From Crystallibacter permensis (GTDB taxonomy: Bacteria > Actinomycetota > Actinomycetes > Actinomycetales > Micrococcaceae): a stretch of 64,000 nucleotides of DNA. Position 1 is the first letter of the stretch. Every line of letters starts with the position of its first letter. Below the pieces are notes generated by a model, which worked only from the letters and a program-made list of their open reading frames with translations, searched no databases and had not been told where the DNA came from. Positions 1 to 64,000 of this stretch are shown here, piece by piece. The position numbers and the translations under genes are program-made. The stretch covers positions 248,001-312,000 of the forward strand of contig NZ_JAODLR010000001.1 of assembly GCF_025960875.1 (NCBI RefSeq), written 5' to 3'.

Positions 1-284
1 TGCTCCGTTTGCGCGGCGTCCGATTCGGCCTGGGCCGCCTTGACCGACGCGGCGAGTTCCTTCACTTCAGCCAGCAGGGTTTGCTTTTCCTCGCCCTTGG
101 CCTGGGCAACCTTCTTGCCGAAAGCGTTCTGCTCGGCGCGCAGCGATTCGTAGCGGGTAATGGCTTCGCGGCGGGCGGAGTCTGCGGAAATGACTGCATC
201 AACCAGGGAATCATCGGCTCCCCGGGCACGCTGGGAGGCTCGGAAAATCTCAGGATTGGCGCGGAGTTCATTTACATCGATCAC
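1..284 (-). CDS. serS: Serine--tRNA ligase, N-terminal part (cut by window edge)
   Basis: Seryl-tRNA synthetase charges tRNA-Ser with serine in the cytoplasm. Only the first 94 or so codons are present; the gene runs off the left edge. The translation starts VIDVNELRANPEIFRASQRA, the characteristic start of SerRS. It continues into a charged helical stretch rich in Glu, Lys and Ala (KKVAQAKGEEKQTLLAEVKE), which matches the N-terminal antiparallel coiled-coil arm that grips the long variable arm of tRNA-Ser. The start is GTG; it sits exactly at the conserved N-terminus and has AGCAGG just upstream. The gene diverges from the lipid kinase at 358, with about 70 bases between them. The catalytic domain lies outside the window. 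Identification is secure from the N-terminal motif. Confidence 0.93.
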   Translation of the reverse strand, partial: MIDVNELRANPEIFRASQRARGADDSLVDAVISADSARREAITRYESLRAEQNAFGKKVAQAKGEEKQTLLAEVKELAASVKAAQAESDAAQTE

Positions 285-357
285 CTGCTAAGGGTACCGA
301 ACAACCGGCCGCCACCTCGATTTCGCGCCCGGGTGGTGCGGCTATTCTAAGAGCATC

Positions 358-1467
358 ATGGAGACTCATTGGATGGTTGGCCTCGTTGTTGTTATCGCCG
401 CGGTGGTTTTTATCGTGAGCTGGCTCAGTGTGCGCCATCTGCCGGCCCGCCGGGCGGCCACGGTCCCCGGCGTGCCGGTGGAAGTCCTTGATGCCAGGGC
501 CCAGCGGGTGGCTGTGATCCTCAACCCCGTGAAGAACGACGCCGACTTAGCCCGGGAGAAGATCCGGCTGGCCTGCACCGCCGCCGGGTGGCCCGAGCCG
601 ATGGTCTTCGAGACGACCCGGGACGATCCGGGGCACACGCAGACAAGACGCGCGCTGGAAGCCGGCGCCGACGTTGTCCTGGCCGGGGGCGGCGACGGAA
701 CGGTCCGCATGGTCACCGGCGAGCTGGCTGGCACGAACATACCCTTCGGCCTGGTGCCGCTGGGCACCGGAAATCTGCTGGCCCGCAACCTCGGCATCAA
801 CCCCGGACAACTGGACGCAAACATCCTCACGGCCCTGCACGGTGCGGACCGCCGGATCGACACCGCGACCATCACGCTGGAGAATTCGGTGACCGGCAGC
901 AGCATCACGGAGAGTTTCCTGGTGATCGCCGGCATCGGGCTGGACGCCCAGGTCCTCGCGGACACCAAGGACGATCTCAAACGCAGGTACGGCTGGCTGG
1001 CCTACTCCGAAGCGGGCGTGCGGAACCTGCCGGGCAAACGCAAAAAAGTCACCATCAGTATCGACGACGGTCCCGTCCAGACCCGCAGCATCCGCAGCAT
1101 CCTGTTTGCCAACTGCGGCAAACTGCCGGCAGGCATCGATTTCATCCCGTCCGCCACGGTGGACGACGGCGAACTGGACATCGTGGTGATGAGCCCGCGT
1201 AACGCGTTGGGCTGGATCCGGATTGCCGCCAAGACGCTGCTGCGGCACAATGCCCGGATCCCGGTCATCGATTATTACCGAGGGCGCAAGGTTATGGTGA
1301 CGGCCCATGAACCGATGGGCACGCAGCTGGACGGAGACCTCTCGGGCGACGTGACCTCACTGACCGTCCAGGTCCGGCCCTCCGCGCTCAGCGTGCGGGT
1401 GGATCCACAGACCCTGGCCAATGTGGGCGCCGCAACCGCCCAGGACCGCCGGACGGACCTGGCCTAA
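358..1467 (+). CDS. Diacylglycerol kinase family lipid kinase
   Basis: A 369-residue member of the DagK/YegS/sphingosine-kinase-like family, which phosphorylates diacylglycerol or related lipids with ATP. One N-terminal membrane segment (about residues 7-24) anchors it. The kinase core begins at about residue 50 (VAVILNP) and contains the nucleotide-binding GGGDGT motif at 110-115 and PLGTGN at 134-139. The C-terminal beta-sandwich ends with the typical QLDGD segment near residue 322. Length is slightly above the family average of about 300 because of the membrane anchor and a short polar tail. It is transcribed away from serS and faces a small minus-strand gene. The lipid substrate cannot be told from sequence. 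Confidence 0.88.
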   Translation: METHWMVGLVVVIAAVVFIVSWLSVRHLPARRAATVPGVPVEVLDARAQRVAVILNPVKNDADLAREKIRLACTAAGWPEPMVFETTRDDPGHTQTRRALEAGADVVLAGGGDGTVRMVTGELAGTNIPFGLVPLGTGNLLARNLGINPGQLDANILTALHGADRRIDTATITLENSVTGSSITESFLVIAGIGLDAQVLADTKDDLKRRYGWLAYSEAGVRNLPGKRKKVTISIDDGPVQTRSIRSILFANCGKLPAGIDFIPSATVDDGELDIVVMSPRNALGWIRIAAKTLLRHNARIPVIDYYRGRKVMVTAHEPMGTQLDGDLSGDVTSLTVQVRPSALSVRVDPQTLANVGAATAQDRRTDLA

Positions 1468-1500
1468 GCTGCGGCGCCGTTCCACCGGGCCGGACCAGTC

Positions 1501-1830
1501 CTACGTGTCCTGGCCGCCGAGGTTGTATGGATCGTCGCTGGAGTCCGCCTCGTCCGTGTTGTGCAGATCGTCGCCCGGAACATCGAGGGCTTCGCGCTCT
1601 GCGTCCAGCGGCGGCACGTCCTCGAGGTTTTCGCTCTCATCTTCCGGATTCGGAAATTCGCCCTTGGCCTGGTGCTTGATCATTTCCTGCTCTTCAGCCA
1701 GGCGCAGGTCATTGCCGAGGTCGCCGGCATCGCCGGAACGAAACTCGCTGTTGGTCTGCTGCAGCTGCTCGTCATACTGGCCGCCGTCGGCGCCGGTCTC
1801 GCTGTGCAGTTCCTCGTTGCTTTCGGTCAT
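1501..1830 (-). CDS. Small acidic hypothetical protein
   Basis: A 109-residue, very acidic, hydrophilic protein with no hydrophobic core (start MTESNEELHSETGADGG). It is rich in Glu, Asp, Asn and Gln and is probably disordered. The ATG at 1830 is preferred over an upstream in-frame ATG because GGAAGG lies six to eight bases before it. It lies downstream of, and on the same strand as, the pheA gene, with about 85 bases between. I recognise no family. Similar short acidic proteins are common in Arthrobacter-like genomes, but that is recollection and not shown here. Confidence 0.6.
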   Translation of the reverse strand: MTESNEELHSETGADGGQYDEQLQQTNSEFRSGDAGDLGNDLRLAEEQEMIKHQAKGEFPNPEDESENLEDVPPLDAEREALDVPGDDLHNTDEADSSDDPYNLGGQDT

Positions 1831-1915
1831 CGTAGGCACCTTCCGTTCAGTATTGCTAGGCTCCAACTTCGATCAGCTTACTTAGCAAGTGGTGCCAGCG
1901 AAAGCTCACGGCTTC

Positions 1916-2842
1916 TCAGGCAGGCTGCAGCAGTCGCTGGACCCATTCATGCGCCTCGCGGAATGCTTTGTCCTGATTGTTCCGGGCAACTGCATAGGCG
2001 CGGCCGTCGGCACGGGGATAGGAGCCCAGGAAGCGGGTATCCGGACTGATCCGATGCAGTCCCCGGACGGCGTCGGCAACGCGCTGCTCGGAGAGGTGCC
2101 CGTCAACGTCGAAGCTGAAGAAGTAGTCACCCAGGAACTGGCCGGTAGGCCGTGACTCGATGCGACTCAGGTTCACTCCCCGCGTGCCGAACTGTTCCAG
2201 AATTTCCATCAGGGCTCCCGGGCGGTCCTCGGGCAGCGGAACCACCAGCGTGGTCTTATCGGACCCGCTGGGCTCAGGCAGCCCGTTGGGCCGGCTGACC
2301 AGGATGAAGCGCGTGACAGCATCGGAAATGTCCCCGATATCCTCGGCCAGCACGTGGAGGCCACGCTGTTCTGCCACTAAAGGCGAGCAGATGGCCGCGT
2401 CGTACGGACAGTTGTCATCGAGCAGCCCCACAGCAGCGGCGGCGGTAGACGATCCTGGGAGATATGCGGCCCCAGGAATATTTGCTTCGCTCCACCTGCG
2501 ACACTGGGCCCAGGCATGGGTATGGGTGGAAACAGCCTTGATATCGGCAAGCGCCAGACCCGGACGGGCCACCAAAACGAAGCGGATGGGAACCAGCTCT
2601 TCGCCCAGGATCTGCAGCGGTTCCCCGGTGGCAATGGCATCCAGCGTGGCGCTGACGCCGCCCTCTACGGAATTTTCGATCGGCACCATCGCGGCATCTG
2701 CTGTGCCGTTGCGGATCAGTTCGAGGGCACCGCTGACATTGGCCGCCGGTATGCGCCGTGCCGCGGCGGCCCCCGGGACCTGCAGCAGGGCGGCTTCGGT
2801 GAAGGTGCCCTCGGGACCCAGGAAGGTATAGGTGCCGCTCAT
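1916..2842 (-). CDS. pheA: Prephenate dehydratase
   Basis: Converts prephenate to phenylpyruvate in phenylalanine biosynthesis. It has 308 residues and is the monofunctional type, with no chorismate mutase domain. The catalytic domain spans residues 1-185 (start YTFLGPEGTFTE; active-site TRF motif at 177-179). A C-terminal ACT regulatory domain starts at about 197 and contains the ESRP motif (229-232), which in this family belongs to the phenylalanine-binding site. Feedback inhibition by phenylalanine is therefore expected. Its ATG overlaps the TAA of the upstream rhodanese gene by one base (TAATG), indicating translational coupling. Identification is firm. Confidence 0.95.
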   Translation of the reverse strand: MSGTYTFLGPEGTFTEAALLQVPGAAAARRIPAANVSGALELIRNGTADAAMVPIENSVEGGVSATLDAIATGEPLQILGEELVPIRFVLVARPGLALADIKAVSTHTHAWAQCRRWSEANIPGAAYLPGSSTAAAAVGLLDDNCPYDAAICSPLVAEQRGLHVLAEDIGDISDAVTRFILVSRPNGLPEPSGSDKTTLVVPLPEDRPGALMEILEQFGTRGVNLSRIESRPTGQFLGDYFFSFDVDGHLSEQRVADAVRGLHRISPDTRFLGSYPRADGRAYAVARNNQDKAFREAHEWVQRLLQPA

Positions 2843-3168
2843 TACTTGACCGTCGGCTCCTGCCCGTTATCGGAAACCATCGGCTTGCCGGCCTCGAGCC
2901 AGGCACCCATTCCGCCGTCGACATTAACGGCCGAGTAGCCGTTGCCCACCAGCCAGGCAGCGGCGCGATAGGAGCGCCCGCCCGTGCGGCAGATCACGTG
3001 CAGGTCCTCGTCCGGATCCAGTTCGTCGAGCCGTTCGGGCAGCTGGTCCAGCGGGATGTGCAGCGCGCCGTCGATATGGCCCGCTTCCCACTCGTAATCT
3101 TCGCGCACGTCCAGCACTTTGGCGTCGGCGCCGATGCTGTCCACATCAACGTTCTCGAAGTCGCTCAT
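2842..3168 (-). CDS. Single-domain rhodanese-like protein
   Basis: A 108-residue single rhodanese (sulfurtransferase) domain. The presumed catalytic Cys is Cys60 in the loop VICRTGGRS, giving the six-residue CRTGGR active-site loop typical of sulfur-transferring rhodaneses and not of Cdc25-type phosphatases. GHIDGALHIPLDQLP (30-44) is the usual strand-helix signature. It starts at an ATG preceded by GGAGG. It is cotranscribed with pheA (stop and start overlap by one base), although no functional link between the two is known. Its role is probably cytosolic sulfide or persulfide handling; the physiological substrate is unknown. Confidence 0.88.
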   Translation of the reverse strand: MSDFENVDVDSIGADAKVLDVREDYEWEAGHIDGALHIPLDQLPERLDELDPDEDLHVICRTGGRSYRAAAWLVGNGYSAVNVDGGMGAWLEAGKPMVSDNGQEPTVK

Positions 3169-3278
3169 CGGGGAATCCTCCGCAGAAATCAGTCGTAAGA
3201 CGGACTGCTTGCCGTCCTCTCCAGCCTATAGTGGGATCACGCTGTGCACCTTAACAAGACTTCCAGACAGAGGTACTG

Positions 3279-4022
3279 ATGGCCGCTGAGCAGCCCACCA
3301 TTCTGGCCACTTCCGGTGGCTACAAAGCCGGATCCCGCACCCGGCTGGAGTTCAACCACCTGGTCCACCACGCCGTCGCGCTCTCCGGCGCCAGCGGACG
3401 GGCACCGAAAATCACGCACCTGGGAACGGCCGGCGGAGACCAACGCTGGTACGCGGCCGAGCTGGACGAGGCCGCCCGGGTGGCCGGCTTTGAGCTGTCC
3501 CATCTGAACCTGTTCAGCATGCCCAACATCGGCAACATCGAGGAGCACCTGCTGGGCCAGGACGTGGTCTGGGTTAACGGCGGGTCGGTGGCCAATCTCC
3601 TGGCCGTGTGGCGAGTCCACGGCCTGGACCCGATCTTCCGTCAAGTCTGGGAGGCGGGCGTGGTGCTGGCAGGTGTGTCCGCCGGCTCCATCTGCTGGTT
3701 CCGCGGCGGCACCACGGATTCGTTCGGCCCGGAGCTACGTGCCGTCACCAACGGCCTGGCGCTGTTGCCCTATGACAACGGCGTCCACTACGACTCCGAA
3801 GCCGAACGCCGGCCCCTGGTCCACCAGCTGGTCAGCAACGGCACCCTCGGCGAGACCCACTGCACCGACGACGGCGTGGGGCTGGTTTATCACGGCACCG
3901 AGCTGGCGGAGGCGGTCACCGAGGTCAAGGGCAAGCTGGCGTACCGGGTTACGGCCAAGGCCGGGGACGGCCCGGAAGCCGTGGCGGTAGAGGAACCGAT
4001 CGAGCCGCGCTACCTGGGCTGA
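3279..4022 (+). CDS. Peptidase E-like serine peptidase (family S51)
   Basis: A 247-residue protein of the PepE/cyanophycinase-like S51 group. The nucleophile elbow AGVSAGSICW (131-140) holds the presumed catalytic Ser134. The N-terminal VATSGG-like segment (ILATSGGYKAG) and WVNGGSVANLL (98-109) also fit the fold. Family members cleave Asp-X dipeptides or related substrates; this one is somewhat longer than Escherichia coli PepE (about 229 residues). AGAGGT lies before the ATG. It is divergent from the rhodanese-pheA operon and is followed by the ABC1 kinase on the same strand, with 74 bases between. The exact substrate is not deducible. Confidence 0.82.
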   Translation: MAAEQPTILATSGGYKAGSRTRLEFNHLVHHAVALSGASGRAPKITHLGTAGGDQRWYAAELDEAARVAGFELSHLNLFSMPNIGNIEEHLLGQDVVWVNGGSVANLLAVWRVHGLDPIFRQVWEAGVVLAGVSAGSICWFRGGTTDSFGPELRAVTNGLALLPYDNGVHYDSEAERRPLVHQLVSNGTLGETHCTDDGVGLVYHGTELAEAVTEVKGKLAYRVTAKAGDGPEAVAVEEPIEPRYLG

Positions 4023-4096
4023 TGCACGCACCGCGGTTCCGGCTGCCCGCCGGATGAGAGGCGGGGAACGCCGGCCGCGGAACTGACGGGGGATAT

Positions 4097-6154
4097 ATGG
4101 ATTTGCAGCTGCTACGCGATGGGTTTGTCTCCGGGCTCGGGACCGCCGTCGCGCTCATTGCGGCCGCCCTGACGCTGCTCTTGCTGGCGTGGCTGGCTGC
4201 CACTATTGCGCGCCGTGTGCTCGGGGTCCCCGTGGGCTGGCCGCGCTCCATGGTGGTGGGCGTGTTCATGATCCTGTCCTTCTCCGCCATGTCCAGGTAC
4301 CTCTACGACGCCGCGGATCTGGGCAGCGTGGACGGCAGCCAACTGAACGTTCCTGCCGCCGTCGTACTGATGTTTTTGGTGCTCGCAGTGGCGTGGGTCT
4401 TCGCGATCGGCGTCGCCGTGCTGGTAGGGCTGGAGGTTGCCTTTCCCACCGGTTCGCTGCCGAAGCTCACCAGCTTCTTCTCCGGCTGGCGCGCCCGGCG
4501 GCAGCGCGCCAAGCGCTACACCGACGTGGTGCGGATAGCCTTCAAGCACGGGCTCGGTTCGCAGCTGCGCGGGCTCACGCGCAACGCCCGGAGCGCGGAT
4601 GAGGAAGAAACGGCGCTGCACCTGCGGCTGGCCCTGAACGAAGCGGGCGTGACGTTCGTGAAGCTGGGCCAGATGCTCTCGACCCGCCGCGACGTCCTGT
4701 CCGAGCCCTACATCCGGGAACTCTCCAAACTGCAGACCCACGCCGAGCCCGAACCGTGGTCGGCGATCCGGCCTGCCATCGGCAAATACCTCGGCCGGGA
4801 CCTGGACGAAGTCTTCTCCTGGGTCAATCCGGAACCGCTCGCTTCGGCCTCCGTTGCCCAGGTCCACGAGGGCACGCTGCTCTCCGGGCAGGTAGTGGTG
4901 CTGAAGGTGCAGCGGCCCTCGGCGCTGCGGCAGGTCCGCCGGGACATTGACATTGTGCTGCGGATGGCCCGCTGGCTTGACCGCACCGCGCCCTGGGCCC
5001 GCTCGCTGGGTATCAACAACCTGGCGCAGGGATTCGCGGACTCGCTGCGGGAGGAACTGAACTACCGGGTGGAGCTGGAGAACATGCGCAGCGTGGCGGC
5101 CGCGCTGGCCGAGTCCGGGATCGCGGACGTCCTGGTCCCGCACGCCTACGAGGAGTTTTCCGGCAGCCGCCTGCTGGTCATGGACAAACTGGACGGCCTG
5201 CCCATCTCGCACGCCCATAAGCTGCTGGCTGCAATGCAGCCGGGGCAACGGCATGGGGTCGCCGAGAAACTGGTCAAGGCTACGCTGAGCCAAATTGTGG
5301 ACACCGGGGTGTTCCACGCGGACCTGCACCCGGGCAACATCTTCCTGCGCGACGACGGCGGCATCGGCCTGCTGGATTTCGGTTCCGTTGGGCGACTGGA
5401 TCCGGCCACCCGCCAGTCCCTGGGCACGCTGCTGTATGCAGTGGAGAAGGACGACGGCGTTTCCGCCACGGACGCCCTGATCGAGCTGCTGGACCGCCCG
5501 GACGAACTCGACGAACGGGCCTTGGAGCGCGGGGTCGGCCAACTGCTCACCCGCTACCGCACCGGATTCGGCGCGCACGGCAGCCGCAGCATGTTCTCGG
5601 TGCTGCTCAATCTCCTGGTGCAGCACGGTTTCGCCGTGCCGCCGCAGATTGCCGCGGCGTTCCGCGCCCTGGCCGCCCTCGAGGGGACGCTGGGGCAGAT
5701 CAGCCCGGATTTCGACGTCGTTGCCGCGGCCCGCGCCGAAGGCAAGCGCATCATGGGCCGGCAGTTCAAACCGGGCAACCTCAAGGACCAGCTGGAAAGC
5801 CGGATGCTGCAGCTGCTGCCGCTGCTGGACCGCATGCCGCGCCGCATCAACAAGCTGACCGAGGACCTGGAGCAGGGCCGCTTCTCCATGAACGTGCGGA
5901 TGCTGGCCGATAACCGCGACCGGCATTTCCTGGACACGCTGGTCCAGCAGGTGGTGGTGGCGCTGCTGGCCAGCGCGGCGACGCTGGGCGCGATTGTGCT
6001 CATTGCCAGCGATACCGGTCCGATGCTCACGGAGAACGTCCGAATGCACGCGTTCTTTGGCTACACGCTGCTCTTTGCCGGGTTTGTCCTCTCGCTGCGG
6101 GCTGTGGCGCTGGTGTTCCGGCGGCATCCCGAAAGCGCCAACCGGGACGTCTGA
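4097..6154 (+). CDS. ABC1/UbiB-family atypical kinase, membrane-anchored
   Basis: A 685-residue ABC1 (ADCK/UbiB) protein. Three hydrophobic segments precede the kinase-like core (about 15-40, 50-68, 85-112) and two follow it near the C-terminus, so it is an integral membrane protein. Core motifs are visible: KLGQ (189-192), SVAQVH (252-257), VLKVQRP (268-274, Lys270), HADLHPGN (about 407-414) and LLDFGSVG (about 423-430). Relatives are ATPases or kinases that assist isoprenoid-lipid metabolism such as ubiquinone synthesis. Actinobacteria use menaquinone, so the partner pathway is uncertain. It overlaps nothing, and the amidase follows after 57 bases. Confidence 0.88.
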   Translation: MDLQLLRDGFVSGLGTAVALIAAALTLLLLAWLAATIARRVLGVPVGWPRSMVVGVFMILSFSAMSRYLYDAADLGSVDGSQLNVPAAVVLMFLVLAVAWVFAIGVAVLVGLEVAFPTGSLPKLTSFFSGWRARRQRAKRYTDVVRIAFKHGLGSQLRGLTRNARSADEEETALHLRLALNEAGVTFVKLGQMLSTRRDVLSEPYIRELSKLQTHAEPEPWSAIRPAIGKYLGRDLDEVFSWVNPEPLASASVAQVHEGTLLSGQVVVLKVQRPSALRQVRRDIDIVLRMARWLDRTAPWARSLGINNLAQGFADSLREELNYRVELENMRSVAAALAESGIADVLVPHAYEEFSGSRLLVMDKLDGLPISHAHKLLAAMQPGQRHGVAEKLVKATLSQIVDTGVFHADLHPGNIFLRDDGGIGLLDFGSVGRLDPATRQSLGTLLYAVEKDDGVSATDALIELLDRPDELDERALERGVGQLLTRYRTGFGAHGSRSMFSVLLNLLVQHGFAVPPQIAAAFRALAALEGTLGQISPDFDVVAAARAEGKRIMGRQFKPGNLKDQLESRMLQLLPLLDRMPRRINKLTEDLEQGRFSMNVRMLADNRDRHFLDTLVQQVVVALLASAATLGAIVLIASDTGPMLTENVRMHAFFGYTLLFAGFVLSLRAVALVFRRHPESANRDV

Positions 6155-6211
6155 GCCGGTGGCCGCCGTCGTAGCATGGTGGTTCGGGCTACCGAAGGGC
6201 ATCTGACATTC

Positions 6212-7594
6212 ATGAGCGATCTGCACGAACTCTCGGCGTTGCAGCAGCGGGACGCCGTCCGCCGCGGGGAGGTCGGCTCACGGGAGCTCACCGAGCACTA
6301 CCTAACCCGGATCGAGGCGCTGAACCCCCAGCTGGGCGCCTTCATCACCGTCACCGCGGAGCAGGCCCTTGCCGCCGCCCGCGACGCCGACGAGCGCCAG
6401 GCCCACGGCCAGGAGCTGCCCCGGCTGCACGGGCTGCCGTTGGCCTTCAAGGACCTGACCGATGTGGCCGGCGTGCCCACCACCCACGGCAGTTCCGCCG
6501 TTGACCATGTTCCCGCGCCGGCCAACCACACGCTGGTGGACGTACTGCAGGCCGCCGGCGCCATCAGCCTCGGCAAGACTCAGGTCCCCGAGTTCGGGCT
6601 GACCTCCTACAGCGAAAACAGGATCGCCCGGCCCGCGCGCAATCCGCTGGATCCGGCTACAAGCCCGGGCGGCTCCTCAGGCGGCAGCGCGGCGGCAGTG
6701 GCGGCGGGAATGCTGCCGTTCGCGCCGGGTTCCGACGGCGGCGGCTCCATCCGGATCCCTGCCGCGGCCACCGGACTGGTCGGGCTGAAACCGGGACGGG
6801 CCCGGGTGCCGGCCGGTTCCTCAGGCGAGGATGCCGGGCGGCTGGTGGTGGCAGGTCCGCTGGCCCGGACCGCCGCGGACGCCGGCCTGCTGATGGACGC
6901 GATGGTGGACGAACCGCTCGCTCGCGCGGCCTTCGGGACGGAGCCAGATTTCCTCGGTGCCGCGCTGCGAGCCGAAGGCAGGTTCCGGATCGGTGCCAGC
7001 ACGCTCTCCCCCTTCGCCGCCAGCTACCCGCTCTGGCTCGAGCCCGAGGCCCAGGCCGCCTTCGACCAAGGCATCCGGCTGCTGAACGGCCTCGGCCACG
7101 ACGTGCTGGACGCGGACTTCCGGTACGACAACCGCTATCCGGACGCCTTCACCACCGTGTGGACCTCGTCGCTGGCGCAGCTGCGGATGCCGGCCAGCCG
7201 CGAACCGCAGCTGATGCCGCTCACCCGGGCCTTCCGCCGTCGTGCTTTGAAAAAATCCCCGGCCGAGCTGGCAGCTGCGCTGGGGATTCTGGCGCGGTTC
7301 CAGGAAGACACCGTGGCGCAATTCGGGGTCTACGATCTGGTGCTCACGCCGGCGCTGGCCATGACGCCGCGTCCGGTCGGCTGGTACACCTCCACCAGCG
7401 CGGAGGTGGACTACATGCACCAGTGCCAGTACTCGCCCTACACCTCCATGATCAACGTGTGCGGGCTGCCGGCCATCGCGGTGCCCGTGCTGACCACCGC
7501 GCGCGGGCATTCGATGGGCATCCAGCTGGTGGGAAAACCCGGTTCGGAAGCGCTCCTGCTGGCGGTCGCCGCGCAGCTCGAAAACGAGCGCTGA
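6212..7594 (+). CDS. Amidase (amidase-signature family)
   Basis: An amidase-signature hydrolase of about 460 residues. The Ser-cisSer-Lys triad is complete: Lys80 in LPLAFKDLTD, the cis-Ser in GGSSGGS (153-159) and the nucleophile Ser179 in GSDGGGSIRIP (173-183). These enzymes hydrolyse carboxamides; specificity cannot be read from sequence, and GatA is unlikely because gatB and gatC are absent nearby. An in-frame ATG 36 bases upstream exists, but the N-terminus at 6212 (MSDLHELSAL) matches the family better. A 7+7 base hairpin at 7606-7636 follows the stop, without a T tract. Confidence 0.86.
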   Translation: MSDLHELSALQQRDAVRRGEVGSRELTEHYLTRIEALNPQLGAFITVTAEQALAAARDADERQAHGQELPRLHGLPLAFKDLTDVAGVPTTHGSSAVDHVPAPANHTLVDVLQAAGAISLGKTQVPEFGLTSYSENRIARPARNPLDPATSPGGSSGGSAAAVAAGMLPFAPGSDGGGSIRIPAAATGLVGLKPGRARVPAGSSGEDAGRLVVAGPLARTAADAGLLMDAMVDEPLARAAFGTEPDFLGAALRAEGRFRIGASTLSPFAASYPLWLEPEAQAAFDQGIRLLNGLGHDVLDADFRYDNRYPDAFTTVWTSSLAQLRMPASREPQLMPLTRAFRRRALKKSPAELAAALGILARFQEDTVAQFGVYDLVLTPALAMTPRPVGWYTSTSAEVDYMHQCQYSPYTSMINVCGLPAIAVPVLTTARGHSMGIQLVGKPGSEALLLAVAAQLENER

Positions 7595-7711
7595 CCGGGG
7601 CGGATGCCCAGGCAGAACCCGGGCCGGATCCTGGGCTATGGCGATACCATCGGTTGCAGCAGGCAACCAAGAATATGACAATGCATAAAGCGCGGTGGCA
7701 AAATGGCGTAA

Positions 7712-9187
<1,476 letters not shown>

Positions 9188-9240
9188 CCCGGACCTGACC
9201 GGCCGGCCTCGCGCCGGCTTTGCACCTGCAACCAACCAAC

Positions 9241-9290
9241 GACGGCGCCGCTCAAGGTGGGTTTACCAGCTCACCTTGGGCGGCGTCGTC
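9241..9290. terminator. Long hairpin between convergent transporter and ars operon
   Basis: Two 19-base arms (9241-9259 and 9272-9290) pair fully if two G-U pairs are allowed, with a 12-base loop. No T tract follows on either strand. It lies exactly between the 3' ends of the POT transporter and the arsenic operon, so a bidirectional terminator or mRNA-stabilising structure is the likely role. Confidence 0.6.
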
Positions 9291-9336
9291 GTTCGCTGAG
9301 ATGGGCTTTCAGACAGCGAGAACCTCAGCCTACGGC

Positions 9337-10515
9337 CTATCTTATGGATGGGCGGTGGTTCAAGTTCACTGCTGCCAACACTTGCGGCGCATTGTCGAGG
9401 TACTGCGCGACGGCTTTCACCGAGTCGCGCGCCATGGCGCCGACGCCGATTAGGGTGGCCGACGCCGGTCCGCACCAGTCTCCGTAGCCGAGGAAGAACA
9501 GGCCCGGGTGATCCGTTGAGTGTGTTGCCAGGTGTTCGTCGGTTTCGGGGATGCCGTTCAGGGTGGTCAGGTCCAGCGGCTGGAGATGCTGGAGGTCTGG
9601 CCGGAATCCTGTGCACCAGATGATCACGTCCGCTGCCACCTCCTGTCCGTCGTCCCACTGGACGCCTGCGGATGTGAGCCGGGAGAACATCGGACGGGCG
9701 TTGAGCTGCCCGGCGTCGCGTGCTGCTCTGACCGCGGGAACGGCAACGATGTCCCCGAAGGACGCGACGCCGCCGGGGCTGGGTTCGCCGTTGGCGACGG
9801 CGCGTGCATGGTGGGTGGCGATCTGGAACAGCGCCCGGCCATCGATGTCGTCGGGAAGGTAGTGCGGCGGCTTGCGGGTGACCCAGGTGACGGCTGCGAC
9901 GGGGACGAGGTCCGCTGCGATCTGCGCCCCGGAGTTGGCGCCGCCGACGACAATGACGCGGAGTCCGGCGTAGCTGTCCCGGTCACGGTAGTCGGCGGTG
10001 TGCAGCTGGCGTCCGGTGAACTGCTCGCTGCCGGGCAGCTGCGGGACATAGGGAGCGTTCCAGTTCCCGGTGGCGCTGATGACGGCCCGGCTGGTCCAAC
10101 GCCCTTGGTCGGTGATCGTGGCGAACCCGCTGTCCGGCTCCTGCCGCACGGCGGTGACGGTGACGGGCCGATGGACCGGGAGGCCGTAGCGGGTTTCATA
10201 GGTGCGCAGGTACTCCACGACGTGGCGGGCAGACGGATTGCCCTCTCCGTGCCAAGCCGGCATCTGGTAGCCGGGCAGGGAGCTGTAGGCGGCCGGAGAA
10301 AACAGTTCCAGGCTGTCCCAGTAGTGCTGCCAGGCACTGCCCGGCTGAGCGTTGGCGTCGAGAATCGCGAAGGTCGGGGCCGTGCCAGTCCTTCCTGCGG
10401 CCGCGTCCCGCCGCAGCCGGTTCAGGTAGAACCCTGCGGCTAGCCCGGCCTGGCCACCACCCAGGACGAGGACATCGACATCACGGGATGCACCGGTTGG
10501 CTCTGTCTCCTGCAC
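9337..10515 (-). CDS. ArsO-like NAD(P)H-dependent flavin monooxygenase
   Basis: A 392-residue FAD/NAD(P)H oxidoreductase. The FAD-binding motif is VLVLGGGQAGLAAG near residue 16 and the NADPH-binding motif VIVVGGANSGAQIA near residue 189. The CTGFRPDL segment near 303 is typical of this flavoprotein class. It resembles proteins annotated as ArsO, flavin monooxygenases found in ars operons whose chemistry is not settled. It is the last gene of the six-gene arsenic operon, 50 bases after the second arsC. The start is GTG, with AAGGGG eight bases upstream. Assignment to arsenic metabolism rests mainly on context. Confidence 0.78.
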   Translation of the reverse strand: MQETEPTGASRDVDVLVLGGGQAGLAAGFYLNRLRRDAAAGRTGTAPTFAILDANAQPGSAWQHYWDSLELFSPAAYSSLPGYQMPAWHGEGNPSARHVVEYLRTYETRYGLPVHRPVTVTAVRQEPDSGFATITDQGRWTSRAVISATGNWNAPYVPQLPGSEQFTGRQLHTADYRDRDSYAGLRVIVVGGANSGAQIAADLVPVAAVTWVTRKPPHYLPDDIDGRALFQIATHHARAVANGEPSPGGVASFGDIVAVPAVRAARDAGQLNARPMFSRLTSAGVQWDDGQEVAADVIIWCTGFRPDLQHLQPLDLTTLNGIPETDEHLATHSTDHPGLFFLGYGDWCGPASATLIGVGAMARDSVKAVAQYLDNAPQVLAAVNLNHRPSIR

Positions 10516-10565
10516 TGTTGTTCCCCTTGCGTCGGCGGGTTTCGCTGCGGTGAAAGCTGGCCGGT

Positions 10566-10991
10566 TCAGTCGCTGGCTGCGGTGCCGGTGAGCTCTACGT
10601 GGAGCGCCTGTACCCGCTGGCGGATATCGTCGCGGACCAGACGCATCCGCTCAATGCCCTCGATGCCGCGTTCGGAGGGCTCGTCGATGTCCCAGTTCTC
10701 GTACCGGGTGCCCGCGGGCGCCGTGACCTTCGCTTCACTGCCGAGGGTAACGACGACATCGGCGGCCCGCAGCGCTTCTTCGGTGACCGCTTTCGGCTTT
10801 TCGGCGCTGATGTCGATGCCGAGCTCGGCCAGGGATTCGGCCGAAAGCGCGTTGATGGCGTTGCCGGGTTTGGTTCCGGCCGAGTGGACATCCACGGTTC
10901 CCTGGGCCAGATCGCGCATCAGGCCCGCGGCCATCTGGGACTTGCCGCCGTTTTTCACGCAGATGAACAGGACCTTGGGTGTGGCGGGCAT
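10566..10991 (-). CDS. Variant low-molecular-weight phosphatase / arsenate reductase-like protein
   Basis: A 141-residue protein of the LMW-PTP/ArsC fold. The P-loop reads CVKNGGKSQ (11-19): the nucleophile Cys11 is kept, but the canonical Arg is Lys17. The segment that carries the resolving Cys in thioredoxin-linked ArsC reads VVTLGSEAKV, with Ser85 in its place, and no second or third redox Cys is seen. A general-acid Asp is plausible at 105 (ENWDIDEPS). A thioredoxin-coupled cycle through internal disulfides is therefore unlikely. A low-molecular-weight thiol such as mycothiol could serve instead, as known for some actinobacterial arsenate reductases; this is inference. Its start abuts the flavoprotein stop directly, and AGGAG lies six bases before the ATG. 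Confidence 0.82.
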   Translation of the reverse strand: MPATPKVLFICVKNGGKSQMAAGLMRDLAQGTVDVHSAGTKPGNAINALSAESLAELGIDISAEKPKAVTEEALRAADVVVTLGSEAKVTAPAGTRYENWDIDEPSERGIEGIERMRLVRDDIRQRVQALHVELTGTAASD

Positions 10992-12386
10992 TTAGTTCTC
11001 CTGCTCTACGGAGCGGCCGTGGGCCAGTCCGGTGGGAATGCCGAGGAACGCCGGTTCCGGGGCTGCGCAGCAGGAGCCCTCGTCCGTGCCGGTGGCGGTG
11101 GTGGCCGGTGTGTCGCAGCTTCCGCCGAGATCGGTGGAGCACACTCCTGTTTCGGGCAGGACGAGTTCGACATTGTCGGCCGCGGTCCGGTCGCCGGCGA
11201 GGGCTGCTGCAATGGAGCGGACCTGTTCGTAGCCGGTGGCCATCAGGAAGGTCGGGGCCCGTCCGTAGGACTTCATGCCGGTGATGTAGAAATCCTGCTC
11301 CGGGTGGGACAGCAGCTTCGCCCCGTGGGGCTCAACGGTGCCGCAGCTGTGGAATTCCGGATCGATGAGCGGGCCGAGTTCGCGGGGCGCTTCCACGGCT
11401 GGGTCGAGGTCGAGCCGGAGTTCGCGCAGCATGTCCAGATCCGGGCGGAAGCCGGTGGACGGGATGAGCAGGTCCACGTCCAGCTGCGCCTCGCCGTCCG
11501 GAGTGGCGCCGAGGACGGCCAGCGTGTCGGCGCTCTTGAAACCGGTGATCGTGAACGAGGTGTGCAGTTCGATGGAGCCTGCTTCGACCAGGGCGCGGAG
11601 CCGGGTGCCCAGGTCGCCGCGGGCGGGCAGCCCGTCGAGGTCCCCTCCCCCGTAGATGCTGCTGGCGGAGGAGCCGCGGATGGCCCAGCTGATCCGGGTG
11701 CCCGGTTCCTGTGCGTCCAGGTCGCCCAGTGCCAGCAGGGTGTTGGCGGCCGAGTGCCCGGCACCGACGACCAGGACGTGCTTGCCGGCGAAGCGGGCGC
11801 GGTCGCGGCCGGTGACGTCGGGCAGCGGGGCTGTGATGAATCCGGCCGCCGTGGCCTCTGCTTCTCCGGGTGCCGGGAGTCCGGCCTGCCCGAGGGGGTT
11901 CGGCGTGTTCCAAGTGCCGGATGCGTCGATGACGGCCCGCACGTGGTGGTCGGTGATAGCCCCGGTGCCGTCCAGGACGCGGACCAGGAACGGGGTCTCC
12001 TCCCGGCGGTGGGAACGGGTCTTGTCCATGCCGGCCCGGGTGACAGCGATGACCCGGTGGGAGGTCCGCAGGGCGTTGGCGATGGCAGGGGCTGCGGCGA
12101 GCGGCAACAGGTACTGCTCAAGGAGTTCGGTGCCGGTGGGCAGTGCTTCCGGGTCCGGTTCCTGCCAGCCGGTGCCGTCGAGCAGCCGGCGGGCGGCGGC
12201 GTCGGTGTTGTAGCGCCACGGCGAGAAGAGCCGGATGTGCCCCCAGGCCTTGACGGCGGCAGCTGGTGTGTCGCCTGCTTCGAAGATGACCGGGGTCAGG
12301 CCGCGTTCGAGCAGGTGTGCGGCGGCGGCGAGTCCGCCGGGACCGGCGCCGATAACCGCAACAGGAAGTTCAAGGTTGTCAGGCAT
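10992..12386 (-). CDS. FAD-dependent oxidoreductase with Cys-rich C-terminal tail
   Basis: A 464-residue flavoprotein. The FAD-binding GAGPGG is at 13-18, a second dinucleotide fold [12 protein letters not shown] lies near 204-215, and [11 protein letters not shown] near 310-320. The last 50 residues form a low-complexity tail carrying Cys416, Cys424, Cys439 and Cys440 (CSTDLGGSC and EGSCCAAPE). Clustered thiols in an arsenic operon suggest As(III) binding or a redox handover, but this is inference. The gene overlaps trxB by eight bases and abuts the variant arsC, so all three are co-translated. Family resemblance is to flavin monooxygenase-like oxidoreductases; the substrate is unknown. Confidence 0.8.
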
Positions 12387-13356
12387 GGGTGCTCTCCTCT
12401 ACGAGTGCGGTGGCGATGCTGTCGGAGTCTTCCAGTGCTGCAAGGTAACGTTCGGCGTCGAGGGCGGCGGAGCAGCCGGTACCCGCGGCGGTGATGGCCT
12501 GGCGGTAGCGGTGGTCCACGGCGTCGCCACAAGCGAAAACGCCCCGCTGGCTGGTCACGGTGGTGGGGGAGTCCACCTTGATGTAGCCCTCCGCATCCAG
12601 ATCGATCTGGCCCTTGACCAGTTCGGTCCGCGGCAGGTGCCCGATGGCCACAAAGATCCCGGTGGCGGACAGTTCGCGCGTAGCCCCGGTGATGGTGTCC
12701 GTCAGCGTCACGCCGGAGACCTTGCCGTCGCCGTGGATGGCGGAAACGGTGCTGTTCCACTCGAAGCGGATCTTCTCGTTGTCCCGCGCCCGCTGGGCCA
12801 TGATCTTTGACGCCCGCAGCGCATCCCGGCGAACGACGACGGTGACGGACTTTCCGAACCGCGTCAGGAAAAGCGCTTCCTCCATGGCCGAATCCCCGCC
12901 GCCGACCACGATGATGTCCTGGTCGCGGAAGAAGAAGCCGTCGCACGTGGCGCACCAGGACAGCCCGTGGCCGGAGAACTTCTTTTCCTCGGGCAGGCCG
13001 AGCTCCTTGTAGGCGGAGCCGGTGGCCAGGATGACTGCGGTCGCCTGATAGGTGTTGCCGCCCATGGTGACGACCTCTTTGACGTGGCCTTCGAGGGAGA
13101 CGGAGGAAACGTCGTCGTACTCAATGGTCGCGCCGAACTTCTCCGCCTGCTGCCGCAGCTGTTCCATCAGCTCCGGGCCCTGGATACCTGCCGGGAAACC
13201 GGGAAAGTTTTCCACCTCCGTGGTGTTCATCAGGGCGCCGCCGGCGGTGACCGCGCCGGCGATGACCCGGGGCTGCAGGCCGGCACGGGCGGCGTAGACG
13301 GCGGCGGTGTATCCGGCGGGACCGGATCCGATGATGATGATCTTGTCACTGCTCAT
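12379..13356 (-). CDS. trxB: Thioredoxin-disulfide reductase
   Basis: A 325-residue thioredoxin reductase, NADPH:thioredoxin type. The FAD motif is [14 protein letters not shown] (6-19), the redox pair is Cys135-Cys138 in SWCATCDG, the NADPH motif is [12 protein letters not shown], and the C-terminal FAD motif is [10 protein letters not shown]. The start MSSDKII at 13356 has AAAGGACG upstream; a longer in-frame extension was rejected because it overlaps arsC. Its position inside the arsenic operon indicates it recycles the thioredoxin that regenerates the adjacent Cys-rich arsenate reductase. A housekeeping copy probably exists elsewhere; this is inference. Confidence 0.94.
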
Positions 13357-13403
13357 AGTCGTTCGTCCTTTGTGCCGGCGGCGCGTGGCGGTGTGGATCG
13401 CGG

Positions 13404-13847
13404 TTAGTTGGCGTCCGGGTGGGCGGCAGGCAGCAGCTCGGAGATGAGCTTTTCGATGCGGCCCTTGATGTCGTCGCGGATGGGGCGGACGGAGTCCACG
13501 CCCTTGCCGGCCGGATCCTCCAGCACCCAGTCTTCGTAGCGCTTGCCCGGGAAGTAGGGGCACTCGTCGCCGCAACCCATTGTGACAACGACGTCGGAAT
13601 CCTTGACCGCCTCGGCAGTCAGGACCTTGGGCAGTTCCGCGGAGATGTCGATGCCCTCTTCGCGCATCGCATCGACGGCTGCAGGGTTGACCTGGTCTGC
13701 GGGCTGGGATCCGGCGGAACGAACCTCGATAGCGCCCTTGGCCAGATGGGTCAGGTAGGCCGCGGCCATCTGGGAACGTCCCGCGTTGTGGACGCAGACG
13801 AAGAGGACGGACGGCTTTTTGGCGGTGGATTCGGCACTGGTGGTCAT
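13404..13847 (-). CDS. arsC: Arsenate reductase, LMW-phosphatase type
   Basis: A 147-residue arsenate reductase that reduces As(V) to As(III) for export. The P-loop CVHNAGRSQ holds Cys18 and Arg24, and the redox segment [17 protein letters not shown] holds Cys92 and Cys96. This arrangement matches thioredoxin-linked ArsC enzymes, in which the catalytic Cys and two later Cys residues relay the disulfide. The presence of trxB as the next gene fits that mechanism. Its ATG overlaps the TAA of the ACR3 gene by one base (TAATG), so synthesis is coupled to the efflux pump. Confidence 0.93.
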
Positions 13848-14959
13848 TACTTCGTCTTTCCTTCGATCGGTGCGGAGAGTGCGGGGGTGGCTGCCGGCCA
13901 GTATTTCTTCTGAGCCCAGAGCGCTACGTAGACCAGGGCAACCAGGACCGGGACCTCGATCAGCGGACCGACGACGCCGGCGAGGGCCTGCCCGGAGGTG
14001 ACGCCGTAGGTGCCGATCGCCACCGCAATGGCCAGTTCGAAGTTGTTCCCGGCTGCGGTGAACGCCAGCGTGGTGGTCCGTGCGTAGCCCATGTTCAGGA
14101 GTTTGCCGATCACCATGCCGGCCCCGAAGACCACGGAGAAGTAGACCAGCAGCGGCAGCGCGATCCGGGCGACGTCCAGCGGATTCGACGTAATCTCGTC
14201 GCCCTGCAGGGCGAACAGCAGCACGATCGTGAATAGCAGGCCGTAGAGAGCCCAGGGGCCGAGCTTGGGCAGGAACTTGTTCTCGTACCAGTCGCGGCCC
14301 TTGGCCTTTTCCCCGATGGTGCGGGTCAGGAAGCCGGCCAGCAGCGGGATGCCCAGGAAGATCAGGACACTTATGGTGATGGCCCAGAAGGAGAATTCGG
14401 CACTGGTGGTGGGCAGTCCCAGCCAGGAGGGCAGCAGCTGCAGGTAGAACCAGCCCAGCGCGCCGAAGGCGATGACCTGGAAGACGGAGTTAATCGCCAC
14501 CAGCACCGCCGCGGCCTCGCGGTCACCGCAGGCCAGATCATTCCAGATCATGACCATGGCGATGCAGCGGGCGAGCCCCACGATGATCAGGCCGGTGCGG
14601 TATTCGGGTAGGTCAGGCAGGAAGATCCAGGCCAGCGCGAACATAAAGGCCGGGGCCGCGAGCCAGTTGATCACCAGCGAGCTGATCATGAGCTTCTTGT
14701 CGGCCATCACGCGGTGGGTTTCGTCGTAGCGGACCTTGGCCAGCACCGGATACATCATCACCAGCAGCCCGATAGCGATGGGGAGCGAAACATCCGCAAC
14801 CTGGACCGCGTCCAGCGCGCCGGCCAGGCCCGGGATGAAGCGGCCCAGCAGCAAGCCTGCCGCCATGGCGGCGATGATCCAAACGGGCAGGAAGCGGTCA
14901 AGAGTGGAAAGACGGGCGGTAACCTGCCCGGCTTCGGGTGTTGCGACGGGGGTGCTCAC
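13847..14959 (-). CDS. acr3: ACR3-family arsenite efflux transporter
   Basis: A 370-residue ACR3 arsenite/H+ antiporter with about ten membrane segments. The signature region [18 protein letters not shown] holds the conserved Cys used for As(III) recognition in this family. [19 protein letters not shown] and [21 protein letters not shown] are also characteristic. A GTG start at 14959 preceded by GAGGAGCTAC is chosen over ATG codons at 14974 and 15019, which would leave the ribosome site inside the coding region. It is the first gene of the operon and diverges from arsR across a shared promoter region. Confidence 0.93.
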
Positions 14960-15028
14960 GTAGCTCCTCGGCATGGGGATCTGTTCGGTGCGAGGCCAAG
15001 CGTTTGGCACCGCAAACATTGACAGGAA

Positions 15029-15043
15029 TCGATGTGTATCGAC
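15029..15043. promoter_or_regulatory. Candidate ArsR operator (inverted repeat)
   Basis: The sequence TCGATGTGTATCGA at about 15029-15042 is a perfect inverted repeat with five-base arms and a four-base centre. It lies just downstream of the predicted transcription start of the arsenic operon and upstream of the arsR promoter. A second half-like copy, ATATCGACGAGTGTCAAT, lies at about 15061-15078. A longer inverted pair ATTGACA / TGTCAAT (15018-15024 and 15072-15078) frames the region. Operator function is inferred from position and symmetry. Confidence 0.45.
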
Positions 15044-15047
15044 ACCG

Positions 15048-15077
15048 AGTATGGAGGTAGATATCGACGAGTGTCAA
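15048..15077 (-). promoter_or_regulatory. Candidate promoter of the arsenic operon
   Basis: On the minus strand a perfect -35 box TTGACA (15077-15072) is followed, after 18 bases, by CATACT (15053-15048) as the -10 box. Transcription would start about 90 bases before the ACR3 start codon. The -35 box lies within the arsR promoter region, so one bound repressor could silence both directions. Confidence 0.6.
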
Positions 15078-15098
15078 TCTCTGTGCATAATGGATGAC
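15064..15098 (+). promoter_or_regulatory. Candidate arsR promoter giving a leaderless mRNA
   Basis: CATAAT (15086-15091), preceded by TG at the extended -10 position, with TCGACG (15064-15069) as a weak -35 box 16 bases upstream. The expected start of transcription falls at the ATG at 15099, and no Shine-Dalgarno sequence is present before any arsR start codon. Leaderless messages are common in actinobacteria. Confidence 0.5.
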
Positions 15099-15464
15099 AT
15101 GACTTCCGTTACTGAGTTTGAGTCACCCCGTATCCAAGAGGATCAGGCATCATGCTGCACCCCGGCCGGAGCACCGGTCATGAGTGCCGAGCGCGCCGCC
15201 GCACTGGCGGCACAGTTCAAGGCCGTGGCGGATCCGAACCGGCTGCGTTTGATCTCGATCATCTCGGCCAGCGAAGGGGCGGAAGCCTGCGTCTGCGACC
15301 TGATCGAGCCGCTGGACCTTGGCCAGCCCACGGTGTCCCACCACCTGAAGGTCCTGGTCGATGCGGGCATCCTCCGCCGGGAGAAGCGCGGCGTCTGGGC
15401 CTACTTCTCACTGGTGCCGGGAGCGTTGGACAATCTGGCCGGAGTGCTGGCCGAACCCAAGTAG
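15099..15464 (+). CDS. arsR: ArsR-family arsenic-responsive repressor
   Basis: A 121-residue winged-helix ArsR/SmtB repressor. The helix-turn-helix spans about 68-90 (PLDLGQPTVSHHLKVLVDAG). Candidate As(III) ligands are Cys19-Cys20 near the N-terminus and Cys64/Cys66 in EACVCDL, at the start of the recognition region. An N-terminal CC pair plus a Cys in the CVCDL helix recalls the actinobacterial (Corynebacterium) type of ArsR site, in contrast to the E. coli plasmid type, which uses only the CVC helix. It diverges from the efflux operon it presumably represses. The ATG at 15090 is an alternative start; 15099 coincides with the predicted transcription start. Confidence 0.9.
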   Translation: MTSVTEFESPRIQEDQASCCTPAGAPVMSAERAAALAAQFKAVADPNRLRLISIISASEGAEACVCDLIEPLDLGQPTVSHHLKVLVDAGILRREKRGVWAYFSLVPGALDNLAGVLAEPK

Positions 15465-15527
15465 CAACGCCGGTAGCAGGAAGTAGCAGTTAGGGGCGGA
15501 CCGCCAGGGAGGCCTGTGCGGGACGCG

Positions 15528-15992
15528 TCAGAAACCGCTGTTGGCCGCGCCGATGAATCCGAAGAACAGCAGAATGGCCCAGAGTCCGGCCACGAGATAG
15601 CCCATCACGAGGCCGCCGATGGCCAGTCCCCGTCCGGCCGGCTCTTTGGACAGGCCGATGTGGCCCAGCACGATGGCGGCAATCTGGGGCAGGAAAAGGA
15701 AGCCAAAGGTCACCACGCCTACGATCCCGCAGATCAGTGCGCCGATGCTCAAGCCCTTGGGCTGAGGCTGCGGCTGGTAGTACATCTGCTGGTTGTAACC
15801 GGGGCCGCCGTACGGGTTGTACTGCGGTGCAGGCTGGGAACCCGGGCCGGGCTGGAAGGCGTAGGGATTCGGGGCGACCTCGGGCGACGACGGCGGGACC
15901 GGACTGCCGCCCCCGGCACCCGGCTCCGTGTACCAGCTCGGATGCTTGGGATCGTTGAACGGTGGCTGTTGCCCGTGGTCCGTACCTGACAT
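15528..15992 (-). CDS. DUF4190 membrane protein
   Basis: A 154-residue protein with a Pro/Gly/Gln/Tyr-rich cytoplasmic N-terminal half (about 1-80) followed by two membrane segments (about 83-108 and 122-148). The hydrophobic part, GLSIGALICGIVGVVTFGFL followed by an IAAIVLGHIGL segment, is typical of DUF4190, a family of small actinobacterial membrane proteins of unknown role. The disordered N-terminus has repeated NPY and PGPG-like tracts. It converges with arsR across 63 bases and is transcribed away from pgm. Confidence 0.82.
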   Translation of the reverse strand: MSGTDHGQQPPFNDPKHPSWYTEPGAGGGSPVPPSSPEVAPNPYAFQPGPGSQPAPQYNPYGGPGYNQQMYYQPQPQPKGLSIGALICGIVGVVTFGFLFLPQIAAIVLGHIGLSKEPAGRGLAIGGLVMGYLVAGLWAILLFFGFIGAANSGF

Positions 15993-16167
15993 GGTCCTGC
16001 TCCCCTTGATCCGCCTAGCTCAGTACAGCCTACCCGCGGGCCGCCTGCCGCTACTAGTTTAGAACTTTGTTGTGGACAACGCGGAGGTGAGCCGCCGCCG
16101 TCGTAATCTGATGAATTTCCGGTAACCCAAGTCACTAGGCTGGCCCGATGTTTGGCATGCTGGTGCA

Positions 16168-17814
16168 ATGGCAAACCGTGCGGGCACCGTGGCCCAACCC
16201 AGCGACCTTGTTGACCTCACCGCGCTCCTCGACGCGTACTTCGATATCAAGCCGGATCCGCGCGATCCGGTCCAGCGCGTCGCGTTCGGCACCTCAGGGC
16301 ACCGCGGCACCAGCCTCAAGGGCTCCTTCAACGAGGAGCACATCGCCGCCATCACGCAGGCCATTGTGGAATACCGCGCCGGCCAAGGGATCAGCGGACC
16401 GCTGTTTGTTGGCAAGGACACGCACGCATTGTCCGATCCGGCGCAGAACACCGCCCTCGAAGTCCTCGCCGGCAACGGCGTGACCGTCTGGGTGGACGCG
16501 CGGACCGGGTGGACGCCGACGCCGGCCGTCAGCCATGCCATCCTCAAGCACAACGCGGCGCATCCGGACGCGCAGGGTGACGGCATTGTCATCACCCCGT
16601 CCCACAACCCGCCGCAGGACGGCGGCTTCAAGTACAACCCACCGCACGGCGGACCCGCCGATTCGGATGCCACCGGCTGGATCGCGAACAGGGCCAACGA
16701 GCTGCTCGAATCCGGCCTGCGCGGCGTGAAGCGGATCCCCATCGGCCAGGCCCAGCTTTCCGGCGCCGTGGGCAGCTACGACTTCATGAGCAACTACGTG
16801 GAAGACCTGCCGCAGGTGCTGGACCTGGATGCCATCCGCGAGGCGGGCGTGCGGATCGGGGCGGACCCGATGGGCGGCGCGTCCGTGGACTACTGGGGCG
16901 CGATCGCGGACCGGCACAACCTGGACCTCACCGTGGTCAACCCGACCGTGGATCCGCAGTGGGCGTTCATGACCCTCGACTGGGACGAAAAAATCCGGAT
17001 GGATTGCTCCTCGCCGTTCGCCATGGCCTCGCTGATCGCCAAGGTGCGCGACGGCGGTGCCTCCTTTGATATTGCCACCGGCAACGACGCCGATGCGGAC
17101 CGGCACGGAATTGTCACCCCGGACGCGGGACTGATGAACCCCAACCATTACCTGGCCGTGGCCATCCAGTACCTCTACACACACCGCCCGCAGTGGCCGG
17201 CGGAAGCCTCCGTGGGCAAGACGCTGGTCTCCTCCTCGATCATCGACCGCGTGGCGGCGGACCTGGGGCGCAAGCTAGTAGAGGTTCCGGTCGGCTTCAA
17301 GTGGTTTGTCCCGGGCCTACTCTCGGGCGAAGGCGTCTTCGGCGGCGAAGAGTCCGCGGGCGCGTCCTTTGTCCGGTTCAACGGCCAACCCTGGTCAACG
17401 GACAAGGACGGCATCCTGCTGGCGCTGCTGGCCTCGGAGATCAAGGCCGTCACGGGCAAGTCGCCGTCCGAAATCTATGGTGAGCTGACGGCGAAGTTCG
17501 GGTCGCCGTCGTACGCCCGCATCGATGCCGCCGCGAGCCGGGAGCAGAAGGCGGCACTGGGCAAACTCTCCGCCACCGACGTCACGGCGACGGAGCTGGC
17601 GGGCGAGACGATCACCGCCAAGCTGACCGAGGCGCCCGGCAACGGGGCGCCGATCGGCGGGCTGAAGGTCACCACCGAGAACGCCTGGTTTGCCGCGCGC
17701 CCCTCCGGAACCGAAGACGTCTACAAGATCTACGCGGAGTCTTATCTGGGCGCAGACCACCTGAAGCAGGTCCAGGCCGAAGCCAAGGCCATCGTCGACG
17801 GCGTCATCTCGTAG
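16168..17814 (+). CDS. pgm: Phosphoglucomutase (alpha-D-glucose-1-phosphate specific)
   Basis: Interconverts glucose 1-phosphate and glucose 6-phosphate, linking glycolysis to glycogen, trehalose and cell-wall sugar synthesis. It has 548 residues, matching the E. coli Pgm type. Motifs are FGTSGHRG (40-47), the phosphoserine loop [13 protein letters not shown] (141-153) with Ser145, the metal-binding DADADRHG (about 307-314), and the C-terminal phosphate-binding [15 protein letters not shown]. The ATG at 16168 has only a weak ribosome site. It is convergent with the nitroreductase-like gene. Confidence 0.95.
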
Positions 17815-17840
17815 CCCGGGGCCGGAGCCGGCGCTCGGGT

Positions 17841-18470
17841 TTAGACCGTGGCGGTGGCGAACCCGTAGTCCAGGCGGGGCAGGCGCGGGAACCATGCGTC
17901 CTCGCCCGGCTTGCCGATGTTGATCACCATGAAGGTTTTGCGGTTCAGGCCCTCGTGGAATTCGGCGTCGATACCGGCGGCGTCGAACCCGCCCATCGGA
18001 CCGGCGGCCAGGCCGATGGCGCGGACGGCCATGATGAAGTAGGCGGCCTGCATGTGGCCGTTGTTGTTGCCCATCACGGCGCGGAGTTCTTCGTTGCCGT
18101 CGAACATTGCCTTGCGTTCGGCCGCGTGCGGGAAGAACGTGGGGAACTGCTCGTGCCATTCGGTGTCGAAGCTCAGCACCGCCACCAGCGGAGCCTCGGC
18201 GGTCTTGGCTTGGTTGCCCTCCGCCATGTGCTTGACCAGCCGCTCGCGCGCTTCGGCGGAGCGGACCCAGGTGATGCGCAGCGGCTGGATGTTCATCGCC
18301 GTCGGGCCCATTTTGGCCAGCTCGTAGATGGCCCGCGACTGCGCGTCGGTGACCGGCTCGTCGGTAAAGGTGTTCGCCGAGCGTCCCTCAAGGAACAGTG
18401 TGTCGGTGGCCGCGGCGTCGAGGACCATTTCGTCCTGAAGGTTGATTTCGGCAGTGCTCTGGGCGCTCAT
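17841..18470 (-). CDS. Malonic semialdehyde reductase / nitroreductase-fold protein (RutE-like)
   Basis: A 209-residue flavin-dependent nitroreductase-family protein of the RutE/HadB type. Features are the FMN-contact segment RSANTF (30-35), GPTAMNIQPLRITWV (55-69) and the C-terminal GKPGEDAWFPRLPRLDY. RutE reduces malonic semialdehyde from pyrimidine ring breakdown to 3-hydroxypropionate. The rest of a rut pathway is not in the window, but the divergent neighbour is a uracil permease, which supports a pyrimidine link. AAAGGT lies before the ATG, and a perfect 12-base tandem repeat sits directly in its leader. Confidence 0.83.
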   Translation of the reverse strand: MSAQSTAEINLQDEMVLDAAATDTLFLEGRSANTFTDEPVTDAQSRAIYELAKMGPTAMNIQPLRITWVRSAEARERLVKHMAEGNQAKTAEAPLVAVLSFDTEWHEQFPTFFPHAAERKAMFDGNEELRAVMGNNNGHMQAAYFIMAVRAIGLAAGPMGGFDAAGIDAEFHEGLNRKTFMVINIGKPGEDAWFPRLPRLDYGFATATV

Positions 18471-18478
18471 GGGGGACC

Positions 18479-18502
18479 TTTCGTAGGAATTTTCGTAGGA
18501 AT
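18479..18502 (-). repeat. Perfect 12-bp tandem direct repeat in the leader of the RutE-like gene
   Basis: Two adjoining identical copies of ATTCCTACGAAA (minus-strand sense, 18502-18491 and 18490-18479). They end nine bases before the start codon, so they overlap the ribosome-binding region. Either a regulatory repeat or a replication-slippage duplication. Confidence 0.7.
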
Positions 18503-18694
18503 ACAGCGTTCGAAGGTGCTAACGTCTTTTCGTCGCTGAACCGTCCGGCATCCGGCATGATCTGTGTCACGATTTCCGCCGCACTGCTGCCAGGTGTCAG
18601 CAAAGCCCGTTTGAGCAGCTGCGCCGTGGAAGCCCGGTATCTCAGCTGGCGGTAAAGTTTGCTCAGAAAATCCCTTACCTGCAGGAGACTCGCC

Positions 18695-20023
18695 ATGGGT
18701 ACGCTCGGTTCCACCAAACTCGGCCTCGGCTGGACGACGCACGGCGATGGCAAGCACATCGGCCCGGGGTCCGTAGTTTCTCCGCAGGAACGCTTGAGCT
18801 GGCCGCGGACCATCGGCATCGGTGCCCAGCATGTAGTGGCGATGTTCGGCGCGACGTTCCTGGTTCCGCTGCTGACCGGTTTTCCGCCGTCGACCACCCT
18901 GTTGTTCTCCGGGGTGGGCACCATCCTGTTCCTGCTCATCACGGCCGGCCGCGTTCCGAGCTACCTCGGCTCAAGCTTCGCCTTTATCGCGCCGATCTCC
19001 GCCGCCATGAACCAGCACGGGATGGGCGGGGCGCTGGGCGGCCTCGTCATGGCCGGCGCCGTGCTGTTCGTCATCGGCCTGATCGTGCACAAGGCCGGCA
19101 CGCACTGGATCCACGTGGTCATGCCGCCCGTGGTCACCGGTTCCATCGTGGCGCTCATTGGCCTCAACCTTGCGCCCACCGCGAAGCTGAACTTTGAGCA
19201 GGGCGTCATCACCGGGCTGGTCACCGTCGTCGCCATCCTGCTGACCACCGTCCTCTTCCGCGGCCTGTTGGGACGGCTGTCCATCCTGATCGGCGTCCTG
19301 GCGGGCTATGTCACGGCGATCTTCCGCGGCGAGGTGGACTTCTCCTCGATTAACGATGCCGCTTGGTTCGGCCTGCCGGACTTCCATGCACCCGAGTTCC
19401 ACCTTTCCGTCGTCGGCCTCTTCATCCCCGTCGTGCTGGTGCTGGTTGCCGAGAACATCGGCCACGTGAAGTCCGTAGCCGCGATGACCGGAGATGATCT
19501 GGACCCCTACACCGGACGTGCCCTGATGGCCGACGGTTTGGCCACTGTCCTGGCTGGTTCCGGCGGCGGGTCCGGAACCACCACCTATGCGGAAAACATC
19601 GGCGTCATGGCGGCCTCGAAGGTCTACTCCACTGCTGCCTATTGGGTGGCCGGAATCATCGCCGTGTTGCTGAGCCTGCTCCCCAAGTTCGGCGCGGCCA
19701 TCGCAACCGTGCCGCCGGGAGTGCTGGGCGGGGCCGGCGTCGTGCTCTACGGCATGATCGGCATTCTGGGTGTGCGCATCTGGGTGCAGAACCGCGTGAA
19801 CTTCGCCAACCCCATCAACCTCTCCGTCGCCGGGGTCTCGCTGGTGGTCGGCATCGCCAATTTCACGTGGAGCGTCGGCGCACTGACCTTCGAGGGCATC
19901 GCCCTGGGCACGGGCGCCGCGTTGCTGATCTTCCACGGCATGAGCGCGATCGCCCGGTGGCGCGGCACGGAACCGCTGGATTCGGCCGAAGATTCCGGGG
20001 TAAAACCGTCCAAGCTCGGCTGA
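18695..20023 (+). CDS. Uracil-xanthine permease family transporter
   Basis: A 442-residue NCS2/NAT-family nucleobase:cation symporter, most like uracil permeases (UraA/RutG). It has about 12-14 membrane segments. Family landmarks are QHVVAMFGATFLVPLLTG near the N-terminus, VPSYLGSSFAFIAP in the third segment, LVAENIGHVKSV near residue 250 and the central GSGGGSGTTTYAENIGVMA (substrate-site Glu in AENIG). The start at 18695 is chosen because GCAGGAG lies eight bases upstream; an earlier in-frame start lacks one. It is divergent from the RutE-like reductase. Substrate specificity among uracil, thymine and xanthine is not certain. Confidence 0.92.
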   Translation: MGTLGSTKLGLGWTTHGDGKHIGPGSVVSPQERLSWPRTIGIGAQHVVAMFGATFLVPLLTGFPPSTTLLFSGVGTILFLLITAGRVPSYLGSSFAFIAPISAAMNQHGMGGALGGLVMAGAVLFVIGLIVHKAGTHWIHVVMPPVVTGSIVALIGLNLAPTAKLNFEQGVITGLVTVVAILLTTVLFRGLLGRLSILIGVLAGYVTAIFRGEVDFSSINDAAWFGLPDFHAPEFHLSVVGLFIPVVLVLVAENIGHVKSVAAMTGDDLDPYTGRALMADGLATVLAGSGGGSGTTTYAENIGVMAASKVYSTAAYWVAGIIAVLLSLLPKFGAAIATVPPGVLGGAGVVLYGMIGILGVRIWVQNRVNFANPINLSVAGVSLVVGIANFTWSVGALTFEGIALGTGAALLIFHGMSAIARWRGTEPLDSAEDSGVKPSKLG

Positions 20024-20122
20024 CCGTACGGCCGGAGCCCTAGACCGATTCGGGCTTGGCGACTAGCGTTGCAGACAGCGCGCCTCAGGGTCCGGCCCTG
20101 GGGCCATCTTCAAGGAGGAAGC

Positions 20123-20332
20123 ATGGCCAATCACGTCTACAACGTCACCGAAATTGTCGGCACGTCCCCGGACAGTATGGAAAAGGCAGTCGCCAATGCC
20201 GTCGCCGAGGCGTCAAAAACGCTGCGCAATCTGGACTGGTTCGAAGTCAAGGAAACACGCGGCCATCTGAAGGACGGCGCCATTGCAGACTGGCAGGTCA
20301 CCATCAAATTGGGCTTCCGGCACGAAGGCTGA
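20123..20332 (+). CDS. Dodecin family flavin-binding protein
   Basis: A 69-residue dodecin. These form hollow dodecamers that store riboflavin or FMN. The sequence MANHVYNVTEIVGTSPDS, the NAVAEASKTLRNLDWFEV helix-strand and the DWQVTIKLGF end are standard for the family; the conserved flavin-stacking Trp is in LDWFEV. A strong AAGGAGGA precedes the ATG. It lies about 100 bases downstream of the uracil permease on the same strand and may be read through from it. Confidence 0.93.
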   Translation: MANHVYNVTEIVGTSPDSMEKAVANAVAEASKTLRNLDWFEVKETRGHLKDGAIADWQVTIKLGFRHEG

Positions 20333-20370
20333 GACCACGTCCGCCGCCAGCCCAGGGCTTTCCTTAGGCC

Positions 20371-21024
20371 TTAGCCCGGGGCCGGCGGCAGGGTCCGGCT
20401 GAACCAGTCGGCGGCCTGGCGGGCAACTTCCTCCAGCGTCCCGGGTTCGGAGAAGAGGTGCGTCGCTCCCGGGATGATGGACAGCTTATGCTCCGCCGGC
20501 AGCCGCGCGGCTGCCTGTTCATTGAAGGCGATGACCTGCCGGTCGAGCGATCCGACCAGCAGCAGCGTCGGGGCGCGCACTCCCGGCAGCGCTTCAGGGG
20601 CCAGATCCGGCCGTCCGCCCCGGGACACCACCGAAAGCACGACGCCGGGGCGCGCCGCCGCCGTGCCAAGCGCCGCTGCAGCGCCTGTGCTGGCGCCGAA
20701 CAATCCCACGGACAGGCCTGCCAGTTGGGGACGGGCTACTACCTCGTCCACGACCGCGGTCAGCCGGTCCGTCAGGAACCCGATGTCGAAGCGCAGGGAC
20801 GCGTCGACGGCATCACGCCGCTCCTCCTGTGAGGTCAGCAGGTCGAAGAGGAGCGTGCCCAGTCCCGCCTGCTGCAGTTCCCTGGCCACCAGGACATTGC
20901 GCGGGCTGCGGCGGCTGCTACCGCTGCCGTGGGCGAAAACCACCATCCCCCTGGCACCGGCGGGCAGGTGCAGATCCGCATCCAGCCCCGGTCCCCCGGG
21001 CAGCACGGTGATCTCTTGGTCCAT
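20371..21024 (-). CDS. Alpha/beta hydrolase (dienelactone-hydrolase-like)
   Basis: A 217-residue alpha/beta hydrolase. Motifs are the oxyanion-side VVFAHGSGSSRRSPRN, the nucleophile elbow FGASTGAAAA (Ser in GAST), an acid in LLVGSLDRQV and the catalytic His in IPGATHLFSEPGT. In many actinobacteria this group is fused to or beside phosphoribosyltransferase-like proteins; here it stands alone. The ATG at 21024 is used in preference to a TTG ten codons upstream. Substrate unknown. Two 30-base tandem repeats lie immediately upstream. Confidence 0.8.
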   Translation of the reverse strand: MDQEITVLPGGPGLDADLHLPAGARGMVVFAHGSGSSRRSPRNVLVARELQQAGLGTLLFDLLTSQEERRDAVDASLRFDIGFLTDRLTAVVDEVVARPQLAGLSVGLFGASTGAAAALGTAAARPGVVLSVVSRGGRPDLAPEALPGVRAPTLLLVGSLDRQVIAFNEQAAARLPAEHKLSIIPGATHLFSEPGTLEEVARQAADWFSRTLPPAPG

Positions 21025-21041
21025 GTCTCCAGCATGCCAAA

Positions 21042-21101
21042 GCGGCGGACACAACGCACTGGCCGGCCCGTGCGGCGGACACGACGCACTGGCCGGCCCG
21101 C
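21042..21101. repeat. 30-bp tandem duplication
   Basis: Copies at 21042-21071 and 21072-21101 differ at only two positions (an A/G near the middle and the last base). They occupy the leader between the hydrolase start and the divergent small acidic gene. Two copies only, so a simple duplication is the likeliest origin. Confidence 0.75.
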
Positions 21102-21177
21102 AAATTTTTGGCCCTCAGCACCGGCGGGGAACGCGAAAGCCATTGTGCCCTTCCGGCGGCGGTGGTTGGCTGGAATC

Positions 21178-21429
21178 ATGACCCAGATACCAGAAGAGAA
21201 CCTCCCCGAGGACGAGCACCTTCGTCAGGACATCAACGCCGCGGAGCCCGAACGGGAATCCGCTGCCGAGTTCGACGGCGACACCTTCACCTCCGGACTG
21301 ACCAACGCCGGCCAGCGGGTTCCGGGGCTGAGTCCGGACGGCGAGTACGAGGCACGGCAGGACCCGGAGCGTGAGGACGATCCGGGCCAGGACGGTTTCC
21401 TCCCGCCGGAACCCGTCCCCGAGGACTAA
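21178..21429 (+). CDS. Small acidic hypothetical protein
   Basis: An 83-residue hydrophilic acidic protein (MTQIPEENLPEDEHLRQDIN), rich in Glu, Asp, Pro and Gly, with no hydrophobic core; probably disordered. No Shine-Dalgarno sequence is obvious. Codon third positions are GC-rich, as in neighbouring genes, which supports real coding. It is convergent with glycerate kinase (11 bases between stops). No family recognised. Confidence 0.6.
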   Translation: MTQIPEENLPEDEHLRQDINAAEPERESAAEFDGDTFTSGLTNAGQRVPGLSPDGEYEARQDPEREDDPGQDGFLPPEPVPED

Positions 21430-21440
21430 CGGCCTGCCGT

Positions 21441-22562
21441 TTACGCTCCCTCGAGGGCCTGCTGTGTTCCCCAGGTAACGTATTTGGCCGCCTGGGCGAA
21501 CGCTTCTTCCGGCGTGCGGGCAAGGTCCAGCAGGCTGACCGCTGCCTCCACACCGTGCGCGGCCAGCTGCTCCGGCGTCAAGGTGATCTTCCCGGCAACA
21601 ACGACGGCGGGAATTCCCCTCTCGTGCGCACGGTCGGCGATACCCATGGGCGCCTTGCCGTATTCCGACTGCTCGTCCATGGACCCCTCGCCGGTGATCA
21701 CCAGGTCCGCGCCGTCCAGGGCAGCATCGAGGCCGGTCAGTTCGGCCACTAGATCGAAGCCGCGCTCCAGCCGTGCCGTGGTCAGGCCGAGGAAGCCTGC
21801 CGGAAAGCCGCCCGCGGCACCGGCTCCAGGGACGTTGATCTCGGCCCCGGTCTCGGTCCGCAGCAGTTCCGCCCACCGTTGCAGTCCTTCATCCAGGAGC
21901 TGCCGGCCGGTGGCGTCCGCACCCTTCTGCTGGCCGAAGACATGCGCGGCGCCTTCGGGACCATGCAACGGGTTGTCCACGTCCGCGGCAATCCGGACCG
22001 CAACCGAGGCCAGCCGCGCGTCCAGGCCGGAGGCATCGATCCGGTGTGCCGTGGCCAGGCCGGCGCCGCCGAGCGGAACCTGCGCCCCGCCGTCGTCGTA
22101 AATCTTCAGACCCAGCGCGCACAAGGCACCTGAGCCGCCGTCGGTCATTGCGGAACCGCCGATCCCGAGCACAATTTCCTCCGCGCCCGCGTCGAGGGCC
22201 GCGGCGATCAGCTGCCCGCTGCCGTAGGAGTGCGCAGCCAGCGCGGTCTGGACGGAGGGCTCGGTGAGCAGCAGCCCGGAGGCCCGGGCGGTCTCGATCA
22301 CCGCGGTTTTGATGCCGCCGCGGTCCAGCATGGCCCAGGAGGCGGTGACCTCGCGGTCCAGCGGCCCGCGGACCCGGCCGGTGTGCTCCTGGGCGCCGGC
22401 AGCCAGTGCGGCTTCCAGCGTTCCCTCGCCGCCGTCCGCCACCGGCAGGGTCCGCACCTCGGCGTCCGGGTAGACACGCAGCACGCCCTCCGCCATGGCC
22501 TGGGCTGCCTCCGCAGCGGACAGCGTGCCCTTGAACTTGTCCGGTGCCACCAAAACCTTCAT
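21441..22562 (-). CDS. glxK: Glycerate kinase
   Basis: A 373-residue GlxK/GarK-type glycerate kinase that phosphorylates D-glycerate to feed lower glycolysis. The family start MKVLVAPDKFKGTLSA and PVADGGEGTLEA are exact hallmarks. GIGGSAMTDGGSGAL and TGEGSMDEQS are the later nucleotide and substrate motifs. It is the last gene of a six-gene minus-strand run; its ATG overlaps the stop of the GDPD gene by four bases (ATGA). Identification is firm. Confidence 0.94.
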   Translation of the reverse strand: MKVLVAPDKFKGTLSAAEAAQAMAEGVLRVYPDAEVRTLPVADGGEGTLEAALAAGAQEHTGRVRGPLDREVTASWAMLDRGGIKTAVIETARASGLLLTEPSVQTALAAHSYGSGQLIAAALDAGAEEIVLGIGGSAMTDGGSGALCALGLKIYDDGGAQVPLGGAGLATAHRIDASGLDARLASVAVRIAADVDNPLHGPEGAAHVFGQQKGADATGRQLLDEGLQRWAELLRTETGAEINVPGAGAAGGFPAGFLGLTTARLERGFDLVAELTGLDAALDGADLVITGEGSMDEQSEYGKAPMGIADRAHERGIPAVVVAGKITLTPEQLAAHGVEAAVSLLDLARTPEEAFAQAAKYVTWGTQQALEGA

Positions 22563-23371
22563 GCCTGCTCCCTCTGCGGCCAGAAACCGCGTTCGTCCAT
22601 CACCTGTGCCAGTACCTCGGCCCGGTCCGTCATGATTCCGTCCACGCCCAGATCCAGCAGCCGGTTCATCTCATCACGCTCATTGATGGTCCACACATGC
22701 ACGTGCAACCCGGCCGCATGGCAGCGCCGTACGAAGGCCGGGGTGACCACGCGGAACCGCCCGTAGGCCACCGGCACCTGCACCGCGTGCATGCGCGCCG
22801 CGCGGCCCACCGCCCTGGTCAGCCCCACGCGGCCCAAACCCACCAGTGCGCTCAGCGCTACGACGCCGCCGGAACTGGCCGCGGGCAAGGTCAGGCCGCG
22901 GAAGACCCCGAGCCGCCGCCGGTCCGAGAAGGACGTGACGAGGATGCGGTCGTGGGCCTTGAACTGCTCGATCAGCCGGGCCAGCAGCGGGCCGCCGGCC
23001 CGCTCCTTCACGTCCACGTTGATCTTCAGGTCCGGCCACTCGCGCAGGAGTTCCTCCATGGTGGGGATCGGCTCGACGCCGCCGATCCGGACCTGCCGCA
23101 GCTGGGCCAGGGTGTGCTCCGCGATCGGCCCCGAGCCGTCCGTGACCCGGTCCAGGGTTTCGTCGTGGAAAACCATCAGTTCGCCGTCGGCGGTGGTACG
23201 CACGTCGGTTTCCACATACCCGTAGCCCAGTTCGACGGCGGCGCGGAAGGCAGCCATCGAATTCTCATGTCCGGCGGGCGAGAAGCCGCGGTGTGCGAAG
23301 GCTACCGGCCAGGGTTCGGCGCCGGCTGCAGCCCCGAACGGGTTATGCAGATACGGGGAATCCCTACTCAC
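22559..23371 (-). CDS. Glycerophosphodiester phosphodiesterase
   Basis: A 270-residue GDPD that hydrolyses glycerophosphodiesters to glycerol 3-phosphate and an alcohol. Catalytic motifs are AFAHRGFSPAGHENS, with the catalytic His-Arg, YVETDVRTTADGELMVFHD (metal-binding Glu and Asp, second His) and VKINVDVKE-like strand KINVDVKERA. There is no signal peptide, so it is cytoplasmic. The start is placed at a GTG (23371) preceded by GGAG seven bases earlier; the long upstream extension in this frame runs through the HAD gene and is rejected. It begins 14 bases after the HAD gene ends. Confidence 0.9.
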   Translation of the reverse strand: MSRDSPYLHNPFGAAAGAEPWPVAFAHRGFSPAGHENSMAAFRAAVELGYGYVETDVRTTADGELMVFHDETLDRVTDGSGPIAEHTLAQLRQVRIGGVEPIPTMEELLREWPDLKINVDVKERAGGPLLARLIEQFKAHDRILVTSFSDRRRLGVFRGLTLPAASSGGVVALSALVGLGRVGLTRAVGRAARMHAVQVPVAYGRFRVVTPAFVRRCHAAGLHVHVWTINERDEMNRLLDLGVDGIMTDRAEVLAQVMDERGFWPQREQA

Positions 23372-23384
23372 CTTCCGGCTCCGC

Positions 23385-24188
23385 CTACAGCTCGGCGAGA
23401 CGGGCTTCGAGAATCTGGGCCACGCCATCGTCGGCGAAAGCCGGTGCCTGGTAGCGCGCGGCTCCGATCGCCTCGGGGTGGCCCGATGCCATGGCGTACC
23501 CGTGGCCGGCCCACTCGAGCATCTCGATGTCATTGGGCATGTCGCCGAAGGCAATCACGTCCTGCGGGTCGATGTTCAGCGAAGAGGCGTAGCCCGCCAG
23601 GGTCACGGCCTTGTTGATGCCCGGCTGCGCCATCTCCAGCAGAGCTACGGTAGGCGCCGAATGGGTGACTGCTACGAGGTGGGACACCGCGTCCTGCACC
23701 TCGGCCAGGAAAGCATCCGGATCCAGGTCCCGGCCGCGGGCCAGGAACTTCACCACCGCGTCCCCTTCCGTCAGGGACTGTTCCAGCAGCATCGGCTCGA
23801 TCCCGTCCAGCAGCTCCACCGACCCCTGCTCCACGAAGCCCGGTTCCAGCTGGAAGCCGAAGGTGGTTTCGGCGGCGAAGGTAGCGCGCGGATGCAGCCG
23901 CAGAATGATCTGGCGGGCCTGGAAGATATTGGTGTGCGGCAGCGTCTTGGCCGAGATGACCTCGCTGCGGACCAGGTCGTAGACCACCGCGCCGTTGGAA
24001 CAAATCACGGTGCCTTCGTGGCCGATCTGCTCGCGCAGCGGATCCAGCCAGCGCGGCGGACGGCCGGTGACAAAGACAATTTCGACGCCGGCAGAAGCCG
24101 CGTCCTTGAACGCCCGGACTGTGCGGGCGCTGATTTTCCCGTCCCGGCCAATGATGGTCCCGTCCAGATCACTGGCAATCAAGCGCAT
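23385..24188 (-). CDS. HAD-superfamily phosphatase, Cof type
   Basis: A 267-residue HAD hydrolase with a type IIB (Cof) cap. The nucleophile loop is IASDLDGTI (Asp7, Asp9), motif II is VFVTGRPP, and motif IV is VIAFGDMPNDIEML. Such enzymes dephosphorylate sugar phosphates or similar metabolites. The start MRLIASDLDG at 24188 is used because it places the motif at the usual position. It sits between PfkB kinase and GDPD in a compact operon, which hints at a sugar-phosphate substrate. Confidence 0.9.
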   Translation of the reverse strand: MRLIASDLDGTIIGRDGKISARTVRAFKDAASAGVEIVFVTGRPPRWLDPLREQIGHEGTVICSNGAVVYDLVRSEVISAKTLPHTNIFQARQIILRLHPRATFAAETTFGFQLEPGFVEQGSVELLDGIEPMLLEQSLTEGDAVVKFLARGRDLDPDAFLAEVQDAVSHLVAVTHSAPTVALLEMAQPGINKAVTLAGYASSLNIDPQDVIAFGDMPNDIEMLEWAGHGYAMASGHPEAIGAARYQAPAFADDGVAQILEARLAEL

Positions 24189-24217
24189 ACAGCCCAGTCT
24201 ATGCGTCACCCGCTGTT

Positions 24218-25135
24218 TCAGCGGGCAAGTTCGTTCCGGGTGGGAGGATTGGCACCCGCGCGGGAAACGGTGACGGCGGCGGCGCTGGCCGCGAAGTCCA
24301 GGATTTCCCGCAGGACATCGGCGGACAGGTGCTGTAAATGCTCGCGGCTCCGGGAACCTGCCAGCCCGCGCTCCACGAGTGCCGCCAGCAGCGCGGCCAT
24401 GAAGGAGTCCCCCGCGCCGACCGAATCCACCACTTCGACCTCAGGCACCGGGGCTTCGGCCGCGCCGTCGCGCACCACGCCCCACGGACCCCGGGCTCCC
24501 TTGGTCACCACGACAATGCCCGGTCCGCGGGACAGCCATTCACGCGCCGATTCCTCCACCGGACGGTCCGGGTAGAGCCACCGGAGGTCTTCCTCGGAGG
24601 CCTTGACCAGATCGGCCAGCGCCACGAACTTCTCGGCCTGCCGGCGGGCGAAGTCCCGGTCCGTGATCAAGGTAGGCCGGCAGTTCGGGTCATAGCTGAT
24701 CAGGGCCCGCGGATGCGCCCGCTGGACCGTGGCCAGCACGGTGTGCGCCCCCGGCTCGAGCATGGCGGCAATCGAGCCGGTGTGCAGCCAGAGCGTTTCC
24801 TCGAGCAGCCTCGGCAGGGCCGTCTCCAGCGGCGGCAGTTCCCACAGCAGGTCGAAGGTGTAGTGCGCGGCGCCGGTCCGGTCCAGGGTCGCCCTGGCAA
24901 CGCTGGTCGGCTCGCCGTCGGCAGCCAGCGGCGTGAGCACCGAGTTGGCACGCAGGTGATGGAGGATCCGGGCGCCATGGTCATCACGGCCGTACCGCCC
25001 GACGAACTGCACCGGCTGGCCCAGCCGAGCCAGCCCCACCGCGACATTCATCGGGCTGCCACCCACATGGACACGCTCGGCAGAGGTATCGCTCGAGACG
25101 ACGTCGACCAGGGCTTCACCGATAACTGTCAGCAC
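24218..25135 (-). CDS. PfkB-family carbohydrate kinase (fructokinase-like)
   Basis: A ribokinase/PfkB-family sugar kinase of about 305 residues. Motif 1 is VHVGGSPMNVAVGLARLG in the N-terminal third; motif 2, with the catalytic Asp, is DSVGAGDSFMAALL in the C-terminal third. Overall similarity is to fructokinases. The start is uncertain: GTG at 25135 gives the normal N-terminus (LTVIGEALVD), and another GTG lies at 25156; neither has a clear ribosome site. It belongs to the LacI-led gene run and is probably controlled by that regulator. Confidence 0.88.
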   Translation of the reverse strand: MLTVIGEALVDVVSSDTSAERVHVGGSPMNVAVGLARLGQPVQFVGRYGRDDHGARILHHLRANSVLTPLAADGEPTSVARATLDRTGAAHYTFDLLWELPPLETALPRLLEETLWLHTGSIAAMLEPGAHTVLATVQRAHPRALISYDPNCRPTLITDRDFARRQAEKFVALADLVKASEEDLRWLYPDRPVEESAREWLSRGPGIVVVTKGARGPWGVVRDGAAEAPVPEVEVVDSVGAGDSFMAALLAALVERGLAGSRSREHLQHLSADVLREILDFAASAAAVTVSRAGANPPTRNELAR

Positions 25136-25185
25136 AGTGTCAACGTAGCAGAGCACGCGGGTCGGCGGCAGGGGTATGCCTGGCG

Positions 25186-25947
25186 TCAGCCCAATGTCTG
25201 AAGCACGGTGCGGATCTTCTCGAAGGCCGCCGATCCGGGGTCGATGATGTCGAAGTGGTCCCCGGGCACCCTGACGAGTTCCGCGCGGCCGCCTGCTGCT
25301 TGGGCCGCGGCCACATAGTTTTCGGACAGCTCCACCGGCACTGCGTCGTCGGTCTCCGAGTGGAACGCGTAGACCGGGACGGCCAGCGGGACCTGCTGGA
25401 GAGGGTCGGCCCAGCGGAACCGCTGCGGCTCACCGTCCGGGCCGCAGCCCAGGAAGTTTTCCACCGCCTGATCGCTCAGGCCCAGTTCCCAGGCTCGCCG
25501 CAGGTCCAGCACACCGGCCTGGCTCAGCACCGCGGAGATTCCAACCGCCGGATCCGCTCCGGGCACCCCGGCGGGCAGCGACGCACGGCCGCCGGCCCAC
25601 GCAACCAGGTGTCCGCCGGCCGAGTGACCCAGCGCCACCACGTTCTCCACCGGGAACGCCAGCCGGCCGCCCAGCTCGGCGAGCAGATCGATGCCGGCCC
25701 CCACGTCGTCGAACGTTCCGGGCCAGCCGCCGCCGTTGCCGGCGCGGCGGTATTCCAGGTTCCAGCACACGTAGCCGCGCGAGGCCAGGTCGCGGGCCGC
25801 CGACTCGCCCAGGTCCAGACCATAGCGGGAGCGCCAATAGCCCCCATGGATAATAACCACGACGGCGTCATGTGTGCGTCGCGCGGGCAGGTACAGCTGG
25901 CCGTACTGGCTGGGATCCGGTCCGTAGCTATAGCTGGTGCAGTCCAT
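25186..25947 (-). CDS. Alpha/beta hydrolase (esterase / kynurenine-formamidase-like)
   Basis: A 253-residue alpha/beta hydrolase. The HGGYWRSRYG oxyanion motif, ALGHSAGGHLVAW nucleophile elbow, acid in FHSETDDAVPV and His in VPGDHFDII form a complete triad. HGGYW with GHSAGGH is shared by kynurenine formamidases and the hormone-sensitive-lipase-like esterases. No tryptophan catabolism genes are near. It starts ten bases after the LacI gene ends, so it is co-transcribed with the regulator. Confidence 0.83.
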   Translation of the reverse strand: MDCTSYSYGPDPSQYGQLYLPARRTHDAVVVIIHGGYWRSRYGLDLGESAARDLASRGYVCWNLEYRRAGNGGGWPGTFDDVGAGIDLLAELGGRLAFPVENVVALGHSAGGHLVAWAGGRASLPAGVPGADPAVGISAVLSQAGVLDLRRAWELGLSDQAVENFLGCGPDGEPQRFRWADPLQQVPLAVPVYAFHSETDDAVPVELSENYVAAAQAAGGRAELVRVPGDHFDIIDPGSAAFEKIRTVLQTLG

Positions 25948-25957
25948 AGGCAGGACT

Positions 25958-27025
25958 CTAAGTGGCGGCCGTGGTGCTCACAACTCCGTTGTCTCCGTTG
26001 CCCGACTCGGCGTCCTGGCGCTGCGTGGTCCCGCGGAAGCGCATCTTCCACGGCACCGGAACCTTTCGTCCTTGTTCGCCGGCTTCGCCCTTCAGCCGGG
26101 CCAGCAGTAGATCCACCGCCAGGTGCTCGGAGGGATCCGGGCCCACCGTGCTCAGCGCGGGATCCGAGTTCTTCCCCAGCTGCGAATTCTCCACCCCGAT
26201 GACCTCCAGCTGGTCCGGGATTTCCAGCCCCTTCCACGTGGCCGCTCCCGAGACGCACAGTGCCTCAAGATCAGCCGTGGTGAAGAATGCGGTGGGAGGA
26301 TCCGGCAGCGAGAGCAGTTCCAGCGCGCCTTGGAAGGCCGTGCGCCAGGAACCGCCCGAGGCGCGGACCAGCGAGTCGTCGAGCTGCACGCCGATCTGCT
26401 CCAGGGCGGTACGGAACAGTTCCAGCCTGGTGCCGCGCGGACCCGGGGCGGAGGTTCCGCGGTGGATCACGCCGATCCGTTTATGCCGGCCGCCCAGGTA
26501 CTCGGCCGCCTCCGCGATCCCGCCGGCGGCGTCCACCGAAAGCACATCGAAGCCCTGCGGCTCGAGGAACTGGGACACCACCACCTGGGCCACCCCGCGT
26601 TTGGCGAGGTCCAGGATGGTCCGGGTTTCATCCTCGGTTTCGTTGCTGAAACCGAGGATGACGCCGTCGGCTCCGCCGGAGAGCATGAAGTTCCGCCAGG
26701 CCTCCTGCCCCAGCAGGATCACCACCCGGTAGCCGTGGGCCGGCAGGATCCGGTTGGCGGTCTCCGCCAGCGCGCGGTCCCACGGCGACTCCATGTTCTC
26801 GATGACCACGGCAATTGTGTCCGTGCGTCCGCGGCGCATACCGCGTGCCGCGCTGTTGGCCACATAGCCCAGTTCCTTGGCCGCCTCGAGGACACGCGCT
26901 TTGGTGGGTTCGCTGATCCGTGTTGACCCGCCGCTGCGGCCGGACAGCACATATGACACTGTCGCCAGTGATACGCCGGCCTTTTCCGCGACATCGCGGA
27001 TGGTCGGCTTAAATAGACTCCCCAT
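25958..27025 (-). CDS. LacI-family transcriptional regulator
   Basis: A 355-residue LacI/GalR repressor. The helix-turn-helix and hinge occupy residues 8-60 (IRDVAEKAGVSLATVSYVL, then RISEPTKARVLEAAKELGY), followed by a periplasmic-binding-protein-like effector domain. The start MGSLFKPT at 27025 follows GGAGAAGG; upstream in-frame codons are rejected. It is the first gene of the run LacI, hydrolase, PfkB, HAD, GDPD, GlxK, so autoregulation is likely. I found no convincing symmetrical operator in the 100 bases upstream, though GGCTA/TAGCC inverted arms occur there. Confidence 0.91.
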   Translation of the reverse strand: MGSLFKPTIRDVAEKAGVSLATVSYVLSGRSGGSTRISEPTKARVLEAAKELGYVANSAARGMRRGRTDTIAVVIENMESPWDRALAETANRILPAHGYRVVILLGQEAWRNFMLSGGADGVILGFSNETEDETRTILDLAKRGVAQVVVSQFLEPQGFDVLSVDAAGGIAEAAEYLGGRHKRIGVIHRGTSAPGPRGTRLELFRTALEQIGVQLDDSLVRASGGSWRTAFQGALELLSLPDPPTAFFTTADLEALCVSGAATWKGLEIPDQLEVIGVENSQLGKNSDPALSTVGPDPSEHLAVDLLLARLKGEAGEQGRKVPVPWKMRFRGTTQRQDAESGNGDNGVVSTTAAT

Positions 27026-27127
27026 GGTCCGTCTGCCTTCTCCCCCAACAGAATTTAATCCCCTGGCTAACAGCGTAGCCATTCATGGTTCATTTGACAG
27101 GGGTAAGGCTACGGAAACCTTTAACAT

Positions 27128-29533
27128 TTATTGGGCGGACAGGATCCATTCGGTGATGGTGTCCGGGTCCTCGCCGAATTCACGGGTGTGGCGCAGTGCC
27201 TGCATGCGCAGATCCTGTAGCTGCTGGCGCAGTCCGGTGCGGGATGCACCCAGGGAAGGCACCCGGTCGATGACGTCGATGGCCAGCTGGTAGCGGTCAA
27301 TGCGGTTCATCATGGCCATGTCGAACGGCGTGGTGGTGGTTCCTTCCTCGACGTAGCCGCGGACGTGCAGATTGTCATGGTTGGTGCGCCGGTAGGTCAG
27401 CCGGTGGAGCAGCCAGGGGTAGCCGTGGTACGCGAAGATGATGGGCTTGTCGGTAGTGAACAACCGGTCGAAATCCCGGTGCTCCAGGCCGTGAGGATGT
27501 TCCTTGGCATCCTGGAGGCGCATCAGGTCCACCACGTTGACCAGCCGCACTTTCAGCTCCGGTATCTGTTCACGGAGCAGCGCCGCCGCAGCCACCGCTT
27601 CCACGGTGGGCACGTCGCCGGCGCAGCCGAGGACCACATCCGGTTCCTCGCCGGGACGCTCGCTGCCCGCAAAGTCCCACACCCCGATCCCGCGTTCGCA
27701 GTGGTTCCGGGCTTCCTCCGGGCCCAGCCAGGTCAGCGACGGCTGCTTCCCGCAGACAATAACGTTGACGTAGTCGCGGGAGCGCAGGCAGTGCTCGGTG
27801 ACGCAGAGCAGCGTGTTGGCATCCGGCGGCAGGTAGACCCGGACCACCTCGGGCTTCTTGTTCATCACGTGGTCGATGAAGCCCGGATCCTGGTGCGAAA
27901 AGCCGTTGTGGTCCTGTTGCCAGACGTGCGAGGACAGCAAGTAGTTCAGCGACGCCACCGGCTGCCGCCAGGGCAGTTCACGGTGCACCTGCAGCCATTT
28001 GGCATGCTGGTTGAACATGGAATCGACAATGTGCACAAAAGCTTCGTAGCAGTTGAACACGCCGTGCCGCCCGGTCAGCAGGTAGCCCTCGAGCCAGCCC
28101 TGGCAGAGGTTTTCGCTGAGCACTTCCATCACCCGGCCCGCCCGGCCCAGATGCTCGTCCACCTCGTCGAGCCGCTGCTGCCAGACCTTGTCCGTGACCT
28201 CGTAGACGTCCTGCAGCCGGTTCGATGCCGTCTCGTCCGGGCCGAAAATCCGGAAGTTTTCCGGGTTCAGCCGCACCACTTCGCGCAGCCATGAACCCAG
28301 GTTTTTCATTGGACTCACGCGCTCGGTTCCCGGCTGATTAACGACGACGGCGTGCCCACCGTAGGCGGGCAGCTTCAGGTCCTGCAGGAGCCGGCCTCCG
28401 TTGGCATAGGCCGTAGCGCTCATCCGCTTGTCGCCCTGCGGCGCGAGCCCGGCGATTTCCGCGCGCAGCCGGCCCTCGCCGTCGAAAAGCTCGTCCGGCC
28501 GGTAGGACTGCAGCCAGCTCTGTAGCTGGGCCAGATGGTCAGGGTTGGTCCGCACCTCGGACAGCGGCACCTGATGTGCCCGCCAGGTCCCCTCCACCGG
28601 TTTGCCGTCCACCTTTTCGGGTCCGGTCCAGCCTTTGGGCGAACGCAGCACGATCATCGGCCAGCGCGGGGCGTATTCCGACGGCGCGGCCTGGTCCGAC
28701 CGGTGCTGATCCTGGATCTGCCGGATTCCGTCCAGGGCCTGCTCGAGGGCGTGCGCGAATTCCTCATGGGCGCGCACGGTGTCCCGCGGATCCTGCACGG
28801 TGACGAAGATCGGCTCGTACCCGTAGCCGGTCATCAGTGCGGCCAGCTGTTCCTGGGGCATCCGGGCCAGCACCGTGGGATTGGCGATCTTGTAGCCGTT
28901 GAGGTGCAGGATGGGCAGCACCGCGCCGTCCTGCACCGGGTCCAGGAAGGAGCTTGAGTGCCAACTGGCGGCCAGCGCTCCGGTTTCCGCTTCGCCGTCG
29001 CCGATGACGCAGGCCGCGATCAGTTGCGGATTATCGAACACGGCGCCGAAGGCATGGGCAAGCGAGTAGCCCAGCTCCCCTCCCTCATTAATGGAGCCGG
29101 GAGTTTCCGGCGCCGCGTGGCTGGGGATGCCGCCGGGATAGGAGAACTGCTTGAACAGTTCCCGCAGTCCGTCCTCGTCCTTCCCCACATGTGTGTAGAT
29201 CTCCGAGTAGGTACCCTCCAGCCAGGCGTTGGCCACATTGGCCGGGCCGCCGTGGCCGGGGCCGGTGACGAAAAGGACGTCCTGGCCCTGTTCGGCGATC
29301 ACCCGGTTCAGATGGGCGTAGATGAAGTTGAGCCCCGGCGTCGTGCCCCAGTGTCCGAGCAGCCGCGCCTTCACGTCCTCGGGTTCCAGCGGCCGGCGCA
29401 GCAACGGATTGTCGCGCAAGTAGATCTGCCCGGCGGAGAGGTAGTTGGCCGCCCGCCACCACAGGTTCACGCCGTCCAGGCTCCGCTGGTCCGAGCCCGG
29501 ATTGGTGGTCAGCACTGCATTGTTCTCAGTCAT
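27128..29533 (-). CDS. xfp: Xylulose-5-phosphate/fructose-6-phosphate phosphoketolase
   Basis: An 801-residue thiamine-diphosphate enzyme that splits xylulose 5-phosphate or fructose 6-phosphate to acetyl phosphate plus an aldose phosphate. Full length for the family. Seen are [36 protein letters not shown], the TPP/Mg motif [19 protein letters not shown] and the C-terminal HSLHxRGY-like stretch [19 protein letters not shown]. The start has a strong AAGGAGG. It lies just upstream of the LacI gene on the same strand with about 100 bases between; ligD ends 58 bases upstream. Confidence 0.96.
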
Positions 29534-29591
29534 GGAGCCTCCTTGGGGCGGTGGTGCGGTGGTGTCGCGACGGTGGTGCCGGAACGTCGGA

Positions 29592-32123
29592 TCAGACCTC
29601 GACCACGACGTCGGATGGTTTCTTGTCCGGCCGGAAGCCGCGCCAGACGGGGTGGCGGAGTTTGCCGGCTTCGGTCCGTTCGCTGAACTGCACCTCGCCC
29701 ACCAGGGCGGGCCTGACCCAGTGGGCGTCCGAGGCGTCCGCGGCGGGAACGTCGTCCAGCGGCGGGGTCTTGCGGGCCATTTTCTTCAGGCGCGCGCCCA
29801 CGGCCGCCAGGTCCCGCTCGGTCAGGCCGGAGCCGACGCGGCCGAGGTAACGCAGGTCTGCTCCGTCCGGAATGGCCACCAGCAGCGAGCCGATCTTGCG
29901 TTCCCGGCTGCCCTTGCCGGGCCGCCAGCCCACGATGACCACTTCCTGCGTCAACTGGTTCTTGATCTTGATCCAACTCCTTGAGCGCTGTCCGTCCGCG
30001 TACGTACTGTCTACCCGCTTGGCCATCACACCTTCAAGGCCCAGTTCCTTGCTGGTGTCCACGGCATCCTGCAGCGAGGTGTCCAGGTCCGGCGGCACCT
30101 GGATGTGGCCGTCGCCGCCGGCATCCACGGCCTGTGCCAGTATCTCGCGGCGCTGGCAGTATTCCAGCGGGAGCAGCGATTTGCCGTCCAGCTGCAGCAG
30201 GTCGAAGAGCATCAGGTGGACCGGGGTCCGCGCCGCTGCCTGGTCGATGTCGCGCTTCTTGGTCAGCTTCATCCGGGTCTGCAGGAGACCGAAGTCCGGG
30301 CGGCCGGCCTTGTTAAGGGCCACGATTTCCCCGTCCAGCACGGCCGTCTCCGCGTGCACCCGATCCGGCAGGTCCGCCAGTTCGGGATAGCCGGCGGTCA
30401 GGTCGTTGCCGTTGCGGCTGATCAGCCGGACGGCGCGGTCCTCGATAACGGCGATGGCACGGATGCCGTCCCACTTCATCTCGAACGCCCACTGGTGTTC
30501 AGCGGTGATGTCCGCGGCGGAGCCCTGCGTTGCCAGCATGGGCTTGATGAACGTCGGCTCCACCTCCTTGGCCAGGTCATCGCCTTGGCGCCCGTGCGGC
30601 GTGCCTTTCCGGTACGTCCCGGGCTTCTGGTCCTTCATCAGGTGCATCAGCCAGTTGTTCTCGCCCTTTTCCCCGCCGGTGTGGATCAGGGCGTAGCGCC
30701 GCGGCGCCTCGGGACCGCCGTCCTTGCTGAGCCCGCCGCCCTCTTTGCCGTGCAGAATGACGATGACTTCCTTGCCGTCCCGCCACTTCTCCAGGTCGTA
30801 GGTGCCCGAATCCCAGATGTAGACCTCGCCTGCGCCGTACTCGCCCTTGGCGATGGTGCCCTCGAAGCTGCCGTATTCCAGCGGGTGGTCCTCGGTCTGC
30901 ACGGCCAGGTGGTTCTTGCCCGCGCTGGTGGGCGGGCCCTTCGGCACGGCCCACGACACCAGGACGCCTTCACGCTCCAGCCGGAAGTCGTAGTGCAGCC
31001 GCCGGGCGTGGTGCTCCTGGATCACAAACGTGTTGCCGCCGCGGTCCACGGGCGGAGCCTCGGGGACGGGTTCGGCCGTTTTGGCCGGGTCACGCATGGA
31101 CCGGTATTTGGTGAGCCGGTCGAAACCGTGCGCGGCCCCGGAACGGCGCGCCCCGCCGTCGTTGTTTGAAGGGTCCCCCCCGGCTTCCTCCACCGCCTCG
31201 GCCAGCGATTCCTCGTCCGCGGTCCCCGAGCCCATGCCTTCGAGCAGGTCCCCGAGCTCGGCGACGCGCTCCAGCACCTGCAGATAGTCCAGGTGCGCCA
31301 GGTCCGGGTCATCGAGTTCCTCCCACGTGCGCGGCGCGGCGACCATCGGGTGGGCGCGCCCGCGCAGCGAATAAGGGGTGATGGTGGTCTTGTTCCAATG
31401 GTTCTGGCTCCAGTCCAGCAGGACCTTGCCCCTGCGCAGCGTCTTTTTCATGTCGCTGACCACCAGGTCCTTGTGGTCCGCCTCCAGCACGCGCGCCAGT
31501 TCATGCGCGACGGCGGACACCTCCTCCGAGGTCTGCTTCCCGTCCAGCGCGGCATACAGGTGGATGCCCTTGGAGCCGCTGGTGACCGGCCGCGGATCCA
31601 GCCCCATCCCGGCCAGCACGGCGCGGACCAGCCGTGCCACCTCGGCGCATTCGGCCAGCCCGGCGCCCTCCCCCGGGTCCAAGTCCAGCACCAGCCGGTC
31701 CGGATTGTTGATCTTGCCCCGCGGCCCGAACTTCCACTGCGGAACGTGGATCTCCAGCGCCGAGATCTGCGCCAGCCAGGTGAGGGTGGCCAGATCGTTG
31801 ACCATCGGGTACACGTTGGTCCCGCTCTTGTGCTCGATGGCGTGGCTCTTGACCCAGGCCGGCGCGTGTTCCTCCAGGTTCTTCTGGAAGAACACCTCCC
31901 CGGGTTTGTCCGCCGTGCCCACCCCGTTGACCCAGCGCTTGCGGGTGACCGGCCGGTGCGCGGCATGCGGAATCAGGTACTCGGCAATCCGCGAGTAATA
32001 GTCCAGCACTTCGGCCTTGGTGGTGCCGGTTTCGGGGTAAATCACCTTGTCCAGGCTCGTCAGCTTCAGCCGGTGTCCGTCCACCGTGACCAGCTGGCGC
32101 TGGCCGGAGCTTGTCTGGGCCAT
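29592..32123 (-). CDS. ligD: Multifunctional DNA repair ligase LigD (NHEJ)
   Basis: An 843-residue ATP-dependent ligase for non-homologous end joining. Domain order is polymerase/primase (about 15-300; catalytic Asp pair in LVLDLDP, 145-151; [10 protein letters not shown], 181-190), then 3'-phosphoesterase (about 365-510; [18 protein letters not shown]), then ATP-ligase (from about 525; [11 protein letters not shown], adenylated Lys550). This is the mycobacterial order. An open frame continues upstream for about 380 codons across ku, but the ATG at 32123 gives the proper N-terminus. It diverges from ku across 69 bases, and the two proteins act together. Confidence 0.95.
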
Positions 32124-32192
32124 AGGCTTAGTCTGGCCAATATTGTGGCCGATGGCTAGTAATTGCCAGCATGCTTGGTGTTGTATTGATCC

Positions 32193-33125
32193 ATGAGAGC
32201 CATCTGGAAAGGGGCTGTCGCTTTCGGCCTGGTCAACGTCCCGGTCAAGCTTTACAGCGCCACGGAAGACCATGACATCAAGCTGCACCAGGTCCATGAG
32301 AAGGACGGCGGGCGGATCCGGTACCAGCGCCGCTGCGAGGTGTGCGGGGAAATCGTCGAGTACAAGGACATCGACAAGGCGTACGACGACGGCGAGCAGA
32401 CCGTGGTGCTCACGGACGAGGACCTGGACTCGCTGCCGGTGGAAAAGAACCGCGAGATCGACGTCGTGGAGTTTGTCCCCAGCGACCAGATCGATCCGAT
32501 CATGTTCGACCGCAGCTACTATCTGGAGCCGGATTCCAAATCGAGCAAGGCCTATGTGCTGCTGCGCCGGACGCTGGAGGACACGGACCGGACCGCGGTG
32601 GTGAAGTTCGCGCTGCGGCAGAAGACCCGGCTGGCTGCGCTGCGCGTCCGCGGCGATGTGCTGATGCTGCAGACGCTGCTCTGGGAGGACGAGGTCCGCG
32701 AGGCCGCGTTCCCCTCGCTCGAGGAGGACGTGCGGGTTTCCGCGAAGGAACGCGAAATGTCGGCGGCGCTGGTGGAATCCTTCTCCAGCGACTTCAAGCC
32801 CGAGGACTTCACGGACGAGTACCAGGAGCAGTTGCGCACCCTTATCGAGGCCAAACTCGAGCAGGGCGAAACCCTGGACACTGAGGCAACCTTCGGCGAA
32901 GAGGGCGAGGAAGAAGGCGGCAAGGTCCTGGACCTGATGGAGGCTCTGCGCCGCAGCGTCGAGAAGAACCGCGAAGGCAAGAAGCCCGCGGAATCCAAGC
33001 CAAAGGCCGCCGCCAAGTCCGCCTCCAACTCTTCGGCTAAATCGGAGGACACCAAGGAAAGACCGGCCGCGAAGTCCGCCGCCAAGACGTCCTCCTCGAA
33101 AACCAAGGCGAAAAAGGGCGCTTGA
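32193..33125 (+). CDS. ku: Ku protein (NHEJ end-binding)
   Basis: A 310-residue bacterial Ku, which forms a homodimeric ring on double-strand ends and recruits LigD. The start MRAIWKGAVAFGLVNVPVKLYSATE is highly characteristic. The core ends at about residue 255 (KVLDLMEALRRSVEKN). It is followed by a Lys/Ala/Ser-rich basic tail of about 50 residues, similar to the extended DNA-binding tails of some actinobacterial Ku proteins. The intergenic region with ligD contains GGCCAATATTGTGGCC (an inverted repeat with GGCCA/TGGCC arms), a candidate shared operator. Confidence 0.96.
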   Translation: MRAIWKGAVAFGLVNVPVKLYSATEDHDIKLHQVHEKDGGRIRYQRRCEVCGEIVEYKDIDKAYDDGEQTVVLTDEDLDSLPVEKNREIDVVEFVPSDQIDPIMFDRSYYLEPDSKSSKAYVLLRRTLEDTDRTAVVKFALRQKTRLAALRVRGDVLMLQTLLWEDEVREAAFPSLEEDVRVSAKEREMSAALVESFSSDFKPEDFTDEYQEQLRTLIEAKLEQGETLDTEATFGEEGEEEGGKVLDLMEALRRSVEKNREGKKPAESKPKAAAKSASNSSAKSEDTKERPAAKSAAKTSSSKTKAKKGA

Positions 33126-33150
33126 CGAACAGCTAACGACGCCATTTTCG

Positions 33151-33921
33151 CTACAGGACGAGTTCCTGTCCCGGGGTGGGGATGCGCAGCGAGTCGCCGA
33201 GTCCCTTGGCTGCGAACTCCGCGCGGAGCTCCTTGTGGCCCTCGCTGAAGTGCGTCCATCCCTCGGCATGGACCGGCACGACCGCCGGTGTCCGGAGCTT
33301 CGCCGCCGCCTCGGCCGCGGCCCCGGCCGTGAGGGTCAGCGGAGCGTTGTCGAAAATCCCGATCCGCGCCGCGCCGGTGAAGAGCACTGCCACGTCCACG
33401 GGGGCAAACCGCTCCGCAATGGTCCCCACCACAGCCACCGAGGCGTTGTCGCCGCTGACGTAAACCGTGGGCAGGTCGGCCCCGGACAGCACGAAACCGG
33501 TCACTGTACCCGTGACTGGCTCGCAGCCTTCGGGACCGTGCAGGGCGGGAACGGCCGTGATGGTGAGGTCCTGCTTGCCGGCGGCTTGCAGCGTGGTTTC
33601 CTCCCAGGCCGACATGCCGGTGACGGCCGGGATGCGCCCGGCGGCCTCAGGCGTACCAAAGACGGTGCACCCGCCCGATTCGACCAGCTTGCGCCCGGAG
33701 TTGTCCAGGTTGTCGGCATGCTCGTCATGGGACAGCAGGACGACATCCACGCCGGGCAGGTCAGCGAGTTCGACGGCGGGGCCGGAGGTCTTCACGAGGG
33801 TTCCGGCCGGAGTGGGGTACTCCTGGGGCGGGTCAAAGGTCGGGTCGGTCAGGAAGGTCCATCCGCCGAGCTTGAAAAACGCCGTGGGACCGCCGATATG
33901 AGTGAGTGCTAATTTATTCAT
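33151..33921 (-). CDS. MBL-fold metal-dependent hydrolase
   Basis: A 256-residue metallo-beta-lactamase-fold protein of the UlaG/UPF0173-like group. The metal motif is SHDEHADNLD (in place of the more common HxHxDH), with further His residues in PALHGPEG and VPVHAEGW. It lacks a signal peptide. The N-terminal LTHIGGPTAFFKLGGWTFLTDP is typical of this subgroup, which includes lactonases and phosphodiesterases. Convergent with ku, 25 bases apart. Function beyond hydrolase is not deducible. Confidence 0.82.
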   Translation of the reverse strand: MNKLALTHIGGPTAFFKLGGWTFLTDPTFDPPQEYPTPAGTLVKTSGPAVELADLPGVDVVLLSHDEHADNLDNSGRKLVESGGCTVFGTPEAAGRIPAVTGMSAWEETTLQAAGKQDLTITAVPALHGPEGCEPVTGTVTGFVLSGADLPTVYVSGDNASVAVVGTIAERFAPVDVAVLFTGAARIGIFDNAPLTLTAGAAAEAAAKLRTPAVVPVHAEGWTHFSEGHKELRAEFAAKGLGDSLRIPTPGQELVL

Positions 33922-33959
33922 ACCTCCACCATGCCGCCCCGGGAGTGCCCTGGCCAGTG

Positions 33960-34208
33960 CTACTGCCGGTAACCCTCCACTTCCTCAACCGGGCGGGTGT
34001 GGGCCTCGTCGGGGTCTTCGCCGGCACGGCGCTTGGCCCGGCGCTGGCGCAGCAGATCCCAGCACTGGTCCAGCTGTTCTTCCAGCCGCGCGAGCTCCCT
34101 TGCCCGTGCCTCTGCCTGCTCGTTGTCCACGATGCCGCCCTCGCGGAGTTGCTGCTCCTCTTCAATGAGCTCTTCGATCCGGCGGTGGATTTCCTGGTCC
34201 ATGTCCAT
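33960..34208 (-). CDS. DUF2630 family protein
   Basis: An 82-residue highly charged, mostly helical protein: EIHRRIEELIEEEQQLRE, then ARARELARLEEQLDQCWDLL, then a basic RQRRAKRRAGEDPDEAHTRP. It matches DUF2630, a small actinobacterial family of unknown role. The heptad-like pattern suggests a coiled-coil dimer. It shares the minus strand with its neighbours; 38 bases separate it from the MBL gene downstream. Confidence 0.86.
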   Translation of the reverse strand: MDMDQEIHRRIEELIEEEQQLREGGIVDNEQAEARARELARLEEQLDQCWDLLRQRRAKRRAGEDPDEAHTRPVEEVEGYRQ

Positions 34209-34282
34209 TACCTCCTGCAGTAGTTGGCGTCGACTCTCAGGCTACTGAGCATTTGCACCGCAGACCATAGCCGGGAGCTGAC

Positions 34283-34846
34283 CTACACATCTCCGCCGGC
34301 CAGCAGGCGGTCCACTCCTGCCGCATCAAGGATGGGCTGGCGGTATTCCTCGCTGAGCACCTTGCGCACCATATGTCCGTAGTCGTCCCTGTTCGAGGCC
34401 ATGGCATCCGCGGCATAGGCCACCTTGAAGTTATTGGCGAAGGCATCGGCCGCGGTCTGGGCCACACAATTGTGGATGGAAACCCCGGCCAGCACCAACT
34501 GCGCCGCTCCGAAATTGCGTAGCCGCAGCAGCAAGTCGGTGCCCTGGAAAGCACTGTCCCGCGTCTTGACCATCCGCGGCAGATTCTCATACCGCAGCCC
34601 CGGGAGGAACGCGGCCTGCTCACTGCCGGAGAAGATGAAGCCCTGGTCATCCTCGAGCATGCTCAGGGTCCAGGTGGATTTATCCCGCTCGTGTTCGGTG
34701 CACACCATCAACACGGGAACCGAGGCTTTTTGCGCCTGCCCGATGAGGTGGTTGCAGGCATCGACCAACTGTCCCTGCCGTTCTCCCAGGGCGGGATCCT
34801 CGAAATAGGCGTTCTGCATGTCGATGATCAGTACAGCGGTATTCAT
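34283..34846 (-). CDS. Cysteine hydrolase (isochorismatase-like)
   Basis: A 187-residue isochorismatase-superfamily hydrolase. The catalytic Asp is in LIIDMQNAYF, the Lys is in the MVKTRDSAF segment, and the Cys is in VLAGVSIHNCVAQTAADAFANNF. Members hydrolyse amides such as nicotinamide or N-carbamoyl compounds. The start at 34846 fits the family N-terminus. It diverges from the FAD-Rieske gene across about 117 bases. Confidence 0.85.
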   Translation of the reverse strand: MNTAVLIIDMQNAYFEDPALGERQGQLVDACNHLIGQAQKASVPVLMVCTEHERDKSTWTLSMLEDDQGFIFSGSEQAAFLPGLRYENLPRMVKTRDSAFQGTDLLLRLRNFGAAQLVLAGVSIHNCVAQTAADAFANNFKVAYAADAMASNRDDYGHMVRKVLSEEYRQPILDAAGVDRLLAGGDV

Positions 34847-34963
34847 AACGTAGCCCGGCCTCCCGAAACCTCTTTTGCGGTCTGTATTGAAAGTAAGCTT
34901 ACTGATCTCTTGACGGAAGCCACGCAACAAGGTGGGGTGGAGTTAGCAGCGGAAAGGATCACC

Positions 34964-36487
34964 ATGAAATCCCTTTGGCTAGACACGGCGCCGGACATCG
35001 CCTCGGATTTCTACGAGCCCGGTACCGAATATGACAGCGTGATTGTCGGTGCCGGCATAACCGGCCTGACCACCGCCGTCCTGCTGGCGCGGGCCGGGCA
35101 CCGGGTAGCCGTACTTGAGGCCCGCAGCACCGGGGCCGTCACCACCGGCAACACCACCGCGAAGGTCTCCCTGTTGCAGGGCCGGCAGATGTCCAGCATC
35201 AGCTCCCACCACGGCGCCGAGACTGCGCGTGCCTACGTGGATGCCCAGCGCGAAGGGCAGTCCTGGCTTCTGCGCTTCGCCGAGGAACACGGAATCGATT
35301 ACCAGCGCCGTGACGCTTATACCTATGCCAACACGGGCAAAGGGGTCGATGACCTCAAGAAGGAGTTGGAGGCCAGCGCCGAAGCCGGCCTCGGGGTGGA
35401 GTACGTGGACACGTCCGCGGAGCTACCCTTTCCGATTGCCGGAGCCATCCGGCTATCTGGCCAGGCCCAGATCCACCCGCTTCAAGTGCTCGCCGGGTTG
35501 GCCGCGGAACTACGTGAACGCGGCGGCGTCCTGGTTGAACGGGTACGCGTCACCAACGTCACCGGCACCCGGGCTACGTCCGGATCCAAGCAGGCGGCCG
35601 GCGGCAGCGCGGGCCGCAAACTCACCGTCCACGCGGAGGCCGGCCAGGTGACCGCGGACCATGTTGTCCTGGCCACCGGCACGCCCATCCTGAACCGCGG
35701 CGGCCATTTCGGCTTACTCAAGCCCCAGCGGTCCTACGCCACCGCTTTCAATGTGCCCGGCCCCATTCCCGAGGGCATGTACCTCTCGATCGATTCCCCC
35801 GCCAGATCCCTACGCACCGCCGAGAACGCCGGCCGGCAGGTCCTGATCGTGGGCGGCAACGGGCACAGCGTGGGCCGGCAGCAGCACACCAAAGGACAGC
35901 TGGAGGATCTGGTCCGCTGGGCGCAGAACACATTCCCTGGCGCCGATCTGACGCACAGCTGGTCCGCGCAGGACTACAAACCGGACGGGGCCGTGCCCTA
36001 CGTGGGCAAGCTGTCCTTTGCGGAGGACCGTATCTACGTGGCCACAGGCTACAACAAATGGGGCATGACCAATTCGGTGGCGGCCGCGCTGTCGCTGACC
36101 TCGCTAATCCTCGAAGGGGCCAAGCCCTGGGCCAGGGCACTGTACAAGACGCGGGTGGCCCCGCAGGATGCCTTCTCCACGGTCCAGACCAATGCAGCCG
36201 TGGGCGTGGAACTGGTCAGCGGCTGGCTCGGCGGACTGGTCCGCACCTCGGAAACCGCACCGCCGGAAGGCCAGGGCACGGTGGTTCGGGACAATGCCCG
36301 GCCGGTGGGCGTGAGTACCGTGGATGGCAATACCCGGCGGGTGAGTGCGGTCTGCACACATCTGGGCGGGGTGCTGTCCTGGAACGACGCCGAATGCACC
36401 TGGGACTGCCCGCTGCACGGCTCGCGTTTCAGCGCCGACGGCACTGTGCTGGAAGGCCCAGCCACGCGGGATCTGGATAAGAAGTAA
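34964..36487 (+). CDS. FAD-dependent oxidoreductase fused to a Rieske 2Fe-2S domain
   Basis: A 507-residue fusion. An N-terminal DAO-type FAD domain (dinucleotide motif VIVGAGITGLTTAVLLARAG, about 26-45; GAVTTGNTTAKVS) occupies residues 1-400. The C-terminal part (about 430-507) is a Rieske domain with ligands CTHLGG near 464-469 and CPLHGSRF near 482-489. The architecture is shared by proteins annotated as FAD-dependent oxidoreductases with Rieske domains; substrates are generally unknown. GAAAGGATC precedes the ATG. The pstS-like gene follows 46 bases later on the same strand. Confidence 0.88.
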   Translation: MKSLWLDTAPDIASDFYEPGTEYDSVIVGAGITGLTTAVLLARAGHRVAVLEARSTGAVTTGNTTAKVSLLQGRQMSSISSHHGAETARAYVDAQREGQSWLLRFAEEHGIDYQRRDAYTYANTGKGVDDLKKELEASAEAGLGVEYVDTSAELPFPIAGAIRLSGQAQIHPLQVLAGLAAELRERGGVLVERVRVTNVTGTRATSGSKQAAGGSAGRKLTVHAEAGQVTADHVVLATGTPILNRGGHFGLLKPQRSYATAFNVPGPIPEGMYLSIDSPARSLRTAENAGRQVLIVGGNGHSVGRQQHTKGQLEDLVRWAQNTFPGADLTHSWSAQDYKPDGAVPYVGKLSFAEDRIYVATGYNKWGMTNSVAAALSLTSLILEGAKPWARALYKTRVAPQDAFSTVQTNAAVGVELVSGWLGGLVRTSETAPPEGQGTVVRDNARPVGVSTVDGNTRRVSAVCTHLGGVLSWNDAECTWDCPLHGSRFSADGTVLEGPATRDLDKK

Positions 36488-36533
36488 GCAGGAAACCCAT
36501 TTGCCCTATCCGACGTCGGAGGGAGCCATCTTT

Positions 36534-37673
36534 GTGCACGATTCGTTCCCGGTTACCCTAAAGAGGATGGCTCCCCGACTTTTCCCCACCTTGGCCCTGA
36601 CCTCTGCTGCCCTGCTGGCCTTGACGGCCTGCGGCTCCGACTATCCGCTGGGACCGGAGCAGGAAGCCGCTGCCCAGCACGGTTCCGATCTGACCGGAAC
36701 CCTTTCGGGCTCCGGTTCGTCCGCCCAGAACGCGGCGATGGATGCTTGGCGCGCGGGCTTTAACCTGCTTCATCCTAAGGCGCAGGTCCAGTACTCCCCG
36801 GATGGTTCCGGTGCCGGCCGGACCGCATTCCTGGCCGGTGCCGTGGAATTTGCCGGATCGGACGCCTACCTTGACGCCGAGGAGATGGAACGCGCCAAGG
36901 AGGTTTGTGGCCCCGAAGGCGCGTTCAACGTCCCCGCCTACGTCTCCCCCATCGCCGTCGGCTTCAACCTACCCGGCATCACAGAACTGAACATGGACGC
37001 GGCCACGATAGCGGGGATCTTCAAGGGCGAGATCACGAACTGGAGCGACCCTGCCATCGCCGAGCAGAACCCCGGCGTGAAGCTGCCTGACCTGCGCATC
37101 ACGCGGGTGAGCCGCGGCGATGATTCGGGAACCACCGAAAACTTCACGGAGTACCTGCATGCCGTGGCTCCGGATGTCTGGACGGCCGAACCCAGTGACG
37201 CCTTCCCGTCGGAATTTGTTGCGGAGAACGCCCAGGGCAATACCGGCGTGGTCAGCATGGTCGCCCGTACCGAAGGCGCTGTGACCTACGCAGATGATTC
37301 TGCGGTCGGACCCCCACTGGGCAAAGTAAACCTCAAAGTCGGCGACGATTACGTGCCGGTCAGCTCCGAGGGCGCGGCCATCGCCCTCGACGAGGCCGAA
37401 CCGGCAGAGGGGCGCCCGGAGTACGACCTCGCACTGGAACTTGACCGGACCACCACGGCCGAAGGCGCCTACCCGCTGCTGCTGGTGTCCTACCACGTCT
37501 GGTGCACAGCCTACGATGATCCGGAAAAGATCGAACTGATCAAGACCTTCGCCAAGTATGTCCTCAGCCCGGAAGGCCAGGCTGTTGCGGCCGATTCGGC
37601 CAAGAGCGCCCCGATCTCGGAGCGGCTCTCGGAGCGGGCCATCGAGTCGGTGGAAAGAATCAGCGCCCGCTAG
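36534..37673 (+). CDS. pstS: Phosphate ABC transporter substrate-binding lipoprotein
   Basis: A 379-residue PstS. A signal peptide with a lipobox (LLALTAC) places the mature lipoprotein on the outer face of the membrane. Family motifs are GSGSSAQNAAMDAWRAGF, QYSPDGSGAGRTAFLAG and RGDDSGTTENFTEYL, which bind phosphate. The GTG at 36534 has GGAGG about ten bases upstream; an ATG at 36567 is the alternative. No pstC, pstA or pstB follows, so this copy is orphaned here. Its end overlaps the convergent SRPBCC gene by 14 bases. Confidence 0.93.
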   Translation: MHDSFPVTLKRMAPRLFPTLALTSAALLALTACGSDYPLGPEQEAAAQHGSDLTGTLSGSGSSAQNAAMDAWRAGFNLLHPKAQVQYSPDGSGAGRTAFLAGAVEFAGSDAYLDAEEMERAKEVCGPEGAFNVPAYVSPIAVGFNLPGITELNMDAATIAGIFKGEITNWSDPAIAEQNPGVKLPDLRITRVSRGDDSGTTENFTEYLHAVAPDVWTAEPSDAFPSEFVAENAQGNTGVVSMVARTEGAVTYADDSAVGPPLGKVNLKVGDDYVPVSSEGAAIALDEAEPAEGRPEYDLALELDRTTTAEGAYPLLLVSYHVWCTAYDDPEKIELIKTFAKYVLSPEGQAVAADSAKSAPISERLSERAIESVERISAR

Positions 37674-38274
37674 ATCCTGCCTCCGTCGACTCTCCGGTCT
37701 CCGGACTGCCGCCGGCCGGCTGGTCCTTGCCTGCGGCAGGGTCCTGAACCGGTATATCGTGCTGCTCGGTGAACCCCGGCGGGAACCCGCCGCCGGCGGT
37801 GCCGCCATAGTAGTCCCGACTGCCCAGGCCGTGCTCGGAGGCAGGATGGTGGGTTTCCGCGCCGCCGGTCTCCACATACTGCTTGAACCGCCACAGCTCG
37901 TTGCGCACTTCGCGGTGGTCCGAACCCAGGGTGGCCCCGGCCTTTTCCAGCATCGACCCGGGATGCCAGTCGATCCGCACGACCATCCGTGTGCGGCCGG
38001 GATCGAGTTCAAGGAACTCCACCGAGCCCTGGTGCGGCACCCCTTCCACGGTTTCCCAGGCCATGCGCTGGCCCGGTAGCTCCTCGGTAATCTTCGTCTC
38101 GAACTCCCGCCGGACTCCACCGACCTTGGTGGTCCAATGGTGGGTCACGTCATCTTCCCGGATGACCCGCACCACGCCATGCATGAAGAGCCCGAATGCC
38201 TCGAACCTGGCCCACTCGCGGTAGGCTTCGGCTGCCGGGGCGGCGATCTCGACTGTCTGCTCGATCTTGGCCAT
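37660..38274 (-). CDS. SRPBCC-family protein with Tyr/Gly/Pro-rich tail
   Basis: A 204-residue protein. Residues 1-135 form an SRPBCC (polyketide cyclase/dehydrase-like) lipid-binding domain: start IEQTVEIAAPAAEAYREWAR, ending in the C-terminal helix DHREVRNELWRFKQYVE. Residues 136-204 are a hydrophilic tail containing LGSRDYYGGTAGGGFPPG and then DIPVQDPAA (150-181). The same motif recurs in the adjacent upstream protein. The two genes share strand and are 50 bases apart, so they probably form one unit. Function unknown. Confidence 0.8.
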   Translation of the reverse strand: MAKIEQTVEIAAPAAEAYREWARFEAFGLFMHGVVRVIREDDVTHHWTTKVGGVRREFETKITEELPGQRMAWETVEGVPHQGSVEFLELDPGRTRMVVRIDWHPGSMLEKAGATLGSDHREVRNELWRFKQYVETGGAETHHPASEHGLGSRDYYGGTAGGGFPPGFTEQHDIPVQDPAAGKDQPAGGSPETGESTEAGSSGR

Positions 38275-38324
38275 GATTCAACCTTCTTCTTCCAGCGGTC
38301 CGATTTGGCGGCCGACGGGGTGGG

Positions 38325-38690
38325 TCAGCGCCCTGCTGCGTTCCGGCCCGTCTCATCGGTGTCCGGATCGGGCTCATTGTCCGGGTCATTCAGAGTTCCG
38401 CCGGGGACATCCTGGAGCGGAACCTTGGAGGTCTCGCCGAGTGCCGGATCATCCAGGAGCGGCTTGTCCGACCGCGCGGCGGGGTCTTCGATAGGCAGGT
38501 CGTCCTCGTTGGTGCCTCCCGGCGGAAACCCGCCGGCCCCGGTGCCGCCGTAGTAATCCCGGCTGCCCAAGCTATTGTCTTTCTCCCCGGTCCCGCCCGT
38601 GGATGCACCCGTTGCCGCATCGGCCCCGGCAGTCCCGGAGGTTCCGGTCGAAGCATCATCAGGATCGGTCGTTTCATTGACACTTGCCAT
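38325..38690 (-). CDS. Disordered acidic protein sharing the SRDYYGGT motif with its neighbour
   Basis: A 121-residue low-complexity protein rich in Thr, Gly, Asp and Pro, with no predicted fold. Residues 41-72 (LGSRDYYGGTGAGGFPPG, then DLPIEDPAA) match 23 of 32 residues in the tail of the next gene. GAGG six bases before the ATG at 38690 sets the start. No family recognised; probably a partner or duplicate of the tail in the SRPBCC protein. Confidence 0.68.
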   Translation of the reverse strand: MASVNETTDPDDASTGTSGTAGADAATGASTGGTGEKDNSLGSRDYYGGTGAGGFPPGGTNEDDLPIEDPAARSDKPLLDDPALGETSKVPLQDVPGGTLNDPDNEPDPDTDETGRNAAGR

Positions 38691-38825
38691 GATCATCCTC
38701 TTCCAGTTGGATACTGACTTGAAACCGTCGTGCTTCAGAGAGTGGCCGCCTATTTCCAACGGTACATAACATGACCAGTACCGGCAACGAAGTAGTAAGA
38801 CTGCTGAGGATCCGCTCCGGCATAC

Positions 38826-38867
38826 GGCAAAAACGAACGCCCGCCCCGGAATGGGAGCGGGCGTTCG
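38826..38867 (-). terminator. Rho-independent terminator of yceI
   Basis: An 11-base perfect stem (CGAACGCCCGC, 38834-38844, with 38857-38867) followed on the minus strand by TTTTTGCCG. It lies just after the YceI stop codon. Confidence 0.85.
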
Positions 38868-38904
38868 CCTCAGCGGGCCGGCACGGCCGGCGGGTGCTTT
38901 CGGA

Positions 38905-39447
38905 TCAGTTGGCCGGCAGCACGAACGCGGCGTCGACCGTGATGGTGACCTTGTCGCCCACCAGCACGCCGCCGGCTTCGAGGGCCGCGTTCCAGGTGAT
39001 GCCGAATTCCTTGCGGGAAATCTGCGTGCTGGCGGAGAAGCCGGCGCGGGTGGAGCCGAACGGGTCCACGGCCATTCCGCCGAACTCGACGTCGAACGTC
39101 ACCGGCTTGGTGGTGTCCTTGATGGTCAACTCGCCGCCCAGCTTGAACTCCTCCGGGCTGCCCTGGACCTCGTTGGCCTTGAAGGTCATGTGCGGGAACT
39201 GCTCCACGTCGAAGAAGTCGGCGCTCTTGACGTGGCCGTCGCGGTTGTCGTCGTTCGAGTCGAAGGACGCGGTCTTGACCGTGGCCTCCACCGAGGACGC
39301 AGCCAGGGAATCGCCGACCACCAGCGTGGCGTCGGCCTCGGTGAACTGGCCGCGGACCTTGCTGATGCCGGCGTGGCGGACCACGAAGCCGATCTCGGTG
39401 TGCGAAGTGTCCAGATTCCAGGTTCCGGGAGTGAGTTCAAAAGCCAT
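38905..39447 (-). CDS. YceI family protein
   Basis: A 180-residue YceI-like lipocalin-fold protein; family members bind polyisoprenoid lipids such as quinones. Hallmarks are the start TPGTWNLDTSHTEIGFVVRH, the central FDVEQFPHMTFKA and the TIKDTTKPVTFDVEFGG strand. No signal peptide, so this copy is cytoplasmic. The ATG follows a strong AGGAGG. A good promoter and a perfect 12-base palindrome lie upstream, and a terminator follows, making it a one-gene unit. Confidence 0.92.
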   Translation of the reverse strand: MAFELTPGTWNLDTSHTEIGFVVRHAGISKVRGQFTEADATLVVGDSLAASSVEATVKTASFDSNDDNRDGHVKSADFFDVEQFPHMTFKANEVQGSPEEFKLGGELTIKDTTKPVTFDVEFGGMAVDPFGSTRAGFSASTQISRKEFGITWNAALEAGGVLVGDKVTITVDAAFVLPAN

Positions 39448-39496
39448 AACGGTGCCTCCTAGGCGTAGATGCCGGGATGCCTCCCTGCAATAATCA

Positions 39497-39508
39497 TGCA
39501 TATGCATC
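39497..39508. promoter_or_regulatory. Perfect palindrome at the yceI transcription start
   Basis: ATGCATATGCAT is a perfect 12-base palindrome lying at about -1 to +8 relative to the predicted start of yceI transcription. This is the position expected for a repressor operator, for instance of the MarR or TetR class. No such regulator gene is adjacent. Confidence 0.5.
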
Positions 39509-39510
39509 TA

Positions 39511-39540
39511 GTATGTCCTCTATTTAGTTGATGTGTCAAC
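39511..39540 (-). promoter_or_regulatory. Candidate yceI promoter
   Basis: Minus strand TTGACA (39540-39535), 18-base spacer, CATACT (39516-39511). The boxes and spacing are identical to those of the arsenic-operon promoter in this window, which supports recognition by the housekeeping sigma factor. Confidence 0.65.
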
Positions 39541-39581
39541 CGACCTCGGAGGAACCGCCCGTCCTCCAGAACTTGATCCGC

Positions 39582-40379
39582 CTACTTCCCGGTGAATTCG
39601 GGCTTCTCCTTCGCCAGGAAGGCCTTGGTTCCGATCCGTGCGTCCTCGGTAGCAAAGGCCGCTCCGAACGCCTTCCGCTCCACCATCAGCCCCTCAGCGG
39701 TCGGCAGACCCGCGGCAGCATCCACAGTGCGCTTGGCGTTGGCGACGGCGGCCGGAGACTTTCCGGCGATCTCGCGGCACGTGGCCGCAGCGGCGTCGAG
39801 CATATCGTCCTTGCTGTCGAACACCGCGTTGACCAATCCGATCCGGTAAGCCTCCTCGGCCCCGATGGTCCGCCCGGTGTAGATCAACTCCTTGGCACGG
39901 GCCAGCCCCACCAAGTGCGGCAGGCGCACGGTAGCGCCGAAGCCGGGGATGAGGCCAAGGTTCACTTCGGGTTGGCCGAACTTGGCGTTTGCCGTGGCAT
40001 AAATGAAGTCGCAGCCCATGGCCAGCTCCAGTCCACCGCCGAGCGCGAATCCGTTCACACACGCCATCACGGGAATAGCCAGTTGTTCGAGCGACCGGGT
40101 CAGGTCCTGCATGCCGGCGCTGTAGTCCCGGGCCTGGGCCGGGGTCATGTCGGCCATCTGCCGGATGTCTGCTCCCGCCGCGAACGCCTTCTCCCCCGAT
40201 CCGGTGATCAGGATGCTGCGCACTTCCGCGCCTTCGGGCGACTGGACGTCCGCCACGAATTGGGTCAGGTCGGCCACCACCTGCGTGCTCAGCGCATTGA
40301 GCGCCTCCGGCCGGTTGATCACCACGGTGGCCAGCTCGCCGAGGCACTCCAGCTGGATGGTTTCGTACGTCTTCTCCAT
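39582..40379 (-). CDS. Enoyl-CoA hydratase
   Basis: A 265-residue crotonase-fold enzyme, probably hydrating trans-2-enoyl-CoA in beta-oxidation. Both catalytic Glu positions of true hydratases are kept: one in NGFALGGGLELAMGCDF and one in GQPEVNLGLIPGFGATVRLP. The oxyanion-hole segment GEKAFAAGADIRQM is intact. The ATG at 40379 has GGAAGG eight bases upstream; an ATG two codons earlier is too close to that site. The IMPase-like gene ends 27 bases upstream on the same strand. Confidence 0.91.
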   Translation of the reverse strand: MEKTYETIQLECLGELATVVINRPEALNALSTQVVADLTQFVADVQSPEGAEVRSILITGSGEKAFAAGADIRQMADMTPAQARDYSAGMQDLTRSLEQLAIPVMACVNGFALGGGLELAMGCDFIYATANAKFGQPEVNLGLIPGFGATVRLPHLVGLARAKELIYTGRTIGAEEAYRIGLVNAVFDSKDDMLDAAAATCREIAGKSPAAVANAKRTVDAAAGLPTAEGLMVERKAFGAAFATEDARIGTKAFLAKEKPEFTGK

Positions 40380-40406
40380 GGGCATTCCCTTCCGGATCCT
40401 TTCGGG

Positions 40407-41195
40407 CTAAGCCCGGCTCTGCAACAGCGCGACGGCGTCCGCCACCTGCGCTTTTCCACCGGCTACATACCAGCGGTAACCATTTAAATGCACGACGGCG
40501 GTGTCCCCGCCTGCCGCTTCCACCAGGGCTTTGCCCGGGAGCCAATCCCATTCCGGCAGGCCCTGCTGGAACCACACACCGAAGATACCGGCCGAAGTCG
40601 CCGCCAGCTCACAGGACGCCGACCCCCAGGTACGGTACGTGGCCGCTCCCAGCACGGCTGCCATGTAAGGCTCGGCCGCGGCAGGATCCCGCAGGTACGT
40701 GTGGTGGAGGTACGCGGAAGCGCAGCTTTGGTCCAATGGGGCGCTCATGGCCTCATCGGTCCGAACGCCGTTGCGGGTGGTCGGCAGACCGTCCCCGCCG
40801 ATCCACAGCGCATCCTCGGCGGGGTGGTAGATGGCACCGAGCAGGCCGCCGTCGTCACTCTTGAGGGCGATGGCAGCACACCAGTAGGTGCCGCCGGTAA
40901 AGAAGTTGTAGGTCCCGTCCACCGGGTCGATGACCCAGGTGCGCCCGGAAGTGCCCGTGTGGCTGGAGCCTTCCTCACCGAGGATGCTGTCGTCGGGACG
41001 GACCCGGCGCAGGGTCTCCACCACCAGCTGCTCGGCCGCATGATCTGCTGCGGTGACGACGTCGGAAATGCTCGTCTTTTCCTCGAACGTCACCACGGCG
41101 GCACGCATTCCTGCCGCCAGTGTGCCCGCGGAGCGCACCAGCCAGGCGGCGAGCTCGGCGTCGTCAAGGTGTTCGGGGATCTCGGGTGAAGTCAT
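40407..41195 (-). CDS. Inositol monophosphatase family protein
   Basis: A 262-residue Mg-dependent phosphatase of the IMPase/FBPase/CysQ superfamily. Metal ligands are in ILGEEGSS (71-78), WVIDPVDGTYNFF (87-99; Asp90, Asp93) and the C-terminal PEWDWLPGKALVEAAGG, where WDxxPG-type motifs bind the third metal. It could act on inositol phosphates (mycothiol or phosphoinositide synthesis) or histidinol phosphate; the sequence does not decide. It is followed closely by enoyl-CoA hydratase. Confidence 0.88.
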   Translation of the reverse strand: MTSPEIPEHLDDAELAAWLVRSAGTLAAGMRAAVVTFEEKTSISDVVTAADHAAEQLVVETLRRVRPDDSILGEEGSSHTGTSGRTWVIDPVDGTYNFFTGGTYWCAAIALKSDDGGLLGAIYHPAEDALWIGGDGLPTTRNGVRTDEAMSAPLDQSCASAYLHHTYLRDPAAAEPYMAAVLGAATYRTWGSASCELAATSAGIFGVWFQQGLPEWDWLPGKALVEAAGGDTAVVHLNGYRWYVAGGKAQVADAVALLQSRA

Positions 41196-41248
41196 AGCTC
41201 CACCCTAATGGCGAAGCCGGTCAGCCTCTGCCGCCGGGCGCCGGCGGG

Positions 41249-42049
41249 TCAGCGGCCGCCCTTGCGCGGGCCTTTGCCCCGCGGCTTGCCGCCCTTTGCC
41301 GGCCCACCCTTTGGCTGCCTGCCTTTTGCAAAGCCGCTTTTGCCGGAGCCGCTCTTGGCCTTGCCCGCCGTTTGGCCTCCTTTTGGCTGGCTCCCCTTCG
41401 CCTGGCCTGCTTTGCCGCCGCTTCCTCCGGCCGGCTTGCGTCCGGCTTTAGAGTCCTTCTGTCCGGCCTCCTGTTGGGCGGACGGTTGCCGGGAGCTGTT
41501 GGCGGTGCGGCCGCGGACAATCCCGATGAACTCTTCGATGGTTTCGTTGGTCCTGTCGGTTATCCAGGCCACCCCGATTTGCGTTTCGGGAGCGCCCGAC
41601 AGGGGCCTGTAGACCACGTCTTTGCGGTTGTGCAGCCTCGCCACGGACATCGGCAGGATCATCAGTCCGGCACCGGAGGCCACCACTTCCACGCCGGTCT
41701 TGGCTCCGCCCATTTCCACCGGATCCAGGAAGTTCTGGCCGTCCAGCTCGGCCAGCGGCACGTCGTCGTCGTAAAGCTCTACGTCGTGGTCTTTGGGCGC
41801 GACCACCACCGGCACCTCTGTATATAAGGGGATGATGCTCAGGCCCTCACGGTCCACCGGCAAGCGCACAAAGCTAAGATCCGCCCGGCCATCCCACAGC
41901 ACAGCGGCCTGTTCGGCTTCTTCGCAAGCGAAAACGGTGAGCGGGACGTCCGAAACGCGTTCTTCCCAGCGCCGGACCCACTTCCCCGGCGTCACGCCGG
42001 GCACGATCGCTATCTTCAAGGCCGGCAGCGGCGGTACTTGTGCATCCAT
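41249..42049 (-). CDS. LysR-type substrate-binding domain without HTH, with Lys/Gly-rich tail
   Basis: A 266-residue protein whose residues 10-180 match the LysR effector-binding domain (LKIAIVPGVTPGKWVRRWEE, DLSFVRLPVDREGLSIIPLY, EVVASGAGLMILP). No helix-turn-helix precedes it: the strong GGAAGGAG is directly before the ATG at 42049. Residues 181-266 are a basic, low-complexity tail with repeated KGG, PKGG and GKA units (about 20 Lys and several Arg), suitable for nucleic-acid binding. It diverges from the DUF5997 gene. Probably a regulator of unusual build, or an effector sensor; function unknown. Confidence 0.8.
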   Translation of the reverse strand: MDAQVPPLPALKIAIVPGVTPGKWVRRWEERVSDVPLTVFACEEAEQAAVLWDGRADLSFVRLPVDREGLSIIPLYTEVPVVVAPKDHDVELYDDDVPLAELDGQNFLDPVEMGGAKTGVEVVASGAGLMILPMSVARLHNRKDVVYRPLSGAPETQIGVAWITDRTNETIEEFIGIVRGRTANSSRQPSAQQEAGQKDSKAGRKPAGGSGGKAGQAKGSQPKGGQTAGKAKSGSGKSGFAKGRQPKGGPAKGGKPRGKGPRKGGR

Positions 42050-42173
42050 GCCGCTCCTTCCGGCCGGCCTGGCCGACGTTTCGTCTGTTCCGGCGCCGGC
42101 CGCGCAGGCAGTCCCAGCGAGGGGCCGCACCAAGCTCTTCAACACCTTAGCCCAAGACAGTTACGCTTGAGCC

Positions 42174-42569
42174 ATGACAAGCGCGAAATCCTCCCAGTCC
42201 ATGAAACCTGCCACGGCAGCCAAGAAGCTGGGCATTTATCTCCCGGCCGCCCCGCAGGAATTCCAGGACAACCCGGTGTCGCGCGAAGAGTTCAGCGAAC
42301 TCCAGTCCAATCCGCCGCAGTGGCTTGAAGAGCTGCGCCGCAGCGGTCCGCATCCCCGCCCCGAGGTGGCCCGGAAACTCAACGTGTCCATCAGCGGTCT
42401 CGCCCGCGGCGGGGTCACCGAACCCCTGACGACGGCGGAAATTACCGCGCTGCTGCAGAACCCGCCGCAGTGGCTGGTCGCCGAACGTGCTTCGTTCGCC
42501 GCGGTCCGTGCCGAGGAGCTGCGTCTCAGGGACGAAGCCAAGAAGGACGAAGACAAGAAAGCCAAGTAG
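42174..42569 (+). CDS. DUF5997 family protein
   Basis: A 131-residue small basic protein of DUF5997 (MKPATAAKKLGIYLPAAPQEFQ). It contains the hexapeptide NPPQWL twice (about residues 47-52 and 95-100), each after a helix-like segment (SREEFSELQS and TTAEITALLQ), which points to an internal duplication. It has a Lys-rich C-terminus. It diverges from the LysR-like protein; the pair may be functionally linked. Role unknown. Confidence 0.85.
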   Translation: MTSAKSSQSMKPATAAKKLGIYLPAAPQEFQDNPVSREEFSELQSNPPQWLEELRRSGPHPRPEVARKLNVSISGLARGGVTEPLTTAEITALLQNPPQWLVAERASFAAVRAEELRLRDEAKKDEDKKAK

Positions 42570-42577
42570 CCGGTACC

Positions 42578-42637
42578 GCACTCTCCGTCCGGCCGTCCAG
42601 CCGTCCGGCTCTCGGCGCCGCGGCGGACGAAGAGTGC
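42578..42637. terminator. Bidirectional hairpin between convergent genes
   Basis: Arms GCACTCTCCGTCCG (42578-42591) and CGGACGAAGAGTGC (42624-42637) pair at all but one position, with a GC-rich loop that can fold further. It lies between the DUF5997 and VOC gene ends. Confidence 0.6.
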
Positions 42638-42648
42638 GGCGTCGGCCG

Positions 42649-43029
42649 TCAGTCCTGGTGGAGCTGGATCAGGTTTCCGCAGCTGTCATCGAAGACCGCT
42701 GACATCGCACCGCTGGGATCCACCTCCGGTTCCCCGGTGAACTTCACACCCTTTGCTGTGAGCCGCTCATATTCCGCCTGCACATCGGGAACGCCGAAAA
42801 CAATGGCGGCCATACCGGCGTCGTACACGCCCTTCATATAGGCCTCGCCAATAGGGTTGTCGCTCGGTTCCAAGAGCAGGCCGGCGCCTTGCCCCTCGTC
42901 CGGCGACTTAACGATGAATAACTGGTGTTCCGGCATCGCCATGAGTTCCTCGAAGCCCAGCGTTTCGGTGTAGAACTTGAACGCTTCGGCGGGGTTCTGG
43001 ACATGGATGCTACACATTTTGATACGCAT
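42649..43029 (-). CDS. VOC-superfamily (glyoxalase-like) protein
   Basis: A 126-residue vicinal-oxygen-chelate fold protein with two beta-alpha-beta-beta-beta units: MCSIHVQNPAEAFKFYTETLGFEEL and the second half ERLTAKGVKFTGEPEVDPSGAMSAVFDDSCGNLIQL. Metal ligands are plausible (His in SIHV, Glu in GFEE) but not certain. Members include dioxygenases, glyoxalase I and antibiotic-binding proteins. The start at 43029 fits the family N-terminus. Confidence 0.83.
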   Translation of the reverse strand: MRIKMCSIHVQNPAEAFKFYTETLGFEELMAMPEHQLFIVKSPDEGQGAGLLLEPSDNPIGEAYMKGVYDAGMAAIVFGVPDVQAEYERLTAKGVKFTGEPEVDPSGAMSAVFDDSCGNLIQLHQD

Positions 43030-43098
43030 GCCGTGAAGACTACCTCGGCCGTCGCGCTGCGGGGAAGGCGCGGGAGCGTCTCGGGGCACGCCTTAAAC

Positions 43099-43132
43099 AC
43101 TTCAGCCCCGGTCCGAAGACCGGGGCTGAAGT
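43099..43132 (-). terminator. Terminator hairpin of tRNA-Leu
   Basis: A perfect 15-base stem (43099-43113 with 43118-43132) and a CGAA tetraloop, directly 3' of the tRNA-Leu gene. No long T tract follows on the minus strand. Confidence 0.8.
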
Positions 43133-43138
43133 TCTGCG

Positions 43139-43221
43139 TGCGCGAGGGGGGATTTGAACCCCCACGCCCTTTCGGACACTGGCACCTGAAGCCAGCGCGT
43201 CTGCCGTTCCGCCACTCGCGC
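43139..43221 (-). tRNA. tRNA-Leu (anticodon CAG)
   Basis: An 83-base tRNA with a 7-base acceptor stem (GCGCGAG with CTCGCGC), discriminator A, anticodon loop TTCAGGT with anticodon CAG, a long variable arm as expected for tRNA-Leu, and a T arm GGGGGTTCAAATCCCCC. CCA is not encoded. It decodes CUG, the major leucine codon in this GC-rich genome. Confidence 0.96.
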
Positions 43222-43647
43222 GCAACTTCCTTGCAGATCGTTTCCTGCAAGAACAGCGAGATCAATACTAGCCTGAAACCTGCCGAAATTCCCAATCGAC
43301 CGATTCACGCACCAAAACCGAGGGCGTTGAGAAGCGCGCCCAAGTCCATTGGGACAGGATGCGGGCCCTTGCATCCCCTGAAACACACGGCTTCTCGCGG
43401 GCAAGCCACCGGAACGTGCACGCCGAGTTGAACGCCGCCGCTCGCTCTGGAACACTGCCGGAGACGGAAAATGGAGCATGAGCACCCAAGGTGACCTTCG
43501 CCACTGCACCGCAACTTTCGGTGGCGGGGAAACGTTACCGTTAAAGCCTTTTGGACCAGTCACAAGTAGTATCGAAGTGGATAATCGTCCTACGGGCGTG
43601 CCCTCGTGGCATGCGCGGACCGCTATACCAAGGAGAGGAGGCAGCCA
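43222..43647. other. Intergenic region upstream of the fhaA-pknB operon
   Basis: A 426-base gap between tRNA-Leu and fhaA, read in opposite directions. No gene is supported. It must hold the tRNA-Leu promoter at its left side and the promoter of the pkn operon at its right. A weak candidate for the latter is GATAAT at 43580-43585. The stretch 43440-43600 is lower in GC than the genes around it. Confidence 0.5.
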
Positions 43648-44388
43648 GTGGGCTTACTGGATAACGTTGAACGCGGCATCGAAAAGATGGTCCGCGGTGC
43701 CTTCTCGGTGGGCGGAAAAGGCCAGGTCCAGCCGGTGGAAATCGCGAGCCGTCTGCGCCGCGAGCTCGACAACCGCTCCATCACTCTGGCCCAGGGACGC
43801 ACGCTTGCCCCCAATGTATTCGAGGTCCGGCTCAGCGGTGCTGATTACGCCATGGCCCAGCAGTGGGGCTCTACCCTGGCGGAAGAACTGTGCGATGTGG
43901 TGATCAACCACGTGAACAGCCAGAAGTACACGCTGCAGGGTGCGGTACGCGTTTCCTTTAATCAGGACGACGAACTCAAGCCCGGGGATTTTGAAATCGA
44001 TTCCTCGGCGGAAAAGTCCGGTGCTGCGCCGGCGTCCCAGCCACGCAGACCGGCCACGCCGGCGGCGCCTGCCCGCCAACCCACCAGACTTCAGCCCGTC
44101 CTGGAGATCGAAGGCCAGCGCTATTCTTTGAACGCACCATCCATTATTCTCGGCCGGTCATCCGAAGCGGATATCCTCATCGACGACACGGGGGTCTCCC
44201 GCAAGCATCTTGAAATCCGTACGGAAGGTGGATCCGCCACTGCCGTGGATCTCGGCTCCACCAACGGTAGCTTCGTCAATGGCCAGCGCATCCATGGCCA
44301 GGAGGACCTGTCTGACGGGACCGTGATCACGATGGGCCGTACCCGCATTACTTTCCGTCTGCTGCCGGCACGGGGCGGCGGGGCCTGA
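43648..44388 (+). CDS. fhaA: FhaA: DUF3662 and FHA domain protein
   Basis: A 246-residue protein. The N-terminal DUF3662 domain covers about 1-115 (GLLDNVERGIEKMVRGAFS), then a Pro/Ala linker, then a C-terminal FHA domain from about 150 (SIILGRSSEADILIDDTGVSRKHLEI; DLGSTNGSFVNG), which binds phosphothreonine. In mycobacteria FhaA binds substrates of PknA/PknB and takes part in peptidoglycan precursor control. The GTG start follows AGGAGAGGAGG. It is the first gene of the seven-gene envelope-kinase operon; its stop overlaps the fhaB start by one base. Confidence 0.93.
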   Translation: MGLLDNVERGIEKMVRGAFSVGGKGQVQPVEIASRLRRELDNRSITLAQGRTLAPNVFEVRLSGADYAMAQQWGSTLAEELCDVVINHVNSQKYTLQGAVRVSFNQDDELKPGDFEIDSSAEKSGAAPASQPRRPATPAAPARQPTRLQPVLEIEGQRYSLNAPSIILGRSSEADILIDDTGVSRKHLEIRTEGGSATAVDLGSTNGSFVNGQRIHGQEDLSDGTVITMGRTRITFRLLPARGGGA

Positions 44389-44870
44389 TGGACGATCTGG
44401 TAGTAACCGCCCTGCGCTTCGGATTCCTGATCTTGCTCTGGCTCCTGATCATCAGCATCATCTCCGCACTGCGCCGGGACCTGATGATCGGCAAAAAGGA
44501 CAAGACCGGTGCCCCGACGGCACGACAGGCTCGCAAGAATCCGGATCTGGCCGAGCAGCATGCCGCACCGCCGCGCGTTCAGGCGCACAGACTGATCGTC
44601 GTCGAAGGCCCCCTGGCAGGCAAGACGCTTGACCTCGCCGCCAGCCCGATCCTGCTGGGCAGGGCGCAGGAAGCAACACTCGTGCTCGAGGACGATTATG
44701 CGTCCGGCCGCCACGCCAGGTTGTTCCCTCAGGGCAGCCGCTGGTTCATCGAGGATTTGGGTTCCACCAACGGAACCTACTTAGGGGATACGCAACTGAC
44801 ACGCGCCCTGCCGGTTGAACCCGGCGCTCCCATCCGGATCGGTAAGACGGTCATTGAATTGAGGCCATAG
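44388..44870 (+). CDS. fhaB: FhaB (FipA): membrane-anchored FHA protein
   Basis: A 160-residue protein: one N-terminal membrane helix (about 5-29), a short charged linker, and an FHA domain from about 70 (PILLGRAQEATLVLEDDYASGRHARLF; DLGSTNGTYLG). In mycobacteria the homologue (FipA) links FtsZ and FtsQ at the division site under stress and is phosphorylated by PknA. The ATG overlaps the fhaA stop (TGATG), so the two are co-translated. Confidence 0.93.
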   Translation: MDDLVVTALRFGFLILLWLLIISIISALRRDLMIGKKDKTGAPTARQARKNPDLAEQHAAPPRVQAHRLIVVEGPLAGKTLDLAASPILLGRAQEATLVLEDDYASGRHARLFPQGSRWFIEDLGSTNGTYLGDTQLTRALPVEPGAPIRIGKTVIELRP

Positions 44871-44872
44871 CC

Positions 44873-46507
44873 ATGGCATTGATCCTGCGCTACGCGGCGC
44901 GGTCGGATGTAGGCAAGTCCCGTTCCAAGAATGATGATTCCGCCTACGCCGGGCACCATCTGGCTGTTGTGGCAGATGGCATGGGCGGCCACGCGGGCGG
45001 CGATGTCGCCTCCGCTTCCACTGTGCTGGACCTGGTCCATCTGGACCGCAGCGACCACGAGGACCCCGCCAACGTCCTGGCCGACGAAATCCAGACCGCC
45101 AACTCCATCCTTTCCGAGCTTGTGCAGACCAGCCCCAAGCTCGCCGGCATGGGCACCACGGTGACGGCCCTGCTGCTCCACGATGACCGGCTCGAGTTCG
45201 CGCATATCGGGGACTCCCGCGCTTACCGGCTCAAGAACGGCACCTTCGAACAGGTCAGCATCGACCACACCTTCGTCCAGCGGCTGATCGATGAGGGCCG
45301 GCTGCGTCCCGAAGAGGCGGAGGTGCATCCGCACCGCAATGTGCTGATGCGGGTCTTGGGCGATGTGGATGCCAGCCCGGAACTGGATCTGGCTTCACAC
45401 CCCGCCGAGGCCGGCGAGAAGTGGTTGCTGTCCTCGGACGGGCTCGACGCCGTCGTGCCGGACCACGTGATCGAAGACGCGGTCCGCTATTCGGATTCGC
45501 TCCAGGACACGGTGGACAAACTCGTGGAGCTCACGCTTGAGGGCGGGGCGCCGGACAATGTCACCGTTGTCATGGTCGAAGTAGTGGAGGCTACCGAAGC
45601 GGATCTGGCCGCCGCAGCCGTCCGTTTGAATACGCAGCCGGAGCCCGACGACGCCTTGATCGACGATGCTGCTGCCGTCCCCGCTGCCACTGCTTCCACC
45701 GGCCGGCAAAATAACGACGACGGCACCGCCGCAGCTGCGTCCGTCGCGGACGGCGCGGCGGACGCCGTGGACCTGTCCGGCAATCCCATCGGCGCGGTAC
45801 GGGCCGACTTGATCCGTCGCGAACTCTCCACCCGGCCGCACGTGCTGGTAGGTGCCGCTGCCCTTGCCACGGAGACCGGCCAGATCCCGATCGTTACCCA
45901 GCACTCCACGCAACGCCGCGCTGCCGCTCTGCTCACCCACAAGGCCCCTTCCGCCGAAAGCCCGGCTGACGATGAACCGGAGGAGCCCGTACGGCGCGGC
46001 TGGATTGTGCCTGCTTTTCTCGCCGTGATGTCCATCCTCCTGGTGGCCGTCCTGTGGTTCGGCTATCTCTGGACCCAGACCCAGTATTTCGTTAGCCAGT
46101 TTGAGGGCCGGGTCGCGATCTATAATGGGGTCTCGCAGAACATCGGTCCCATCGAGTTGTCCCATCTGGACACCGCTTACAACATCCGGCTGGAGAGTCT
46201 GCCCGTGTACCAGCAGCAGCGGCTGAACTCCAGCATTCCGGCACGGGATCTGGAACATGCCGAAGAAATCGTGGAAAGCCTGCGGGTCACCAGCCGCCGG
46301 AACTGTCCTGATCCCGTGCCCACGCCAACGCCGGGCGGTGAGAGGTCTACCTCCTCGCCCTCTGAGTCGGCGTCCCCGACGGCATCCCCGTCGCCGGAGG
46401 CAGCAGAGTCGACGGCAAGGCCAACCGCTTCCGCCGCCGGCGGGACCCCAACACCGCAGCCGACGCCGACCATTCCGCCCGAATGCCTAGGTGGTCCCGT
46501 TGAGTAA
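44873..46507 (+). CDS. pstP: PstP: PP2C-type Ser/Thr protein phosphatase
   Basis: A 544-residue membrane phosphatase that reverses PknA/PknB phosphorylation. The PP2C catalytic domain covers residues 1-235, with metal Asp residues in AVVADGMGGHAGGD (31-44), MGTTVTALLL, GDSRAYRLKNG and DGLDAVVPD. A linker leads to one membrane segment (about 382-403), followed by an extracytoplasmic region ending in a Pro/Thr/Ser-rich tail. It starts two bases after fhaB ends and overlaps rodA at its 3' end. Confidence 0.94.
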   Translation: MALILRYAARSDVGKSRSKNDDSAYAGHHLAVVADGMGGHAGGDVASASTVLDLVHLDRSDHEDPANVLADEIQTANSILSELVQTSPKLAGMGTTVTALLLHDDRLEFAHIGDSRAYRLKNGTFEQVSIDHTFVQRLIDEGRLRPEEAEVHPHRNVLMRVLGDVDASPELDLASHPAEAGEKWLLSSDGLDAVVPDHVIEDAVRYSDSLQDTVDKLVELTLEGGAPDNVTVVMVEVVEATEADLAAAAVRLNTQPEPDDALIDDAAAVPAATASTGRQNNDDGTAAAASVADGAADAVDLSGNPIGAVRADLIRRELSTRPHVLVGAAALATETGQIPIVTQHSTQRRAAALLTHKAPSAESPADDEPEEPVRRGWIVPAFLAVMSILLVAVLWFGYLWTQTQYFVSQFEGRVAIYNGVSQNIGPIELSHLDTAYNIRLESLPVYQQQRLNSSIPARDLEHAEEIVESLRVTSRRNCPDPVPTPTPGGERSTSSPSESASPTASPSPEAAESTARPTASAAGGTPTPQPTPTIPPECLGGPVE

Positions 46508-47936
46508 CATCACGACTATCCCCAAGCCCCGCCGCAACGTTGAGTTGCTGCTGCTTATTCTTGCCCTTGCTGTCGGCGTAGGCGCGAATTTCCTGGTCGG
46601 ACTGGACCAGGACCAGGCCCTTGACTCGGATTTCTTCGTTCAGGGGTCTACACTCATCTTCCTAGTCTTCGCCGTGCATATAGTGCTGCGCATCCGTGCA
46701 AAATATGCCGACCCGATAATACTTCCCGTCGTGACCGCCATGAACGGTCTCGGTCTGGCCATGATCCACCGGATTGACATCGCAACCGGAGACCAAGCCG
46801 CGAACCGTCAGTTGCTCTGGACCGGCATGGCCATCGCTGTCCTCATCGCTGTGATCTGGCTACTCCGGGACCACCGTGTCCTGCGCCGCTTCACGTACAT
46901 TTCCCTGATTGTCAGCGCCGTCCTGCTGATGCTTCCCCTCCTGCCCGGCATCGGCATGGAGCTCAACGGGGCGCGGATCTGGATCAACCTCGGGTTCGCC
47001 ACCTTCCAGCCAGGTGAAATTGCGAAGATCACCCTCGCTATATTCTTCGCCGGTTATCTATCGACAAACCGGGACCTGATCCTGCTAGCCGGCAAGAAGC
47101 TGGGCCCCCTGCAGCTGCCGCGCTGGAAAGACATGGGCCCCATGGTGGTCGCCTGGCTCGTCAGCATCGGCGTCCTGATTTTCCAGCGGGATCTCGGTTC
47201 CTCCATCCTTTTCTTCGGACTGTTCATGGCGATGATCTACATTGCCACCAGCCGGGTCAGCTGGATCCTGATCGGCCTGGTCATGATCGCGTTCGGCGGG
47301 TTTGTCGCCTTCAAGCTCTTCCCGCATGTGACCGCCCGGATCGACGGCTGGCTGAACGCTTTTGACCCGGAGGTCTACAACCGCATCGGCGGCAGCCACC
47401 AAATTGTCCAGGGCCTGTTCGGTCTGGCCAGCGGCGGCTTGACCGGCACCGGACTGGGCCAGGGACGGCCGGACCTCGTTACCTTCGCCAACAGCGACAT
47501 GATTATCGCCGCGATGGGCGAAGAACTCGGCCTCATCGGTTTGTCGGCCATTGTCATGCTTTACGTGTTGCTGGTCAGCCGCGGCATCCGCGCCGCCCTC
47601 GGCACCCGCGATTCCTTCGGCAAACTGCTCGCCACAGGCCTGTCTTTCACACTGGCACTGCAGTGCTTTGTAGTCATCGGCGGCGTCACCCGCTTGATTC
47701 CGCTGACCGGCTTGACCACACCCTTTATGGCGGCCGGCGGTTCCTCCCTGCTCGCCAACTGGCTGATCATCGCGCTGCTGCTGCTGATTTCCGACGCCGC
47801 CCGGCGGCCCGCCATGACCGGTCCGATCAGCAGCGGCCAGCCACGGCAACGGGGCCTGGCACGCATCAAAGCCCTGGGCAGCAAGCCCGCCAAGAACCAG
47901 GATCCGCACCGCACAGTGGAGGTGAAGAAGCCATGA
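46500..47936 (+). CDS. rodA: RodA/FtsW-family SEDS peptidoglycan glycosyltransferase
   Basis: A 478-residue SEDS glycan polymerase with about ten membrane segments that polymerises lipid II together with a class B PBP. Landmarks are GARIWINLGFATFQPGEIAKI, which holds the conserved Trp and Glu region, GLFGLASGGLTGTGLGQG and the C-terminal LIPLTGLTTPFMAAGGSS. The start is uncertain: TTG at 46500 follows AGGTGG, while GTG at 46491 has no ribosome site. Either way it overlaps the end of pstP. Its own stop overlaps the pbpA start (ATGA). Confidence 0.93.
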   Translation: MSNITTIPKPRRNVELLLLILALAVGVGANFLVGLDQDQALDSDFFVQGSTLIFLVFAVHIVLRIRAKYADPIILPVVTAMNGLGLAMIHRIDIATGDQAANRQLLWTGMAIAVLIAVIWLLRDHRVLRRFTYISLIVSAVLLMLPLLPGIGMELNGARIWINLGFATFQPGEIAKITLAIFFAGYLSTNRDLILLAGKKLGPLQLPRWKDMGPMVVAWLVSIGVLIFQRDLGSSILFFGLFMAMIYIATSRVSWILIGLVMIAFGGFVAFKLFPHVTARIDGWLNAFDPEVYNRIGGSHQIVQGLFGLASGGLTGTGLGQGRPDLVTFANSDMIIAAMGEELGLIGLSAIVMLYVLLVSRGIRAALGTRDSFGKLLATGLSFTLALQCFVVIGGVTRLIPLTGLTTPFMAAGGSSLLANWLIIALLLLISDAARRPAMTGPISSGQPRQRGLARIKALGSKPAKNQDPHRTVEVKKP

Positions 47937-49381
47937 ACCAGGCCATCAGAAATACGTGGGTAGTCGCGATAGCCATGTTCGCGTTGCTCTTCGGTTCCCT
48001 GACAGTGGTGCAGTTCTTTGAGGCCGACGACCTCAATGCCAATGACTGGAACAGCCGCACCCTGTACAAGAACTTCGATAAGAACCGCGGCGCCATTCTG
48101 GTCGGCGGAGATCCCATTGTGGAGTCGGTCCCGTCCGACGACGAGTTCGAGTACCAGCGCGTCTACAACGAGCCCGAACTCTATGCACCCATCACCGGGT
48201 TCTATTCGCTGGTCTACAGCGCCACGCAAATGGAAGCAGCCATGAACGAGGAGCTGTCAGGCAACAGCAACGACTTCTTCTATGACCGGATCCTTCAGCT
48301 GTTCTCGGGGTCCCAGGTCGAAGGTGCTTCGGTGGAGCTGACGCTGGATCCGGAGCTTCAGCAGATGGCCTTCGACATGATCCCCGACGGGATGAAGGGG
48401 TCCATCGTGGTGATGGAACCGGATACGGGAAACATCCTGGCCATGGCCTCCAAGCCCAGCTTCGACCCGAACCTACTGGCGGGACATAACACCGAGGAAG
48501 TCACCTCGAACATGGCCGAGTTGGAGGAAGTGGCCGGTCTCTCGCCGTTCACCAATCCGGCCACGCAGAGCCTCCTGGCACCGGGTTCGGTCTTCAAGCT
48601 GGTCGACACCGCAGCCGCCCTCGAGTCCGGCGAATACGACGCGGACAGCGAGCTGGACAACCCGGCCGAGCTGCCCCTGCCCGGAACCAACATCTCCCTG
48701 CCGAACTTTGTCAACGGCGGTTGCGCGGCTCGTACCACCGTTGATTTCTCCTTCGCTCTGGAGCAGTCCTGCAACACGCCCTTTGCACAGATCGCGATGG
48801 ACCTCGGCGAGGACGCCATTGCCGAGCAGGCTCGGAAGTTCGGCTTCGGCGAGGCCTACAAGATTCCGATTCCCGTTACCGCCAGCCAGTTCCCCACCGG
48901 CATGAGCGACGACCTGCTGGCCCAGGCCGCGATCGGCCAGTACGACGTCCGCGTGACTCCGCTCCAGGTAGCTATGGTGAGCGCCGCCATTGCCAATGAC
49001 GGCGTCCTGATGAAGCCGAATCTTGTACGCACGGTCCGCGCCCCCGATCTGCGGGTGCTTGACAGCCCGGAACCCGAAGAACTGCAGCGTTCCCTGTCCG
49101 CAGAGAATGCGGAGCTCATCCAGCAGTGGATGGTCAACGCCGTGGACCGCGGCATTGCCAACGGAGCTGCCATTCCCGGCGTCGAGGTTGCAGGTAAAAC
49201 CGGAACCGCCGAGCTGATGGCCGGCAGCGAGGGCAATAACTCCTGGTTCACCGGTTTCGCTCCCGCCGATGACCCGGAAGCAGTGGTCAGCATCGTCATT
49301 GAAGATGTGAACCTGGCCACCGGCTCCCAACTGACTAGTCCGAACGCTCAGAAACTCCTAGAGGCGGTGTTAAATAAGTGA
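47933..49381 (+). CDS. pbpA: PbpA: class B penicillin-binding protein (transpeptidase)
   Basis: A 482-residue D,D-transpeptidase that cross-links peptidoglycan. One N-terminal membrane anchor (about 8-28), a dimerisation region, then the transpeptidase domain with SVFK (SxxK, in [12 protein letters not shown]), SCN (SxN, in [11 protein letters not shown]) and KTG (in [10 protein letters not shown]). Shorter than FtsI-type PBPs, as usual for actinobacterial PbpA. It partners with the SEDS protein encoded just upstream. It overlaps both neighbours by four bases. Confidence 0.95.
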
Positions 49382-51171
49382 GGCCTACATCGGGTATCAC
49401 CTTAGGCGGCAGATACCAGCTCACCGAACGTATCGCCATTGGCGGCATGGGTGAAGTCTGGAAGGCACAGGACAAGGTCCTTGGCCGCATTGTTGCCGTC
49501 AAAATCCTCAAAGAGGAGTACACCGGTGACCCGGGCTTCCTGAACCGCTTCCGGGCCGAAGCACGTCACACAGCACTGCTGAACCACGTGGGCATCGCCA
49601 ATGTCTTCGATTACGGCGAAGAGGAAGGCTCCGCGTATCTGGTCATGGAGCTGGTTCCCGGCCAGCCGCTGTCCACGATTATCGAGCGCGAACGCGTGCT
49701 CTCGCCGGACCGTACCCTGTCGCTGATCGCGCAGACCGCGCGGGCCCTCGCCGTCGCACATGCCCAGGGACTGGTGCACCGCGACATCAAGCCCGGAAAC
49801 CTGCTGATCACGCCGGACCGCCGGGTCAAGATCACGGACTTCGGCATCGCCCGCCTCGCCGACCAGGTTCCGCTGACCGCTACCGGCCAGGTCATGGGTA
49901 CGGCCCAGTATCTTGCTCCGGAACAGGCGACCGGCCAGACCGCTACCGGCCAGAGCGACATCTATTCGCTCGGCGTGATCGGTTACGAATGCCTCTCCGG
50001 CGCGCGCCCGTTCTCCGGGGAGTCGCAGATCGCCATTGCCCTGGCCCAGGTCAATGACACGCCGCCGCCGCTGCAGGAAAACCTGCCGCGCCCGATCCGC
50101 GCACTGCTGATGTCCATGCTTGCCAAGGATCCCGCCGACCGTCCCGCCACGGCCGAGAAGCTGGCCGAGGCTGCCGAGGCCATCCGCGCCGGTAACATCC
50201 GCGCGGCCGAGGCCGCCGTTCCCGGCATGCTCCTTTTCGATGGCGGCGACGCGGCTACCAGCGCGGTTACCGCCCCGGTCCCGTCCGCAGGGACGGCTCC
50301 CACGCGGGCCGTTGACGCCGGCACCTCGCAGCTTCCTGCCGTCGGCGGTGCTGGCGCTGCTGCAGGTGCTGCCGCGGCCGGCGGTGTGGGCGCCGAGCGC
50401 GCCTGGACCGAAACCGATATTGACGACGACGACGGCGGAGTGCCGCCGCAGGACGCTCGCAAGAGGCGCAGTCCGTGGACCTGGCCGCTGATCGGATTGA
50501 TCGCGCTGATCCTCTTCGCTGTGCTCGGCGCCTGGCTGGTCCCCCTGCTCACCGCAACGGATGATGAGTCCACACCGCCTCCGGCTGCGACGTCGTCGAC
50601 AACCAGCAGGTCGGCTACGGCCACCACTACGGAAGCCACCGAGACCACACCCGCCCAGACCCAAGACGCTCCAACAAACACGGCGGATGAACCCTCGACG
50701 CCGGATACCGTCCAGCTCGTAGCATCGAGTTTCCAAGGCCGCCCCTTCGAAGAAGTCCGTACGCAGCTCGAGAACGACGGATTCGGCGTCGTCGGCGACC
50801 CGGTGCAAAGCGACGTCGAGGAGGGCCTGGTGACCGACATCAGTCCGTCCGGCTCGGTGGAACCGGGCGCGACCATCACGGTGAGTTATTCCGAGGGCCC
50901 CGGCACCGTCGATATCCCGGGCGGGCTCTCCGGCCAGTCGGAGCAGCAGGTGCGCGAGTCCCTGCTGCAGCTCGGCTTGAATCCGCAGAACGGGGGCGAG
51001 GAACCGAACGACGCCCCCGCCGGCACTGTGATCAGCATGGATCCGGCGCCGGGCACTGCCGTCCCCGAAGGCTCCACCGTCACCTACATTGTCTCTTCCG
51101 GTCCCGAAGAGACCCAGGAGCCGGAAGAAACGCTCACCCTGCCCACAACCGTCCCGGACGCGGAGGGATAA
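49378..51171 (+). CDS. pknA: PknA-position Ser/Thr kinase with two PASTA domains
   Basis: A 597-residue eukaryotic-type kinase. The kinase domain covers about 12-270: glycine loop [10 protein letters not shown], Lys42 in [14 protein letters not shown] (134-141), DFG (154-156). An Ala/Pro linker leads to a membrane helix (about 368-391). The outside part has a Thr/Ser-rich stalk and two PASTA repeats (about 445-507 and 510-582), which bind muropeptides or lipid II. Mycobacterial PknA lacks PASTA domains, so this arrangement differs. The GTG start overlaps the pbpA stop. Confidence 0.92.
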
Positions 51172-51198
51172 GCGTTGTGAACAGTTGCGGACTGGAAC

Positions 51199-53247
51199 AT
51201 GGAAGGTAAGTACTCAGTGGAAGCGCCCCAGGTCCTGAACGGACGTTACGAGGTAGGTGAACTCATTGGCCGTGGAGGCATGGCCGATGTGCACCTCGGT
51301 CGTGACGTCCGTCTGGGACGCACCGTGGCGATCAAGCAGTTGCGTGCCGATCTTGCCCGTGACCCCTCCTTCCAGTCCCGGTTCCGTCGGGAAGCCCAGG
51401 CAGTCGCCGGGCTCAACCACCCGGCCATCGTCGCGGTGTACGACACCGGCGAGCAGGAGCTCCCCGGTTCGGCCGCCCATGATGTCAAAGCCCCCTTTAT
51501 CGTCATGGAGTACGTGCGTGGCCGCACCCTCCGCGACCTGATCCGGTCGGGCGAACTGACCATCGAAAAGTCGGTCGAGTACGCCCTGGGCGTGCTGGCA
51601 GCTCTGCAGTACAGCCACCGCTCCGGCATAGTGCACCGGGATATCAAACCCGCCAACGTCATGGTGACCCCGGACGACCACGTGAAGGTCATGGACTTCG
51701 GCATCGCGCGCGCCCTGGCGGATTCCGCCGCGACGATGACCCAGACCCAGGCCGTCCTCGGTACCGCGCAGTACCTCTCTCCGGAGCAGGCACGTGGTGA
51801 AACGGTGGACGCCCGGAGCGACCTGTACTCTGCGGCCTGCCTGTTGTATGAAATGCTGGCCAGCCGCCCCCCGTTCATCGGCGACAGCCCGGTTTCCGTG
51901 GCGTACCAACATGTCAGGGAACTGCCGGAACCGCCCAGCAGTTTCAACCGGAACGTCACTCCCGCCTTGGATTCCGTGTTGGCGCGCGCACTGCAGAAAG
52001 ACAAAACAGACCGTTTCCAGGACGCAGCCTCCTTTAGCGCGGCGCTTCAAGGCGCCCAAGAAGGCATCGTGGTCGGTGCCGACGAGGCCCGGACCGAAGC
52101 GATGCCCGCACAGAACGCTCCGACTGCTGCCTTCACAGCCGCTCCTTTCCCTGTTCCGATAGGAACACCGGGCAGTAACGGCCCCAGCACGCCCAAAGCC
52201 GGTGAATCTCCCGACGAGCAGTACGACACCGATGGGCTGGACCAGACCGGCCCCATCAACTCGTCGCCCAACACGGCCGCCATCCCGATGGCGCTGCAGG
52301 TCGGCAACGAATCCGACGAAGTAGACACGGGCCGCCGCACCCGACGACGAGCGTGGACCACGGTACTGGTGATCGCGCTAATACTCCTGCTGGCCGGCGG
52401 TGGTTTTTACCTCTTCAACTACCTGCGCAATGCCCAGCCCGACATGATCGCCGTACCTCAGGTGGCCGGCATGGAGCAGACGGAGGCCTCCAACACCATC
52501 TTCAACCACGGCCTGGTGCCGCAGATCGAGTCCAGGTTCAGCGATGAAGTAGCCGAAGGCGAAGTCATCAGCACCGATCCCGAGGGCGGCACAGCAGCCC
52601 TGCCTGACAGCGAAGTCATCATCTATGTGTCGGAGGGCAAGGAGTTCGTCACCATCCCGGAGGACTTCAGCGGCCGGACAGAAGGCGAAGTCCGGGACAA
52701 GCTTCGCCAGCTCGGTCTGGTCCCGGGGGAGAACGTCTCGGCCAACAGTGCTGTAATTCCGAGCGGTAATGTCATCGCTACGGATCCCAAGGCCGGCGAA
52801 AAGGTCCGCACTGACTCCACCGTGGACCTGGTTATTTCCAATGGCCTGGTGACCGTCCCGGCGCTCCTCGACAAGACGGAGGAGGAGGCCATCAGCCTGC
52901 TCCAGGACGACCCCGCCGTCGCGCTGCCCTATCGGGTGGAGCGGGTGGAAAACGAGGTTGTCGAACCCGGCACCGTGACCGCTCAGAGCCACAACGCCGG
53001 GAGCAACGTCGCGCAGGGCACTGAAATCGTCATTACTGTTGCCGTCGCGCCGCCGGAGCCGTCCCCGGAACCGACGGATCCGGAGCCCACGGATCCGCCG
53101 ACGGATCCGGATGAGAACAACGGCAACAATAACGGCGATGACCGCGACCGGGGAAATAACGACGGCGGCCGGGACGACAGCGGCAACGACGGTCGCGACG
53201 ACAGCAACAGCCGCGCCTACGACGACTCAGACATCCCGTTCCTCTAG
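51199..53247 (+). CDS. pknB: PknB: Ser/Thr kinase with three PASTA domains
   Basis: A 682-residue kinase. Catalytic landmarks are ELIGRGGMADVHLG (21-34), Lys46, HRDIKPAN (146-153), DFG (166-168) and the activation-loop Thr-rich stretch ATMTQTQAVLGT, where autophosphorylation occurs in homologues. The membrane helix is at about 387-408. Three PASTA repeats follow (about 415-480, 484-550, 553-628), then an unusual Pro/Glu/Thr and Asn/Asp/Gly/Arg-rich tail. A GTG six codons downstream with GGAAGG upstream is an alternative start. It senses cell-wall precursors and phosphorylates FHA partners and division proteins. Confidence 0.94.
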   Translation: MEGKYSVEAPQVLNGRYEVGELIGRGGMADVHLGRDVRLGRTVAIKQLRADLARDPSFQSRFRREAQAVAGLNHPAIVAVYDTGEQELPGSAAHDVKAPFIVMEYVRGRTLRDLIRSGELTIEKSVEYALGVLAALQYSHRSGIVHRDIKPANVMVTPDDHVKVMDFGIARALADSAATMTQTQAVLGTAQYLSPEQARGETVDARSDLYSAACLLYEMLASRPPFIGDSPVSVAYQHVRELPEPPSSFNRNVTPALDSVLARALQKDKTDRFQDAASFSAALQGAQEGIVVGADEARTEAMPAQNAPTAAFTAAPFPVPIGTPGSNGPSTPKAGESPDEQYDTDGLDQTGPINSSPNTAAIPMALQVGNESDEVDTGRRTRRRAWTTVLVIALILLLAGGGFYLFNYLRNAQPDMIAVPQVAGMEQTEASNTIFNHGLVPQIESRFSDEVAEGEVISTDPEGGTAALPDSEVIIYVSEGKEFVTIPEDFSGRTEGEVRDKLRQLGLVPGENVSANSAVIPSGNVIATDPKAGEKVRTDSTVDLVISNGLVTVPALLDKTEEEAISLLQDDPAVALPYRVERVENEVVEPGTVTAQSHNAGSNVAQGTEIVITVAVAPPEPSPEPTDPEPTDPPTDPDENNGNNNGDDRDRGNNDGGRDDSGNDGRDDSNSRAYDDSDIPFL

Positions 53248-53287
53248 GCCGAAGTTACGTAGGTCCAGGAGGCCACCCGGGCTGCGG

Positions 53288-53932
53288 CTACTTGGTGATC
53301 AGCGGGCTCAGGGTCGCCGCGCGCTCCGCTGCGCCTTCCATGCCCAGCGATTCCAGCCAGTTGCCCAGCATGAGGTAGCCGCCCTCGGTCAGCACGGACT
53401 CGGGGTGGAACTGTACGCCCCACAGCGGGGCTTCGCGGTGCGCCAGGCCCATGATGACCCCGCCCTCGGTTTCGGCGGTGATCTCAAGCTGCGCGGGAAT
53501 CGTCTCCCGGACTGCCGCCAGGGAGTGGTAGCGCGTGGCGGTGAAGGGGCTGGGGACGCCCGCAAAGACATTCTGGCCGCTGTGCAGCACCTGGGACGTC
53601 TTGCCGTGCATCAGCTCCGCTGCATGGGTCACTACGCCGCCGTAGGCCTCGGCCAGCGCCTGATGGCCCAGGCAGACGCCGAGCATCGGCTTGCTGTTCT
53701 CGCCGCACCAGCGGATCAGATCCACGCACACACCCGCCTCGGCGGGGTTGCCGGGCCCGGGGGAGACCAGCACGCCGTCCCGTGCTCCGGCCAGCTCGAT
53801 TGCTTCGGCAAGTGTCACGTCGTCGTTCCTGACAACGGTCGTCTCGGCTCCAAGCTGCTGCAGGTAGCCCACGAGGGTGTAGACAAAGCTGTCGTAGTTA
53901 TCGACAACCAGGATGCGGGGAGTGGTGGTCAT
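53288..53932 (-). CDS. trpG: Glutamine amidotransferase, anthranilate/aminodeoxychorismate synthase component II
   Basis: A 214-residue class I amidotransferase that supplies ammonia to anthranilate or aminodeoxychorismate synthase. The catalytic Cys87 is in MLGVCLGHQALAEAYGG, the oxyanion motif is SPGPGNP (57-63), and the His-Glu pair is in QFHPESVLTEGG. The partner TrpE/PabB is not in the window, so whether it serves tryptophan or folate is open; the same gene sits next to pknB in other actinobacteria. The start ATG lies two bases after the stop of the small membrane protein. Confidence 0.92.
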   Translation of the reverse strand: MTTTPRILVVDNYDSFVYTLVGYLQQLGAETTVVRNDDVTLAEAIELAGARDGVLVSPGPGNPAEAGVCVDLIRWCGENSKPMLGVCLGHQALAEAYGGVVTHAAELMHGKTSQVLHSGQNVFAGVPSPFTATRYHSLAAVRETIPAQLEITAETEGGVIMGLAHREAPLWGVQFHPESVLTEGGYLMLGNWLESLGMEGAAERAATLSPLITK

Positions 53933-53934
53933 GA

Positions 53935-54099
53935 TTATTCGATCGTGCCAATCGTGGAATCGGTGAGCGGGTTGAATTGCGAAAGCCAGGGGAAGACAAA
54001 CTGCAAAAGCAGCAGGACCGCCCCCGCAATCAACAGGATGGATACAATGATCCGCACCCAGAGCGGCCCGGGCAAATGGCGGAAAATCCAGCCGTACAT
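53935..54099 (-). CDS. Small single-pass membrane protein
   Basis: A 54-residue protein: MYGWIFRHLPGPLWVRIIVS, then a Leu/Val/Phe-rich membrane helix (about 17-40), then a short polar tail. GGAG six bases before the ATG supports translation. It is sandwiched between the sortase and trpG with two-base gaps on each side, so it is part of that operon. I recognise no characterised function; a role as a sortase or divisome accessory is speculation from context. Confidence 0.78.
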   Translation of the reverse strand: MYGWIFRHLPGPLWVRIIVSILLIAGAVLLLLQFVFPWLSQFNPLTDSTIGTIE

Positions 54100-54101
54100 A
54101 A

Positions 54102-54926
54102 TCAGCTCCCGCTTCCTGCCGGAGCGGCGGCATACTCGGCCACGCGCTCGGCGATCTCGGCCGGCGGCCCCTCGGACATGGGCTGCCAGCTCTCCATCAC
54201 GGCGTAGGCAATGATGCGTTCCGTGGCACCGTACCGTGGGTTGCACGCGGTCATGGTCAGATACCGTTCCGTCGGTTCGGCCTCGGGCTTGGTCGGCACC
54301 GGAGCAATGACATCCACGCGGTCCGGCATCACAATATGGTTGTTGCGGAAGGTGTACGTGTAGTAGCCGTCCTTGGTTTGCACATAGATTTTGTCGCCGG
54401 GGACCAGGGTGTGGATCAGGTCCAGTACCTGCCCGTGGGTCTGCCGGTGTCCGGCAACCGCGAAGTTTCCTACCTCGCCCGGCATCTGGGTGCCCGGGTA
54501 ATGGCCAAGGCCCAGCGAGTCCAGCACATCAACCCCGACGCCGCTGGTTACCGGCCGGGCGTGGTCCTTCCCGAAGCGCGGCACATAGACGACGGCGAAC
54601 GTCTCGCCGTATTCGGGCTTGTCCAGAACCGGCGGCTCGGCGTCGTCGTTATTTTCTTCCCCGCTATTCGCTTCCGGGCTGGCGGACGGTGCAGCAGCGG
54701 GCAGCTCGAATTCCTCGAAGAGCGAGGTGAGGGCCTCTTCCTGCTTCTGGTTGGACTCGATATTGGTCCACCACAATTCCCAGCCCACAAACAGCAGCGC
54801 CACCAGGCCCAAGGTGATCAGCAGCTCACCGATCACTTGAACGACAACCTGCACCGGCGACCTGCGCCCGCTGGACTTTCGCCGTCGCCGGCGGCCCGGG
54901 ACAGCAGAATTCACAGCGTCCGCCAC
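54102..54926 (-). CDS. Class E sortase
   Basis: A 274-residue transpeptidase that attaches sorting-signal proteins to the cell wall. A basic N-terminus and one membrane helix (about 26-53) precede a linker, and the catalytic domain lies outside the cell. The presumed catalytic residues are His160 in VAGHRQTHG, Cys228 in TMTACNPRYGATER and Arg237 (or Arg231). GHYPGTQMPGEVGNFAVAG is the usual strand before the His. The GTG start follows GGAGG. It heads the operon with the small membrane protein and trpG, next to crgA, as in related genomes. Confidence 0.92.
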   Translation of the reverse strand: MADAVNSAVPGRRRRRKSSGRRSPVQVVVQVIGELLITLGLVALLFVGWELWWTNIESNQKQEEALTSLFEEFELPAAAPSASPEANSGEENNDDAEPPVLDKPEYGETFAVVYVPRFGKDHARPVTSGVGVDVLDSLGLGHYPGTQMPGEVGNFAVAGHRQTHGQVLDLIHTLVPGDKIYVQTKDGYYTYTFRNNHIVMPDRVDVIAPVPTKPEAEPTERYLTMTACNPRYGATERIIAYAVMESWQPMSEGPPAEIAERVAEYAAAPAGSGS

Positions 54927-55133
54927 GGCACCTCCAGGTTGGTGTTGCGACCGCGCACTTCCGGTAGGAGCGGCGTGGTCACAACCGCAGAACAGTATTA
55001 GTAGACTAAACAGCTAGAACATGCTGATTAAAGGTCTCTGAAGCAGAATACCTTCTATAGTCGGCAGAGAATGTCCGCTACTGATGACAACCGCCGGTTT
55101 TCGCTGATGCTTCAGGCCGGTGAAGGAGGACCC

Positions 55134-55385
55134 ATGCCAGAGTCTAAGCCCCGCAAAAGAAGCGAACGCAGGCCGCAGACGACGGCGGCGCCCGAGTACA
55201 AGCCGAACCCGGTGTGGTTCAAGCCGGTGATGTTCGGTTTGATGATCATCGGCCTGCTGTGGATCATCGTTTTCTACATCACCGAGGCACAGTGGCCGAT
55301 CGCCGCTGCCGGCTCCTGGAATATCATGATCGGATTCGGCATTGCGATCGCGGGCTTCCTGATGACCACCAAGTGGCGTTCATAG
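55134..55385 (+). CDS. crgA: CrgA cell-division protein
   Basis: An 83-residue divisome protein that in mycobacteria and Streptomyces helps recruit PBPs to FtsZ. A basic N-terminal tail (MPESKPRKRSERRPQ) and NPVWFKPVMFGLMIIGLLWIIVFYI-type first helix are followed by a second helix in WNIMIGFGIAIAGFLMTTKW. The start at 55134 has a strong GAAGGAGG; an earlier in-frame start is less likely. It is divergent from the sortase operon and ends before a strong terminator. Confidence 0.95.
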   Translation: MPESKPRKRSERRPQTTAAPEYKPNPVWFKPVMFGLMIIGLLWIIVFYITEAQWPIAAAGSWNIMIGFGIAIAGFLMTTKWRS

Positions 55386-55406
55386 AAGCGTTCCAGACCG
55401 CGGGAT

Positions 55407-55455
55407 AAAGCAACGGCCGTCGGAAACTATCTCCGGCGGCCGCTGCTTTTTTATT
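55407..55455. terminator. Strong terminator after crgA, probably bidirectional
   Basis: AAAGCAACGGCCGTCGG pairs with CCGGCGGCCGCTGCTTT around a nine-base loop and is followed on the plus strand by TTTTATTTTTG. The convergent malic-enzyme gene ends just beyond. Confidence 0.88.
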
Positions 55456-55459
55456 TTTG

Positions 55460-56641
55460 TTACGCTTTGCCCGCCTCGGCGACAGCGCTCACCGCAGCGG
55501 TGACGGCGGGTGCTACCCGTGGATCCAGCGGGCTGGGGACGATGTAGTCGGCGCTGAGATCGCTGGCAGCAATGTCGGCGATGGCCTGGGCGGCGGCTAC
55601 CTTCATCTCCGAGGTGATCTTCTTCGCACCGGAATCCAGAGCCCCGCGGAAGATGCCGGGGAAGGCCAGAACGTTATTGATCTGGTTCGGGAAATCACTG
55701 CGCCCGGTGGCCACTACCTTGGCGTACCGGCGGGCGATCTCGGGATGCACCTCCGGGTCCGGGTTCGACAATGCGAAGACAATAGCGTCCTCGGACATCC
55801 CGGCGAGCTGCTCTTCCGGAATCGTTCCGGCCGAAACTCCCACGAACACGTCGGCACCGTTAAGAGCTTCAGCGCTGCCGCCGGTGGTTCCGCGCGGATT
55901 AGTGCGCTCGGCGTAGGTGGCCTTGATCCCGGACAGGTCCTGGCGGCCCGAATGGATGATGCCCTTGGAATCCAGGATCGTCACGTCGGAGATACCGGCG
56001 GTCATGAGGATCTCGGACACGGCGATGCCTGCCGCGCCGGCCCCTGAAACGACAACCTTCAGGGACGAGAGCTCGCGCTGTACGAACTTGGCGGCGTTGG
56101 TGAGGGCCGCCAGAACAACGACGGCGGTGCCGTGCTGGTCATCGTGCATCACCGGCATGTCCAGGGCTTCGATGAGGCGCTCTTCGATCTCGAAGCACCG
56201 GGGCGCGGAAATGTCCTCGAGGTTGACGGCGCCGAAGCTCGAACGCAGCCGCACAACGGTTTCAACGATCTCGTCAACATCGGTGGATTCTATGACCAGC
56301 GGAATGGAATCCAGGCCGGCGAATTTCTGGAACAGTGCTGCCTTCCCTTCCATCACCGGCAGGGACGCGCTGGCCCCGATGTTGCCGAGTCCCAGGACGG
56401 CCGTACCGTCGCTGACCACCGCGACGAGACGGGAAGCCCAGGTGTACTTTTGGGCCAGTTCCGGCTCGGCGTGGATGGCACGGCTGACCTGTGCCACACC
56501 CGGGGTGTAGGCGATGGAGAGATCGCGCTTGTCATTGAGCGGCGCGGTCAGTCCGACCGTGAGCTTGCCACCCTCATGGGCAGCGAAAATCTCTTCGGTT
56601 GTCAGCTCGATCGGCGTCGAGTTCACGGTTTCAGCAGTCAC
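55460..56641 (-). CDS. NAD(P)-dependent malic enzyme
   Basis: A 393-residue malic enzyme that decarboxylates malate to pyruvate. The short bacterial form, without a phosphotransacetylase domain. Landmarks are LSIAYTPGVAQVSRAI (catalytic Tyr), VVSDGTAVLGLGNIGASASLPVMEGKAALF (first nucleotide or malate segment), the metal-site region MPVMHDDQHGTAVVVLAAL, and VVSGAGAAGIAVSEIL (Rossmann motif). The start is a GTG at 56641 with AAAGGA nine bases upstream. Cofactor preference is not decidable. It is followed upstream by a 2-kb region without intact genes. Confidence 0.93.
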   Translation of the reverse strand: MTAETVNSTPIELTTEEIFAAHEGGKLTVGLTAPLNDKRDLSIAYTPGVAQVSRAIHAEPELAQKYTWASRLVAVVSDGTAVLGLGNIGASASLPVMEGKAALFQKFAGLDSIPLVIESTDVDEIVETVVRLRSSFGAVNLEDISAPRCFEIEERLIEALDMPVMHDDQHGTAVVVLAALTNAAKFVQRELSSLKVVVSGAGAAGIAVSEILMTAGISDVTILDSKGIIHSGRQDLSGIKATYAERTNPRGTTGGSAEALNGADVFVGVSAGTIPEEQLAGMSEDAIVFALSNPDPEVHPEIARRYAKVVATGRSDFPNQINNVLAFPGIFRGALDSGAKKITSEMKVAAAQAIADIAASDLSADYIVPSPLDPRVAPAVTAAVSAVAEAGKA

Positions 56642-57003
56642 TTGTATGTCCTTTTCTGAGCATCCGGCGATCCGGAAGAACGCATGGTGGTCGGGCATCA
56701 CAGCACATGCATACAGGAGGCGGATCCTCTACCGGCGGGCCGTCGGGCTGTGCGCGGCGACGCCGGTGGCGGTATTACACGGCAAATCTTGCTCAACGTC
56801 GCCTGGCCTGTCGGCGACCGTCTCGGTTTCGGCTGGTCGAGCCGACACTCGTTTCAATACGTTACCGGACAGCGCACCACGGCAGCGGGGATGTTTCCCA
56901 AAAATTTCCCTATATTTCGCAATTTGCGGCAAGCCAGCTAGCGTGCCGCGACACCTCGTCTCGTGGCCGGGCCAGGGGCAACCTCCACTTCTGCGCATCC
57001 ACG
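56642..57003. other. Intergenic stretch upstream of malic enzyme, no gene seen
   Basis: No open frame here has a recognisable family or a convincing ribosome site. It must contain the malic-enzyme promoter (minus strand). A locally A/T-rich patch with AAAAATTTCCC and TATATTTCGC lies at about 56895-56925. Confidence 0.5.
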
Positions 57004-57004
57004 C

Positions 57005-57800
57005 GCTCACTGCTGACTAAGGAATTCGGTGGCCAAGCGCAAAGTATTCCGGTTCGTCCAGGGCGGCCATCCGGCTGGCATCAGGAATGGATTCCAGTCT
57101 TCCTCCGGTTGCTGTAGCGACAGCCTGCATTTCTTTGTAGCCCACCAGATCATCGTCCTGGCCCTAAATCCAACCGTGGGAACGTCCGGCTGGCCCAGGC
57201 GGGGCACAAAATACAGGCGCATCGTCAATGGTCCGTAGGCGCTGATCTGCCACTCGTCGAGGATCGTCTCCTGTGGCTCACTAGCGATAGCCCCCCCAGC
57301 TCGCCAGAGGGAGGATAGAGCCAAGGCCAGAGGTGAGTGTACCTGCCGTGAGGGAAGCAGCAAGCGACCTTCGAACGGCCGCAGATGAACGACCAGCCAC
57401 ATCGCAAACCTGGCGGCCGTCTGGTGTCAATGCCGCCCGGGGCTACCAGAACCAAGCGGATTACAATGCCTGGATTATTCTGGTGTAGCCGATCGAGAGC
57501 CCCGCTCTTATGGAAGTCCCCAATATGGCGATCCCTGGCAGCCCCAGGTAGCTGAGCAACTCGGAAATAACTTGTGCACACAACTCCTTGGTAATCAGAT
57601 GCTGCCATGGACGGCTAGCACCGTGCTTCGGCAGATCAATCGCATAAGCCTGGTGTCCCGGGACAACTCGGCACTGTCCAGCATCGCGCAGCGCAGCAGC
57701 AATACCGGCGGCGGATCGAGCTGGTCGGCATCGTAGAGCTGCACCGGGCCCCCGCGAGCGTGAGCGCCGTCGAATCGGTAAAAGCGCTGTCTGCCATTGG
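57005..57800 (-). pseudogene. Frameshifted alpha/beta-hydrolase pseudogene
   Basis: Pieces of one alpha/beta hydrolase appear in order but in different minus-strand frames. They are PPPVLLLRCAMLDSAEL near 57690, AYAIDLPKHGASRPW followed by LLSYLGLPGIAILGTSIRAG (about 57500-57650), IRLVLVAPGGIDTRRPP near 57440, then a segment with AYGPLTMRLYFVPRLGQ near 57210, and DDLVGYKEMQAVATATGGRL with LESIPDASRMAALDEPEYFA near 57040-57155. At least four frame changes are needed to join them, and the nucleophile motif is damaged (GTSIRAG where G-x-S-x-G is expected). A decayed gene, no longer functional. It directly adjoins the DnaA-box region. Confidence 0.82.
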
Positions 57801-57869
57801 ATGAGCCTTGTTGTCAGGAGCGCGCTTGTTTTAGATCGCCGTCGGCAAAGTACCAAAAAATGTAGTTTG

Positions 57870-58540
57870 CACAAGTTGTGCACGGAGTTATCCACAGGCG
57901 TGTATAACTTTGGGGGAAACTTTGTCATGCCCGTGGATTGTTGCCGCCGTTGAGCCGCTTCAGAGGTAGACATTTGTGTTAGTCACAGGAGTGTAAGTTA
58001 TCCACGCTGTGCATAACTCCTGTGGATAACCGCCGAAAAGATGTGAAAACAGGGATCGCGTCGCCGGCGTGAGTCGCTGAATACCCTTCTCCTGGGTACA
58101 ACTTCTTCGCTTGCCCGTTCTGCCTCCGCATTCGGCCGTGCCCATGGGGAGCGAAGCGGTCTAAGCGTTGAGACCAGAATCAGCGGGGTTGCAGGGGCGG
58201 AACTGCGACATTCCCGCTGACACCTAGCAACTACGCAGTTCGAAGGCACTTGGCAGGACTCCTCGGAGTTAAGGACCACGGCAGGTGGCCGCTGATGGAT
58301 AGTTATCCACAGCCCCCAGTTTTCAGTGGGGATACATCTTCGATCGTATGTTCTACTGTTCATTTCACGCTGCCTTGAACTTATCCACAGGGGTTATACA
58401 CAACGGGGATAAGTTACACACATGTAATTCCACAGCTGTGGATACTGCCCTGACAGTGATCACAGAATTTAACCTCGGCTACGACAAAGAGTTATGCACT
58501 CCTGTGGAAAACTCTGTGCACAACTGTGAACAACTTGCGG
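57870..58540. other. Dense DnaA-box cluster (candidate origin or DnaA-titration region)
   Basis: Four perfect TTATCCACA boxes occur at 57888-57896 (+), 58021-58029 (-), 58303-58311 (+) and 58381-58389 (+). Five single-mismatch boxes lie at 57998-58006 (+), 58008-58016 (-), 58394-58402 (+), 58438-58446 (-) and 58503-58511 (-). Further two-mismatch boxes lie at 57899-57907, 58414-58422, 58492-58500 and 58515-58523. GTTATCCAC and GTGGATAAC form a perfect inverted pair at 57997-58030. No gene is supported here. By chance about half a perfect box would be expected in the whole 64-kb window. Origin or DnaA-binding function is inferred from this density. Confidence 0.75.
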
Positions 58541-58643
58541 GCTGTGTTCAGGAGAGATCTGCTGCCTTCCGCCGAGCAACCAGACCGGAGGTTTCCACAG
58601 GTGCGCCCAGAGCTTCCGAAGGCTAAGAATGCGTTAAACGGAA

Positions 58644-58681
58644 ACGGCCGGCACCGCTGCGGTTGCAGCAGTACCGGCCGT
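58644..58681 (-). terminator. Terminator of the rhomboid gene
   Basis: A stem of about 17 bases (ACGGCCGGTACTGCTGC with GCAGCGGTGCCGGCCGT, minus-strand sense, G-U pair and AACC loop) followed by TTCCGTTT. It lies 13 bases after the rhomboid stop and marks the edge of the DnaA-box region. Confidence 0.82.
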
Positions 58682-58694
58682 ATGGCCCTTGGAC

Positions 58695-59567
58695 CTATTG
58701 GGGCAACGTCACCATCAATGACCCGATCCAGGTCAGGACCACCAGCAACACCGCAATGCCCGCCAGGCCGGCCCATTGCAACCGCTGCTGCTTGTCCCCG
58801 CGGGGAACAAAAGCAATGGCGGCAGCAGCCAACGCACCGGTGACCATGCCACCAATGTGTGCCTGCCACGAGATGCCCGGGAAGAAGCTGATGACGATAT
58901 TGATGCCGATCAGCACCAGGATGCCGCGGACATCCTGTTTCCGCTGCAACTGGACAATCAACAGGGTGGTAAAAAGCCCGAAAACGCCGCCGGACGCACC
59001 CACGACGCCTTGGTTTATTTCACCGAGCAGGAGCACTGCAACCGACCCGCCCCAGATCGATAGGAGGTAAAGCGCCACGAATTTCAGACGCCCCAACAAC
59101 GGTTCAAGGTGTTGCCCGAAGATCCAGAGCGCATACATGTTAAAAGCGATGTGCAGGAGAAGGCCGGTTGAATGCAGGAAGCCTGCAGTGATCATCCGCC
59201 ACGGTTCGAAGGGCAGCCCCGGAATCTGGGCGGTGTAAAGGGGAGCATAGACAAGATTCGCTTGAATAACGCCGGGCAACACCCACTGCAGAATATAAAT
59301 CGCAACGCAAAGCGCGATGATGGTGAGCGTCACCACCGGCCTGCCGGTGGTCACCGCTCCTCCGTAGGCCGTGCGATAGGCGGGGAGATTGCGCGCCTGT
59401 TCCTTGACGCATTCCACACACTGGATGCCTACGGCGGCCGTCCGCTGGCACTCGGGGCAAGTCGGTCGCCCGCAGCGCTGGCACCGGACGTAGGAAATGC
59501 GGTCCGGATGGCGTGGACAGACAGGAACTTCGGATTGCGGCTGTTCCGCTGGCATCCCGTAGGACAT
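58695..59567 (-). CDS. Rhomboid-family intramembrane serine protease with zinc-ribbon N-terminus
   Basis: A 290-residue rhomboid. The N-terminus has a Cys-rich B-box/zinc-ribbon-like segment (Cys17, 29, 32, 37, 40, 50, 53; RCQRCGRPTCPECQRTA). Six or so membrane helices follow. The catalytic dyad is Ser192 in VGASGGVFGL and His237 in WQAHIGGMVTG; GFLHSTGLLLHIAFNMYAL supplies the helix-2 His/Asn. It cleaves membrane proteins within the bilayer. The start at 59567 is the best N-terminus; AGGAG lies ten bases before. It follows ppiA on the same strand, but a terminator intervenes. Confidence 0.9.
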   Translation of the reverse strand: MSYGMPAEQPQSEVPVCPRHPDRISYVRCQRCGRPTCPECQRTAAVGIQCVECVKEQARNLPAYRTAYGGAVTTGRPVVTLTIIALCVAIYILQWVLPGVIQANLVYAPLYTAQIPGLPFEPWRMITAGFLHSTGLLLHIAFNMYALWIFGQHLEPLLGRLKFVALYLLSIWGGSVAVLLLGEINQGVVGASGGVFGLFTTLLIVQLQRKQDVRGILVLIGINIVISFFPGISWQAHIGGMVTGALAAAAIAFVPRGDKQQRLQWAGLAGIAVLLVVLTWIGSLMVTLPQ

Positions 59568-59600
59568 GAGGGGGCGTCTCCTGGAGGAAAGCTGGTTAAG

Positions 59601-59636
59601 AAAAATGTCCCCGCCCGGACTCGGCCGGACGGGGAT
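59601..59636 (-). terminator. Rho-independent terminator of ppiA
   Basis: Minus strand ATCCCCGTCCGG pairs with CCGGGCGGGGAC and is followed by ATTTTTCTT. Immediately 3' of the cyclophilin gene. Confidence 0.87.
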
Positions 59637-59646
59637 GGTTGGGGTC

Positions 59647-60189
59647 TTAGAGCTGCTCGACTGTGATGTTGTTGATAACAACGTCTTCCAGCGGCTTATC
59701 CCGCATGTCCGTAGCCACATTGTTCAGCTTGTCCACAATCGCGCGCGAGGACTCGTCGGTCACGTCACCGAAGATGGTGTGCTTTCCCTGCAGCCAAGTA
59801 GTCGGGGTCGTCGTGATGAAGAACTGCGAACCGTTCGTTCCGCGGCCACCCTGGAGACCGGCATTGGCCATCGCGAGCTTGTAGGGCTCGGTGAAGTCCA
59901 GATCGGGGTTGATCTCGTCGTCGAACTGGTAGCCCGGGCCGCCTACGCCCTGTCCGAGCGGATCTCCGCCCTGCAGCATGAAGTCCTTGATGATGCGGTG
60001 GAAGATGACGCCATCGTAAAGGGGGGCATTGGTTTCTTCGCCGGTCGCCGGGTGCTTCCAGGTGATTTCGCCCGTCGCGAGGCCGACGAAGTTTTTGACC
60101 GTCTTCGGGGCATGGTTGCCGAAGAGGTTAAGCACGATGTCGCCATGGTTGGTGTGAATGGTTGCTTTAGCTGTAGGAATAGCAGTCAT
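59647..60189 (-). CDS. ppiA: Peptidyl-prolyl cis-trans isomerase, cyclophilin type
   Basis: A 180-residue cytosolic cyclophilin that accelerates proline isomerisation. The active-site stretch is IFHRIIKDFMLQGGDP (Arg of FHR, Gln of QGGDP). MANAGLQGGRGTNGSQFFIT and HTIFGDV (with W in TTWLQGKHTIFG) complete the drug-binding pocket. No signal peptide. It has the usual actinobacterial position near gyrA, beside the rhomboid gene. Divergent from the repeat-protein gene at 60343. Confidence 0.95.
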   Translation of the reverse strand: MTAIPTAKATIHTNHGDIVLNLFGNHAPKTVKNFVGLATGEITWKHPATGEETNAPLYDGVIFHRIIKDFMLQGGDPLGQGVGGPGYQFDDEINPDLDFTEPYKLAMANAGLQGGRGTNGSQFFITTTPTTWLQGKHTIFGDVTDESSRAIVDKLNNVATDMRDKPLEDVVINNITVEQL

Positions 60190-60342
60190 AGAGCCATTCT
60201 TCCACGCGGCTGCAAGGAAATTGCCAGCGGCGCCTGGTTCCGCGTTCAGTGAAAATACCTGTTATTCAAGGACCGGCATAGCACCTTGTCGCACGCACGA
60301 AGTAGTCTGAGTGTGGACCGTCACCATCTCCGGGAGGTAGTA

Positions 60343-61359
60343 GTGAAGAAAACCGAACGTTTAGCCCGTGATCTAGAGGGCACTGTCACTGTCGGTGTGG
60401 AAAATGCCCGTGATTGGGCCACTCCTCGGGTAGAGGCTGCGTTGAACTGGGCGGTGCCGCGTATCGAAAAGGGCATCGGAACAGCTTCTCCCAGAATCCA
60501 GGAGGGCATTCAGCGGGCTGCTCATGACCTGTCACAAGGCGTCTCAACAGTGACCCCCAAGATTCAGGCTGAGCTGGACAAGATTGCCCCGAAGATTGCC
60601 CAGATTGTCGATGACGCAACTCCGCGCATCCAGGGCACATTGGACAAGGCATCTCCGGCCATCACCCACGCCCGGGACAAGGTCGTCGGCGAGTACATAC
60701 CGACTCTGTCCGAGCGGGTCGGCAGTGCGGGGGAGAATCTTTCACGTTCCCTCGACAAGTCGGCTGCGGTAAAGGTCGTGGGGTCGAAGAAGATGATCCG
60801 CAAGGCCCAGAAGGCGGCCGCTGCATCCGCCAAGGAAGCAGCCAAGGAACTGAAGAAGCAGCAGAAGTCCGGCAAGGGCAAGGGCTGGCTTATTGCCGGC
60901 GTTATTGGTGCGGCTGCGGCTGCCGGTGTCGCAGCATGGCGTGCCTCCCGGCCGGTTGAAGATCCTTGGAAGACCCCGGTCACGCCAACCCCTACTCCGG
61001 TTCCCAACACTTCGGCCGCTCCGACCGCATCGACAGCAGACGTCGCAGACACGGGAAAGCAAGCTGCCGCAGCCGCTTCGGCAACGCTGGCTGACAAAAC
61101 TACCGACGCAGCAGCGAGCGTTTCCGGTACCGCCAAGCACGCTGCCACCGAGGCAAAGGCAGACGCGGACAAAGCCGCCGAAGCTGCCAAGGATTCAGTA
61201 GATCGGTCCGCCGAGGCCGCCAAGAACGCGGCCGATGCCTCGGCAGCCACGACGACCTCCGCCGCGGAGGGCGCAGCACGAGTCGCCAATTCAGCGGCCA
61301 AGGACGCAGCAGACAAGGCTGGAACGGCCTCGGATGCGGCGAAGGACAGCAACAAGTAA
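60343..61359 (+). CDS. Membrane protein with hendecad repeats and Ala-rich LEA-like tail
   Basis: A 338-residue protein. Residues 20-110 carry a repeated (T/S/A/V)P(R/K)(I/V) tetrapeptide at 27, 38, 49, 71, 82, 93 and 104: an exact 11-residue period with one degenerate copy at 60. This is the hendecad pattern of long amphipathic helices. A basic KKQQKSGKGK stretch precedes a membrane helix at about 181-199, a Pro/Thr spacer (210-225) and an Ala/Lys/Asp-rich C-terminal region resembling LEA or apolipoprotein-like helices. The GTG start has GGGAGG seven bases upstream. No characterised family recognised. Confidence 0.8.
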   Translation: MKKTERLARDLEGTVTVGVENARDWATPRVEAALNWAVPRIEKGIGTASPRIQEGIQRAAHDLSQGVSTVTPKIQAELDKIAPKIAQIVDDATPRIQGTLDKASPAITHARDKVVGEYIPTLSERVGSAGENLSRSLDKSAAVKVVGSKKMIRKAQKAAAASAKEAAKELKKQQKSGKGKGWLIAGVIGAAAAAGVAAWRASRPVEDPWKTPVTPTPTPVPNTSAAPTASTADVADTGKQAAAAASATLADKTTDAAASVSGTAKHAATEAKADADKAAEAAKDSVDRSAEAAKNAADASAATTTSAAEGAARVANSAAKDAADKAGTASDAAKDSNK

Positions 61360-61378
61360 CGCATCTTCCACAGATGGT

Positions 61379-61413
61379 AAATGAGGTCCCTGCTTCGGTG
61401 GGGACCTCATTTT
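61379..61413 (+). terminator. Terminator after the hendecad-repeat gene
   Basis: AAATGAGGTCCC pairs with GGGACCTCATTT around a short loop and is followed by TAAC. It lies 20 bases after the stop codon. Confidence 0.82.
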
Positions 61414-61456
61414 AACTCCGGATGAATCCCCACGGGATGCTGATAGATTCAGTCCC

Positions 61457-62296
61457 ATGCAGACTCCGAAGCCGAGCGTTTCGATTGTAATTCCCGCCTT
61501 CAACGAAGAGTCGGTGATTCGACAGTGTCTTTTCGCGGCCATATCCCAGTCGAAACCTCCTGCCGAAATCATCGTTGTGGACAACAAATCGACCGATCGG
61601 ACAGTCGAACTCGTACGGCAGATGCAGGACGAATATCCGGACGCGCCCCTCGTCCTGCTCTCCCAGGACCAGAAACAAGGCCTTATCCCGACCCGAAACT
61701 TCGGCCTGGACCACGCTACCGGTGAAGTGCTGGGGCGGATCGATGCCGATTCCATCCTGGAACCAGACTGGGTGGAACACCTTCAGAATGCCTTTCTGGA
61801 TCCCGAGGTCATGGCCGCCACCGGCCCGGTGCTGTACTACGACATGCCCCTGCGCCGCTTCGGACTCCAAGCCGACGACCGGATGCGCAGGTTCGTGCTG
61901 AAGCTGGCGAAGAAGCAGTATCACTTTCTTTTCGGCTCCAACATGGCCATCCGCAGGGGAGCTTGGGAGATCATCCGCAATGAAGTGTGCCTCGACGAAG
62001 AAGACGAGATGCATGAGGACATCGATATCTCCGTCCACCTTGCCGAGCATGCACTTCGCATCCTGTACGTTCCCGAAATGATCAGCGGGATGTCCGCCCG
62101 CCGGCTGGAGGACTCGCCCAAGGACTATCGGTATTACGTGACGCGGTTCGACCGGACCTACAAGAACCACAAGATTAAGCGCCGGGTGCTGAGGGTTCCC
62201 ACGCTGATCTTTATGAGCGTCTACTATCCGGCGAAAATCCTGCGCAGGGTCCATCAGGCCCGCACGAAACAGATCGTCCCGCGCGGCGGAATCTGA
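61457..62296 (+). CDS. Family 2 glycosyltransferase
   Basis: A 279-residue GT-A-fold glycosyltransferase. The nucleotide-binding start VSIVIPAFNEESVIRQCL, IIVVDNKSTDRTVEL and the metal-binding GRIDADS (Asp96, Asp98) are all present; the acceptor-side ED motif may be EEDEMHEDIDIS near residue 185. No full membrane segments, apart from a hydrophobic C-terminal stretch (VPTLIFMSVYYPAKIL) that may attach to the membrane. Probably acts on cell-envelope glycans or glycolipids. It ends exactly where the convergent transporter ends, with no base between. Confidence 0.88.
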   Translation: MQTPKPSVSIVIPAFNEESVIRQCLFAAISQSKPPAEIIVVDNKSTDRTVELVRQMQDEYPDAPLVLLSQDQKQGLIPTRNFGLDHATGEVLGRIDADSILEPDWVEHLQNAFLDPEVMAATGPVLYYDMPLRRFGLQADDRMRRFVLKLAKKQYHFLFGSNMAIRRGAWEIIRNEVCLDEEDEMHEDIDISVHLAEHALRILYVPEMISGMSARRLEDSPKDYRYYVTRFDRTYKNHKIKRRVLRVPTLIFMSVYYPAKILRRVHQARTKQIVPRGGI

Positions 62297-63214
62297 TCAC
62301 TCCGGCGGCCGTGCCGAGGGCCGGACGGAGGAGGCCGAGCCCTTTCTCATACGGCGGTGAACGGAACGGTTCTGAAACAGAACGACGACGGCAAGTCCCG
62401 CCATGATGAGGGCGAGGCCGAGGTAAGTACCCCAGGGCAGCGCCTCATGCAGGAACACGGCAGCCAGTATGGCAGCGCCAGGAATCTCCAGCAGGATAAT
62501 CATGGAGACCACCAGAGGACTCAAGGTGGCGAGCAGGTAATTAAAGACCGTGTGGCCCATCAGCTGCGCGACAGCCGTCACGGCCAGAATGCCAATCCAC
62601 GCTTCCGGTGGGAATGCCACAAGGGACTGCCCCGACACGAGGCACATCACCAGCAGAATGCCCGAACAGATCCCGTAGCACAGGGTGGTGTAGGTTCCGG
62701 TCGAGAGTGTCCGGCGCACTTTGCCACCGGCGATTGTGTAAATGCCTGCCATGGCCCCGCCAACGACCGCAAGCACGTCCCCTGTAATGGCCTCGGATGA
62801 AAGCTGCAGATCGAATCCCGAAATCACGACGACGCCGCCAAGGGCCAGCCCCAGGCCCACGAGTACCTGCGGAGCGCTGCGGATGCCCCGGAACAGGTTG
62901 AAAACCGCGATCCAGGCCGACTGGAGGCATACTAAGGCAGTAGCAGCAGCAACGGATGTCAGCTGCAGTGCCGTGATGAAACAGGCGAAATGGAGGGCCA
63001 GCGCAAGTCCTGCGATGGCACTCCACTTCACGTCCGACGTCGTGAGTCGGCGAAATTCCTGCCGTCGCGTGAGGCCAGCGGGCACGCCCATGACTACGCC
63101 GCCGAGGAAGTTGCGCCAAAAGGCGATGGCAAGCGCGGGTGCGGCCGTCGCGGCCATGATGGGACCAGAAGCGGCGACGCCGAGGACACCCAGAGCAGCG
63201 AGGAAGAAAGTCAC
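62297..63214 (-). CDS. EamA/DMT-family transporter
   Basis: A 305-residue drug/metabolite transporter with ten membrane segments in two EamA repeats (first repeat from LAALGVLGVAASGPIMAAT, second from VLAVVGGAMAGIYTIAGG). A WRNFLGG motif in the second helix and a C-terminal basic tail (RSVHRRMRKG) are typical. Substrate unknown; relatives export amino acids or metabolites. The start is placed at a GTG (63214) preceded by GAGG; earlier codons would extend into a non-membrane stretch. Confidence 0.86.
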   Translation of the reverse strand: MTFFLAALGVLGVAASGPIMAATAAPALAIAFWRNFLGGVVMGVPAGLTRRQEFRRLTTSDVKWSAIAGLALALHFACFITALQLTSVAAATALVCLQSAWIAVFNLFRGIRSAPQVLVGLGLALGGVVVISGFDLQLSSEAITGDVLAVVGGAMAGIYTIAGGKVRRTLSTGTYTTLCYGICSGILLVMCLVSGQSLVAFPPEAWIGILAVTAVAQLMGHTVFNYLLATLSPLVVSMIILLEIPGAAILAAVFLHEALPWGTYLGLALIMAGLAVVVLFQNRSVHRRMRKGSASSVRPSARPPE

Positions 63215-63278
63215 ATCCTCACCGTAAGGTGTGCAGGCGGCATACTCCCAGTTGTTCGTCGGGCAAGGGCATACATGC

Positions 63279-63313
63279 AAAAGATCCCGGTCCTAACGGA
63301 CCGGGATCTTTTT
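63279..63313. terminator. Bidirectional terminator between DMT gene and tRNA-Ala
   Basis: AAAAGATCCCGGTCC pairs perfectly with GGACCGGGATCTTTT around TAAC. A-rich on one side and T-rich on the other, so it can stop transcription both ways; it ends the tRNA-Ile/DLW-39/tRNA-Ala unit. Confidence 0.88.
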
Positions 63314-63319
63314 ATTCGG

Positions 63320-63392
63320 TGGAGGCAAGGGGACTCGAACCCCTAACCCCCTGCTTGCAAAGCAGGTGCGCTACCAATTGCGCCATGCCCCC
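63320..63392 (-). tRNA. tRNA-Ala (anticodon TGC)
   Basis: A 73-base tRNA with acceptor stem GGGGGCA/TGCCTCC (one G-T pair), discriminator A, anticodon stem CCTGC/GCAGG, loop TTTGCAA with anticodon TGC, and T arm AGGGGTTCGAGTCCCCT. CCA not encoded. Its position near tRNA-Ile, gyrA-proximal, is conserved in actinobacteria. Confidence 0.96.
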
Positions 63393-63431
63393 GAAAGGAA
63401 CCTCACCAGTATAACCTAGCTGGCTTTGGAG

Positions 63432-63548
63432 CTAATCAACCTTATCGGTCGACTTGCTCCACGCGGACTTCTCCGCTTCGGATTCCTGCCACTTCTTGTA
63501 GACGACCGCACCTGCGACTGCAGCTGCCAGAACCAGCAACTTCTTCAC
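63432..63548 (-). CDS. DLW-39 family small protein
   Basis: A 38-residue protein: VKKLLVLAAAVAGAVVYKKW followed by an acidic/basic tail QESEAEKSAWSKSTDKVD. One short membrane helix (about 3-17). It matches the DLW-39 family of very small actinobacterial proteins encoded between the tRNA genes near gyrA. The GTG start follows GGAGG by six bases; an ATG four codons upstream overlaps that site and is rejected. Role unknown. Confidence 0.85.
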   Translation of the reverse strand: MKKLLVLAAAVAGAVVYKKWQESEAEKSAWSKSTDKVD

Positions 63549-63579
63549 AGCGTCCTCCATAAGTCGGAACAGTTTTCCG

Positions 63580-63653
63580 TGGGCGTACCAGGACTTGAAC
63601 CTGGGACCTCTTCGTTATCAGCGAAGCGCTCTAACCGCCTGAGCTATACGCCC
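63580..63653 (-). tRNA. tRNA-Ile (anticodon GAT)
   Basis: A 74-base tRNA with acceptor stem GGGCGTA/TACGCCC, discriminator A, anticodon stem CTTCG/CGAAG, loop CTGATAA with anticodon GAT, and T arm CCAGGTTCAAGTCCTGG. CCA not encoded. It lies between DUF3566 and DLW-39 on the same strand. Confidence 0.96.
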
Positions 63654-63752
63654 CCTTGCCCCGTCGGGCCGAAATATGACTTTACAGCACATCCCGACGC
63701 AACTCCAAATCGGCCCGCAGCGTGCCTGCGGGACGCGTCTGCTGATGCAGAA

Positions 63753-63794
63753 AACCCTCCTCCACCGACGGATATCCGTGGTGAAGGAGGGTTG
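63753..63794 (-). terminator. Terminator of the DUF3566 gene
   Basis: AACCCTCCT-CCACC pairs with GGTGAAGGAGGGTT around an inner palindrome ACGGATATCCGT, and is followed on the minus strand by TTTTCTGC. It lies 13 bases after the DUF3566 stop. Confidence 0.85.
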
Positions 63795-63807
63795 TTCGGT
63801 ACTGGTC

Positions 63808-64000
63808 TCAGTCGTCGGTGAGGGTAACGCCGATGCCGCCGACCAAGGTGGCAGAGATGTTGTAGAGCACGGCCGAAAGCATCGCCAGCGCCGTCAGGAG
63901 TACGACGTTGACTACCGCGATGATGGTCGCGAATGACGCCACCTGGCCCAGCGAAGCATAGGCCCGCAGGTCGAAAGCTCCGCCCTCGCTGCCAGCGATT
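63808..64000 (-). CDS. DUF3566 membrane protein, C-terminal part (cut by window edge)
   Basis: The last 63 residues of a DUF3566 protein: GSEGGAFDLRAYASLGQVAS, a membrane helix FATIIAVVNVVLLTALAML, and the end ISATLVGGIGVTLTDD, which is the conserved C-terminus of this family. DUF3566 proteins are encoded directly downstream of gyrA in actinobacteria, so gyrA should lie just beyond the right edge. The start and cytoplasmic N-terminus are outside the window. Confidence 0.9.
   Translation of the reverse strand, partial: IAGSEGGAFDLRAYASLGQVASFATIIAVVNVVLLTALAMLSAVLYNISATLVGGIGVTLTDD

Follow-up and report, generated by a model that had tools for sequence, protein, structure and literature searches.

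A conserved non-coding cluster of ordered DnaA boxes with a second, palindromic site 3' of crgA: a candidate replication-control element near oriC in actinobacteria

The window analyzed here, a stretch of 64,000 nucleotides (C1:248001–312000), carries at 57870–58540 a dense cluster of DnaA boxes that belongs to neither strand in particular, contains no recognizable gene and lies 3' of a rhomboid gene. Its boxes stand in a recurrent order, are conserved in relatives, share a palindrome and are situated near oriC. Going by these sequence features, the cluster is probably a non-coding element near oriC that binds DnaA and exerts control in the manner of datA, DBCs or DARS. The initial annotation had offered three readings: the real origin of this lineage, a second origin-like locus, or a DnaA reservoir comparable to datA. 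The last of these fits best, with the refinements that the site is conserved far beyond the genus, that its boxes are ordered in triads, and that it includes a second, palindromic site. The datA and DARS elements are described from E. coli, and the control of once-per-cycle initiation is much less clear in actinobacteria. A conserved element whose boxes have a defined geometry and which includes a putative second protein site would offer a direct handle on this control, as it can be deleted, moved, or used as bait.

An exact scan of the window recovered four perfect boxes (TTATCCACA), at 57888 (+), 58021 (−), 58303 (+) and 58381 (+), together with five single-mismatch boxes, at 57998 (+), 58008 (−), 58394 (+), 58437 (−) and 58503 (−). 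These span 57888–58511 and agree in number and in their presence on both strands with the initial annotation. Allowing TTGTCCACA as a further consensus raises the count to 11 boxes in 700 bp, and allowing up to two mismatches gives 20 boxes in 57870–58540 versus 2.5 expected at the mean density of the window. Sites with at most one mismatch number 21 in the 64-kb window as against 4.2 (sd 1.9) in shuffles, and nine of the 21 fall within the 624 bp of the cluster. Four of the 45 perfect boxes of the whole 4.95-Mb genome sit here, with never more than two close together elsewhere, and no other place in the surrounding 390 kb of contig C1 that was read is as dense in DnaA boxes. The stretch had also been described as gene-free, and this held: none of the five overlapping ORFs of at least 80 aa matched a Pfam family at E ≤ 0.01, and the cluster had no match in Rfam.

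The internal order of the cluster is defined by a triad, i.e., a forward box followed by two reverse boxes at fixed spacing (0/+10–11/+23 in the window). Four of the six triads found in the 390 kb are in the window, where they form two nested inverted repeats. The outer repeat (57874–58525; arms 57874–57909 and 58490–58525, 89% complementary) is formed by an outer-left triad on the minus strand at 57876–57907, listed at C1:305907 (box I, weak, 57899–57907; box II, a perfect TTATCCACA, 57888–57896; box III, weak, 57876–57884), and an outer-right triad on the plus strand at 58492–58523 (I, weak, 58492–58500; II, 58503–58511; III, 58515–58523). The inner repeat (57985–58425; arms 57985–58029 and 58381–58425, 84% complementary) comprises an inner-left triad on the plus strand at 57998–58029 (I, 57998–58006; II, 58008–58016; III, perfect, 58021–58029) and an inner-right triad on the minus strand at 58381–58412 (I, weak, 58404–58412; II, 58394–58402; III, perfect, 58381–58389). 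The exact scan adds a single perfect box at 58303–58311 (+) and a one-mismatch box at 58437–58445 (−). Two of the four triads carry a palindromic core: copy 1 at 57983–57996 (+; TCACAGGAGTGTAA, 9/10) and copy 2 at 58414–58427 (−; 10/10), the latter being one of the three perfect copies in the genome. In both inner triads, box I begins one base past the core of 14 bases, so that it overlaps the extended arm of the palindrome, and hence DnaA and any protein recognizing the core should compete or cooperate. Further triads of the same geometry were seen at C1:323445 (minus strand), upstream of dnaA, and at C1:431700; in relatives, four oriC loci have one (L083, L084, L085 and L094).

The conserved neighbors of the cluster are crgA on the left, coding for a cell-division protein (55071–55385, +; PF06781, 107 bits), and the rhomboid gene on the right (58695–59720 on the minus strand as the ORF is listed, with the start probably near 59570), whose product finds its nearest named locus in Arthrobacter sp. 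SF27 (97% identical). A malic-enzyme gene (55460–56701, −) lies between the two only in the genus of the window, as judged across 60 relatives. From the malic-enzyme gene to the cluster, 1.2 kb (56702–57870) holds no recognized gene; a minus-strand ORF at 57461–57973, without a Pfam match, resembles a degraded alpha/beta hydrolase on visual inspection. In the congener G150 (L064:5605–7212), inspection by eye suggests that a PLP-dependent desulfhydrase-type gene and an Lrp-type regulator have been inserted between units of the cluster.

The initial annotation had set conservation of the boxes in relatives as a check, and they proved to be conserved. We collected crgA loci from 60 relatives and 80 named loci from a single scan with the rhomboid protein, which, leaving aside loci without a crgA or rhomboid match and one spacer of 12.7 kb, gave 65 definable crgA–rhomboid spacers including that of the window, with four genomes represented twice. 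The boxes exceed dinucleotide shuffles (p < 0.05) in 58 of the 65 spacers (54 of 61 distinct ones), the excess being non-significant in the other seven. Of the 20 genomes fetched later, 13 had significant boxes and 8 a significant palindrome; 15 had at least one of the two and 5 had neither (p < 0.05). All nine congeners have 8–15 boxes per spacer, and other families mostly 2–8. Among named examples, Arthrobacter sp. SF27 has 12, A. hankyongi and A. mobilis 11 each, Arthrobacter sp. CAU 1506 8, Auritidibacter ignavus 5, Herbiconiux 4, 4 and 3, and Cellulomonas carbonis 3, with 3 in each of two spacers from Actinomadura and two from Cryobacterium, and 2 each in a Nocardioides and a Frankiales MAG. 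A single box is seen in Leucobacter and in a Naasia MAG (both non-significant), and none in a Nocardioidaceae MAG. Three Streptomyces genomes (L072–L074), one of which shares 90% identity with Streptomyces cyaneochromogenes across a rhomboid gene, have 4–5 boxes each, 3 of them perfect. As a negative control, 60 named loci whose rhomboid gene comes without a crgA match, mostly from Streptomyces, were read for as much as 400 bp 3' of that gene and contained no box.

This conservation is also apparent at the level of single positions. When the window is aligned with its near congeners G149, G151 and G152, 77 of the 81 box positions and 26 of the 28 core positions are invariant versus 274 of the 562 remaining ones; among circular shifts of the box set, just one in 670 reaches 77 invariant positions. 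The 13 loci with crgA and no rhomboid spacer were read separately from the spacer count: seven had only 0–1 boxes in the 1 kb 3' of crgA, and these include four of the ten members of the window's own family outside its genus (L026, L027, L031 and L032), which lack the site. These box-poor loci point to the element being dispensable in some lineages. Of three loci read from outside the class, L081 has four boxes and L080 one, and crgA was not found in L082. Overall, crgA was found in 66 of the 149 genomes sampled from the phylum. Its median distance to dnaA is 20 kb, falling between 13 and 57 kb in 38 of 39 genomes where the two genes are within reach on a single contig; the exception, at 111 kb, is G029, whose crgA has no rhomboid neighbor. 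Four of 43 genomes were left out of this count, as their crgA and dnaA are on different contigs or opposite contig ends.

Of 62 spacers (one genome counted twice), 34 contain the triad, whose definition was derived from these same spacers. The remainder of these loci (0.89 Mb, with duplicates) held one further triad, and 740 kb of named rhomboid loci lacking crgA held none. Inspection of the short spacers in relatives revealed the second motif, TNACA-N4-TGTNA, extended to AATTACA-N4-TGTAATT in sites that were picked by their match. A core of at least 8/10 is present in 49 of the 61 distinct spacers, with p < 0.05 in 47. As the palindrome was first spotted by eye in spacers later used for this count, the 20 later genomes, with p < 0.05 in 8, serve as the fresh test. 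A scan of the spacing between half sites gave 52 matches at 6 and 2 at 5, with 7 (32) and 10 (30) also raised, without explanation. Measured from the core in 74 sites, boxes are found forward at +14/15 and in reverse at +25 (30) and at +37/38 (13 and 34); since the sites were oriented to place a box at +14/15, only the latter two peaks are free of choice. In the family f21, probably mycobacteria, all five genomes have the core or a core variant together with a perfect reverse box exactly at +38, the fifth genome (L076) being counted by its box and core positions. The three Streptomyces spacers have boxes without the triad and only a variant core. Near oriC itself, a core site of at least 9/10 occurs in one of 20 oriC loci.

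The number of cores by itself says little about a partner protein: the genome of the window has the perfect core in three places versus four for the reversed control, making it neither rarer nor commoner, and 57 of 61 genomes of the family have 1–5 (range 0–5; reversed control 0–4). As core numbers match the control, it is the recurrence of particular places that counts as evidence, and the partner, if one protein, has few perfect sites. Besides the cluster, the perfect core is found upstream of a WhiB gene beside a TIGR03089 gene, and upstream of a gene whose product resembles branched-chain amino-acid ABC substrate-binding proteins below the NCBIfam cut-off. By eye and from translations, 12 of 20 core sites from relatives are beside a TIGR03089-like or WhiB-like ORF, often between TTGAC and a −10-like sequence, and one (L224) is surrounded by DnaA boxes. 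Among the cores at L184:1501–1514 and at position 2001 of L206–L225, inspection by eye showed a recurrence between whiB2-like and TIGR03089 genes, and in L185, L215 and L216 the core is upstream of an ABC substrate-binding gene. These recurring places suggest a very small conserved regulon. Tentatively, and with rather less confidence than in the control element itself, one may envisage an ancient actinobacterial module 3' of crgA, in which the palindrome of a dimeric regulator is followed at a fixed distance by a DARS-like triad, with the last box at +38 kept from Arthrobacter to mycobacteria-like genomes; the same regulator would act at whiB2, coupling DnaA activity to the division program. 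A palindrome common to the cluster and to whiB2-like genes offers a testable link from replication to division.

Two known regulators with half sites of a type common to the core (GTnAC, or TNAC...GTNA) were tried as partner. MtrA was favored at first for its half sites and because whiB-type genes are among its published targets (PMC5487470 and PMC5650626). The MtrA protein is present in the genome of the window. Its S. coelicolor consensus is a direct repeat, [GT]T[GA]ACC-N5-GT[GT]AC, according to PMC5650626. This consensus reached p < 0.05 in only one of the 46 spacers of 40–1300 bp used for the test (p ≥ 0.05 in 45), so that MtrA is not supported and stays a mere candidate. The Streptomyces spacers match at 10 of 11 positions in two cases and at 9 in the third. 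The BldD box, TNAC-N5-GTNA (PMC4151990), has 5 bases between its halves; we rejected BldD for the window's lineage, as the core has a spacing of 6 (52 matches versus 2 for 5) and the BldD_C domain is absent from six of nine genomes, including that of the window.

That the cluster could be a replication origin, either the real one of this lineage or a second, is a thought prompted by its boxes, which are more numerous and denser than those at dnaA–dnaN (nine versus four, counted alike), and by a GC content (0.52) much like that of the latter locus (0.51). The cumulative skew minimum at C1:312946 falls between the two and alone cannot decide between them. The dnaA–dnaN locus lies ~15 kb right of the cluster and has boxes of its own: dnaA is on the minus strand from about C1:321930 (Pfam match 322473–322958), about 10 kb past the right edge of the window, beyond which the initial annotation had placed it. 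The four boxes in its dnaA–dnaN gap are matched by 1 to 13 in each of 20 relatives, i.e., boxes in 21 of 21 loci. The lowest GC content over 50 bp is 0.30 there versus 0.38 in the cluster, and dnaN, gyrB and gyrA are to the left of dnaA, all reading leftwards, away from it. Third-position GC skew of the genes from the cluster to dnaA (minus strand −0.097; plus strand −0.228 from only 598 positions) is of the left-arm type, though weakly so (minus- and plus-strand genes have −0.132 and −0.145 on the left arm, as against −0.164 and −0.105 on the right). Further, significant spacers in relatives are as short as 78 bp. The origin reading was accordingly dropped after the checks of skew, gene orientation and the dnaA–dnaN gap; we regard it as very improbable, the real-origin version being unsupported and the second-origin version having no positive evidence. 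The site also serves as a caution that origin-finding by box density alone would choose the wrong locus in this genus.

Among the remaining alternatives, the most serious, and the chief competitor inside the control-element reading, is a DARS-type function, in which head-to-head encounters of DnaA-ADP on the triads would release the ADP and reactivate the protein, such that the locus promotes initiation. We take DARS1 to be at bioD–uvrB, where the same geometry is seen. For DARS2, box positions were assigned visually from the primers quoted in PMC4585315. According to PMC8682772, DARS has three uniquely arranged boxes, of which I and II are opposing, head-to-head DnaA contact that frees ADP, and accessory-protein sites. 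All four triads of the window have this order, with box I opposing II and III oriented like II, and an accessory-protein site, putative in the window, is likewise common to both. The E. coli core spacing is not seen here: both cores have 0/+14/+26 in MG1655, and the difference at I–II (10–11 versus 14) amounts to about a third of a helical turn. Moreover, the E. coli DARS loci are far from oriC, the four triads of the window are arranged as inverted repeats, and some lineages have boxes without the triad; a DARS-type role thus seems rather unlikely, if still to be reckoned with. A transcriptional site, through which DnaA and the partner would control crgA, the rhomboid or the malic-enzyme gene, is considerably less probable. 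The presence of the core ahead of whiB2-like genes, where on visual inspection promoter-like hexamers flank it, hints that the partner may be a transcription factor, and the malic-enzyme ORF starts 1.2 kb from the cluster. Against this, crgA and the rhomboid gene both read towards the spacer in 64 of 65 cases, making a promoter role unlikely, and the malic-enzyme gene is confined there to the window's genus. Least credible of all is a terminator or RNA structure with the inverted repeats acting as hairpins: the folding z-score of −6.8 for 57880–58540 (20 shuffles), and of −1.8 to −11.2 in 14 spacers (8 shuffles each), traces back to the two long inverted repeats (arms 351 and 580 nt apart), that is, to oppositely oriented boxes, and Rfam offers no match.

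Returning to the control element, DnaA would bind the ordered triads, and a dimeric partner would bind the palindromic core abutting box I of the inner triads. Their complex would alter the amount of initiation-competent DnaA free for oriC, either by holding it or by changing its nucleotide state, with the outcome that initiation is timed and not repeated. We infer the binding of both proteins, the effect on initiation and its sign. By analogy, holding or inactivation of the datA or DBC type appears somewhat ahead of DARS-type reactivation, given that the locus is near oriC and that S. coelicolor and B. subtilis provide precedents. The order of boxes in the triad, for its part, favors DARS. 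Being copied soon after initiation, the locus would double in dose early in the round, which suits a brake.

In E. coli, datA controls DnaA through non-coding boxes and a site for a second protein, a combination that the cluster appears to share; at the datA boxes, IHF assists the hydrolysis of ATP bound to DnaA. Its boxes, which we presume to lie at glyY–queG of MG1655, are spread and not in triad order, unlike those of the window. DnaA-box clusters of the oriC region are already known in S. coelicolor, reportedly from Smulczyk-Krawczyszyn et al. (2006, J Bacteriol 188:6184) and under the names H69, H24 and D78. Both these and the B. subtilis clusters repress untimely initiation, according to PMC5742627, which presents the B. 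subtilis DBCs (Okumura et al. 2012) as oriC-proximal box clusters restraining initiation. The cluster of the window resembles this type in being significant, non-coding, and outside but near oriC. The likeness to the DBCs, which are oriC-proximal as here and belong to a different phylum, is one of location and, putatively, of role. The S. coelicolor clusters likewise consist of boxes outside oriC, and one of them may correspond to the Streptomyces crgA–rhomboid spacer with its three perfect boxes; a point of difference is the absence of the triad from the three Streptomyces spacers. In the literature covered, which mostly excludes subscription papers, we found none on a crgA–rhomboid DnaA cluster or on its wide conservation, triad or palindrome, and none pairing "DnaA boxes" with crgA, or "DnaA box" with rhomboid and Actinobacteria.

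A second DnaA-box cluster was observed at C1:453416–453649 (L020:3416–3649), where it precedes the replicative helicase gene dnaB (L020:3844–6678). Among 13 relatives searched, all 12 usable ones have 6–11 boxes in the 900 bp upstream of dnaB; L233 was excluded because its match begins inside the gene. The dnaB gene itself carries an intein (Intein_splicing, residues 555–882), and its residues 229–376, which are missing from the matches in 10 of the 13 relatives, are perhaps a second one.
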